A DNA stretch of 35,490 nucleotides, taken from the IMG/VR virus record IMGVR_UViG_3300049847_000076, positions 1 to 35,490 of that record. One strand, written 5' to 3'. This document shows, in pieces, positions 1 through 35,490 of this stretch (its first letter is position 1; the number at the start of each line of letters is the position of its first letter). The notes under the pieces are model-generated. The model saw only the letters and a program-made list of their open reading frames with translations. It did no database searches and was not told where the DNA came from. Both the position numbers and the translations under genes were made by a program. Source of the stretch: a virus.

Positions 1-62
1 GTTAGGATTATACTTATTAGAATTGATTAGGTGTAATACAGGTGTAATGTTAGTATACTTTA

Positions 63-91
63 TTGATAGTAACGGTCGTTATATCTATATC
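63..91 (+). promoter_or_regulatory. Possible sigma70-type promoter for the rightward module
   Basis: TTGATA at 63-68 and TATATC at 86-91 are separated by 17 bases, upstream of the first rightward gene. AGTATACT copies at 97, 142 and 157 lie just downstream, where a bound protein could block or modulate initiation. The -10 match is modest and the region is AT-rich, so this is only a candidate. Confidence 0.3.
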
Positions 92-106
92 TATAGAGTA
101 TACTAT

Positions 107-139
107 ACCTATCTTGTATTAGTGAAATCAATTCGATTG
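107..139 (+). repeat. Dispersed 32-bp repeat, copy R1
   Basis: The repeat starts ACCTATCTTGTATT and ends AATCAATTCGATT. Related copies are at 17435-17486 (R2), 20786-20838 (R3), 31639-31654 (R4, partial) and, inverted, 33804-33830 (R5). The right half AATCAATTCGATT is a near-palindrome. Orientation relative to the downstream gene is not constant, so a simple promoter is unlikely; an operator or recombination site is possible. Confidence 0.7.
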
Positions 140-217
140 TGAGTATACTTATTCCTAGTATACTATATTTCTCTATTTATGAAAGGGCGTATCTTCCAGG
201 AGTTACGCGGGCGTGCG

Positions 218-430
218 ATGGATTTTGAATTTTGGAAAGGTAAAGATCGAGATACCGGCACTAGATTGACAGTGCAATGGAACTCTAAATGGGGGTCATT
301 TACTAAAGGACAAACAGTATACTATCAAAGCAAGGAGTATACTGTCGTCGATATACAGATTGATTTGTTTATAACTTGTAAACCTACTACCGTGGTATTT
401 ATTGAAAGGGTCGATGATGAGCGTTGCTAA
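218..430 (+). CDS. Small hypothetical phage protein (70 aa)
   Basis: First gene of the rightward module, not recognised. The protein is soluble and beta-rich looking, with an FWKGKDRD stretch near the N-terminus and a VYYQSKEYTVVDI stretch in the middle. An in-frame ATG at 179 would add 13 residues but has no ribosome binding site. I prefer ATG 218 because TATCTTCCAGGAG at 190-202 and a GC-rich tail precede it, as at several leftward gene starts, although the 15-base gap from AGGAG is long. Two AGTATACT palindromes (316, 336) lie inside the gene. The 3' end overlaps the next gene by 14 bases, which suggests translational coupling. Confidence 0.6.
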   Translation: MDFEFWKGKDRDTGTRLTVQWNSKWGSFTKGQTVYYQSKEYTVVDIQIDLFITCKPTTVVFIERVDDERC

Positions 431-647
431 ATACTTTAAGGAAGGTGCTAAGGATGATTGGGATTATCCTGTGCCTGAGGGATGGTACTTCTATGGCGAA
501 GATGATGGAGCTACAAGGTATGGTCCTTATGCGAATAAGGAACTATGTGAGAATGCGTTTATTCGTTACTGTAGAGATTTGGACCGTAAAGATTTAGAAG
601 ATTACAATAATAGTATACTTAAAGGAGATGATGATGCTACTAGTTGA
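417..647 (+). CDS. Small hypothetical phage protein (76 aa)
   Basis: An acidic, aromatic-rich small protein. The segment with GWYFYGEDDG, RYGPY and a following Ala/Cys/Phe-rich helix resembles short phage proteins of unknown function whose theme is roughly GWYxxDEDGxxYGPF; that is recall, not a search. ATG 417 is preceded by GAAAGGG six bases upstream. ATG 414 and TTG 402 are alternatives in the same frame. The gene overlaps its upstream neighbour and the downstream helicase by 14 bases each, so the three are probably one operon. Confidence 0.65.
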   Translation: MSVAKYFKEGAKDDWDYPVPEGWYFYGEDDGATRYGPYANKELCENAFIRYCRDLDRKDLEDYNNSILKGDDDATS

Positions 648-2304
648 TGCTAAGGCTGGAACGGGAAAGACAACGACCAGTATGTTTGGTTTGGGGGCTA
701 AGGTTCCTAGATCCATGAAGTTGTCTGATGAGCAAAAGGATATCATTAAGTTGATGAGATCGTTTAAGTGGCATTCATGTGCTGCTCAAGCGTTCAATAA
801 AGATATTGCTGAGGAGTTGAAGTTAAGAGTACCTACTGGCGTAGTTGCTGCTACTTGTAATTCGTTTGGCAATACTGCATGGTTGAAGCATCTTGGAGTA
901 TCTAAGATCAAAGTAGATGCTTTCAAGAGTAATGTTATCTTCAGGGAAGTGGCGTACAGACTGGACTACCACGAAAGGATGAAAATAGAAAGTTCTGTAT
1001 GTCCTTTGGTGAATCATTGTAAGAATTATCTTATCGATCCTGTTACTGAAGTCGATAGAGTCAAGTGGCTTGCTGATAGATTCGATCTGGACTTTGGACC
1101 TAGTATACTAGATTTCGTTCAAGAGGTATTTAAGAAAGGATTGGATGGATCAAAAGTCATTGACTATAACGATCAAATATTTCTTCCTATCTGGCATGGT
1201 ATTAAGATTCCTAAGTACGATCTTGTACTTGTAGACGAATTGCAGGATCTTAATGTAGCTAAGCAAGAGTTCGCATTTAGGATGGCTGGTAAGTACATCG
1301 TCGGTATTGGCGATGTGAATCAGGCAATCTATGGCTTTTCTGGTGCTGACTCTGATGCTATGACTAACTTCGGCTTAAGGATGAAAGAAGCAGGAGAGAG
1401 TAATAGAGATTTAGGATGTGGTGGGTATACTACGTTGCCTTTGACGATTACTAGGAGGAATCCTAAGTTAGTTGTGAGAGAAGCAAATAAGTATGTTCCT
1501 GCTCTTAGGGCTGCTGAGGATGCTGAAGATGGTATTGTCGATAGCGTGAAAGAAAGTACATTTATTGATGATCTGTGTAAAGACGAGAATGGAAGAATGA
1601 TCCTGTGTAGGGTAAATGCTCCGTTGGCGTCTCTAGCGTTTAGGTTGATAGCTAGGAATAGACGATGCTATATTCAGGGCAAGGATATAGGGTCTGGCAT
1701 TAAGACTAGCGTTAAGAGTACCAAAGAGGATTCGCTAGATAAAGCTGTTGGTAAGGCTATCGAGAAAATCAACAAGAGAGTTGATGAGATAGTTAAGAAA
1801 CCATTTCCAGATGAGACTAAGATAGAGTCTCTAAAGGATAGAATATTCTGTATTCAATTCCTTAGTGATGGATGTAAATCTATAGACGAATTCTGTGGTA
1901 AAGTGGATAACCTGTTTAAGGATGCTGGTGCTTCTGGAGATCATCAGTTAAGTAGTGTGCATAAAGCTAAAGGATTGGAGAGAAAGCATGTATGTATCTA
2001 CAAACCATCCAAGTTGCCTTTCCTTCCAGGGATGCGGAGGAATAAGGACGGTAGTGTAGGATTCCAAGCTCAGCAAGAGAAAAATCTGACGTATGTGGCT
2101 TATACTAGGTCTATGTATCAGTTGTCTTTTGTACTTGAGAATGTAAAAGAACGGTACGATGGCGACAATGAGTACGATTCGGATGTTCAAGCGGAATCTC
2201 GTCGTAGTGGACAAGCGTATGGTAAAGCTTTGCAAGAGGATGACTTAGAGGATAGATCAGGTATCTATTCTGATAAATTAGGTAGAGACAGGACAGAATA
2301 CTAG
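634..2304 (+). CDS. UvrD/Rep/PcrA-like superfamily 1 DNA helicase
   Basis: An ATP-dependent SF1A helicase that probably acts in phage replication or recombination in the cytoplasm. Counted from ATG 634: Walker A AKAGTGKTT at residues 6-14, Walker B VDELQD at about 200-205, motif III-like GDVNQAIYGFSGAD from about 226, the motif V region SSVHKAKGLE from about 440, and motif VI TYVAYTRS from about 486. All helicase motifs are present in order at about 556 aa, shorter than cellular UvrD (about 720 aa). Of three tandem ATGs (628, 631, 634), 634 has the best distance from AAAGGAG at 621-627. AGTATACT at 612 abuts this Shine-Dalgarno, and another copy lies inside the gene at 1102. The C-terminus is charged and hydrophilic. 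Confidence 0.92.
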   Translation: MLLVDAKAGTGKTTTSMFGLGAKVPRSMKLSDEQKDIIKLMRSFKWHSCAAQAFNKDIAEELKLRVPTGVVAATCNSFGNTAWLKHLGVSKIKVDAFKSNVIFREVAYRLDYHERMKIESSVCPLVNHCKNYLIDPVTEVDRVKWLADRFDLDFGPSILDFVQEVFKKGLDGSKVIDYNDQIFLPIWHGIKIPKYDLVLVDELQDLNVAKQEFAFRMAGKYIVGIGDVNQAIYGFSGADSDAMTNFGLRMKEAGESNRDLGCGGYTTLPLTITRRNPKLVVREANKYVPALRAAEDAEDGIVDSVKESTFIDDLCKDENGRMILCRVNAPLASLAFRLIARNRRCYIQGKDIGSGIKTSVKSTKEDSLDKAVGKAIEKINKRVDEIVKKPFPDETKIESLKDRIFCIQFLSDGCKSIDEFCGKVDNLFKDAGASGDHQLSSVHKAKGLERKHVCIYKPSKLPFLPGMRRNKDGSVGFQAQQEKNLTYVAYTRSMYQLSFVLENVKERYDGDNEYDSDVQAESRRSGQAYGKALQEDDLEDRSGIYSDKLGRDRTEY

Positions 2305-2326
2305 GTATACTTAAAGGAGATTTATT

Positions 2327-2686
2327 ATGAAAGTTGAAAGAACAGAGCGTGGTTGGGGTGGGCATTTCATTTGTTCGCCGTATTGTCTATTCCGTAGAAA
2401 TACGTTACTTACTTGTGGTGAGGTACGTATAGTAGTATCTACGGTAGGTAATTATATGCTGAACGATAAGGTTAAACAGATTGGTCTAGATCGCTATTTT
2501 GAAACAATGGCATTCCATTCTGATCCAGAAGACACTAGATACTTTGATGCTGATGTTACTAGAGAAGTATCTTTTAAGAGTCCTTGGTCGATAAATAAGA
2601 AAGACGCTGATGATGAGGCTAACGATATGCACGAAACAGTCGTTGCTGAAATTATCGAGATTCTTCATAGAGGAGTAGAGTGTTGA
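2327..2686 (+). CDS. Conserved small phage protein of unknown function (ERGW...FRRNTLL type)
   Basis: The 119-aa product has an N-terminal block ERTERGWGGHFIC followed by CLFRRNTLL and VVSTVGNYM, then RYFETMAFH and FDADVTREVSFKSPW. I remember this pattern as a recurrent uncharacterised family in siphoviruses; the function is unknown. AAAGGAG lies 8 bases before ATG 2327, and the variant GGTATACTT immediately precedes it, the same arrangement as at the helicase start. This is the last rightward gene. Its 3' end overlaps the convergent leftward Cys-rich gene by 35 bases, so both stop codons lie inside the opposing reading frame. Confidence 0.85.
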   Translation: MKVERTERGWGGHFICSPYCLFRRNTLLTCGEVRIVVSTVGNYMLNDKVKQIGLDRYFETMAFHSDPEDTRYFDADVTREVSFKSPWSINKKDADDEANDMHETVVAEIIEILHRGVEC

Positions 2687-3098
2687 GAAGGATGCGGGCT
2701 GCTGGACGAAAGAAAGGTAGGTTGCGATTCTTAGCTTCAGATTGCAGCCAGTTGATGACTCCCTCCATGTTCTTGCGGATATAGGAAGGAGTCCATACGT
2801 CTAGTATGTCTTTATGGCCTTTGCATGCACACCCCTCGGATTCCTGGAAGAAGATGGATAGGGTGTTGGATAGTCGAGTGCCAAATCCATGAGAGTGACC
2901 GTCTACTACTGAGCGTAAGTATACTGGGTCTAGATCTGGTTTGTAGACTAGAGCTAGCGTAATTGTATGTGCGTTCAGTCGTCTGGATCTAGGACAATTA
3001 GTACATGCGAGACAGGTAGATTCATCGATAGGTACTGCTATTTCTGCTATCGATGATGCTATCTCGCAGGTATTATCTATGTTGTGTGGGCAAGCCAT
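2652..3098 (-). CDS. Cys-rich protein, paralog B, of the glycosyltransferase cassette
   Basis: A 148-aa protein that aligns by eye with the product of 5068-5541. Shared features are C3-PH-N, T10-C11, a VPIDxxTC-xAC block (C29, C32; this copy adds C35), LNxxT, an IFF/IFQ helix and a second Cys pair in EGCAC. The CxxC spacing suggests a zinc-binding knuckle. Similar short Cys-rich proteins occur beside glycosyltransferases in planctomycete-associated phage regions as far as I recall; no activity is known. It is the last gene of the leftward array. It overlaps the methyltransferase gene by 22 bases and the convergent rightward gene by 35 bases. Confidence 0.8.
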   Translation of the reverse strand: MACPHNIDNTCEIASSIAEIAVPIDESTCLACTNCPRSRRLNAHTITLALVYKPDLDPVYLRSVVDGHSHGFGTRLSNTLSIFFQESEGCACKGHKDILDVWTPSYIRKNMEGVINWLQSEAKNRNLPFFRPAARILLNTLLLYEESR

Positions 3099-3559
3099 TT
3101 CTTACCTATTCCGCATATCACTGGAAAACCGTATAGGTCGATTAAGGTATCTAGTGCTATGACTTCGTAGTCTTTGAACAAGAAATGCGTATAAGCATCC
3201 ATACCGAAACGGTAACAATCTATAGGATACCTATGTAAAGGAAATCCAAATGTGGGTGTTGATATGATTAGCGTTCCTCCAGGTAATAGTAGAGATTTAA
3301 GATGCTCTACTGTTCTCCAGGGATTGATATCGTGCTCTAATGTCTCACAGCAAATTACAGCATCGTATGAATCTGTTAGGTCTAATACGTCATCTATAAC
3401 TAAATCAACGCATGGTCCTTCTTGTCTATCTACGCCTAGATAAGATTCGCTCTGTATAGCATCTCTGATAGTTCCATTTATATTTAGAGATCCTACTTCT
3501 AATACAGACTTGAAAGGTTTAACATTTCTTCGTACAAAATCTATAATTGCAGGAATCAT
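3077..3559 (-). CDS. Class I SAM-dependent methyltransferase
   Basis: The 160-aa protein has a Rossmann methyltransferase core: motif I SVLEVGSLNINGT at about residues 18-30, an acidic strand-end YLGVDRQEGP at about 40-49, a motif IV-like DAVICCETLEHD at about 66-77, and a post-IV segment LLPGGTLIISTPTFGFPLHRY. This layout matches small methyltransferases that methylate glycans or small molecules (Methyltransf_11/23 type). ATG overlaps the upstream glycosyltransferase stop by 4 bases, the classic coupled ATGA. Together with two glycosyltransferases it may cap a glycan by O-methylation; the substrate is inferred, not visible. Confidence 0.85.
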   Translation of the reverse strand: MIPAIIDFVRRNVKPFKSVLEVGSLNINGTIRDAIQSESYLGVDRQEGPCVDLVIDDVLDLTDSYDAVICCETLEHDINPWRTVEHLKSLLLPGGTLIISTPTFGFPLHRYPIDCYRFGMDAYTHFLFKDYEVIALDTLIDLYGFPVICGIGKKWLAHTT

Positions 3560-4134
3560 ATTTGTTCATTGATTAGTGGTGATTGACCTAACCATGCTTC
3601 TGCACAGTACCTATTGTAATTGAATGTTTTTGGGTGAGGTAACTTAGTGATATAGTCTGAACGTGCCCACCAGAAATTACCTGAATAGTGTTTGTGTGCA
3701 TGTACGTAGAAACTGTCAAAACCAGCACCTCCATTAGTAATTCTAGGACCAGAAGTCCATCTGTAATACAGGTGACTTACTCTATTGATCCAATCAATAA
3801 GCGTAAAATTACTTAAATCTCTTCGCCATAGTCTATGCTCTAAGGAGTCTGGTCTGGATACTCCTTTTAAATGGCAATAGCAGATAGCAGTATTCTCTTC
3901 AAGTTCGTCGTACAGTAACTCTAACGTAGGGAACTCGTATGATGTTAGCGACTGTTTGGTGTTTAATACTCGTACATTAGGTACATCAGGTATACTACCG
4001 CCAACACTAGCTAAAGTAATCTCTGCTTTACGTAGTAGTCCACTAAATCTAATATCTTCCAGGATTTCAGATAGTAGCGGTTCCCAAGTGTACATCTTCG
4101 CTACGTGTACGTAGACCTTTAATTTGTTGAACAT
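3556..4134 (-). CDS. Probable glycosyltransferase-like protein
   Basis: The protein begins KLKVYVHVAKMYTWEPLLSEI, a Rossmann-like first strand and helix. A block ICYCHLKGVSRP and a late segment with GGAGFDSFYVHAHKHYSGNFWW-type residues and YCAEAWLG follow. HxKG and a late NFWWARSDYI motif are typical of phage and bacterial glycosyltransferases that act on short glycans; this is recall at family level. ATG 4134 is preceded by TTAAGAA; a GTG at 4149 in the same frame is an alternative. The 5' end overlaps the GT25-like gene by about 68 bases and the 3' end overlaps the methyltransferase start by 4 bases, so all are co-translated. Confidence 0.65.
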   Translation of the reverse strand: MFNKLKVYVHVAKMYTWEPLLSEILEDIRFSGLLRKAEITLASVGGSIPDVPNVRVLNTKQSLTSYEFPTLELLYDELEENTAICYCHLKGVSRPDSLEHRLWRRDLSNFTLIDWINRVSHLYYRWTSGPRITNGGAGFDSFYVHAHKHYSGNFWWARSDYITKLPHPKTFNYNRYCAEAWLGQSPLINEQI

Positions 4135-5089
4135 ATTTCTTAATATCACTTACTTCGATAATGTTAGGGCAGACTTGAGAGAGTTGCTCGCGGGTAATGC
4201 GGGGATGATACAGGCAAGGGAGTGCTTGGGAATTAGAGCGAACTATCTCTGATCTGATCCAGTTGTACCATCTAGCTATTTCAGGAATAGGATCTGCTAG
4301 TTTAGATGCTAAAGATAGAGTAATATCATAGCCGTTAGCATCTACTTGATTGCCGCAATGTAAGTATCTGATTGCTGTGAGTAATGGTTCTCTTGGTCCT
4401 CTATACAGTACGCATACAGGATTATCGTACAGTGTGTGATTTAGTGATAATGAGGAAGGATCTGTAAAAAATGTCACAGGTTCTTCTTTACCAGAGATAC
4501 TTGAAGAATCACCCATTTGACCTACTAGCCATTTAGCTGGACAGTATACTTTAGTTGTAGGATCTTCGTGCCATCGACCTAGGTGATGATCGATATGCTC
4601 TCTAGAATGGAATGGCAAATTGGTTAAGTGTTGGTATGCTGTTAGCATTCCTGCTGAAGATATACCAAACGCATGAGTACGATTGACATTGAATGGTCGA
4701 TATACGTGCTCATTTAATTTGATTGGAGGATGAGTATACTCATGGACTAGTTGTCCTCCTAAGTATACTTGCTGCCAGTCCTCCGGCACCGACTCCTGGA
4801 AGATAGAGAGGTCTGTGACGTAGGAGGGTAAGAACTTAGCATCATCCTCGAAGACTAGGTAAGAGCCTATACGGTTGTTTAGACAGTACTCTAGTATACT
4901 TATGTGTGATCGGTAACATCCCCATGCTCCATTACCTGCGGTCCAGATATCTGGAGGTTTGCACGTGTCTCCATGTATTGCTGGCCATACTTCAGGATCA
5001 GGTATACCAAGATTTTTAGTCTGACTGAAGAATTCTTTTAGTCTAGTATCTTTATGCGGTAGCGATATTACGAACGAACGCTCGAACAT
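4067..5089 (-). CDS. Glycosyltransferase family 25-like protein
   Basis: A 340-aa protein with the GT25 (LOS/collagen galactosyltransferase-like) signature. SFVISLPHKDTRLKEF at residues 5-20 is the nucleotide-sugar binding start. GAWGCYRSHISILEYC at about 54-69 and YLVFEDDAKFLPSY at about 77-90 follow; EDD is the metal-binding acidic cluster. The C-terminal half (about 210 onward) is not recognised and may hold a second acceptor-binding region. It probably transfers a hexose to a phage structural protein or host glycan; the acceptor is unknown. Four AGTATACT copies (4543, 4733, 4762, 4893) lie inside the gene. The start overlaps the upstream Cys-rich gene by 22 bases. Confidence 0.85.
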   Translation of the reverse strand: MFERSFVISLPHKDTRLKEFFSQTKNLGIPDPEVWPAIHGDTCKPPDIWTAGNGAWGCYRSHISILEYCLNNRIGSYLVFEDDAKFLPSYVTDLSIFQESVPEDWQQVYLGGQLVHEYTHPPIKLNEHVYRPFNVNRTHAFGISSAGMLTAYQHLTNLPFHSREHIDHHLGRWHEDPTTKVYCPAKWLVGQMGDSSSISGKEEPVTFFTDPSSLSLNHTLYDNPVCVLYRGPREPLLTAIRYLHCGNQVDANGYDITLSLASKLADPIPEIARWYNWIRSEIVRSNSQALPCLYHPRITREQLSQVCPNIIEVSDIKKYVQQIKGLRTRSEDVHLGTATI

Positions 5090-5541
5090 TTTATTGCTTC
5101 TTCTACAAGGGATTTGGTTGTTAGGTATCCTCCTAGTGCGACTTTAAGGGTATCGTACCAGGATACTGACTGGGAATTAAGATGTGATATAATTTCTGGA
5201 ATTCTATCAATACATCCATCAGTTCCCCATGAATCCATTAGGGTTGCGTACTCATCACAGCCACAAGTCTCTCCTTCGGAAATCCCTAACTTCTGGAAGA
5301 TACGGCGTAGGCAAGTTCCTGGTCTGTTGAAGTAGGTATTATTAAGTTGATTGAATGTGTCAAGTAGTGCTGGATTCTTACTGTATTTGTAGGCTATGGA
5401 TACTGTGACTACGTTCAGTGCCTGTGGTCTATCAGTATCGTTACAAGCTGTACAAGTATACTTGTCTACAGGAACGCTAATACCTGCAAGTCTAGTAGCT
5501 AGATTGCAGGTATTTTTATTGTTGTGTATGCAATTACGCAT
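5068..5541 (-). CDS. Cys-rich protein, paralog A, of the glycosyltransferase cassette
   Basis: The 157-aa paralog of the 2652-3098 product. Conserved positions are C4-IHNN, T11-C12, SVPVDKYTCTAC (C30, C33), ALNVVTVS and a second cluster GETCGCDEY. The two proteins keep Cys spacing with an offset of one residue, so they share a fold, probably metal-bound, despite low overall identity. The gene overlaps the upstream fibre gene by 8 bases and the downstream GT25-like gene by 22 bases. AGTATACT at 5455 lies inside it. The two paralogs bracket the transferases and methyltransferase, which suggests duplication of a cassette unit; a role as specificity or carrier subunit is speculation. Confidence 0.8.
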   Translation of the reverse strand: MRNCIHNNKNTCNLATRLAGISVPVDKYTCTACNDTDRPQALNVVTVSIAYKYSKNPALLDTFNQLNNTYFNRPGTCLRRIFQKLGISEGETCGCDEYATLMDSWGTDGCIDRIPEIISHLNSQSVSWYDTLKVALGGYLTTKSLVEEAIKCSSVRS

Positions 5542-6688
5542 CTGCTACTACATAGTTTCTAATTTGAAGAAGTTGAGTATCTAGGTTTGCACTAGCTAGT
5601 CCAGTTGCTGTTCTTATATCTGCCTGAGTAAGTGTAGAGAATCCAGTAGCAGTAGCCCATGATCCTGCTCCGTGTGCAGTAGCTAGATCACTAGCGACTT
5701 GAGTGCTTATGGTGGATGGGGTTAGCCCTGTTACAGAACCTACCGAACCTCCTACGTTACCAGTGACAGAGGCTACAGATCCGGTTACAGATCCTACTGC
5801 TCCTGTTACCGATCCAACCGATCCAGATACGGATACTATAGTCAGTCCAGTTCCTAAGGCTACTCCATTCATCAACGATTTTCCAACAGATAAAGCAACT
5901 GTAAAATCTCCGGCAGTAGTATCTTGCCAAACACCAGTAGCAATCTGGGCTGCTGTTAGATTAGTTGGTGCTGTGTATCCTGCTGTAGCTAGTCGGGAAG
6001 AAACGGCCACATCTAGATTCGATGCTGTTAAACCTGTTACTGATCCTACACTACCTGATACAGATACTATAGTTAGTCCAGTACCGAGGGCTACTCCGTT
6101 CATTATTGATTTACCAATAGACGCCGCTACTGTAAAATCTCCTGATGTAGTGTCTGTCCAAATACCTGTAGCTATTTGTGCTGTTGTTAGCTGGTTAGTA
6201 ACTGTCGTTACTGTCGGTATAACTGCTCCAGTATGTGTAACTCCAGATAGTACTATTCCAGTTGCTGCGGTTATGTTGGTAGTAGACGCTATGGTAGCAG
6301 GGAATGTTGCTGCGAGGAAACCTGTAGGTTGAGTATACGTTGCCATTCGAGAAGAGATAAGGGCGTCTAGGTTAGATAATCCTAGATTAGTAGCTGCTTG
6401 AGGATCAAAAGCAACCACACCATATTCTACGTCTACTACGTCTGCCCCTGTAGCAGTTGCGTGTAAAATTAGAGGTCCTAAGGTAGCTGTATCTGTAGCG
6501 TTACCTGCTACTTTGTACCAACCGCTACCTACTTCTGTAACTGCTCCTGATGGGGCGGCAAATGCTGCTCCATTTTTAGACAGTGTTACTGTAGGCGATA
6601 GGCCAGTCTTAGGGCTTAGATGATCTATAGAATCGATCATCAAAAACATAAGAGGCTGTGCTGTTTGTGATTGCTTTAGTAATCTCAT
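5534..6688 (-). CDS. Repetitive tail fibre or appendage protein
   Basis: A 384-aa protein. The N-terminal domain (about 1-115) is beta-rich with LMFLMIDSIDHLSPKTG and TLSKNGAAF, a pattern seen in phage fibre N-termini. The middle holds a duplicated unit: AQIATGIWTDTTSGDF and AQIATGVWQDTTAGDF, each followed by a run containing KSIMNGVALGTGLTIV or KSLMNGVALGTGLTIV. After it comes a string of GSVGSVTG-type short repeats, probably a trimeric fibrous shaft, and a C-terminal helix. ATG 6688 overlaps the stop of the 53-aa gene as ATGA. The next gene (Cys-rich A) starts inside its 3' end. Confidence 0.75.
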   Translation of the reverse strand: MRLLKQSQTAQPLMFLMIDSIDHLSPKTGLSPTVTLSKNGAAFAAPSGAVTEVGSGWYKVAGNATDTATLGPLILHATATGADVVDVEYGVVAFDPQAATNLGLSNLDALISSRMATYTQPTGFLAATFPATIASTTNITAATGIVLSGVTHTGAVIPTVTTVTNQLTTAQIATGIWTDTTSGDFTVAASIGKSIMNGVALGTGLTIVSVSGSVGSVTGLTASNLDVAVSSRLATAGYTAPTNLTAAQIATGVWQDTTAGDFTVALSVGKSLMNGVALGTGLTIVSVSGSVGSVTGAVGSVTGSVASVTGNVGGSVGSVTGLTPSTISTQVASDLATAHGAGSWATATGFSTLTQADIRTATGLASANLDTQLLQIRNYVVADA

Positions 6689-6846
6689 CGTGCTGGTCTC
6701 GAACCTACGCGGTTACAAGTAAGTGTCTGTCGTCTAATAACAACTACCTGTGGGTAAGCTATTATTCTTATCGGTGAAACAAAAGGACCGACCCCTAGAC
6801 GGGAATTTCTAAGGGGCTTCATTAGCGGAAATAGTATTACAGCCAT
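6685..6846 (-). CDS. Small basic protein (53 aa)
   Basis: This gene is short and easily missed but well supported. ATG 6846 follows AGGAAGTATACT, the same start cassette used at 8497 and 31617. The frame runs without interruption to a TGA that overlaps the ATG of the fibre gene. The product starts MAVILFPLMKPLRN and is rich in Arg, Val and Pro, with a theme FVSPIRIIAYPQVVVIRR and a single Cys near the C-terminus. No function is recognised. Small virion-associated proteins of this composition occur among tail genes, which fits its position between two structural genes. An apparent tRNA-like TTCGA box in it is coding sequence. Confidence 0.75.
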   Translation of the reverse strand: MAVILFPLMKPLRNSRLGVGPFVSPIRIIAYPQVVVIRRQTLTCNRVGSRPAR

Positions 6847-6856
6847 AGTATACTTC

Positions 6857-7414
6857 CTAATTCATTGCGACTACTTCCATGTCGTGTACTTGCATCGTTT
6901 CTGCTGTCGATCCAGAACGTAATGCTTGTACACTAATGATTAAAGCCGCTGTTAAATCGCAAGCCGCTGACACTACTGGAGCGGAAGCAGGAATAAGTAA
7001 TGGTTGTAATGTAGAGGCGATCACAGCATTGTTAAAATGAGCTTTGCCCGTACAGAATAGTGTACCTGTCGATCCAATAGAGCGACAATGTACAAATGCT
7101 TCTAATGCCCACGACAGATTAGTCTGGGAAGCGGTTAAGGCTACGGCTGCACTAGAAGCAAGAAGGACACCGTTAGCTGCCGCTCCAGTTCCGTAGTATA
7201 TCCCAAATGATAAGTTACCTGGAGTTGCCGCAGTTGTAATACGCCCAAATAATCGAATACGAAGTTTCTTACCGATACGTGCAAAGTATTGACCGCCTAG
7301 AACTGGAAAATTAGAAGCAGGATACAGAGCAAGATTAGTTGTAGATAATGTAACTGCGGCAATGTCAGTACCGATAAATGGTTCGCGTAGATCGTTGTAG
7401 AAAGGACCGTCCAT
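6857..7414 (-). CDS. Putative virion structural protein (185 aa)
   Basis: A beta-rich Ala/Thr-rich protein that starts MDGPFYNDLREPF, with a central RIGKKLRIRLFGRITTA strand pair and a segment NLSFGIYYGTGAAANGV. The composition and repeated short strands are those of a jelly-roll or beta-sandwich tail/decoration protein. AAGGAAC is placed 7 bases before ATG 7414. It lies between a 209-aa structural candidate and the 53-aa gene, in the tail appendage part of the array. No specific family is recognised; the virion role is inferred from context and composition. Confidence 0.6.
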   Translation of the reverse strand: MDGPFYNDLREPFIGTDIAAVTLSTTNLALYPASNFPVLGGQYFARIGKKLRIRLFGRITTAATPGNLSFGIYYGTGAAANGVLLASSAAVALTASQTNLSWALEAFVHCRSIGSTGTLFCTGKAHFNNAVIASTLQPLLIPASAPVVSAACDLTAALIISVQALRSGSTAETMQVHDMEVVAMN

Positions 7415-7424
7415 AATAAGTTCC

Positions 7425-8054
7425 TTAGGAATAGGAGATTGAAGTTAGTACGCCAGATGTGTAGGTGAATGTTTTTGTTAGTGGAACTCCGGCAGGAACT
7501 AGTCCTGATAGAACTATGGTAGTTAATACTCCTGAAGTATAGTTGAATGTCTTAGTTATAGTTCCGCCAGGGACAGTATACACTATGGATGCAAGTATAT
7601 CTGAAGAATAACTCCATGCTCCGGCATATGCTTGTAAATTCTTGTTGATCGTTTCAAATGTACTTTGTTCTTCAGTCAGAGTTATTACTTCGGTCTGTCG
7701 CAGACCTAGGTTATTGTAGATAGACCAACCATTAGCACTTTCGTATTGAGCAGTACATCCTGGATCTATCGTTACCTTAAAAAATACTTTAGTTGTATCT
7801 TTTGCTAAAGTAAATATATGAACTACTGTATCCGCATTGTACAGTACAAACCGCATTACTCGTTTCTGAACAGACGCAGATCCAGTAAGTACTGATACAT
7901 TAGTAGTTCCTGTAGTAGCTCCTTCAGCCGAAGAAGCCATGTTATAAGTACCACCAGTAGCAGATACATAGCTTAGTGACCATAAAGGTTCAGTGGTTGT
8001 AGCTGCTGCATCGGTCTTTACATGGAAGTCTTGACCTGATTCGATTATTATCAT
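7425..8054 (-). CDS. Putative virion structural protein (209 aa)
   Basis: The N-terminal half (MIIIESGQDFHVKTDAAATTT, then a VMRFVLYNADTVVHIFTLAK strand pair and IDPGCTAQYESANGWSIY) resembles small phage proteins that display a beta-sandwich. The C-terminal half contains two copies of a short unit: TKTFNYTSGVLTTI and TKTFTYTSGVLTSI, each preceded by a GLVPAGVP or YTVPGGT segment. Such tandem beta-hairpin units are common in tail appendages. ATG overlaps the upstream poly-Ser gene stop by 4 bases (ATGA). The function is inferred from context only. Confidence 0.6.
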   Translation of the reverse strand: MIIIESGQDFHVKTDAAATTTEPLWSLSYVSATGGTYNMASSAEGATTGTTNVSVLTGSASVQKRVMRFVLYNADTVVHIFTLAKDTTKVFFKVTIDPGCTAQYESANGWSIYNNLGLRQTEVITLTEEQSTFETINKNLQAYAGAWSYSSDILASIVYTVPGGTITKTFNYTSGVLTTIVLSGLVPAGVPLTKTFTYTSGVLTSISYS

Positions 8055-8497
8055 AGTACTCTATCTGGGTTAAGGTCTATTGGATCGAAACCTAGGTTTA
8101 CTCTAAATGGTGAATCGCTAGGAGATTCTTCTGGATCTACGCAAGCTGGAGCAATGACTAACCAATCTCCAAAACCAGCATCCCATTGACACAAGCAAGT
8201 AGTTCTACAAGTCAATCCAAATTTCTTACAAGTACCTAAAGCTAGTTCTCCGTCATATGCTCCACTTCTTGGAGGAACTTCACAAGTACATCCTGTTAAA
8301 ACAACTGATGAAGACGAAGATGATGATGAGCTAGAGGAAGACGGTGTAGATGATGAAGACGAAGGACTAGATGAAGAGGATGATGGACTAGACGAACTTG
8401 ATGATGAACTTGAGGAAGATGATGAGGAAGATGATGAGGAAGATGATGAACTAGAGGAGGAGCTAGTACAACAGCATATTACCATAGGTAAGGACAT
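8051..8497 (-). CDS. Poly-serine linker protein with Cys-rich C-terminal domain
   Basis: A 148-aa protein with three parts. The first is a short N-terminus ending in CCCT (residues 8-11). The second is a tract at about residues 12-64 in which about 49 of 53 residues are Ser, broken only by Pro and one Thr. The third is an 84-aa Cys-rich domain with TGCTCEVPP, GTCKKFGLTCRTTCLCQ and PACVD. Ser codons are mixed between TCN and AGY, which argues for selection on the protein rather than simple DNA expansion. I recall similar Cys/poly-Ser proteins in planctomycete phage-like regions. The tract could be an O-glycosylated or flexible tether on the virion. The start uses AGGAAGTATACTATG. Confidence 0.8.
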   Translation of the reverse strand: MSLPMVICCCTSSSSSSSSSSSSSSSSSSSSSSSSSSPSSSSSSPSSSSSTPSSSSSSSSSSSSVVLTGCTCEVPPRSGAYDGELALGTCKKFGLTCRTTCLCQWDAGFGDWLVIAPACVDPEESPSDSPFRVNLGFDPIDLNPDRVL

Positions 8498-8515
8498 AGT
8501 ATACTTCCTATTGGT

Positions 8516-9865
8516 CTAAGGCATGCCAGCTAGTTCGCCATAGGATGGTGGTGGTGGTGGTGGATCTGGTGCTGCTGGAGTAGTTGATGGTGGACATACA
8601 TACTCTTGTTGTATTGCTATCCATCTATAATTTACACAATCCCATTTAACATAGACCATAGCTCCTGCTTGACCATAATTCCATTTGAACAGATTGATTA
8701 CGTATACTCCTTCAAATGCGTCATTATCTGGAACTAACCCATCTAGTCCATATGCTGGAACTACCCAGAAGCCTGACAGTATACCTTTGTACTCTTGGTA
8801 TAGATAGCCTATCCATTCTTTACATTGCCTATCTAACGGTTTAGTTATCGTTGGCTTCTTTAGGTAAGGATATGGTTCTCCAGACAGGAATGTTCTCGGT
8901 CCTGATCCTAGGTCTGCATACGATACTTTTGAGGTAGTAGGTTTAGCTGTTAGATCAAAGTTCTTATAAAACGGATAGGATATATAGTCTCCGCATATTC
9001 TGTCTGCTGCTTGGTAAAATGGTCTTAATCCTGCTGCTAATGAATTCAGTGCGGCGGCGTTTGTAACAAAGCCGTCTTGATCGTAGATAGCTGGAAAGTA
9101 CGGCATGTATACTTGAAGACTATCTCCTTCGTTACCAGCGTACCAGTCTCTATAGTCAAAGTCGTTGGGATATTGTTGACAACAATCTAGTATAGGATAT
9201 ATGGTCGTTATCGATGTGTACGGATCAGGAATTACTTGATTCTGTATATCCTCCATCTTGTTGAAATCATCTGAGGCAGGAACTATCAGACTGTATACTC
9301 TAGCTGTATTGCTTTGATATGTCCATACTAAACCGTAGGCAGAACACAATTTATCTACAGCTTCTACTACATTCATTCCTTGAATAAATACATCGTAAGG
9401 AGTTGCTGCTGGACCAAAGTACAATAGTCCAGGAATAATATCCTGTAGAATTTGTTGAAGGGTTAGTGGTGTATCATCTGGCGGAATGATAGCTGCTGTG
9501 TTAGCGAATTGTGTCCTTCGATTGATGACATTGTAATTGCGTTGGATTGTAGCTTCTGTCAGTCCGAACTTCTCTTCTCCTGTGTGAAGTATCCTAGTCT
9601 TTTTAGTTGCATTTGGATGTTCTATTTCGGTAACATCTATAATGTATATTTTGACTGAATATGCTACTCCAGGTATAGTTAGGTTTACTGTCTCTCCTGT
9701 TATATACTGAACATTGTCAGAGATAAAGTACCCTTCGCCATATCCGCCTATAAACTTAAATGTTTGCATGTTACATTTAGCTAGTAGGTCTGTAGATAGT
9801 CCTTTTCCTATGTAGTATTCGTGGTAAGGACTAGAGTCTTTTACTGGTTTACCATTTAGGAGCAT
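8516..9865 (-). CDS. Tail hub or baseplate-like structural protein
   Basis: A 449-aa protein. The N-terminal part contains MQTFKFIGGYGEGYFISDN and a TVNLTIPGVAYSVKIYIID strand pair. The centre holds LQQILQDIIPGLLYF, NVVEAVDKLCSAYGLVWTYQ and a DFNKMEDIQNQVIPDPYTSI segment. LCSAYGL-type helices followed by a strand occur in tail hub (gpD/gp27-like) proteins. The C-terminal 30 residues are Pro-rich, ending with a run of Pro and a short GELAGMP tail. ATG 9865 is preceded by the TATCTTCCAGGAA element at 9873-9885, whose AGGAA may serve as ribosome binding site. It lies directly upstream of the poly-Ser gene, so it may anchor that protein. The hub assignment is moderate. Confidence 0.55.
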   Translation of the reverse strand: MLLNGKPVKDSSPYHEYYIGKGLSTDLLAKCNMQTFKFIGGYGEGYFISDNVQYITGETVNLTIPGVAYSVKIYIIDVTEIEHPNATKKTRILHTGEEKFGLTEATIQRNYNVINRRTQFANTAAIIPPDDTPLTLQQILQDIIPGLLYFGPAATPYDVFIQGMNVVEAVDKLCSAYGLVWTYQSNTARVYSLIVPASDDFNKMEDIQNQVIPDPYTSITTIYPILDCCQQYPNDFDYRDWYAGNEGDSLQVYMPYFPAIYDQDGFVTNAAALNSLAAGLRPFYQAADRICGDYISYPFYKNFDLTAKPTTSKVSYADLGSGPRTFLSGEPYPYLKKPTITKPLDRQCKEWIGYLYQEYKGILSGFWVVPAYGLDGLVPDNDAFEGVYVINLFKWNYGQAGAMVYVKWDCVNYRWIAIQQEYVCPPSTTPAAPDPPPPPPSYGELAGMP

Positions 9866-9950
9866 CGCTATATTCCTGGAAGATAGGGTTGTCCTCTAGG
9901 GAGAGGATGAATTAAAGGGACCATGAATCAGTTCGATTGCGTTAGTCCCA

Positions 9951-9986
9951 GTAAGGCATAAGCATCATGCTATTCCTTTGCCTTAC
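9951..9986 (-). promoter_or_regulatory. Nested stem-loop in the portal-hub intergenic gap
   Basis: GTAAGGC (9951-9957) pairs with GCCTTAC (9980-9986), enclosing a second dyad AGCATCATGCT (9961-9971). No U-run follows on the leftward strand, so it is not a standard terminator. It could be an mRNA stability or processing element. The rest of the 176-bp gap holds an AGTATACT copy (10013) and a TATCTTCCAGGA copy (9873); no convincing gene was seen. Confidence 0.4.
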
Positions 9987-10041
9987 ATATTTGGAGTATA
10001 TTGTTCTCGGTAAGTATACTCATATTTCTCTGTAGGTATAC

Positions 10042-11322
10042 CTAGACTTTGACTGGGGCAGGTTTAGGGGGAGTTGCTTTCTTAGCTGTCTCTAGTTTCT
10101 CTGCCTGAGGAGTTCCAGCATTGTCAAAGGATTTGGGAACTATGCGTTTGATTTCATAGTCGTCTGTGAACTTGTTGTATGGCAGGAGTATTAGATCCAA
10201 GATCTGCTGTCGAAAATCGGTAATGAGATCTGATCCAATTGGAGTCAATGATGCAATGAATGCCATCAGAGGAACCATTCGTCCTGTAGCTGATCCTAAT
10301 CCAGAGGTCTTCGATTGAACTACTTCAGGAGGTATACCTAATCCTTCTAGTTCTTCATCTGCTAGTCGTTGTAGGTACTCTACCATTCCTTGAGGAGTTA
10401 TATTTGCTTTAGGAGGAACATATTCCCAATCTCTCTTGCCGTCTAATCCTTTCTTCGCAGGGAATATGGACGTAGAACCTGATCGTTTGGCTTCCATCAT
10501 TTCGACTGCTAAGTGCTCGTTATTGTACGGTACTCCATTCTCATCTGTGAATGATCCTTCAGGATAGTATAGCTCTCCTCCATCGTATGCATTTTTGAAG
10601 AACCATGTTCGGCGGATATCTCTAGCTCCCCCCATCATCCAGGTTTCGTGCCAGGGAACATGTGCTCCTCTAAGCCGAGATAGACCGTAGAAATAGTCAT
10701 GCTCTCGTTTATGTAAATGCCAGAATCCCTTACCTAGAGGGATAAAGCCATTGCGATCATTGTTACGAACAAAACCTATAACTCCATTGTTCTTAACTAG
10801 TGGCTGAAGTGCCATAGCTTTGTACGGATGTAGGTTATCGAAGATCAGTTGCCCATCTTTAGTTAGCTTGTACTTGACTTCTGATCCAGAGAATCCCCAT
10901 TCGATAGCTTGCATCGCTTTGAAGATACCTACTTCCCAGAAGCGATTGAGTTGCTTGATGATGAACTCTTCTTGCTTCTTGTTCTTGCAGAATACCGCAT
11001 AAGGGAAGTGATAGTCTAATTCAATGATAGCCTGAGATATATCGGGAGACTTAGACTCTTCTTCGCTAAAGAATTTGGTGTATGTAGCTATCGGTCCTTT
11101 GATGAGCGATAGACCAAACTCGATTCTAGGATCTCTTAGCATTGTCGATATAGTCATCATCGAGAATACTGGATGATGATGGGCGTATCGAGAATCGACT
11201 AGTTGATACTGTCTCTGTATCGGTGCTTGGCTCTTAAGATGACCGAGCATGTAGTTCAAATCAATTTTCGACGTAGGAGTCGATTTCTTCATTTCATCGA
11301 GCATGGGTTCCGCCCCTCCCAT
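10042..11322 (-). CDS. Portal protein (DUF935/Mu gp29-like)
   Basis: The portal forms the dodecameric ring at the capsid vertex through which DNA is packaged and ejected. The 426-aa product shows the Mu gp29/DUF935-type layout: MLRDPRIEFGLSLIKGPIA near residue 60, a KAMQAIEWGFSGSEVKYKL helix-strand unit, LHPYKAMAL, FWHLHKREHDYFYGLSRLRG, and a C-terminal LADEELEGLGIPPEVVQ helix before a Pro/Lys-rich tail. M1 at 11322 sits right against CCAGGA, so translation may instead begin at ATG 11304, which has GGAGGGG about 8 bases upstream. Placement downstream of the tail genes, instead of beside terL, is unlike lambda order. Confidence 0.8.
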   Translation of the reverse strand: MGGAEPMLDEMKKSTPTSKIDLNYMLGHLKSQAPIQRQYQLVDSRYAHHHPVFSMMTISTMLRDPRIEFGLSLIKGPIATYTKFFSEEESKSPDISQAIIELDYHFPYAVFCKNKKQEEFIIKQLNRFWEVGIFKAMQAIEWGFSGSEVKYKLTKDGQLIFDNLHPYKAMALQPLVKNNGVIGFVRNNDRNGFIPLGKGFWHLHKREHDYFYGLSRLRGAHVPWHETWMMGGARDIRRTWFFKNAYDGGELYYPEGSFTDENGVPYNNEHLAVEMMEAKRSGSTSIFPAKKGLDGKRDWEYVPPKANITPQGMVEYLQRLADEELEGLGIPPEVVQSKTSGLGSATGRMVPLMAFIASLTPIGSDLITDFRQQILDLILLPYNKFTDDYEIKRIVPKSFDNAGTPQAEKLETAKKATPPKPAPVKV

Positions 11323-11406
11323 TCCTGGAAGATAGAGTGCATGTTATTGGGATGCTGAGTATCTCGTTAGTGGACGAGATAGTATACTTAAGTGCGAATT
11401 AGAATA

Positions 11407-11678
11407 CTAGGTGGCTAGTTGTTGCCTAGTAGGTTCTGGCATGGTATTGAGGGCCATTTGGACTTTAGCTTGTAGAGCTAGTTCTTTATCTTCTGTGGCT
11501 TGTAGGGTAAGTTGGTATGCTGCTTCGGGAGATAGAGGAACTTTTCTATTTCGTTCCTCTATCTCTTCGATAGCCTTTATCGTAGGATCTATGTAGTGGA
11601 GGAGGAAGAGGTCTCGCTCGGTGAGTCCTGAGTAGCCATAGCGTCTGATGGTTCTGGCTCTGGGTATAATTTTTTTTT
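11407..11678 (-). CDS. -1 frameshift extension of the tail-chaperone candidate
   Basis: Reading frame -1 relative to 11589-11933 stays open from the A9 run to TAG at 11409-11407. Decoding with slippage on A AAA AAA gives a 175-aa fusion: 88 residues of the zero frame plus 87 new ones. The extension includes YGYSGLTERDLFLLHYI, IKAIEEIEERNRKVPLSP and a Glu/Ala/Gln-rich C-terminal helix, a plausible protein with codon use like its neighbours. It has no suitable start codon near its 5' end, so frameshifting is the natural way to make it. This matches the lambda G/GT mechanism for tail assembly chaperones. Experimental slippage is unproven. Confidence 0.6.
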
Positions 11679-11933
11679 GACATCTTGCATTACTTTATGA
11701 GTTAAGTCCCATATAGATCCTGCTGCTGTCTTTGATACTTTCCGTTTGTACTTCTTTTGGAATGCTCTAGCGATCTCTTCTTCTATGGAAGAGTCTTCAG
11801 GAACATTTCCTATTCTGATAGAATCTATCATGTTGGCTACGTCAATAGCGTCAACTATGATAGGTTCTTGTCCATCAGGGAATTTGAATCGAATTTGGGT
11901 TTCTTCTGCTGATGGGAGAAAACAGTCTAACAT
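11589..11933 (-). CDS. Putative tail assembly chaperone (gpG-like), frameshift-capable
   Basis: A 114-aa zero-frame product. The N-terminal half is a beta-rich IRFKFPDGQEPIIVDAID domain; the second half is helical (EEEIARAFQKKYKRKV, SIWDLTHKVMQDVKKK), then a low-complexity tail that ends in Ser/Thr. The length and a poly-A slippery site two-thirds of the way in are typical of short tail chaperones made in short and long forms. AAGGATC precedes ATG 11933. Position is unusual: the gene follows the tape measure and a minor tail gene instead of preceding the tape measure. The function is inferred from the frameshift architecture and tail context. Confidence 0.65.
   Translation of the reverse strand: MLDCFLPSAEETQIRFKFPDGQEPIIVDAIDVANMIDSIRIGNVPEDSSIEEEIARAFQKKYKRKVSKTAAGSIWDLTHKVMQDVKKKLYPEPEPSDAMATQDSPSETSSSSTT
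11670..11678 (-). promoter_or_regulatory. Slippery A9 sequence for -1 ribosomal frameshifting
   Basis: Nine consecutive A on the coding strand are read in the zero frame as AAA AAA AAA (Lys 86-88). The last seven provide a perfect A AAA AAA heptamer. It is the longest A run I noticed inside a leftward gene, and the -1 frame downstream is open for 87 codons. Transcriptional slippage on A9 is an alternative that would give the same fusion. Confidence 0.6.
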
Positions 11934-12006
11934 GGTCTGATCCTTAGGGAAGGAGTATAGGATAGTATACTAGTAAATGGTACTGATGCAAGTGGGAATA
12001 GGTAAA

Positions 12007-12051
12007 GGGTAAGTGTGGGAACGGGAGAATGGGGTAGGGAAGGGGGATGGG
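12007..12051 (+). other. G-quadruplex-prone G-rich tract
   Basis: On the + strand seven GGG or longer runs lie within 45 bases (12007, 12017, 12023, 12031, 12037, 12042, 12049), which meets the usual four-run quadruplex pattern. It occupies the gap between the chaperone candidate and the large minor tail gene, ending at that gene's stop codon. The leftward transcript would carry the C-rich complement, so a fold would form in DNA rather than in mRNA. The rest of the gap holds AGTATACT at 11964. Confidence 0.5.
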
Positions 12052-13989
12052 TTAGGAGTAGTATCCTGGATGGCCGGTACTCTTCATGGTAGCCATGATA
12101 TCTTCAGATCTGATGTTGGACGATACGTTGTAGAGAATGTCCCACATAGCTAAGTATACTGGGGTAGTATCTGATTGAGCTATTTGTTTGTGGGATATAC
12201 GAGCTACGTCTGTTCGTTCTACAGGATTGCCTGCTACTGAGGTAAGTACTGGAATAGGAATTCTATGTCCTGCTCTAATAGCAAATCCTTTCATTCTTAT
12301 TTTGAATGTGGATATACCTCTAGAAACTGTTTCTGGTTGATAGTATCCAGAATCTATGTTTGATGTTTCGTTATCTATCTGAAATCCTATTGTTCCTCTT
12401 CCTACTCCTCCATCTGCATTATTGTTTCGATAGTAGGCGTTCGGTACAGGCTGTAGGTAGGAAGCCTGCATGTTATCGTTTGTTTGGATAAGCTCAAAGC
12501 TATTGTCGTAATGAACCCATGAGTAGTTGGGATCTACTCCTACTGATGGAGCGTAAGAGCTAGGTTCATTTTGTTTTATGGTTTCTCCTGCTGTCGCGTT
12601 TCCTGGAGAAGAGCCAGGGGAGACTGGTAATGTTAGATCTGGATCATTTTCTAGAGCTAGTAGTTTGGATGGTGTGATTACTGGTGCTTTAGGAAATTGC
12701 TCATATCCAAGTACGCATTGCGAATAAGATATAGGAGCTTCATACTGATAGCCCATAAGTCCGTTAGTAGCTGAAATGTCTACAGCATCCCAAATAAACC
12801 ATTGATTGGATAATGGAACTGCTGCTGAAGTTGCTTCTACTAATCCTGTTGTTGCATTAGGTCTGTAGCCACTATTGACTCTTGAGAGTACTAATGACTT
12901 ACTCATTAGACTTTCTAGTGAGGTAGTTATTAGATATTCAAAGTCAAAGGATATACTTCTAGTGTATATCGGATTGGTTATATGCATTTTGAGGAGTAGA
13001 TACTTGTTCTTAGTTGCTGCTGCATCTGCATTCTGGTTTCCAGGTTTTAGGGCATCTAAGGCAGCGGCTTTATCTAGTTGTTCTAGATTTCTAAGTCGTT
13101 CCTTTAAGATCTTCTTGAATATGACCCACGCCCATCCTTTATGAATACGAGGAGGTAATGTAATCTTTGCAGATATCTTACGGTTCCATTTATAGAAGCC
13201 ATCACCCAGCAAAGCAGATGACATATCGTCTGTGCATTCAACATTCTTAGTGAATGGATGGAACGCACTGTCGCTAGGAATTTCAGTATACGTAGCTTCA
13301 AAGATTGCTGTTCTTCTGTCTGTTGACAGTTTGGTAGACTTCTCTTGACGCATTCCTTGGAAGGATGCTCCTGCTTGAATACTGAATGAGTTCATCAAGT
13401 TGTTGAATGGATTTAGGTCTGTGATTATCGATGCTGCTTCATAGGTGACTCGTTGTACAAAGGATACATTTCCTTCATGGTCAACGTCCATATTTAGTTC
13501 GCTGACGAATTGAACTAGGTTCTTTAATGATCCTGTAGCACAATGGCTTATGCATGATGTAACAGTCCATTCAATATCTATTGCGTTGTTAGTTACTGCT
13601 GGCGTAACTGATAGAGATACTGGAAGCGGTCCTAGTGTGAGATCTGGTGTAAAGTCTGTTCCTGCTACTCCTACATTTCCATTGATCGTTGGTGTAGTTC
13701 CTAGTCCTGTAGGGTATATCTTTAGTTGCAATCTTGGTGTGCTTAATATCTTCTTGATACGATTTATCTCGTTCTCGATATCTCCTAGAACAGATACGGC
13801 GGAATAGATAGTAACAGCTATTGATATTTCGTACTGGTAATATTTTACTTGATAGCCATCGTCTCCATAGATTGGAGTAATGGTTAGTTTAGGTTTACCA
13901 GTGTACGGAATAACTACGTTAGCTGTAGTGTCTGGTACGCTATCTTGTGCTGATGGTCCGTAGACTATGTGTTGGTAGCATACTGTCAT
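12052..13989 (-). CDS. Large minor tail protein (645 aa)
   Basis: A 645-aa beta-rich protein next to the tape measure, so probably a distal tail, hub or baseplate component. It begins MTVCYQHIVYGPSAQDSVP. LSVTPAVTNNAIDIEWTVTS and FVQRVTYEAASIITDLNPF follow, and a charged helix FKKILKERLRNLEQLDKAAALDAL sits at about residues 290-315. A late domain has GVGRGTIGFQID and FKIRMKGFAIRAGHRIPIP, which read like beta-sandwich strands. I do not recognise a named family. TGGAATG precedes ATG 13989. AGTATACT at 12153 lies inside the gene. Confidence 0.65.
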   Translation of the reverse strand: MTVCYQHIVYGPSAQDSVPDTTANVVIPYTGKPKLTITPIYGDDGYQVKYYQYEISIAVTIYSAVSVLGDIENEINRIKKILSTPRLQLKIYPTGLGTTPTINGNVGVAGTDFTPDLTLGPLPVSLSVTPAVTNNAIDIEWTVTSCISHCATGSLKNLVQFVSELNMDVDHEGNVSFVQRVTYEAASIITDLNPFNNLMNSFSIQAGASFQGMRQEKSTKLSTDRRTAIFEATYTEIPSDSAFHPFTKNVECTDDMSSALLGDGFYKWNRKISAKITLPPRIHKGWAWVIFKKILKERLRNLEQLDKAAALDALKPGNQNADAAATKNKYLLLKMHITNPIYTRSISFDFEYLITTSLESLMSKSLVLSRVNSGYRPNATTGLVEATSAAVPLSNQWFIWDAVDISATNGLMGYQYEAPISYSQCVLGYEQFPKAPVITPSKLLALENDPDLTLPVSPGSSPGNATAGETIKQNEPSSYAPSVGVDPNYSWVHYDNSFELIQTNDNMQASYLQPVPNAYYRNNNADGGVGRGTIGFQIDNETSNIDSGYYQPETVSRGISTFKIRMKGFAIRAGHRIPIPVLTSVAGNPVERTDVARISHKQIAQSDTTPVYLAMWDILYNVSSNIRSEDIMATMKSTGHPGYYS

Positions 13990-14034
13990 GTTACATTCCA
14001 GAGTTAGGGTACTGATATACTATTCGAGGAGAGT

Positions 14035-14083
14035 AGTATACTCTTGAGTATTCTTTCAGAATTCTAGAAGAACGAAGTATACT
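14035..14083. repeat. Iterated AGWATWCT palindrome array, copy E1
   Basis: AGTATACT, AGTATTCT, AGAATTCT and AGTATACT are spaced about one helical turn apart in the gap between tape measure and minor tail genes. The sequence is nearly identical to 20936-20984. The last palindrome overlaps the tape measure stop codon. It may act as an operator cluster or a hairpin. Confidence 0.75.
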
Positions 14084-15752
14084 AGGGAACTAGGTTAGGC
14101 ATATTATTTCTGAATGCCTTTTTAGGTAGATCTTTGAAGTTGTTAGGATCTAGGAAGTCGCTAACTTGCTTTAGTACTGCATCTGTTAGGGCGTTCTGTG
14201 GAGCAGTGTTCTTAGCAATCTGTTCTAGTACTGCTGCAATAGCTTGACCCCAAGGACCAATAGCCTTTAGACTATTGAGAAACATAGGCCATGATCTATC
14301 TATAGCGTAACTAGCTACTTGTATGTGTTGAGCGATAAGACCTAAAGCAGCTAGTATAGCTGGTCCTAAGTGTTGTAGTGCTTCTGATTTGAATTCGTTC
14401 CAAGCTAGATCTAACTCTGTGAATGCCATAGTTAGTTGTGCTTTAATAGGATCATTCTTCTGAGCAATGTCTATTGATTGCATTAGCTTTCGAATGTCTC
14501 CTTCTACTGACGCTTGTAATGTTATTGGAGAGAATCCAATGTCCTTGCTGACTGCTTCTCTAATGTCTTCAGTTAGTGCTAATAAAGTATCAAAGCCTGT
14601 TACAGCTATTGTGGATATTGGATTGATACCTAACGGATCTGCTGCTCTAGATGTCAGGTGGGCTGTCTGACTCAGGAAGTCTGTAGCTTTTCCAGTTAAT
14701 GCAGATTTACCAATATCGGTAAGTACTTTGCCTGCTCCTTCAATTCCTTGATTGAGCGACTGAAGTCCTGTAATTCCTCCGGCTATTGCCATCCCTACAG
14801 CACCAAACTTCTCCATGAAAGATGCTTGAACTAGAGGAATAGCTGGTTTTAATAGATCTGGAGCTAATCCTAATTCTTCTGGCTTGTTCTGCGATAGTAA
14901 CTGCTCATTAAAAGCTCTATGTCTAGGATTTATGTTAGGGTCTTCTAGCTCTTCAAGTAGTTTACTCCTGTACGCATCTGTGAACTCTCCTTTGAATCCG
15001 CTCTTGGAAGTGACTACAGCTTTAGTAAATACTCCGTTCTTTGCTTTGTAGCCGTTACGAGCTAGTATTTCTTCGTTAAATGCTCTGTGACGAGGATCTA
15101 TGTTGGGATCTTTGAGTTCTTCGAGTAGCTTGTTTTGATACTCTTCTGTGAAAGCTCCTGAGAAGCCTTTACGAGAAGTATCTGCCCTACTCTCTGCTCT
15201 TGACTTAACTGCGTCAGAGAATATAGATTCTCGGTCAACAGACATACCAGAGATTTCATCTTCTCTAGCTCTTCGTCTCTCTACTTGGTCTGCTTCGAGA
15301 GCTTGCTGATATGCGGCATAGTTAGCATTGTATGCTTCTTCTGCTTTTATGTCTATCTGTTCTTTAGGACGGATGGAGAACTGATCTACCATAGAGGCAG
15401 CAACATATCCAGCGAATCCTAAAGAGGATGCTATGGAATATGCTTGTATTCGTTGAGATACTGCTGAAGAACGAATACTAATTCGTCTGTCTGCTGCTGC
15501 TCTCTTATCTAGTTTCGATTGTATGCGTCGTTGTCGAGTCTCATCTTGATGTTCTCTCTTAAGAACTAGCCTCTGTCTCTTCTGTTCATCAGCTAGCTTC
15601 TTCTGTTCGTCCTTTACCTTAGCAGCAACTATCTTATCAATATCTTCTACAGGAATCTTTTTCTTGAATGATGATAGATCAGTATTGGTAGTAATATCCG
15701 GCAAGTCATCTGGTTCATTATCGTCGCCGGTATCTAGTTCTGCATCTATCAT
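14082..15752 (-). CDS. Tape measure-like tail protein
   Basis: A 556-aa protein. The N-terminal 110 residues are charged coiled coil (VAAKVKDEQKKLADEQKRQ region), followed by an Ala-rich hydrophobic segment near SIASSLGFAGYVAASM. Two tandem units occur at about residues 195-300; each has FTEEYQNKLLEEL or FTDAYRSKLLEEL followed by DPNIDPRHRAFNE or DPNINPRHRAFNE. The C-terminal half has hydrophobic helices, AVGMAIAGGITGLQSLNQG and ILAALGLIAQHIQ. Coiled coil plus hydrophobic helices between tail tube and minor tail genes fits a tape measure. At about 0.15 nm per residue it would predict a tail near 80 nm. AAGGAATG precedes ATG 15752. Confidence 0.7.
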   Translation of the reverse strand: MIDAELDTGDDNEPDDLPDITTNTDLSSFKKKIPVEDIDKIVAAKVKDEQKKLADEQKRQRLVLKREHQDETRQRRIQSKLDKRAAADRRISIRSSAVSQRIQAYSIASSLGFAGYVAASMVDQFSIRPKEQIDIKAEEAYNANYAAYQQALEADQVERRRAREDEISGMSVDRESIFSDAVKSRAESRADTSRKGFSGAFTEEYQNKLLEELKDPNIDPRHRAFNEEILARNGYKAKNGVFTKAVVTSKSGFKGEFTDAYRSKLLEELEDPNINPRHRAFNEQLLSQNKPEELGLAPDLLKPAIPLVQASFMEKFGAVGMAIAGGITGLQSLNQGIEGAGKVLTDIGKSALTGKATDFLSQTAHLTSRAADPLGINPISTIAVTGFDTLLALTEDIREAVSKDIGFSPITLQASVEGDIRKLMQSIDIAQKNDPIKAQLTMAFTELDLAWNEFKSEALQHLGPAILAALGLIAQHIQVASYAIDRSWPMFLNSLKAIGPWGQAIAAVLEQIAKNTAPQNALTDAVLKQVSDFLDPNNFKDLPKKAFRNNMPNLVP

Positions 15753-15823
15753 AGTTCATTCCTTGTAGTTAGTATACTTCATTAAGGTAGTTAGGGAACG
15801 AAGTATCCTGTGTAAGTATACTA

Positions 15824-16378
15824 CTAAGAGGTTGGGATGGTTTCTTTGAAGTATGCTGTTTCGGTACAGGCTACTGGTCGTAGTGGTGGAGAATAGGTTC
15901 CGCCAGCATCGTAGGAGCAAGGGAATACGATTAGTCGGATTGGAACTACTTTCTCTTGTACGCCTGAGTGATCTAGTACTACTTCGAATCCTGGAGCTAG
16001 GATTGTCTTGAAGAATGTTATAGACGTTGGATTGGCGTTCGTACCAGAACATGCGGTCATAATAAGTGGTTGTGCTGTATCCCACATACTAAAACCGGCG
16101 GCATTGACTCGACCTCTACCTGCTGAAACGTTTCCCCATGGCCAGGCCATAGTTTGGATTGCTGCTGAATTGTACTGCATACATACAAAGTCTAGCATCA
16201 TAACTAGGCCAGTGAACAGTGTGTCTACAGGAGCGAGTCCTACAGCATCAAAGTTAATTTCTTTCTGTAGATAGCTGTATCGGTGTTTGAATCCGCCTAT
16301 AGCAATGTTACCAATGTTCAAGGCATTCCATGTTGCAGAGTATGCTCCTGATACAATCTTTGTTGTGTCTAATACCAT
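15824..16378 (-). CDS. Putative major tail tube protein
   Basis: A 184-aa protein that begins MVLDTTKIVSGAYSATWNAL and continues IGGFKHRYSYLQKEINFD. The start of a tube protein commonly has this SGAYxATWNxxxIG pattern, where the chain forms its first strands, and the length is normal for a siphovirus tube monomer. FKTILAPGFEVVLDHSGVQEKVVPIRLIVFP near residue 125 fits the second beta-sheet. AAGGAAC lies before ATG 16378. It is directly followed by the tape measure gene. The leader has a 27-bp tandem duplication, unusual for this window. Assignment is by position and pattern, not by search. Confidence 0.6.
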   Translation of the reverse strand: MVLDTTKIVSGAYSATWNALNIGNIAIGGFKHRYSYLQKEINFDAVGLAPVDTLFTGLVMMLDFVCMQYNSAAIQTMAWPWGNVSAGRGRVNAAGFSMWDTAQPLIMTACSGTNANPTSITFFKTILAPGFEVVLDHSGVQEKVVPIRLIVFPCSYDAGGTYSPPLRPVACTETAYFKETIPTS

Positions 16379-16389
16379 GTGCTAAGTTC

Positions 16390-16445
16390 CTTGTGAAATG
16401 TTCCTGTATAGGAACTATCTTGTGAAATGTTCCTGTATAGGAACT
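16390..16445 (-). repeat. 27-bp tandem repeat in the tail tube leader
   Basis: Two identical 27-bp units (16390-16416, 16419-16445) are separated by 2 bases. Each holds the inverted repeat GTTCC-TGTATA-GGAAC, so the leftward leader can form two identical small hairpins before the ribosome binding site. A recent duplication is likely. It may serve mRNA stability or regulator binding. Confidence 0.75.
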
Positions 16446-16452
16446 GTTGGTA

Positions 16453-16490
16453 AGTGTACTCTTGAGTATTCTTGAAGAATTAAGTATACT
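16453..16490. repeat. Iterated AGWATWCT palindrome array, copy E4
   Basis: AGTGTACT, AGTATTCT and AGTATACT occur in a row, with a partial AGAATT between them. It is a degenerate version of the arrays at 14035-14083 and 20936-20984 and lies between the tail tube leader repeat and the zinc-ribbon gene. Confidence 0.6.
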
Positions 16491-16512
16491 AGAGTAAGTG
16501 AATAGTGATGTA

Positions 16513-16827
16513 CTAATCTTCTAGTTGGGGTTGTGGTTCTGGCATGTTCTCTAGACAGTCGATACAGGTAGCTGCAAATCGAGCTTCCGTAGAGTGTGCA
16601 TTCGGAGCAGTAGACTCACAGCATAGCTTTAGAGGAACTAGTGTTTCTACTGCTTTGTCTTCTTCCATTACTGTGCGAGAACCACTACCTACTACTCGAC
16701 CTATACCATCAGCGTGTTGTAGATGGATTACTTCTACTCGCTGAAAGTTACAGTTCTTTCTGTTTTCGCACTGTGGGTTATCATCTTCACGTGATAGATA
16801 TTGACAGGTAGTACATCGGAATGGCAT
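16513..16827 (-). CDS. Small Cys-rich zinc-ribbon-like protein
   Basis: The 104-aa product starts MPFRCTTCQYLSREDDNP and has C5, C8, C20 and C26, a spacing typical of a zinc knuckle. A second Cys group follows: LKLCCES near residue 68 and ATCIDCLENM at about 86-95. The C-terminus is acidic and Pro/Gln-rich. It lies between a tail terminator candidate and the tail tube gene. A structural or assembly role is possible; the family is not recognised. A weak AGAGAG precedes ATG 16827. Confidence 0.65.
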   Translation of the reverse strand: MPFRCTTCQYLSREDDNPQCENRKNCNFQRVEVIHLQHADGIGRVVGSGSRTVMEEDKAVETLVPLKLCCESTAPNAHSTEARFAATCIDCLENMPEPQPQLED

Positions 16828-16838
16828 TATTGGTCTCT

Positions 16839-17429
16839 CTATGCACAGGATAGTGGGTTGTCTTTGGGATAGAACGTAGGCGATTGAAAGGTTTGGTAGG
16901 TCATGTATCCAGCAATTTTATCTCTTTCAGATGATGGCTGAGTCAGAAAGAATCCTGGATAAAGATGTGTAGGGTTAAGGGTAGTCATTCGATGTACGAA
17001 TGTCTTTGCTATGGAGAATCGCTTTTGTGCTGGATTTGTAGTCTCTGTCTGAGCTATTAAATCATTCAGTTCTACAAATAGTTCTAGTGATTGCAGCGAG
17101 TCTGTAATAGTTTGATGTGTGTCGTGCATTTCTCCATTGTCTGTGTATATGATTCCTTGCCTATCGTTAGGTGTAGATCGCATACGTTGAATGAGGTTGA
17201 TCCTGAAGTATACTACCTCTCCCCTGAAGTCTGCATCTGGACGAACTGTTACAATGGACTCAGGAGAAATAACTATGTAGCGTTCGCCCATAGAAGGAGG
17301 TGGCTTTCCTTCAGGTAGAGCAATGATCTCTTCTGCTTTTATTCCAGGAATAGCAGTGGACTTTAGACGAGCAAGAACTACATTAACAATGTAGGAACAT
17401 GGCGTCATTCTAGTTTTTATTGTTGCCAT
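16839..17429 (-). CDS. Putative tail terminator or head-tail joining protein
   Basis: A 196-aa protein that begins MATIKTRMTPCSYIVNVVLARL and includes IVISPESIVTVRPDADFRGEV, RMRSTPNDR and a long C-terminal helix/loop region. Size and position (after connector-type genes and just before tail tube) fit a tail terminator. ATG 17429 follows GATAGG with proper spacing; a TTG at 17459 in the same frame would add ten residues encoded by repeat R2 and is less likely. AGTATACT occurs inside at 17207. Function is inferred from order only. Confidence 0.5.
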   Translation of the reverse strand: MATIKTRMTPCSYIVNVVLARLKSTAIPGIKAEEIIALPEGKPPPSMGERYIVISPESIVTVRPDADFRGEVVYFRINLIQRMRSTPNDRQGIIYTDNGEMHDTHQTITDSLQSLELFVELNDLIAQTETTNPAQKRFSIAKTFVHRMTTLNPTHLYPGFFLTQPSSERDKIAGYMTYQTFQSPTFYPKDNPLSCA

Positions 17430-17434
17430 AACGT

Positions 17435-17486
17435 ACCTATCTTGTATTAGTGAAATCAAATCGATTTCTTGTCGAAATCAATTCGA
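17435..17486 (+). repeat. Dispersed 32-bp repeat, copy R2, with extra half-copy
   Basis: It matches R1 (107-139) with one or two changes and is followed by a second AATCAATTCGATT half at 17473. GAAATC and GATTTC arms can pair across the element. It fills the gap between two leftward genes. Confidence 0.7.
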
Positions 17487-17487
17487 T

Positions 17488-18249
17488 TTAGAATGGAGCG
17501 TCTTCTAGTCCAGTTCCTAGCTTCTTACGTTTCTTTGGTTTCTTCAATGAAGGATTCTGACGTATCATATCTTCGTAAAGTCTAGCTACTTCAGGCATGA
17601 TTGTATTCCAGGATTCAATATACCATACGTCGGTGTTCCTTGGAATTATCTCTCTTTGAGTATCTACTTCTCTTGCGTACTCTACTTTACGTAAAGAGAT
17701 AAATATACTAGTCCTTTTGAATCTTATCTCTTGGTCTTTAGTAGGATAGTACCTATTATTAGTAACTACTCCGGGAGAAGTTGCTCCTACTAATCGACCT
17801 GTTCGGATGTTAATTAGTGTAGCGTAGTGTCTATCGCCTTGTTCAGATAATGCAGCTTGTCGTGCTTTTCTTCTTTTTGTCGAAGGAGACGCACTGCTTT
17901 TATCTGAGTTAAGTAGTTCATTGAATCGACTGTTGTACTGTTGTTGTGCTGTTTCTAATCCTAGATCAACTCCTGGTGGAAGTTGGGTAGGACTAGTAAA
18001 CTCAGTATCTATTCCTTCTTTTTCTAGTTTACGCTTTTCAGCGATAGTATACCTGCTGAGTTTCTTCCAACTACCGGCTACTTGATCGAAGTCTCCGGTA
18101 GCTCTTCGCCAATAGGATACGTTTAAGTGTCGTAGCCATTCTTGGGTAAGTCTAGCTCTAAAGAGAGCGTATACTGGAGCGAATCGCTTGTCATGTCCAG
18201 TGAGTACAGAGTGAGGCACTCCATGATGATCGAGCATTCTCGTATCCAT
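17488..18249 (-). CDS. Hypothetical head-tail morphogenesis protein (253 aa)
   Basis: A strongly basic protein. The N-terminal part includes FAPVYALFRARLTQEWLRHL and YWRRATGDFDQVAGSWKKL; the middle has SPSTKRRKARQAAL; the late part has YIESWNTIMPEVARLYEDMI and a Lys-rich tail KKPKKRKK. The gene order connector, this protein, then terminator candidate matches gp10-like completion proteins, and the late Trp/Met helix would fit. I do not recognise a precise family. ATG 18249 comes after a TATCTTCCAGGAAT element with its GGGGGCGGGG tail. Confidence 0.5.
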   Translation of the reverse strand: MDTRMLDHHGVPHSVLTGHDKRFAPVYALFRARLTQEWLRHLNVSYWRRATGDFDQVAGSWKKLSRYTIAEKRKLEKEGIDTEFTSPTQLPPGVDLGLETAQQQYNSRFNELLNSDKSSASPSTKRRKARQAALSEQGDRHYATLINIRTGRLVGATSPGVVTNNRYYPTKDQEIRFKRTSIFISLRKVEYAREVDTQREIIPRNTDVWYIESWNTIMPEVARLYEDMIRQNPSLKKPKKRKKLGTGLEDAPF

Positions 18250-18279
18250 ACCCCGCCCCCTTATTCCTGGAAGATAGAG

Positions 18280-18468
18280 TCAGTCGGTCATTTGTTTCTT
18301 GAGTAAGTATACTATGAGTAGGGCTAGAGAGTTTCCTATGGGGAGGAATAGATCTTTAGGTACTAGTCCTGACTTGTATAAAGTCATACAGAGGATCAGG
18401 ATTACTGTTGCTGGTACGGTCTGGTATAGGATAGGCCAGATTGGATGTTTGGGGTCTGATAGGTTCAT
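18280..18468 (-). CDS. Small two-helix membrane protein, possible holin
   Basis: A 62-aa protein with two predicted membrane helices: IWPILYQTVPATVILILCM (about residues 10-28) and FLPIGNSLALLIVYLL (about 41-56), ending with the charged KKQMTD. Two short helices and a charged tail fit a class II holin, although no lysis partner is adjacent. AAGGCGG precedes ATG 18468. AGTATACT at 18306 lies within the 3' part. A membrane adaptor with no lysis role is equally possible. Confidence 0.5.
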   Translation of the reverse strand: MNLSDPKHPIWPILYQTVPATVILILCMTLYKSGLVPKDLFLPIGNSLALLIVYLLKKQMTD

Positions 18469-18489
18469 TAAAGCCGCCTTGTCTTTATA

Positions 18490-19056
18490 CTATAGCCACC
18501 AGAAAGGAGTGTATAGGGTTACGTTTTGGCCAGGTTGAATAGCTGTAGATGCTTGAGGTATTGCTCGCCATGGTTGTCTAGTGAAGCGTAGGTCTACTAT
18601 GCCTGAGTGGACATAAGCTCTTCGTCCATTGGATGGTGCTGGAAGATACTTGGTTCCATCTCTGAACTCTTCTAGATCGTCTTGTCCTTCTAGATATTCT
18701 TGTTCGTAGAGCGGTTGATTACCTCTTCGGCCAGTGAGTTTGTAGCAAGCCCAGTAGGTAGCTATCTCTCGAATGCGAGGTATCTTGTAGAGGGTGAGTT
18801 GGGAATAGCGAGGGGATAGGTAGGAGAGTACGTGTGAGGTAGCTCTTTGGATAAGGGTAGTGAGGTAGTTACTTTCTGTTACGTCAGTTACATTTGAACT
18901 GTCGTAGTTTGGATCTGTATACCGAAGATCATCGGTATGGAGATTGTATCCTTTAGCAGATAGCTCTTGTTCTATTTCTGCGATAGAAGTAAAGTATACT
19001 GGTTGGGGAGTATTCTGGTTATCTAAGGTATCTGACGTGTATTGTGGGAATGCCAT
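18490..19056 (-). CDS. Head-tail connector protein (gp6-like)
   Basis: Counted from ATG 19056 (188 aa), it opens MAFPQYTSDTLDNQN. A helical core SNYLTTLIQRATSHVLSYLS leads to LYKIPRIREIATYWACYKLTGRRG and QEYLEGQDDLEEFRDG. This pattern of a helix bundle with an R-E-I-A-x-Y-W-A-C-Y element is typical of phage gp6-type adaptors that attach below the portal. AAAGGAATAAC sits before ATG 19056, so this is the start; upstream in-frame codons belong to the 24-aa gene in another frame. AGTATACT is at 18993 inside. Confidence 0.65.
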   Translation of the reverse strand: MAFPQYTSDTLDNQNTPQPVYFTSIAEIEQELSAKGYNLHTDDLRYTDPNYDSSNVTDVTESNYLTTLIQRATSHVLSYLSPRYSQLTLYKIPRIREIATYWACYKLTGRRGNQPLYEQEYLEGQDDLEEFRDGTKYLPAPSNGRRAYVHSGIVDLRFTRQPWRAIPQASTAIQPGQNVTLYTPFWWL

Positions 19057-19058
19057 AG

Positions 19059-19133
19059 TTATTCCTTTATAGGTTCTGCTAGTAACCAAGCTATCCCAAT
19101 AACCATTAAAGGGAATATCAGTCCAATATCCAT
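19059..19133 (-). CDS. 24-aa single-span membrane microprotein
   Basis: ATG 19133 opens MDIGLIFPLMVIGIAWLLAE, almost entirely one hydrophobic helix, then PIKE and TAA. The stop is embedded in the ribosome binding site of the connector gene (AAAGGAATAACTATG), so translation would be coupled. Its own ribosome binding site is weak (AGAG). The hydrophobic composition and tight packing make it a better candidate than random ORFs of this size, but proof is lacking. Confidence 0.4.
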   Translation of the reverse strand: MDIGLIFPLMVIGIAWLLAEPIKE

Positions 19134-19145
19134 AATAATCTCTAA

Positions 19146-19343
19146 TTAACAACCTGGATTGAGCTTAGCTCGAACTGCTGCGTCTTTTGCTTCTAGTAGT
19201 TTTCGTAGAGCAACTGTTCGTTCTGGTCCTGATTCAATACTTTCGACTAGATCAAAAGCTAATGAATGAAATTTTTTCGAAGTCTCTTGTAACTGGTCTG
19301 GTAGATGCTCATACCGAAACCACTTCATCATACGTTCGTCCAT
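19146..19343 (-). CDS. Small helical protein, Acb2/Tad1 hairpin-like candidate
   Basis: The 65-aa product from ATG 19343 begins MDERMMKWFRYEHLPDQLQE and has ERTVALRKLLEAKDAAVRA near its end. I recall this ending from short phage proteins of the type (K/R)WF.(Y/F).HLP..LQ..S and ERS.AL.KLEEA..WAN, which are helical hairpins; some relatives carry the Acb2/Tad1 hairpin name for sponges that bind cyclic nucleotides and block CBASS or Thoeris defence. Assignment to that function is an inference by sequence theme. The upstream terminator at 19375-19405 shows that ATG 19343 is the start, not an in-frame start near 19421. No clear ribosome binding site is seen. Confidence 0.5.
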   Translation of the reverse strand: MDERMMKWFRYEHLPDQLQETSKKFHSLAFDLVESIESGPERTVALRKLLEAKDAAVRAKLNPGC

Positions 19344-19374
19344 AATAAATCCGATGCTAAAATTGCGAATGAAT

Positions 19375-19405
19375 AAAAACCTGCCCCAGTGTGAACTAGG
19401 GCAGG
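19375..19405 (-). terminator. Intrinsic terminator after the major capsid gene
   Basis: On the leftward strand CCTGCCC (complement of 19399-19405) pairs with GGGCAGG (complement of 19380-19386) over a 12-base loop and is followed directly by TTTTTATT. A GC-rich 7-bp stem with a U-run is the standard intrinsic terminator form. It would separate the abundant capsid message from the downstream connector genes. The 123 bases between it and the capsid stop codon hold two AGTATACT copies (19443, 19465) and no gene. Confidence 0.8.
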
Positions 19406-19528
19406 CTCCCCTATCAACCATGCCTCATCGACGAGGTTTGTAAGTATACTCAGTACTGCTACCGAGTATACTTATGTGGGCGAGAGGTACTGGGAGGTTA
19501 CTGATGCCCGCCAGATCTCTCATAGGAA

Positions 19529-20701
19529 TTAGAATACGACTGTCAGTTGGTAAGGAGCGTTAGGTTCTACAATGACTGGTGCTCCATTGTAAAGCATCTT
19601 AACGTCCGTTGCTGGTGGATCAGTCGTTAGCTCTGTGCCGAAGCCGAAGCCGTAGATGATCTCTGCTGCTCCTTGAAGGAGGTTCCATCTCATTGGTTCC
19701 GAACCAACAACCATATCAGACCAGTCCCCAGGAGGAGGAGTAATGATAGCGGTATTGGCTGGAATGTACGGGTTCCAGTTCGAGGAATTGATCTGTGCTG
19801 CAATGTCTTCTGTTGTTCCTGGAGTTACATATCCTTGATTGTAGATATGGAACTTGTACTCTGGCAAGCCGCCGAATACTACAGTAACACCAGTGTCAGG
19901 AAATACTTGATTAGGAGCAATTTCCTTCATTGGGTTAAGGGTACTGAAGATCTTGTTCACTGCGCCACCCATGCCTTGGATGGTAGAGTTGTTGAATAGG
20001 AACTTACCTACAGTAGCATTTACCCACACATCGGTGAGAGTACGTCCGTTGATACGTGCTGATTGATAGTTTAGATTCATCAATTGAGAACGAATATCAG
20101 CGGAAGGATTGTCCCATGATACATCGATAATACCGCCAGCATTAGTCAAGTTGGATGCTGGAATGTTCGATGGATTAGACACTACTTTAGATCCATCAGA
20201 GAACTCGCATAGGTTAAGGATGTTAGATCCTGTGCTCTGCGGTTTCATTCCAAATCCACCAGAGAACATACGTACTGCCATGAACTCTAAGGAGTTCTGC
20301 ATACGAGTTTTGAGGTACTGGACTTGCTTGGCGAAGTATACTTGACCCCCAGTATTAACTGGTGCTGCTTGGTTCATTCCCATAGTTCGGGATGCAAAGA
20401 TCTTCTCATCTTCGATACCGATGGAATTGTACTGTCGAGGAACAGTAATAGGAATGGTGCCTACTGGCTTGCGATTGATTCGATTTGGAGGAGCACCAGG
20501 AGCACTCATTGGACTGAGCGAACGGGTTCCTTCAAAGATATCGTATTGTCCTGATCGTCCTAGGATTCGTTGAGGATTTGGTTTGGCCATACCTAGACCG
20601 TAGTAGGTCGAGAAGGTAGTGCCAGGAGCGTGTATTCGCTCGATGAGTTTCATAACGTATGGAACTCGGAATAGTTGCTCGTATGCTACGCCTGCTGTCA
20701 T
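19529..20701 (-). CDS. Major capsid protein, lambda gpE-like family
   Basis: It forms the icosahedral shell (HK97 fold). The 390-aa product has the gpE-family layout: an N-terminal segment leading to a TYYGLGMAKPNPQRI region, RNR/PVGTIPITVPRQYNSIGIEDEK, the EDEKIFASRTMG helix, a central FAKQVQYLKTRMQNSLEFMAVRMF spine helix, then the P-domain and LPEYKFHIYNQGY near residue 280, as expected for the conserved C-terminal strand set. Order protease, decoration, then this gene matches lambda C-D-E. AAAGGAC precedes ATG 20701. The leader forms two exclusive hairpins and there is a terminator downstream, both consistent with heavy regulated expression. AGTATACT at 20335 is inside. Confidence 0.88.
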   Translation of the reverse strand: MTAGVAYEQLFRVPYVMKLIERIHAPGTTFSTYYGLGMAKPNPQRILGRSGQYDIFEGTRSLSPMSAPGAPPNRINRKPVGTIPITVPRQYNSIGIEDEKIFASRTMGMNQAAPVNTGGQVYFAKQVQYLKTRMQNSLEFMAVRMFSGGFGMKPQSTGSNILNLCEFSDGSKVVSNPSNIPASNLTNAGGIIDVSWDNPSADIRSQLMNLNYQSARINGRTLTDVWVNATVGKFLFNNSTIQGMGGAVNKIFSTLNPMKEIAPNQVFPDTGVTVVFGGLPEYKFHIYNQGYVTPGTTEDIAAQINSSNWNPYIPANTAIITPPPGDWSDMVVGSEPMRWNLLQGAAEIIYGFGFGTELTTDPPATDVKMLYNGAPVIVEPNAPYQLTVVF

Positions 20702-20708
20702 CTGTGTT

Positions 20709-20759
20709 GTCCTTTGGACCTAAGTCCATGTTATTTTGAAGTTAGGTCCATTGTGGACC
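20709..20759 (-). promoter_or_regulatory. Alternative hairpins at the capsid gene ribosome binding site
   Basis: In the leftward leader, GGTCCA and TGGACC (20745-20759) form a 6-bp hairpin with a 3-base loop. Alternatively TGGACCTAA (complement of 20742-20750) pairs over 9 bp with TTAGGTCCA (complement of 20715-20723), whose end adjoins the Shine-Dalgarno AAAGGAC. The two share one strand, so only one can form. The second fold could restrict ribosome access. Confidence 0.55.
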
Positions 20760-20785
20760 GTTAGAGTTTTAGATAAGTACACTGT

Positions 20786-20838
20786 ACCTATCTTATATTG
20801 GTGAAATCAATTCGATTCCCTATCGAAATAAATTCGAT
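20786..20838 (+). repeat. Dispersed 32-bp repeat, copy R3, with extra half-copy
   Basis: It matches R1 at 107-139 except for a few changes (TTATATTGG for TTGTATTAG) and is followed by a degenerate half-copy with ATTCGATT, as at R2. It lies in the long leader between decoration and capsid genes. Confidence 0.7.
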
Positions 20839-20922
20839 TGAGTATACAGTAGCACACCGTTCTAACTTATCAGTTTCTCTTGGAATAGAGATTGCTTCGT
20901 AGGTAGCTTCTTCGTTTGTCAA
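20788..20922 (-). CDS. Possible 44-aa ORF with TTG start in the capsid leader
   Basis: The frame from TTG 20922 reads LTNEEATYEAISIPRETDKL and then a segment with ERCATVYSIEF, ending at TAG 20790-20788. Upstream the frame stays open through the palindrome array to the decoration gene stop. Composition looks protein-like, but no convincing ribosome binding site exists and the last third is repeat R3. It may be a decayed gene or chance. No function is recognised. Confidence 0.22.
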   Translation of the reverse strand: MTNEEATYEAISIPRETDKLERCATVYSIEFISIGNRIDFTNIR

Positions 20923-20935
20923 TCCGTAAAGGATA

Positions 20936-20984
20936 AGTATACTCTTGAGTATTCTTTCAGAATTCTCGAAGAACGAAGTATACT
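20936..20984. repeat. Iterated AGWATWCT palindrome array, copy E2
   Basis: AGTATACT (20936), AGTATTCT (20948), AGAATTCT (20959) and AGTATACT (20977) have centres 12, 11 and 18 bp apart. It differs from copy E1 (14035-14083) at about one position. It lies just after the decoration gene stop codon. Confidence 0.75.
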
Positions 20985-20992
20985 CGATTGGA

Positions 20993-21508
20993 TTATCGGC
21001 CAGAGAGTGGATCTGTTAGATCGTTCTGGAAGTCGTCGGACATAGTAATCGAGTACTTGAAGTGCTTTCGAACAGCTAGTCCTACACCGGAGCGAGCTAG
21101 ACCATATCCTGCTGTAGATGCAAGGCATAGTGCCTCTGGATTTACTACTCCACCAACTAGGATGGTAGCTAAGAATTTGTCAGCATTAGCTCCATCTACT
21201 TGTGTCGATAGGCCAAGAGACATAAGAATACCGCGAGCATATTGAGTTCCGTCACCTGCTCCTGATGTGAATTGTGCCCATTTGCCTGATGCAGTAATGA
21301 TGCCCATAATACAACCGACTCGAAGTACGTCTGTCGGTGTATTACCTGCATCTCTTGCTGCTCCAGAAACTACAGCATATCCTAGGTAGATAGGGGTATA
21401 ACGACCCATACCACCATAGAGGATACCTGCATTGTCTATCTCATTGGTGAACTGTTCAGTTCCCATGCCAGGGGTCAGTAGTTGACCAGTGTATAGTCCT
21501 AATGTCAT
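20993..21508 (-). CDS. Capsid decoration protein (lambda gpD-like)
   Basis: A 171-aa protein between protease/scaffold and capsid genes, exactly where lambda has D. It starts MTLGLYTGQLLTPGMGTEQF; the central VLRVGCIMGIITASGKWAQF and GDGTQYARGILMSLGLSTQ regions resemble the gpD-type beta-tulip proteins that bind at shell three-fold sites and stabilise the expanded head. The family domain is usually about 110-170 aa. The C-terminus SITMSDDFQNDLTDPLSG is acidic. AAGGAATCC precedes ATG 21508. The assignment rests on order and pattern. Confidence 0.72.
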   Translation of the reverse strand: MTLGLYTGQLLTPGMGTEQFTNEIDNAGILYGGMGRYTPIYLGYAVVSGAARDAGNTPTDVLRVGCIMGIITASGKWAQFTSGAGDGTQYARGILMSLGLSTQVDGANADKFLATILVGGVVNPEALCLASTAGYGLARSGVGLAVRKHFKYSITMSDDFQNDLTDPLSGR

Positions 21509-21545
21509 TTAGTTGGATTCCTTGTTGTGTTTGATTGGATGAACT

Positions 21546-21610
21546 AGTGTACTATCGAGAATATTTCTAGATAGTATACTTGCGTATTCCTTCGTAATTC
21601 GTAAGGTATA
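21546..21610. repeat. Degenerate palindrome cluster between scaffold and decoration genes
   Basis: AGTGTACT (21546), AGTATACT (21573) and GGTATACT (21603) lie within 65 bases. CGTATTCC and CGTAATTCG between the last two are related to the AGWATWCT theme. It fills the 109-bp gap, where I see no gene. Confidence 0.5.
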
Positions 21611-21617
21611 CTTAGGA

Positions 21618-22853
21618 CTAGACTTGGGACAAGATACCGTCAAGTAGCTTATCGATTTCGTTGTCTGCTAGCTCTGGAGTTCCTGCTAGTGGGTTTGCTG
21701 GAATGTAAGTTCCTCGCAATGGATCTTGTTTTGGGGTAGCTGCTGGTAGTGCTGCTTCCAAAGTCGATAGCGTAAGTTCCAATGGATGCGGTGCTGCTGT
21801 TCCATCAGTAAGTACTGACATTTGGAATTCAACTTGTGGTTGAAGTGCTGCTACAGTTGCTTCAGGAAGTCCTCGTTCCTTGAGAGCATTAAGACGATTC
21901 TGGATGGTCGTCTTGATGGTATTAGTAGCACTAGTAGCCAGAGCTTTTACTAAGGCAGTGAGCTTAGTATTCTCTGCTTCTTGTGTAGCTAACTTAACTT
22001 GAAGAGCAGACAAATCTGCTGTCTGTGGTGCTGCTGCCTTAAATCCAAGGTCTTCCATTGTGAATGGAGATTTGGTAGCAGGGTTCAAAGTCTTTGCAGA
22101 TACTAGAGCTTCTGCTTGCTCTTTCGTCAATGCCATTGAGTCATCTCCTGTGGCGGACATATAAATCGGAACTGGTGATATTTCGAGTCCGCTTCCAGGA
22201 CTCTTCTGCGAGAATGCAACAAGCAAATCTCTCAAAATCGTTTTAGGCGAACAGTCATCAGGAAGTACTATTCCCCATGTTGCTGCTGCCGTCTTAATAG
22301 CTGTAACATTTACAGGTTCTTCATCGCCATCCATAGCACTCATAATAAGTGCTCCATCAGGTACATCGCTAAAATCGCTAGTTCCTGGTGCTGCTGGATG
22401 ATTGACTAATGCTACGTGCATTATAGCGTCTTTCCATTTTCTCTTCAGGCCATCTTCGTATTCATCGTGAACACTAATGGATACTTCTTTGGCTGAGTTC
22501 ATAGCTTTGTAATAAGCTGACTCCTTATCTTCGGCTGACCCTGGAAGATCAATGTAACCGTAGATAGCTGGCTTGTTTTCTTCATTAGGCTCTTGAGTAA
22601 AGAACGACCAGTATCCTGCATTATTGTATGAGGATTGAGGAGTTCCTTGGTTTAGCTCTATCTCTGTTTGAGGCTTTGCTTCCTTACTGTGTCCAAATGG
22701 AGCAGGTATCCTTAGTCCTGCTCCTATCATACTATTACTAGTATTTATCAATCTCTGTTGATAGTCTGGCTTGAAAGTCCTTGGCACTCTTCCATTCTTG
22801 GAATTTGCCATATAGGTCTTATCTGCGACTATCTCTTTTTTGACTAACGGCAT
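21618..22853 (-). CDS. Capsid maturation protease fused to scaffold
   Basis: A 411-aa protein. The N-terminal part (about 1-165) resembles the Mu gpI/DUF2213-type prohead protease: RIPAPFGHSKEAKP, AIYGYIDLPGSAEDK, then AKEVSISVHDEYEDGLKRKWKD and MHVALVNHPAAPG, where the His and the SISV/NHPA blocks are the recurrent motifs. The rest is scaffold-like: Ala/Gln/Leu/Thr-rich, with LTKEQAEALVSAK and a coiled coil LKVKLATQEAENTKL-type segment near residues 285-310, then a Pro-rich link and an acidic C-terminus. It should cleave the scaffold and itself during head maturation. TATCTTCCAGGAG lies upstream of ATG 22853. Confidence 0.8.
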   Translation of the reverse strand: MPLVKKEIVADKTYMANSKNGRVPRTFKPDYQQRLINTSNSMIGAGLRIPAPFGHSKEAKPQTEIELNQGTPQSSYNNAGYWSFFTQEPNEENKPAIYGYIDLPGSAEDKESAYYKAMNSAKEVSISVHDEYEDGLKRKWKDAIMHVALVNHPAAPGTSDFSDVPDGALIMSAMDGDEEPVNVTAIKTAAATWGIVLPDDCSPKTILRDLLVAFSQKSPGSGLEISPVPIYMSATGDDSMALTKEQAEALVSAKTLNPATKSPFTMEDLGFKAAAPQTADLSALQVKLATQEAENTKLTALVKALATSATNTIKTTIQNRLNALKERGLPEATVAALQPQVEFQMSVLTDGTAAPHPLELTLSTLEAALPAATPKQDPLRGTYIPANPLAGTPELADNEIDKLLDGILSQV

Positions 22854-22981
22854 TCCTTATACTCCTGGAAGATACTGAAGTGACTGGTGTGTAGTATACT
22901 TAATCGAGTTGGAATCGTCCCAATTTGAGGTAGGGTGTCCTTCCAGTTAGACCACCGATAAGTATACTACGCTAGATTACG

Positions 22982-23326
22982 CTAGACTACGTGTGGAACT
23001 GGTTTGCTATGGTTATCGTAGAACTTGGCTGCCATAGACATTACTAATGTCTTGACGGCCATTGAAGCGAAGATACCCATTGGACCCATTGATAGGAATA
23101 GGGGAGCAATTGCTGTATCGTAGGCTTGAGCTACTACTGCAAGGAACTGTTCTTTGGTCATTCCCGATAGATCGATGTTAGCAAATATCTTCTTGATGGC
23201 ATCGATGACTTTTCCGCCAACAGCAAATGTAGCATGGTGATCGTCATGCGTCATGTTTGTTAGATGGTAGGATCTGATTTCATTGACTAATGCGTCGTAG
23301 TACTTTTGTTGTGCTGAATTGAACAT
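22982..23326 (-). CDS. Hypothetical protein with hydrophobic Met/Ala segment (114 aa)
   Basis: The protein starts MFNSAQQKYYDALVNEI, has HDDHH near residue 30, and a Met/Ala-rich hydrophobic segment IAPLFLSMGPMGIFASMAVK at about 74-93. That segment could be one membrane helix or a buried helical hairpin. Between protease genes and head genes, an adaptor or lysis role is possible, but I do not recognise a family. The start is preceded by GAAAG and eight A, an unusually A-rich spacer. The 128-bp gap downstream holds two AGTATACT copies (22893, 22961). Confidence 0.5.
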   Translation of the reverse strand: MFNSAQQKYYDALVNEIRSYHLTNMTHDDHHATFAVGGKVIDAIKKIFANIDLSGMTKEQFLAVVAQAYDTAIAPLFLSMGPMGIFASMAVKTLVMSMAAKFYDNHSKPVPHVV

Positions 23327-23344
23327 GTTTTTTTTCTTTCAGGT

Positions 23345-23424
23345 GTAGAGGATCTTCTACAATATTTGCACTAGTAATTAGTGCAATATACTTTACTTCG
23401 GTATGGACAGTTAGTTATGTCCAT
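23345..23424 (-). promoter_or_regulatory. Three consecutive stem-loops between two genes
   Basis: GTAGA/TCTAC (23345-23360), an 8-bp stem TTGCACTA/TAGTGCAA with a 5-base loop (23366-23386), and ATGGACA/TGTCCAT with an 8-base loop (23403-23424) fill the gap after the papain-like protease. The last one starts just past the protease stop codon on the leftward strand. None has a U-run, so processing or stability elements are more likely than terminators. Confidence 0.5.
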
Positions 23425-23425
23425 C

Positions 23426-24274
23426 TTAGGCTGCTAGAACGACTCTAGAAGCTACTGCTCCGTTGGATACTGCTTTGTTACCTCGCAGTAGTCCCATTCC
23501 TCGATCTGACCATGAGTCTGACCAAGAATTCCAAATGCGAACGCCCCATCGGTTTATATCTGATAGAGGTAATGAGGAGTCGAATTCGTATGCGTCTAAT
23601 CCGCATATTGAGTGACCCCACCAGTTCTCATCTTTGACTACAGGAATGTTCTGGAGTAGGCAGGACATTTCTTGATCGAATGAGAAGTCTCTATCGTATG
23701 GAGCTACTGATAGGTCTACCCATCCGTCTGTTACTTTGTGCAAAGCGGCATTGACCCAAGTAGCTTCATTATCATTGGAGCGACTCATGGATTGCTGTGC
23801 CCAATACTTTTGCGATGGTATTCCTCGTTTGATAGCGAAGTCCATACTGAGTGCTCCCCATCCGCCCTCGTCTGCATAGTTCTTGATAATGCAGGCTATA
23901 GCGTATGCTGATAGAGGTTCGTAAGGATCGTTTGCTACCATACGATTAAGCATTACTGCATGAGTGGTGCTATGTGCCCAACAGTATCCTTTACCGTTCT
24001 GGTCTAGAGATGGAACCATCTTTCCATCGTTTCCAGCTAGGCGTATATCGGATAGTTGAGATTGGGCCTGCTGTTTGTCCTTGATCCTTGAAGACCATTC
24101 TTCTCTAGGAATTAGTTTGATCTGAGAAGGAACCCAAGGTACTGCTCCGTAGCATCCGATTGGATGTGTGTTGTAGTTACGCGGTACTAATCCGAACGTA
24201 GTCTTCTCTCCGTTGATTACTACTGGTTCGCAATGTTCAAGATAATTCTTGTCGTCAATTACAAGTTCTGGCAT
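23426..24274 (-). CDS. Papain-like (C1 family) cysteine protease
   Basis: A 282-aa protein that should hydrolyse peptide bonds. The catalytic set is complete: Gln92 in SLDQNGKGYCWAH, Cys98 with CWAH instead of the usual CWAF, His221 in WWGHSICG, and Asn249 in VRIWNSWSDSWSDRGMG, matching the papain N-S-W. No signal peptide or propeptide motif is clear, but an 85-residue N-terminal region precedes the core. I recall close relatives in planctomycete-linked phage regions. It sits in front of the head genes beside a secreted protein, so it may act on the host envelope or in virion maturation; context cannot decide. AACGGAGCG precedes ATG 24274. Confidence 0.85.
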   Translation of the reverse strand: MPELVIDDKNYLEHCEPVVINGEKTTFGLVPRNYNTHPIGCYGAVPWVPSQIKLIPREEWSSRIKDKQQAQSQLSDIRLAGNDGKMVPSLDQNGKGYCWAHSTTHAVMLNRMVANDPYEPLSAYAIACIIKNYADEGGWGALSMDFAIKRGIPSQKYWAQQSMSRSNDNEATWVNAALHKVTDGWVDLSVAPYDRDFSFDQEMSCLLQNIPVVKDENWWGHSICGLDAYEFDSSLPLSDINRWGVRIWNSWSDSWSDRGMGLLRGNKAVSNGAVASRVVLAA

Positions 24275-24307
24275 GGTATCGCTCCGTTAATAGGGTTAGT
24301 TAGTATA

Positions 24308-25063
24308 CTAGTTGCCGTATTTCTTAAGAAGAGTTAGAAGTTCATCAGTCGTGTTAGGTAATGGACCCTCGAATCCAGTCTTACCGTTGGATATCAGAAT
24401 CCACGGTATACTCTTCTTTGGCCTAGCAAAAGCATCTTGCCATAGCTTTGGAGCGTTGGTAGTTGGTACTGCTATATCCCATATTCGATACTCTACGTTC
24501 TTACCGTCAGGACTTCTAACGCAATGATCGAATAAGTATTGACGAACTACTTTAGCGTTGACGTTATCAGGTACTCCTAAAGCTGAATCATAAGTTACTA
24601 AGACTCTAAATCCAGGTTCTTTGATTGGAACATCCGCATCTGGTACTGGAGGTACTATCGGGTCTACTGGTTTAGGAGGTGTTAGGGGTTTGATATTGAC
24701 AGAGACTTCTTCATCCAAGAATGTCTTTGTATCGAAGTCAATGCCTTTAGCTCTTATCCATACTTCTCCTGTAGCTGTAATATAGAAACTCTTTCCGGTT
24801 TCATCTGCTTTACGAACAGCTATTCTATTTCGTTTGATGTCGGTAACTTCTACAGAAATATCTTTGACAGTAGTAGTTACATCAATTGTTGTTAGTACCA
24901 TACCTTCAAGGTGATCGGGTATAGAGTCTACCTTTAAGAATCCTCCAGTTACTCTTACGTTCGGAAGATTGACTATTGCTATCTCAGACTTAACTGAGAT
25001 AGATTGGCTAAATAATGAATTACTTAGCAATACTAAGATCACGAAGATAGTGGGTAGACGCAT
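24308..25063 (-). CDS. Secreted or periplasmic protein with signal peptide (251 aa)
   Basis: Residues 1-20 (MRLPTIFVILVLLSNSLFSQ) form a signal peptide. A beta-rich domain follows (about 22-125: VTGGFLKVDSIPDHLEGMVL, ITATGEVWIRAKGIDFDT). A Pro-rich linker follows at about 126-150. The C-terminal domain has FRVLVTYDSALG, VVRQYLFDHC, KLWQDAFARPKKSIPWILIS, then NGKTGFEGPLP and LLKKYGN. I recall this C-terminal domain from planctomycete proteins and their phages. Its function is unknown; the shape resembles a thioredoxin-like fold. Upstream of the papain-like protease it may be a secreted partner. AGGAG precedes ATG 25063. Confidence 0.75.
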   Translation of the reverse strand: MRLPTIFVILVLLSNSLFSQSISVKSEIAIVNLPNVRVTGGFLKVDSIPDHLEGMVLTTIDVTTTVKDISVEVTDIKRNRIAVRKADETGKSFYITATGEVWIRAKGIDFDTKTFLDEEVSVNIKPLTPPKPVDPIVPPVPDADVPIKEPGFRVLVTYDSALGVPDNVNAKVVRQYLFDHCVRSPDGKNVEYRIWDIAVPTTNAPKLWQDAFARPKKSIPWILISNGKTGFEGPLPNTTDELLTLLKKYGN

Positions 25064-25150
25064 GGGATCTCCTAAGGGAATGGTACGGAATTCTGAAGGG
25101 AAGTGTGTACTCTAAGTATACTATGAAAGGGTGTGCTCTGCGGAAGGGAA

Positions 25151-25738
25151 CTAATCGGCAGCGTATTCGACTTGCATAGCTCCTCGAACAAGTACCTTAT
25201 CATCGGTAGTTGTTCGTAAGGACCATATGAAAGACTTGAGTTGCGAAGTTATGCTGTTAGGGATCAGTACTGTAAATGATGTGGATGTTCTAGCTATAGA
25301 TCCGTTGGCTATGGACAGAACATTTGCTTGTGTCTCATCTTCCAACACAAATCTGATATTTAGAGCAGATACATCGATATCTGTAGGTATTACTACATTC
25401 GCGTTCTCATTATAGAATAGCCTTACGAATGAAGAATCTCCTCTGTGTATTGAAGATATTGAACCTGGAACTATATTAACGGCTATTCCATTCAGTGCTC
25501 CATCTGCGAAAAATGTATCTTGGTAAAGAGCTGCATCAAAGTCCGCAGGCTGACCTGATCCCTGGAAGATAGCCCAGGTGACTGATTTGGCTAGATCTAT
25601 TGTGGCTGTGTAGAGCTTGCTGACTTCAGTCATTAGTACTCGATTGGTGGTCCATGATGATAGTGGGTATGCTGCTCCTAGAGGAAATGTGTATAGTGTT
25701 AATCCTCCAGTCGGATGAATAACTTGATAGATTGTCAT
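25151..25738 (-). CDS. Putative tail fibre or baseplate protein (195 aa)
   Basis: The N-terminal half is beta-rich (MTIYQVIHPTGGLTLYTFP). The C-terminal half includes IHRGDSSFVRLFYNENANVV, a short strand set SALNIRFVLEDETQANVLS and a last strand MQVEYAAD. The RGDSSFxRxFY-type unit followed by an Ig-like sandwich resembles the N-terminal domain of baseplate upper proteins (BppU type), although this is from memory. AGAGGAC precedes ATG 25738. An internal TATCTTCCAGG copy (25559) lies in the N-terminal region. It belongs to the fibre group with 26231-30088. Confidence 0.5.
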   Translation of the reverse strand: MTIYQVIHPTGGLTLYTFPLGAAYPLSSWTTNRVLMTEVSKLYTATIDLAKSVTWAIFQGSGQPADFDAALYQDTFFADGALNGIAVNIVPGSISSIHRGDSSFVRLFYNENANVVIPTDIDVSALNIRFVLEDETQANVLSIANGSIARTSTSFTVLIPNSITSQLKSFIWSLRTTTDDKVLVRGAMQVEYAAD

Positions 25739-25766
25739 TCTGTTAGTCCTCTATACAGTATACTTG

Positions 25767-25810
25767 GGTAATGTCTTTAATGGACTTAGGTAATGTCTTT
25801 AATAGACTTA
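25767..25810. repeat. 22-bp tandem duplication truncating the coiled-coil gene
   Basis: Two 22-bp units (25767-25788 and 25789-25810) differ by one base. Because 22 is not a multiple of three, the frame shifts and TAA appears at 25788-25786. The ancestral frame would run on through AGTATACT to TAA at 25746-25744, just before the next gene. Confidence 0.8.
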
Positions 25811-26106
25811 GTATTGGACCTTACTTGGGCTTCTAAAGCGGCTATTCTTAGGTCTGCTTTATGATGGCCGTCTATACATTCTTGGTGTTTTGCCAGTAAT
25901 GCAGCTATCTCCTGTTTATGCTGCTGTCTATCTTCGACCATTATCTTTTTAAGATCTGCATTGTCTTGTAAGTACTTTGTAATTTCCTCTACATAGCGGT
26001 TGCCTATAAACTTAGTTAGGAATACTACAGTTGTAAACATGGTAGATACTACTGCTGCTAAAGAGTAAATTATCCATTGTGTCCAGTCTGGTGGTGTATC
26101 CGTCAT
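25786..26106 (-). CDS. Single-helix membrane protein with coiled coil, possible holin-like
   Basis: The 106-aa product has one membrane helix, WIIYSLAAVVSTMFTTVVFL (about 11-30), then a charged coiled coil with KKIMVEDRQQHKQEIAALLA and RIAALEAQVRSNTKSIKDI. This shape occurs in phage holin-like or hemolysin XhlA-like proteins. The 3' end is in a 22-bp tandem duplication (25767-25788, 25789-25810) that adds a stop codon: without it the frame would end at the TAA beside the downstream ribosome binding site, giving about seven more residues. A weak AGAAG precedes ATG 26106. Confidence 0.55.
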   Translation of the reverse strand: MTDTPPDWTQWIIYSLAAVVSTMFTTVVFLTKFIGNRYVEEITKYLQDNADLKKIMVEDRQQHKQEIAALLAKHQECIDGHHKADLRIAALEAQVRSNTKSIKDIT

Positions 26107-26230
26107 GTAGCTTTTGCTTCTAATGGAGTAAATACCTAGTATACTTCGTTCAATGAACTTCGAACTACTGTAATGCAGCCAATGCCGCTGCTTGTTTAGT
26201 TGGTTGTGTTGCTGGTTATTGCGATTGTTG

Positions 26231-28180
26231 TCATGAGGTCATTGCCTTGATAACTACGAAGTTAAAAACGGGTTGCTCGGTGGTTGTTCCGCCGGTTGTA
26301 TACGATGTGATTTGAAACGATCCGTTAGCGGTATTGGTAACTGCAATGATGTATTTGTCTGTGCCAGCTTGTTGAGTTACATGTACAATGTCGGTTGCGG
26401 CAATCGTACTGTTAGTCACGGTAAATGATGCGGCTGTTGCTGATCCCGCTGCACTAACTAACGTTATCGCTCCCGATACTTTATTGATCGTTACCCCAGT
26501 CGTGCGAGAACTTATTTGCGTTACTGTGCCGCCAGCTCCGGTAGCGTATCCAATGCCGCCGGTGGATGATGTGGAGGTTATCGTGCCGCTTGCGGTTATG
26601 GCCGCTGCGTTCAGAGTGCCGGTAAAGGTGGGACTAATTGCTCTTACGGGTGCTCCTGTGCCAGTTGCTGTAGCCCATACTGGAGGAAGTAGTATACCTG
26701 CACCTACAAGAATATCTGTTGTTGCTCCTGCCGACGGTACATAGGTACGTGCCCAGTTTAATGGATCGACACCAATAGTTCCTCCAGCTTGTGCTGTACA
26801 GAAATAGTGTCTTCCGTGATTGTTGTTTCCCGCAGTAGCAACAACATACAGCCCTAGGTAGTTAGACCATGTGCCAATTCTTGTAAGGGCAGAACCCGCA
26901 GCTACGTATAGATATAGTGCATTCTCTACTGGATTGGTTTGAGATGTTAGCAGTATTAGATCGCTAGCGGCTAATGTTACACCATCTATAGCTGCTGGTG
27001 CTGAAGATACGCTAATATTGGAGAATGAAGCTACTCTGACTAGCGTAGGGTTATTGTATAGCTGTCCTAAGCCGATAGTAACATCTACTTCCCTAGCTGC
27101 ATCGTTAGATCCTGCTGTTGGTACTGCTAGGTTAGTTAGTTTGTGCGTACCTAGTGATTGATCTCCGGTAAATGGTACGGTTCCATCGGCTTTAATAGTA
27201 CCGCTAGTAGAAATAGTTAAATCTCCAGAACCTTCTATAGACTGGCCATTGATAGTCTTTAAGGCATGTGAATGGCCTATCGCTATACGTGGCATCTTTA
27301 AGGCATAAGGAGTTAAATCAACTATTGTAAGTTGATAACCTCCGCCTAGTGTAGTCATTGCCGTATTTATAGCTAGGTACTGGTCAGATATAGCTTCGAA
27401 TGAAGTAGATCCAAAATGCGATCCTAGAAGTACTAACTCGTTGTTTAAGAGTAAGAATACTGGAGATCCGCTATCTCCGCCTGTAATTGTCTCTGTCAGA
27501 GGCAGTCGTATAGCTGCTGTGGAGTTGGCGTGTGTTATAGTACCTGCTGCGTAGCTAGTCCAGTCCCTAACTAATAGTTTACTTTCTTGATCTCCGCATA
27601 TGATAGGTAGTGGTAGATCTATGTACGATAGATACTTTTCATTAAATGTTTTTGCGAATGATATGGTCCCTGGCAGATCTGTATTGAGTAGACCAATCTG
27701 AATATCAGTTCCTACATTCAATATACTAGTTAGTGTTCTTGTTACTACTGTGTTAGTATTTGTAACGAACCTAAAAGTATCCCCTGGTGTATGTGCTGTG
27801 TGTTGAGCTAGTAGAACGTGTCTTGGACTTATAGCTGCACAACTAGTGCTCTGAGATCCAGTTAGGCTATTCCAGACAGCCCAGCAAGTTTTGTCGGCAG
27901 GTATCCAACAGTTAGTGTTACGGACATAGATAGATGATCCGTGATTGATTGTAGAGTATACTAACTTGTCTTGTGAAGCTACTGCTAACGCATCTACTAC
28001 TGTTCCTACCTGTACGGATAGTACAGGACCATCTGCTACTAGTATTCCTGCGTCATTCCAAAAACCACCTATTGTAGGTTGGGTGTTTGACATAGGAATA
28101 TCTTTTGTATATCCAGGAGCACCCTGGATGGTCATAGTACTACCCGTAGTAGTTAGATCTGGTTTTAACCTAATAGGCAT
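26231..28180 (-). CDS. Tail fibre with embedded trypsin-like serine protease domain
   Basis: A 649-aa protein. At about residues 90-285 it has a chymotrypsin-fold pattern: His127 in ISPRHVLLAQHTAH (cf. TAAHC), Asp159 in GTDIQIGLL (cf. DIALL), and Ser237 in TGGDSGSPVF, with a following LVLLGSHFG strand. Downstream, IGHSHALKTINGQSIEGSGDL and FTGDQSLGTHKLTNLAVP are standard phage fibre repeats, and the C-terminus is a repetitive beta domain with GTGAPVRAISPTFTGTLNA. Protease plus fibre in one chain suggests a virion-bound enzyme that trims host surface protein or processes its own fibre. GGAG lies about 9 bases before ATG 28180. AGTATACT at 27955 is inside. Confidence 0.8.
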   Translation of the reverse strand: MPIRLKPDLTTTGSTMTIQGAPGYTKDIPMSNTQPTIGGFWNDAGILVADGPVLSVQVGTVVDALAVASQDKLVYSTINHGSSIYVRNTNCWIPADKTCWAVWNSLTGSQSTSCAAISPRHVLLAQHTAHTPGDTFRFVTNTNTVVTRTLTSILNVGTDIQIGLLNTDLPGTISFAKTFNEKYLSYIDLPLPIICGDQESKLLVRDWTSYAAGTITHANSTAAIRLPLTETITGGDSGSPVFLLLNNELVLLGSHFGSTSFEAISDQYLAINTAMTTLGGGYQLTIVDLTPYALKMPRIAIGHSHALKTINGQSIEGSGDLTISTSGTIKADGTVPFTGDQSLGTHKLTNLAVPTAGSNDAAREVDVTIGLGQLYNNPTLVRVASFSNISVSSAPAAIDGVTLAASDLILLTSQTNPVENALYLYVAAGSALTRIGTWSNYLGLYVVATAGNNNHGRHYFCTAQAGGTIGVDPLNWARTYVPSAGATTDILVGAGILLPPVWATATGTGAPVRAISPTFTGTLNAAAITASGTITSTSSTGGIGYATGAGGTVTQISSRTTGVTINKVSGAITLVSAAGSATAASFTVTNSTIAATDIVHVTQQAGTDKYIIAVTNTANGSFQITSYTTGGTTTEQPVFNFVVIKAMTS

Positions 28181-28204
28181 CTTGCGTTCTCCAGTGGTAG
28201 TATA

Positions 28205-30088
28205 CTAGACTAGAATAGCGTTAATTGCTGTTCTGTAGATACCTTCTAAAATTCCATGTCCGGTTGCGGTTGGGTGTAAGCCGTCACCGTAGTATGTAGC
28301 GTTATTGGCTGCGGCATCTGGCCCCATCGTTGCATTGGCTGCAAAGTCTATTACGAAATCACAATGCGTTCCAACGGCTGCCGCTATCTTGGTGTTGGCT
28401 GTAGCTCTACGTGTATTATGGGTTGCGTAACCACTAACTACTGTGCCTTTCGGCAGAATAGTACCTACCCCAACGTAATAACCCCTAGATCGTAGTTGGT
28501 CTGTAAGTAACCAGAGAGCAGTCAAAAACGCATCATCACTAGCGTAGTTTGGTTCTAGGTCATTCGCACCAGCCAGTATCGTACAGATAAACTTTCTGCC
28601 TGTTCTTTCGCTACTCTTTGCGGGGCAGCCAGCTAGGTGGTAAGGTAGTCGAACATCAAAATTCAGTTGCGGTTGTGGATTGAGGTGTAGGGTGGAACCA
28701 CCAATAGCTTCTTCTTGAACTCGGACAACTTTTCCGCCAGTGATGTTGGCTAAGTATTGTTGTAGGTAGCTATTGTTTGCTGGTCCTACGGTAATCGAAT
28801 CGATGCCTCCTACTAACAAGTTAGCTGGTTTCGTTACGGTGATTGACGATTCCGCTGCTTTAGCGATTAACAGGTTGATTGCAGTTCTTCGCTCTACATC
28901 AGTTAGCTTACGATTCCATATCGCTAAAGAATTCATCTTGAATTTAATTAAGCCAAAACTCGAATTCGAATTACCCACCTGGAACTTTCTGCTGGACATT
29001 GAAGTGCCAGTACCAATAGTATTGACTGCCATGCCCACATCATCCATCCACAAGTCTAAACCGCCTGCGTCTGCTGACATGCTCATTATGTGGTACTGAG
29101 CATCAGCATAGAGATCTGGGGAAAATCCGCCAACAGCAGGGGCTAGTAAGCGATTTCCGAAACATGAATTCAGATTACCCTCTGCTTCAAATTCTCCAAG
29201 GCACCAGGATGAGGTTGCATTAGGGGTTGTTGATTCCACTACGTCATAAATAAAGGGATACCTATATCCGGCGGAATTCGTGTAATTCGTTACCCGCTTC
29301 ACTACAGCAATAATGGTAGTTTCGCTTGTTGTCGTAAATGCGTTGAAATCAATTGCACCTACGCCACCATCTGTCAAGCCGATCTCACCGCCAGATATAG
29401 TTGCTATCGTCGCTCTTGATGAATTTCCGAATTGCAAGTCGCCTTGTAATGTCAAGTCCGCTGGAACGGTTACTGATGCCCCATCCCAAAGGTACGCCTT
29501 ATCGATTACTAGATCGCCATTACCTGATGTTGGCCGACAGAAGCGTAGATCAACAGCAGTAGTTGAACCAAGAGTGAATTCGTATTTGAATTGTTGCCAG
29601 GATGTAGTTGCTGTTTTGGTGACAGTAGTCGATTCCCCATCCTTTGACATGTAGAAATCTTGATTGCTTCCAGTATTAGACTTTGCGTCTATTACCATAG
29701 TATACGTACCAGCTAACAAAGACGGGGTATCCCTATAGCGTATGCCGCTTGTTGCCGATGCAAATACGGCTCGACTAGCAGCTACCACACCGTCACGCCC
29801 TGCTGCGTATTTTTCAGTAATAGTTGTTCCGCCGAATCCGCCACCTAACCAACCACCAGCACCTCCTTCTCCGCCAACTTTCCCAGTTTCGAATACACCG
29901 CGTGGGTTACGGGTAATTACTGCTAGTAGCGGATTGCCTGTTGCGGCATTGGGTATGGCTTTTCGGGTCGTATTGTAGTCTTTGGCGTACCAAATACCCA
30001 TAGCACCAGATGGCATACTTGAGTTACCTATAGAACTACCTTTGTAGTTGTACACTCTAGTTACTGCTGTATTTGATGTTAAAGGCAT
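28205..30088 (-). CDS. Tail fibre or depolymerase with C-terminal SGNH hydrolase domain
   Basis: A 627-aa protein. About residues 1-420 are fibre-like with a LamG/carbohydrate-binding style domain (VDLRFCRPTSGNGDLVIDKA, FQVGNSNSSFGLIKF and LAIWNRKLTDVER are typical). From about residue 423 an SGNH/GDSL esterase follows: GGIDSIT with nucleophile Ser about 431, GGSTL oxyanion Gly near 463, LAGANDL with Asn about 509, and the DGLHPTATGH block with Asp about 602 and His about 605. It could deacetylate host surface polysaccharide during adsorption. Fold and motifs are seen; the substrate is inferred. GGAG lies upstream of ATG 30088. Confidence 0.82.
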   Translation of the reverse strand: MPLTSNTAVTRVYNYKGSSIGNSSMPSGAMGIWYAKDYNTTRKAIPNAATGNPLLAVITRNPRGVFETGKVGGEGGAGGWLGGGFGGTTITEKYAAGRDGVVAASRAVFASATSGIRYRDTPSLLAGTYTMVIDAKSNTGSNQDFYMSKDGESTTVTKTATTSWQQFKYEFTLGSTTAVDLRFCRPTSGNGDLVIDKAYLWDGASVTVPADLTLQGDLQFGNSSRATIATISGGEIGLTDGGVGAIDFNAFTTTSETTIIAVVKRVTNYTNSAGYRYPFIYDVVESTTPNATSSWCLGEFEAEGNLNSCFGNRLLAPAVGGFSPDLYADAQYHIMSMSADAGGLDLWMDDVGMAVNTIGTGTSMSSRKFQVGNSNSSFGLIKFKMNSLAIWNRKLTDVERRTAINLLIAKAAESSITVTKPANLLVGGIDSITVGPANNSYLQQYLANITGGKVVRVQEEAIGGSTLHLNPQPQLNFDVRLPYHLAGCPAKSSERTGRKFICTILAGANDLEPNYASDDAFLTALWLLTDQLRSRGYYVGVGTILPKGTVVSGYATHNTRRATANTKIAAAVGTHCDFVIDFAANATMGPDAAANNATYYGDGLHPTATGHGILEGIYRTAINAILV

Positions 30089-30103
30089 TAGTATATCTCC
30101 GAA

Positions 30104-30376
30104 CTAACCAACCATTAGAGCGTATGTTTTGCCAGTCGTAGCACATAGTACGTTAATGCTATTTACTGGACAATGTGCAGGACTATTATACCAGGATGCT
30201 CCAGATACTATCTTCAGATGCCCTGTAGTCGCTGCTCCTCCAAAGTTTAGATACATATCCGTATCTGATGTATTCTGTAGTTCTATGTACGATCTGGATC
30301 TAGCTGCATCAACAACTTGAGAAGTTCCTCCAGAAGTAATAGTTCCTGCTGTCACAGTTGGCTTAATTGTAAACAT
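30104..30376 (-). CDS. Small beta-sandwich virion protein, paralog of 30820-31134
   Basis: A 90-aa protein. TITSGGTSQVVDAARSRSYI, ELQNTSDTDMYLNFG and a later CPVNSINVLCATTGKTY align by eye with GTAQQI, FLEIKNNAAQVLWVNFG and CPTGLVSVVGATTANKF of the 104-aa product of 30820-31134. The pattern AGGT-Q-A-R-xLEIxNxxxxxLWVNFG is a recurrent phage virion protein that I recall near fibres. It may be a capsid fibre or decoration subunit. AGGAATATAGGA is upstream of ATG 30376, partly within a TATCTTCCAGGA element. Confidence 0.65.
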   Translation of the reverse strand: MFTIKPTVTAGTITSGGTSQVVDAARSRSYIELQNTSDTDMYLNFGGAATTGHLKIVSGASWYNSPAHCPVNSINVLCATTGKTYALMVG

Positions 30377-30411
30377 TCCTATATTCCTGGAAGATAGTGT
30401 TGTATAGAAGA

Positions 30412-30465
30412 AGTATACTTTAGTATTCTCTTCGAGAATTCTGAAAGAATACTCAAGAGTATACT
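30412..30465. repeat. Iterated AGWATWCT palindrome array, copy E3 (most complete)
   Basis: Five units in strict mirror order: AGTATACT (30412), AGTATTCT (30422), AGAATTCT (30435), AGAATACT (30446), AGTATACT (30458). Centres are 10, 13, 11 and 12 bp apart, about one helical turn each. Order and sequences read the same on both strands. It is the reverse complement of the E1/E2 arrays with extra sequence. It lies upstream of gene 30104-30376. Confidence 0.85.
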
Positions 30466-30553
30466 AGCCCGCTATTCTTTCGATATTTAAGTAGCGATAT
30501 TGCTATCGTCGAATCAGTATTGCGGTACACTGTCCTGTATCTAGTACTCTGTG

Positions 30554-30596
30554 TAGAAAAGAGCCTGCCCCTAGTGCGAATGGTCTAGGGGCAGGC
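30554..30596 (-). terminator. Intrinsic terminator after the structured RNA region
   Basis: GCCTGCCCCTA (30563-30573) and TAGGGGCAGGC (30586-30596) form an 11-bp perfect stem over a 12-base loop. On the leftward strand it is followed by TCTTTTCT. The opposite strand lacks a T-run, so the terminator serves leftward transcription. It lies 6 bases past the three-way junction element. The stem shares CCTGCCC/GGGCAGG with the capsid terminator at 19375-19405. Confidence 0.75.
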
Positions 30597-30602
30597 GTTG
30601 TG

Positions 30603-30667
30603 GCACTAAGAACAAGTTCCTGTCATCCGAACTTTTGCTTCTGTCGTGGGAGAAGCGTTCTTAGTGC
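30603..30667 (-). ncRNA. Candidate structured RNA with a compact three-way junction
   Basis: P1: GCACTAAGAAC (30603-30613) pairs with GTTCTTAGTGC (30657-30667), 11 perfect bp. Inside it, AAGTTC (30614-30619) pairs with GAACTT (30629-30634), 6 bp with a 9-base loop, and GCTTCT (30637-30642) pairs with AGAAGC (30651-30656), 6 bp with an 8-base loop. Only two bases in the junction are unpaired. It is noncoding as far as I can see and is followed directly by a strong terminator in the leftward direction, as at the 3' end of a small RNA. No known RNA family is recognised; a DNA-level junction is also possible. Confidence 0.6.
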
Positions 30668-30693
30668 GTTGTAAGTCAGTATACCTGTTCGTA

Positions 30694-30809
30694 GACCTAT
30701 AAGGGGGACCAAGTATACTGTATGAAATACGTACCGTATCGGGTGTGGACAGCCCCCTTTGCAGGTCAAGCCAGATGATACTTGCTGGAAGTGTATGTAT
30801 TCATAGGTC
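30694..30809 (-). ncRNA. Second structured segment upstream of the three-way junction
   Basis: GACCTAT (30694-30700) pairs with ATAGGTC (30803-30809), 7 bp, enclosing AAGGGGG (30701-30707) with CCCCCTT (30753-30759), 7 bp, and a weaker CCAG/CTGG arm near 30771-30788. A second AGGTC at 30763-30767 can compete for GACCT, so two folds are possible. It lies between gene 30820-31134 and the 30603-30667 element. AGTATACT at 30712 is in one loop. Whether the two segments form one transcript is unknown. Confidence 0.4.
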
Positions 30810-30819
30810 CGGTGTACTC

Positions 30820-31134
30820 TTACTTCTGTACGATATAGGAGAACTTGTTAGCTGTGGTAGCTCCCACTACAGAAACTAGACCAGTGGGGCAATAGTTGGG
30901 AGGAGAACGCCATGTATCGCCTACACCGATTGCTGCTACTTGCACTCCAGAGTCAATGGCTGCTACTGCTCCAAAATTGACCCATAGAACTTGTGCTGCG
31001 TTGTTCTTGATTTCTAGGAAGATACGTCCTGGTTGTGCAGGTAGGATCTGTTGTGCTGTGCCGCCTGCTGTGATGGTGGCGTTTACTACTGTGCCTACCC
31101 CTCGACGGGGAACTGTGATTGCTTCGAATGCCAT
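30820..31134 (-). CDS. Small beta-sandwich virion protein, paralog of 30104-30376
   Basis: A 104-aa protein, beginning MAFEAITVPRRGVGTVVNA, with ITAGGTAQQILPAQPGRIFL, EIKNNAAQVLWVNFG, GDTWRSPPNYCPTG and ATTANKFSYIVQK. It shares the LEIxNxxxxxLWVNFG core and the CPxxxxxVxxATT ending with the downstream paralog. The family looks like a single beta-sandwich that I associate with small phage head or fibre proteins. AAAGGAAACATC precedes ATG 31134. The gene is followed by a structured region and a terminator, so it may be a separate, abundant transcript. A candidate promoter is upstream at 31311-31339. Confidence 0.65.
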   Translation of the reverse strand: MAFEAITVPRRGVGTVVNATITAGGTAQQILPAQPGRIFLEIKNNAAQVLWVNFGAVAAIDSGVQVAAIGVGDTWRSPPNYCPTGLVSVVGATTANKFSYIVQK

Positions 31135-31310
31135 GATGTTTCCTTTGCCCTATTGTTGATTGATGCAGTATACTCTTATAGAGACGCTATGGGCTAGCGT
31201 ACTGCATGACGACTTATCGAAGTATACTGTTAGTTCGGTCTACTGTAGTATACTTTAATTGGTGAGGTGTAATGTACCTCTCCGTCGCGTTCTCACTCGA
31301 CCGTACATTC

Positions 31311-31339
31311 AATATGACACATGGAGAATTATTTGTCAA
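31311..31339 (-). promoter_or_regulatory. Candidate sigma70-type promoter
   Basis: On the leftward strand TTGACA (31334-31339) is perfect and CATATT (31311-31316) lies exactly 17 bases downstream. It sits about 180 bases before gene 30820-31134, in a 252-bp gap that also holds three AGTATACT copies (31167, 31221, 31247) and a small ACGCTA/TAGCGT hairpin. I see no gene in that gap. Confidence 0.45.
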
Positions 31340-31386
31340 ATTGTTGATTTCCCCTCGAATGGGTGTAAAGTACCTAGGAGGGGGGT

Positions 31387-31617
31387 TTAGTCTCTTCCTG
31401 GTGGAGTAGTCCCTTCAGCGTCTAATGCTTGTAATAGCTTCTGTATTCGTTCTGAGCTATTGTTCAGTAGTATCTCTAGCTCTTTGTATTTCTGTACGAT
31501 GTGCTCAGGCACTTCGTTGACAGGAAAGCTCTCTCGAATAGCATGGTATAAACTTCCTGATATACCTTCGATATCTAAGTCTCTTCCACCTAAAGATAAC
31601 AAATGTTTCCACTGCAT
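31387..31617 (-). CDS. Small helical hypothetical protein (76 aa)
   Basis: Starting at ATG 31617 the product reads MQWKHLLSLGGRDLDIEGIS and then a coiled-coil-like helix with VQKYKELEILLNNSSERIQ and LLQALDAEG. AAAGGAAGTATACTATG gives an excellent ribosome binding site with the palindrome in the spacer. An in-frame start at 31647 would run through that site and is less likely. It follows terL directly, so a packaging or small-terminase-like accessory role is conceivable, but the sequence gives no motif for it. Not recognised. Confidence 0.6.
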   Translation of the reverse strand: MQWKHLLSLGGRDLDIEGISGSLYHAIRESFPVNEVPEHIVQKYKELEILLNNSSERIQKLLQALDAEGTTPPGRD

Positions 31618-31638
31618 AGTATACTTCCTTTGAAATAG

Positions 31639-31654
31639 CGAAATCAATTCGATT
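31639..31654 (+). repeat. Dispersed 32-bp repeat, copy R4, partial
   Basis: Only the right half (GAAATCAATTCGATT) is kept, between terL and the 76-aa gene, with AGTGTACT at 31660 close by. The association of this half-repeat with a palindrome copy is also seen at R1 and R3. Confidence 0.55.
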
Positions 31655-31670
31655 CACTAGTGTACTTAGA

Positions 31671-33770
31671 CTAGTTAGAGGGGATTCTGTAGATGGGGAT
31701 TTTGGCGGATATAGGACCGCCGATTGATAGTACGCGAGGACGGGAGCGAGTAATAGAGGGAGCAGATATTGTATGGGCTACTCCTAGAGCTAGTTCGTGG
31801 CAAGCATCGCAAAGGGTATCTACTACGTCATCCTCTTCAGATGGTAGACCAGTCCAGGAGAATACATCGTCTTCGCATTCCTCTAGCCATGCTGCGTTAA
31901 TAGGAAACCAGATGAGTCCATTCTTCATTAGCATTTGAGCAGATAGAGAGTTCTCTAGCTTGTCAGTCTTTCGATAGTTCTTACGAACAGTTACTCCTGC
32001 TGCCTCTAGGTATTGGGCTACTCCAATTCCTACTCCGTTGCACTCTACTTTGTTGTAGTTAGGTCGCCATATCGAGTTTACATCAATGGCTTGCGATACT
32101 AGATCTGGTATCTCTTTGCGGAACTTACGCATGTTAAGCCATAACAGATTATTATTCTGTGTTAGGCCAAAGGCAGATATAACTGCGTAAGAGTTCTTAG
32201 ATCCTACTTCTCCATCGACTGGTCCTTGTCTAGTAGTAACTGCTGTATCGATAGTAACAAAGATTTGGAGACGGGTCAGAGGTATAGGTTCTGATACTAT
32301 TGTGTTTCCTTGCTTGTCTATTTCCGTAAAGGAATAGGAGTAGTTGGATAGATCGTAAGAGATAGGTATACTTATGGTTCCATTGGCTGTCTCTTCGAAT
32401 CGAACTAATGGAGCTTCAGATTGTAAGAGTTCAGGGGGAACATTGAGTTGATAGAATCTCTGCCATCTTCTTTTGAATCTGGAGTTCTTACGGGCTTCCC
32501 AGTTGCCATCCTCAAATCGGGATCTGTCATCTTCGCTCATATTAGCTAGAGATGAGCGATATGCTTTAGCGTCAATGGCTTTGTTGTCAGATAAGTAGGA
32601 AGGTATGAATGGCTTATCCTTATTGGTTCCTATCCATCTTACCTTATGCCCTTCGGAGATAGCTACTAGTGCCTCATGTCTAGTCTTGTATTGGGTAGGA
32701 TCTGGAATAATTCCATAGCGTCTCTTAATCCATGCTGGTCCTGGATTAGATGCTGCTCGCATACGTAAGGGTATCTGCGATAGAACATCGCATTCTCTGC
32801 ATCCCTTCTTATAGACAGGATCTCCATTGGAATCCATTCCATGCACAACGCACATATTCTTACGTAGGCGAGAGTACATGTATACAAAGTCTGTAGGTTC
32901 TGCCCAATTAGCTAATTCCTCAAATCCGATCATCTGGAATTCGGCTGACATGTATCTATCTCTTACCGATGCTTCCCCAATGTATCCCCATTGTAGCGTA
33001 GCATCTGGTCCAGGGATATCAGTACCGGGCCAAAAGGTCTTGAAGAACCATTTATGTTCATCTCCTGCATATCGACATTTGCCTAATTCCTTCATTGGAG
33101 CTAGCCAATGCTCTGCTCTAGGAATGAGTCCGCCAGATTGCTTTAAGTCAGTCAATTGCTTACGGAAGATGATAGAGGAGAATGTAGGAAGATCGCAATA
33201 TCGCAATGCTTCCATCAATAACCAATCGCTCTTTCCTCCTCCTGCTGCTCCTCCGAAGAATACTTCCCTTGCATCAGCAAGCATCAATGCAGCTAGTTGT
33301 TTAGGGAAAGGATTATGGGACTTAGGAATGAACTCTGACCATTTGATATTCAGCATTCGCTCTAGATCTGATCCTGTCATAGATCTAGGTATTGGGTTGG
33401 ATACTTGTGGTAATGGTTTATTCGGGTCGAGTCCCGCCCCTATTCCTGGAAGATAAGTAGATGGAGCACAAGGAGGAATTATGCCGAAAGCATTAGGTAT
33501 GAACGGGTCTGTAGGGTCAGGTAGTATACTATTCTTCGCTTCGTTCTGAATAGACGGGATAGAGTCTAGTTCTTCGGGGGTGAGGAGGATGGAGGGGTCT
33601 GGTCCAGTGGGAGGTACGTCTAGGGATGGGTACTTCTTTCTTGGTCCTTTAGGGTATGGGTTCTTTCCTTTGGATACGTCTGGTCCTGTAATGGATCTAG
33701 AAGGGGTTGGATCTATAGAGGAGATTGTCTTCTCATCTAGGATTATTCTTGCTGATCTCTTCTTAGCCAT
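31671..33770 (-). CDS. terL: Terminase large subunit
   Basis: The DNA packaging motor, an ATPase plus nuclease. The 699-aa product has Walker A GGAAGGGKS at 173-181, Walker B MIGFEE at about 280-285, a coupling motif RMRAASNPGP at about 337-346, and nuclease acidic residues Asp508 (TIDTAVT), Glu576 (KVECNGVG) and Asp648/Asp651 (DDVVDTLCD). Extra features are a 150-residue Pro-rich N-terminal extension and a C307...C324-x2-C327 group (NMCVVHGMD, KKGCREC) that could bind zinc between ATPase and coupling motifs. A TATCTTCCAGGAA element with G-rich tail is embedded near residue 107. The ribosome binding site is weak (AGTAAG), with AGTATACT at 33774. Confidence 0.93.
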   Translation of the reverse strand: MAKKRSARIILDEKTISSIDPTPSRSITGPDVSKGKNPYPKGPRKKYPSLDVPPTGPDPSILLTPEELDSIPSIQNEAKNSILPDPTDPFIPNAFGIIPPCAPSTYLPGIGAGLDPNKPLPQVSNPIPRSMTGSDLERMLNIKWSEFIPKSHNPFPKQLAALMLADAREVFFGGAAGGGKSDWLLMEALRYCDLPTFSSIIFRKQLTDLKQSGGLIPRAEHWLAPMKELGKCRYAGDEHKWFFKTFWPGTDIPGPDATLQWGYIGEASVRDRYMSAEFQMIGFEELANWAEPTDFVYMYSRLRKNMCVVHGMDSNGDPVYKKGCRECDVLSQIPLRMRAASNPGPAWIKRRYGIIPDPTQYKTRHEALVAISEGHKVRWIGTNKDKPFIPSYLSDNKAIDAKAYRSSLANMSEDDRSRFEDGNWEARKNSRFKRRWQRFYQLNVPPELLQSEAPLVRFEETANGTISIPISYDLSNYSYSFTEIDKQGNTIVSEPIPLTRLQIFVTIDTAVTTRQGPVDGEVGSKNSYAVISAFGLTQNNNLLWLNMRKFRKEIPDLVSQAIDVNSIWRPNYNKVECNGVGIGVAQYLEAAGVTVRKNYRKTDKLENSLSAQMLMKNGLIWFPINAAWLEECEDDVFSWTGLPSEEDDVVDTLCDACHELALGVAHTISAPSITRSRPRVLSIGGPISAKIPIYRIPSN

Positions 33771-33803
33771 GGTAGTATACTTACTATTTTATTTTCTATA
33801 ATT

Positions 33804-33830
33804 GAATTGATTTCACGAATACAAGATGGG
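33804..33830 (-). repeat. Dispersed 32-bp repeat, copy R5
   Basis: The inverted copy of R1: on the leftward strand it reads CCCATCTTGTATTCGTGAAATC and so on. It lies in the 120-bp gap upstream of terL, in the middle of a larger inverted repeat CTATAATTGA/TCAATTATAG (33795-33804, 33891-33900). Confidence 0.6.
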
Positions 33831-33866
33831 TTTTATTTAATAGACGATATTTAATTGGGTGTATAG

Positions 33867-33903
33867 GGTCTATAAATCCTGTATTTTCTCTCAATTATAG
33901 ACC
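33867..33903 (-). promoter_or_regulatory. Stem-loop at the end of the 51-aa gene
   Basis: GGTCTATA (33867-33874) pairs with TATAGACC (33896-33903) over a 21-base loop and covers the stop codon of the 51-aa gene. On the leftward strand no strong U-run follows, so it may be a weak terminator or a processing element between the RuvC module and terL. Confidence 0.4.
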
Positions 33904-34046
33904 AATTGGGCCATTGAAGAGAGGATTAGAGGCATTCGAGGATCGTCATATCGGTCGTGAGCGTCTCGAATATCATCCAGGTTATCGGTCGGTACGAGGA
34001 CGGTGAGGTCCATATCGAGCGGATAGAGGGGATCGTTTGGGTCCAT
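33891..34046 (-). CDS. Small acidic protein (51 aa)
   Basis: ATG 34046 follows AAAGGAACTTAATC, a good ribosome binding site. The product begins MDPNDPLYPLDMDLTVLVPT and contains DDIRDAHDRYDDPRMPLI; it is rich in Asp and Pro. The frame overlaps the 3' end of the RuvC-like gene by 65 bases in another phase. No homolog is recognised, but the ribosome binding site, the position right upstream of terL and the acidic character support a real gene, perhaps a packaging or regulatory helper. Confidence 0.65.
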   Translation of the reverse strand: MDPNDPLYPLDMDLTVLVPTDNLDDIRDAHDRYDDPRMPLILSSMAQLVYN

Positions 34047-34773
34047 GATTAAGTTCCTTTGTGTGTGGTAGTATACTAGATAATTTACTAGGGGTTGGGA
34101 TTGGTGGAGGGGTATGGTCAGTGGGTATTTTGCGTCCTAGAGGTATACTAGGGACATTATTACGGACTGTCAAGGGAATTCTTTCAGGATTTTGGTACTG
34201 AAGGTAGCCGTAGAGAGCAATTAGTAGTGCATCTGCTGTAGCATGCGTGATCGTAGATACTGGTAAACCCTTGTTAGGACCAGATTTGCATTCGCGGTTA
34301 AGGAAAGGGAAACACTTTATAGCTAAATTTTTGGTAATATTCTTATCTCCCTTGGATAGACAGGCTAAAAACCCCTGCCACTTGCGGGGAGACACCAAAT
34401 TAGGGGGGTATCCTGCTGCAATACAGATTCCTTCTAACTGCCCAAGTGACCTAGCTAGCTTCTTATGTGCTTGGACAGAGAAATTGTTAGAATTATGGGT
34501 GTTTAGCATGGGTAACTGAGGCTCTTCTAGGAAGATTTCGCAATGAGTATCTGGTGGGATTTCACTATCGATGTAGGTAGTAGGATTAGGTGCGGAATTG
34601 TGAGTGGAGTTAGTATACTGTGGTCCTCCCCCCGCCCTATATTCCTGGAAGATAACGGCTAGTTGTGCCAATGAGTAATCAGCCAGTGAGTATACTATCG
34701 TCTCTTTGAATGAATAGAGCGGTATTATTGCTATTCCTCCTGATAGTCCTGGATCTATTCCGATGATGAACAT
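33982..34773 (-). CDS. RuvC-like Holliday junction resolvase
   Basis: A 263-aa protein that should cut branched DNA before packaging. RNase H-fold motifs: Asp7 in MFIIGIDPGLSGGIA, Glu83/Glu84 in IFLEEPQLP, SPRKWQGFL near residue 128, and Asp181 in HATADALLIALYG. The core ends near residue 195; a Pro-rich, poorly conserved tail of about 65 residues follows and overlaps the 51-aa gene. Between the first two motifs is a divergent insert with a copy of the TATCTTCCAGGAA motif plus G-rich tail, read as VIFQEYRAGGGP. The start overlaps the upstream gene by 19 bases. AGTATACT is at 34612 and 34689. Confidence 0.88.
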   Translation of the reverse strand: MFIIGIDPGLSGGIAIIPLYSFKETIVYSLADYSLAQLAVIFQEYRAGGGPQYTNSTHNSAPNPTTYIDSEIPPDTHCEIFLEEPQLPMLNTHNSNNFSVQAHKKLARSLGQLEGICIAAGYPPNLVSPRKWQGFLACLSKGDKNITKNLAIKCFPFLNRECKSGPNKGLPVSTITHATADALLIALYGYLQYQNPERIPLTVRNNVPSIPLGRKIPTDHTPPPIPTPSKLSSILPHTKELNHGPKRSPLSARYGPHRPRTDR

Positions 34774-34955
34774 GGTGGTTCCTTTACTGCATTATCTGAA
34801 AGATCTATAACATCTACTTTCCAGCTATTCGGAAGCCATATGGATTTACCAGCTTCCAGTCCTCTGACTAAGTCAGCAGCTATTATTTTGTTCTCTATAG
34901 CTACTCCATTAGTGAATGATAGTCCTACTTCGTAGTATACTATATATTGTTTCAT
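34755..34955 (-). CDS. Small hypothetical protein (66 aa)
   Basis: The product begins MKQYIVYYEVGLSFTNGVAI, with two beta strands, then AADLVRGLEAGKSIWLPNSW and an acidic C-terminus. AAGGAG lies before ATG 34955, and start and preceding stop share TAATG, so it is coupled to 34955-35392. Its tail overlaps the resolvase start by 19 bases. The family is not recognised; the strand-strand-helix layout suggests a small regulatory or binding protein. AGTATACT lies inside at 34934. Confidence 0.65.
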   Translation of the reverse strand: MKQYIVYYEVGLSFTNGVAIENKIIAADLVRGLEAGKSIWLPNSWKVDVIDLSDNAVKEPPCSSSE

Positions 34956-35392
34956 TATCGAATCTCCTTATTAAGTTGTTCTCTAGCCCATCGTGCTTGA
35001 GCATACTGTACTGGATCTGGTACGGTATTGCGTGTTCTGATGTATGCTTCAATCGCCTCATCAGATCGTATTACCGCTAGCTCTAACTCCATCTCTAAAT
35101 TGCGGGGTTTGTTATTCCAGAAAGATAGTCCTTTTCCATAGATCTGGTTAATAATAGATAAGTATACTTGGGTCCATAGAGAGCGGAGAAGTAGCTCATT
35201 AGGTTCAGTAGATGGTCCTTTATATGACTGTATCTCCTTAATTGCATTCAATTCCTTTCCCATAGAAGATACTTGTGCAGTCAGTGAGTTAAGTATACTA
35301 TCGCTCTTGATAGAGGTACTATCTGGATGCGGAGAGGTAGGTATACTAGGGTTTACTTTTGCCATTGCTGCTTTAATAGGATCATTAGCCAT
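34955..35392 (-). CDS. Hypothetical helical protein (145 aa)
   Basis: The product begins MANDPIKAAMAKVNPSIP, has a Ser/Thr/Pro-rich stretch to about residue 30, then helices with SLTAQVSSMGKELNAIKEIQ, LRSLWTQVYLSIINQI and LELAVIRSDEAIEAYI. It could be a small terminase or replication accessory factor given its place at the head of the resolvase-terL module, but no helix-turn-helix motif is clear. AAGGAACC precedes ATG 35392. Two AGTATACT copies lie within (35161, 35292). Confidence 0.65.
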   Translation of the reverse strand: MANDPIKAAMAKVNPSIPTSPHPDSTSIKSDSILNSLTAQVSSMGKELNAIKEIQSYKGPSTEPNELLLRSLWTQVYLSIINQIYGKGLSFWNNKPRNLEMELELAVIRSDEAIEAYIRTRNTVPDPVQYAQARWAREQLNKEIR

Positions 35393-35427
35393 TTCATGGT
35401 TCCTTTTGGTAGGGGATGTTTTGAGTG

Positions 35428-35490
35428 TAAAAATATTTGTAGGGGGTATGGGGTCTAAAGAAAAGGGGGTGGGGGTATGTAAGAGGGGAC
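35428..35490 (+). other. G-rich tract at the right edge
   Basis: Five G-runs of four or five occur within about 60 bases (from 35442, 35450, 35465, 35471, 35485). The tract could form a quadruplex on the + strand. It lies upstream of the leftward array's first gene here; no gene is seen in 35393-35490. Confidence 0.4.

Follow-up and report, generated by a model that had tools for sequence, protein, structure and literature searches.

A conserved putative −1 frameshift gene next to the portal gene in uncultivated tailed phages, likely similar in role to the lambda tail chaperones

The stretch of DNA analyzed here as a whole (the window; 35,490 nucleotides, IMG/VR virus record IMGVR_UViG_3300049847_000076) comes from a tailed phage for which environmental DNA is the sole source. 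Its gene at 11407-11933 on the minus strand, directly upstream of the portal gene, almost certainly carries a conserved programmed −1 frameshift, as judged from the sequences of its relatives. The product is likely to act as a tail chaperone of the gpG/gpGT type, and we consider it fairly probable that the programmed frameshift and this role hold together. The occurrence of the shift in cells and its rate are what we infer from sequence.

The zero-frame ORF (11589-11933, minus strand) encodes the putative short form of 114 aa. It starts with ATG at 11933, preceded at a distance of 7 nt by a Shine-Dalgarno-like AAGGA (11941-11945, minus strand); an automatic scan likewise reported a four-base SD match. 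Near the 3' end of the ORF, between the codons GTC and TTA, there is a run of nine adenines (A9; 11670-11678, minus strand, T9 on the plus strand) read as AAA AAA AAA, and within it the in-phase slippery heptamer A AAA AAA (11670-11676, minus strand). A −1 slip at the heptamer would lead into an extension (11407-11676, minus strand) with 87 codons past the heptamer and a stop at 11409-11407, yielding a predicted fusion of 175 aa, the long form, with the junction peptide KKKIIPR and the −1-frame peptide sequence DLFLLHYIDPTIK. The −1 frame is open from 11694 down to this stop at 11407. Its first ATG, GTG, or TTG is 73 codons past the heptamer start, and no start codon in the window could produce the −1 domain independently. 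This layout, comprising the in-phase A9 inside a 114-aa gene and the slip into an 87-codon frame without its own start to give a 175-aa fusion, had been proposed from the letters of the window (the sequence-only reading), and the ORFs and codon phases bear it out. By itself, a run of at least eight adenines is unremarkable in the window, which has three A8 matches against 1.2 expected, with three or more reached in 13 of 100 shuffles. The case for the frameshift therefore rests on relatives.

The entry point to the relatives was an alignment of the large terminase of the window with three phage terminases, which yielded 80 loci, some two dozen of which are almost full-length relatives with 26–40% identity. 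Scans with single proteins (the short form, the portal, and the capsid) had produced no relatives, and tblastn against 50,697 phage records had produced no matches for the fusion, the window portal, the 645-aa protein encoded upstream of the fusion, or the capsid. The portal was present in 12 of the 27 records of terminase relatives, and the −1 half of the fusion had four matches directly upstream of the portal in these records, the best with E 5e-11. An alignment of the portals then gave 54 loci (L124–L177), which are the basis of the family counts; these loci were fetched via the portal, and the adjacency to it is partly by construction. When the remaining terminase relatives were searched with a profile, the −1 half turned up in only two records, both already known with this portal. 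Portal queries against 84,980 cellular genomes returned no relatives.

At 52 of the 54 portal loci, a zero-frame ORF just upstream of the portal contains an in-phase −1 heptamer leading into an overlapping −1 frame, which continues for 80–101 codons past the heptamer and ends beside the portal. The same two-frame architecture is seen in one further locus, L123. The distinct −1 proteins, including that of the window, number 43 and fall into 34 clusters at 50% identity. In all 43 distinct versions the heptamer is in the phase required for a −1 shift, being A AAA AAA in 36, A AAA AAC in three, A AAA AAG in one, G GGA AAC in two, and T TTT TTC in one. Runs of at least eight adenines occupy the exact site in 35 of the 43 versions and occur only twice elsewhere in 250,809 bases. 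Thus, once relatives are compared, the A-run at the slippery site is far beyond chance. The all-A lysine codons of the site are not explained by codon bias, as AAG makes up 48% of the lysine codons in the portals.

The −1 frame itself is under purifying selection: in six close pairs, dN was 0.02–0.09 and dS 0.35–1.75, with dN/dS of about 0.05–0.12. The −1 half is also the better conserved one, with a mean column identity of 30% versus 22% in the N-terminal half. In several members (L130, L152, L156, L161, L164, and L168) the zero-frame stop is found within one codon after the slip, so that the short form essentially consists of the N-terminal domain. That the family has kept the two frames together with the slippery site strongly supports the programmed −1 frameshift. 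The sequence-only reading had suggested looking for relatives that keep both frames and the run, and they do, at 52 of 54 loci and in 34 clusters; an intact run followed by a closed −1 frame, which it had listed as counter-evidence, was seen in no relative, the sole exception being L172/L177 with a run of ten adenines.

In L172 and L177 this A10 replaces A9 about 375–365 bases upstream of the portal match, and the long form is read in frame, while a −1 slip would lead to Lys-Lys-Thr-stop, that is, to the short form. Over 5,927 bases the two sequences do not differ, and hence they probably represent one source; their A10 is either a reversal of polarity, as in dnaX, or a one-base error. A rival explanation is that the two frames are one normal gene split by homopolymer sequencing or assembly errors, to which A9 runs are prone; the in-frame long form of L172/L177 speaks for it. 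We find this explanation extremely improbable, as the two-frame layout recurs in dozens of independent assemblies, four lineages (L131, L152, L156, and L169) have slippery sites without any run longer than six, and the in-frame loci are probably a single source. For the family, the relatives rule out an assembly error.

The family shift is best described as ribosomal, with the tRNAs in the P and A sites moving one base backward on A AAA AAN, G GGA AAC, or T TTT TTC. Such frameshifting is supported for the family as a whole, because slippage on long A-runs does not readily account for the G GGA AAC, T TTT TTC, A6C, and A7 sites; the A6C run and each of the four A7 runs sit in the single phase workable for tandem −1 tRNA slippage. 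For the A9 members, including the window, both ribosomal and transcriptional slippage are possible. In the transcriptional case, RNA polymerase would add an A on A9, and ordinary translation of the altered mRNA would give the long form. Exactly nine adenines are found in 29 of the 43 distinct versions regardless of the codon phase (19/7/3), and bacterial RNA polymerase slips efficiently on runs of nine A or T, as reviewed in PMC5009743. However, the A7, A6C, G GGA AAC, and T TTT TTC members retain the two-frame layout in the phase that the ribosome requires, and the three lysines at the long-form junction could by themselves produce the A9 peak. We therefore think it unlikely that transcriptional slippage is the source of the long form; along with ribosomal slippage, it may contribute in the A9 members. 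At loci L124–L177, the run length peaks at nine adenines in all three codon phases, which exceeds the need of the heptamer. Transcriptional slippage on A9 was absent from the sequence-only reading.

Elements that stimulate −1 frameshifting, such as a downstream structure or an upstream SD-like site, are helpful and not obligatory. No downstream stimulatory RNA structure was found in the window (z −0.16). Strong stems are predicted about 8 nt after the heptamer in L135 and L136 (A7; positions 2158-2217 in each), and a hairpin follows the A6C site of L131 (451-510). A general downstream structure across the family was not supported by the z-score of the window or by the comparison of short-run with A9 members, which fell short of significance (p 0.07 at best, for 60 nt; 0.16 and 0.44 for other lengths). 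An upstream SD-like site is present in seven of the 43 distinct versions.

The gene directly downstream of the frameshift gene (10042-11322, minus strand) encodes the portal protein, which matches phrog_113 at E 3.1e-8; its Portal_Mu match at 8e-4 is below the Pfam cutoff. One relative hits annotated portals of Bacillus phages at E 1e-14, and the profile comparison with the portal of Bacillus phage Eoghan gave 3e-18. Directly upstream of the frameshift gene lies a gene for a 645-aa protein of unknown type (12052-13989, minus strand), and in 12 of 12 relatives a homologue of 600–850 aa occupies this position. It is preceded, two genes upstream of the frameshift gene, by a gene for a probable tape measure protein of 556 aa (14082-15752, minus strand), assigned through its homologue in L118, whose hit to the tape measure family phrog_58 has E 2e-6. 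An iterated profile found tape measure homologues of 300–660 aa in 11 of 12 relatives. The next product (15824-16378, minus strand) had no family match; its position and constant size suggest the major tail protein, and it is kept in 11 of 12 relatives. The order of the probable major tail protein, the tape measure protein, the 600–850-aa gene, the frameshift gene, and the portal is kept in relatives with enough sequence. The phrog_58, phrog_113, and Bacillus phage portal matches thus agree with the initial placement of the gene downstream of the tape measure and beside the portal. The order, which had been called atypical and rearranged relative to lambda, is shared by the whole clade as a fixed trait and is no peculiarity of one genome.

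Lambda divides the work between its two forms: gpG, the short one, binds the tape measure protein, while the tail tube protein is the partner of the T part of gpGT. Low-level −1 frameshifting that produces a short and a long form is widely conserved in the tail chaperones of long-tailed phages (both points from PMC5009743). The gene described here most likely operates in the same way. It would make the 114-aa protein and, in a minority of passes, the 175-aa long form with an extra helical domain; the shared N-terminal domain would coat the tape measure protein, as does lambda gpG, and the rarer long form would recruit the tail tube protein via its extra domain, as does lambda gpGT. The tape measure gene two genes upstream, the sizes of both forms, which are in the known chaperone range, and the matching layout of an annotated chaperone pair in Bacillus phage Eoghan speak for this role. 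The combination of a short form and a C-terminally extended long form made by frameshift, by which chaperones are recognized, is also predicted here. On the other hand, neither in the window nor in the relatives does the gene immediately precede the tape measure gene, where chaperone genes are expected, and sequence and profile searches did not connect it to any family of tail chaperones.

AlphaFold modeled the short form (mean pLDDT 89.7) as a small two-stranded element with helices, and the −1 domain (mean pLDDT 88.1) as all helical. Fold searches of both halves in PDB and viral collections gave no significant match; the best viral match was an uncharacterized protein at E 0.029, and two named tail chaperones appeared at E 0.4 and 1.2. 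Such a lack of matches should not be read as a sign of a new fold. Since its position differs and homology was not detected, we do not file the gene as a member of a tail chaperone family. Accounts of it as bearing the gpG/gpGT signature thus hold for the two-form frameshift and lack a matching chaperone family or fold, and the role is one that we infer; still, there is a good probability that the gene works like gpG/gpGT.

The closest functional parallel is lambda gpG/gpGT, with a zero-frame short form, a rare long form made by a −1 slip at a heptamer near the 3' end, and similar sizes. The lambda slippery heptamer is G GGA AAG, which the G GGA AAC of L152, L156, and L158 resembles. Unlike the lambda gene, located just before the tape measure gene, the window gene follows it and is adjacent to the portal; moreover, the heptamers of the family are mostly A-runs, and homology to chaperone families was not detected. 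In Bacillus phage Eoghan, whose portal is homologous to that of the family, the annotated chaperone pair gp22/gp23 shares the layout, with A AAA AAA in phase shortly ahead of the zero-frame stop and then the −1 frame. However, the Eoghan pair occupies the canonical place immediately before the tape measure gene, and neither half showed significant similarity to gp22/gp23 in profile comparisons. The A-rich slippery run is shared with dnaX (tau/gamma) of Escherichia coli and Thermus thermophilus, and the Thermus run has a length of nine, as in the A9 members (PMC5009743). L172/L177 also share the polarity of dnaX, with the long form in frame. The dnaX gene is unrelated, and in most family members, by contrast, the shift is needed for the long form and not for the short one.

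With its position beside the portal, the gene might instead be a genuine frameshift gene that acts in building the head or neck, for instance as a portal assembly factor, and not the tail. At every locus examined it immediately precedes the portal, which is partly by construction, these loci having been fetched via the portal. Yet it is preceded by the tape measure gene and the conserved 600–850-aa gene, and short and long forms made by low-level −1 frameshifting are the widely conserved trait of tail chaperones in long-tailed phages (PMC5009743). Besides, in the window the gap of 71 bases between the genes for the probable major tail protein and the tape measure leaves no room for another chaperone gene, and no other candidate was seen there. 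We hence regard a head or neck role as doubtful. Less probable still is a more elaborate scheme, in which a large clade of uncultivated tailed phages has a portal-side frameshift gene unrelated to known tail chaperones, its two forms couple the portal or neck to tail assembly, and the slippage is by polymerase in A9 members and ribosomal in the others.

With a gpG/gpGT-like role as the preferred reading, the logic of a short and a long form produced by frameshift would persist in a phage group with a different gene order and no detectable chaperone homology. Therefore, a position beside the tape measure gene is an unsafe rule for finding such genes. The family also provides a natural series of sites (A6C, A7, A8, A9, G GGA AAC, T TTT TTC, and the in-frame A10 reversal) suited to testing how a site changes at constant two-frame output and whether ribosomal and polymerase slippage are interchangeable.

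Several other genes of the window could be characterized. A UvrD-like helicase (628-2304; phrog_1967, E 5e-60) is encoded on the plus strand, in contrast to the structural genes. The minus strand carries a cluster at 3077-5089 with a glycosyltransferase family 25-like gene (PF01755, E 3.5e-8) and a methyltransferase-like gene (PF13489, E 2e-8), and it encodes a 148-aa protein (8051-8497) with a very long polyserine stretch. Between the terminase and capsid genes, the product of 23426-24274 (minus strand) has a papain-like cysteine protease match at the Pfam cutoff (E 4.7e-4). In addition, a 627-aa protein (28205-30088, minus strand) carries a C-terminal GDSL lipase/acylhydrolase domain (PF13472, E 1.4e-12) and is possibly a tail or receptor enzyme.

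Follow-up and report, generated by a model that had tools for sequence, protein, structure and literature searches.

The longest intergenic gap in the late gene array of a viral genome record carries a structured element, a perfect three-way junction followed by a terminator hairpin, which is real and unusual and unlikely to have arisen by chance. The record, IMGVR_UViG_3300049847_000076 from IMG/VR, was analysed as a window of 35,490 bases, in which profile matches mark capsid, terminase and resolvase genes and the late genes form a long leftward array. The gap (30377-30819, 443 nt) is flanked by two small genes that are paralogues of each other (32% identity, E 6e-15), and the longest open reading frame wholly within it, checked as a candidate small protein, has 48 aa and a TTG start. 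In the leftward direction, the gap contains a foldable segment (30785-30677), the junction (30667-30603), 6 nt, the terminator (30596-30555) and a hairpin repeat (30465-30412), arranged with the flanking genes as follows:

30820-31134, minus strand: gene for a 104-aa protein (phrog_22789), upstream of the gap, with the junction in its 3' untranslated region
30677-30785, minus strand: foldable segment with competing stems, including the alternative hairpin 30720-30707/30690-30677
30603-30667, minus strand: three-way junction, in the order P1 (11 bp), P2 (6 bp), AA, P3 (6 bp)
30667-30657/30613-30603, minus strand: P1 stem, 11 bp
30637-30656, minus strand: P2 hairpin, 6 bp (30656-30651/30642-30637), loop CCCACGAC
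30614-30634, minus strand: P3 hairpin, 6 bp (30634-30629/30619-30614), loop GGAUGACAG
30555-30596, minus strand: predicted intrinsic terminator, stem 30596-30585/30574-30563 of 12 bp with 9 GC pairs, 10-nt loop
30412-30465, strand not given: hairpin repeat bounded by AGTATACT, between the terminator and the downstream gene
30104-30376, minus strand: gene for a 90-aa protein, downstream of the gap, paralogue of the 104-aa gene

A compact junction and a putative terminator

The first-pass annotation had described three perfect stems of 11, 6 and 6 bp meeting with two unpaired bases, and this is what 30667-30603 contains: all pairs are Watson-Crick, the sole unpaired corner bases are the AA at 30636-30635, and the other two corners have none. 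A loop-loop contact between P2 and P3 was considered and rejected, with at most 2-3 pairs found by eye. The terminator hairpin with its U-run does lie 6 nt past the junction and is GC-rich, as the same annotation had it, but its stem has 12 bp and not 11, and it falls outside the range 30603-30809 that was given for the element. Its tail, UCUUUUCU, occupies 30562-30555, its 9 GC pairs compare with at most 6 in 20 shuffles, and no other terminator-like site was found on the window's minus strand. A GC-rich hairpin and then a U-run is the sequence signature of intrinsic (Rho-independent) termination, and on that signature the site qualifies as a putative intrinsic terminator.

How unusual is such a fold? 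By a pair-count measure built after the finding was known, the best perfect junction has 23 pairs. The whole window was shuffled 400 times with dinucleotides preserved, and no shuffle reached 23, the maximum being 21 and the mean 14.8. When G-U pairs and 3 unpaired bases were allowed, one of eight shuffles beat the observed junction (27), so it is perfection and compactness that set the junction apart. Folding of 30540-30819 gives a z of -6.1, and at transcript lengths from 65 to 758 nt the predicted pair probabilities are at least 0.849 for the three stems and at least 0.977 for the terminator. Two gaps without terminators, 19381-19500 and 20701-20820, fold about as strongly in a sliding-window comparison based on mononucleotide shuffles; folding energy alone is thus not distinctive, whereas the perfect junction together with the terminator is.

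These figures bear on one alternative, which we regard as unlikely: that the terminator alone matters and the junction has no function, being an inverted repeat that is fortuitous or decaying. Such an idle junction would be consistent with the larger junction seen in one shuffle under looser rules, and with the fact that the element was singled out only after 35 kb had been read. The perfect-pair count argues against it, as do the stability of the junction in its predicted transcript context and the mere 6 nt that separate it from the only site of its kind on the strand.

The structured end of a transcript or a DNA element

The junction and terminator consist of 35 pairs, every one of them Watson-Crick. 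The plus strand can therefore form the junction as well, and the sequence is compatible with a palindrome acting at the DNA level. The element could then be a cruciform, a replication origin, a site of packaging or recombination or a region bound by protein, with the RNA fold incidental, an explanation that we consider rather unlikely. DNA would serve equally well for this pairing, the junction search picks up both strands, and two DNA repeat families have members in the gap, which is the longest of the late array. However, no repeat reaches into the junction, the arms of P1 and of the terminator occur once each, and nothing in a coarse composition profile points to an origin at the gap. RNA is favoured since the U-run is present on one strand only and lies downstream of a gene on that same strand. 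The first-pass annotation had also pictured the junction extruded in DNA as a substrate for a resolvase encoded in the window; a RuvC-like resolvase gene is indeed present (33982-34773, phrog_1770, E 9e-16), while its proposed action on the junction found no support.

The most likely and most economical reading is that the element forms the 3' end of the packaging-gene transcript. In its full form, which we hold with moderate confidence, this reading has the junction as the structured 3' end of a leftward transcript running from the terminase to 30820, ended by the intrinsic terminator and perhaps released as a stable RNA of ~110 nt. A leftward phage transcript would carry the packaging genes, large terminase first and then the 86-aa and 104-aa genes; the polymerase, on leaving the 104-aa gene, would make the junction and then the 12-bp hairpin and U-run, where it would stop. 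Both structures, junction and terminator hairpin, would shield the 3' end, and a cut further upstream could yield the stable ~110-nt RNA. The earlier suggestion of a phage small RNA or a 3'-UTR RNA holds as to position, the element being intergenic, on the coding strand and directly followed by the sole minus-strand terminator-like site, while transcription, termination at the U-run and a junction that adds stability or is released are all three what we infer. No sigma-70-like promoter (9/12 or better) was found just upstream of the junction on the minus strand; if the host uses such promoters, an RNA derived from the 3' UTR is more likely than one transcribed from a promoter of its own.

The upstream segment and the iterated palindrome

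A second foldable segment with competing stems had been noted upstream of the junction, and we confirmed it at 30677-30720, where the balance shifts with the transcript ends: the alternative hairpin has a mean pairing of 0.87, 0.77, 0.10, 0.09 or 0.07, depending on the ends chosen. This hairpin holds two copies of a palindrome, AGTATACT at 30712-30719 and the one-base variant AGTATACC at 30678-30685. Since AGTATACT reads the same on both strands, each copy can pair with any other, and the competing stems may have arisen as a by-product of a DNA motif. Competing stems are not by themselves evidence for a riboswitch-like element.

The wider puzzle of the window is this palindrome. Its 57 copies compare with about 1.6 expected, and the next commonest 8-base palindrome has 5; 30 of the 57 lie within the 3,434 intergenic bases of the 35,490, and 24 are inside genes. 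Bases outside the 8-mer are not clearly conserved across the sites in the window. A role as the -10 box of sigma-70 promoters was rejected, TTGACA not being enriched upstream and no -35 box being found, and so was a host-wide iterated palindrome, as none of 13 genomes reached through the pattern approaches the density of the window. The one AGTATACT cluster that was examined there is a local repeat cluster, and no comparable density was found among the whole viral records or genomes counted.

Several other repeats and folds were observed in the window. A hairpin repeat of ~50 bases, mostly bounded by AGTATACT, has four intergenic copies, one of them inverted (14035-14083, 16453-16501, 20936-20984 and 30412-30465). 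In the gap that follows the major capsid gene (19422-19528), two AGTATACT copies make a 15-bp hairpin with no U-run after it, and the 291-nt gap before that gene (20702-20992) has a strong minus-strand fold in which a hairpin closely precedes the start codon. Near several gene starts, in both orientations, there is a repeat with GAAATCAATTCGATT or close variants of it (100-138, 17428-17466, 20779-20817, 31616-31654 and 33800-33831), possibly an operator or promoter; its 17-base core occurs once each in six viral contigs without clear kinship. The minus-strand motif ATCTTCCAGGA is found at or just before late-gene start codons (9863, 11314, 18254, 22852 and 30374).

Relatives and comparison with known systems

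Protein scans of IMG/VR with the terminase, the major capsid protein, the 104-aa protein and the portal returned no relatives; these scans need an exact 8-residue stretch, so that distant relatives may be missed, and records very near the window were possibly left out. A blastn search of the gap against phages and plasmids gave no homologue, and a search for the exact P1 stem pattern gave no match. That the IMG/VR scans and blastn showed no conservation of the junction is in keeping with an idle junction beside the terminator. Rfam 15 has no match in the window at the gathering score, and a relaxed search of the gap gave chance-level matches only, among which a spliceosomal RNA scored best (E 0.063). 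A covariance model built from the one sequence found itself and only weak or chance matches in the window, nothing in 100 loci and nothing in 294 genomes of one phylum, which were drawn through a Planctomycetota MAG, the phylum being a guess and only distant terminases having been found there.

The packaging RNA (pRNA) of phi29 contains a three-way junction, as the first-pass annotation had noted. The junction is common to both, but the element matches no Rfam family and hence not the pRNA model, and the large terminase encoded here matches the terminase families of ordinary tailed phages; a packaging link or a relation to pRNA is not supported. Some RNAs of the GOLLD and ROOL type are known from phages, and they are far larger than the junction element. 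GOLLD, ROOL and other large ornate RNAs are structured non-coding RNAs (PMC12286853), a trait that they would share with our element, whose gap has no Rfam match.

The small RNAs encoded by phages, which include lambda OOP, DicF and others (PMC12197685), offer a closer comparison in kind. Like these, the element is carried by a phage and is short and structured, and its sequence predicts a 3' end resembling a Rho-independent terminator; unlike them, it is a predicted RNA, with no recognised promoter of its own and no sequence relative.

The put RNA of phage HK022, about 70 nt long, forms two stem-loops in a V and lies downstream of early promoters (PMC9378689). Compared by size and architecture, not by sequence, the junction resembles it in having about 65-70 nt (65 here), two neighbouring stem-loops and a place in a phage operon with terminators downstream. 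By analogy, it might act in cis on readthrough of the terminator, such that the leftward structural genes would be reached only under some conditions. Consistent with such a role, only this one terminator separates the packaging genes from the structural genes, the junction comes just before it, and the segment further upstream can fold in alternative ways. In contrast to the V of put, which has no long closing stem, the 11-bp P1 encloses both hairpins, and the element's place in the genome is another, 40 nt before the U-run and not after early promoters. We judge this role to be quite unlikely.

Could the element act on other transcripts? The P2 hairpin is complementary to mRNA near 7097-7120, with 11 + 6 pairs around a 4-nt bulge (-29.2 kcal/mol), a pairing found after searching and equalled by 1 in 200 letter shuffles and by none of 200 matched hairpins. 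The second-best complement on the same strand, with 13 of 14 positions, is at 30861-30874 in the element's own upstream gene. Since the search took in two hairpins and both strands, and the 7097-7120 site lies inside coding sequence, trans pairing is a lead only, and we treat a base-pairing role in trans as a further and weaker guess. To the larger idea of a new phage small RNA family, in which a 3'-UTR-derived junction of ~110 nt pairs through P2 with late mRNAs and tunes the amounts of virion proteins, we give little credence.

Implications

The junction-terminator element is so far a single, unreplicated instance. Provided that it is transcribed, it would be a compact RNA of the phage of which no relative has been described, and it lies at the one stop signal that can be recognised between the packaging and structural genes. 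It would then also offer a simple test system, a junction before a terminator, for 3'-end stability, small RNA release or readthrough.
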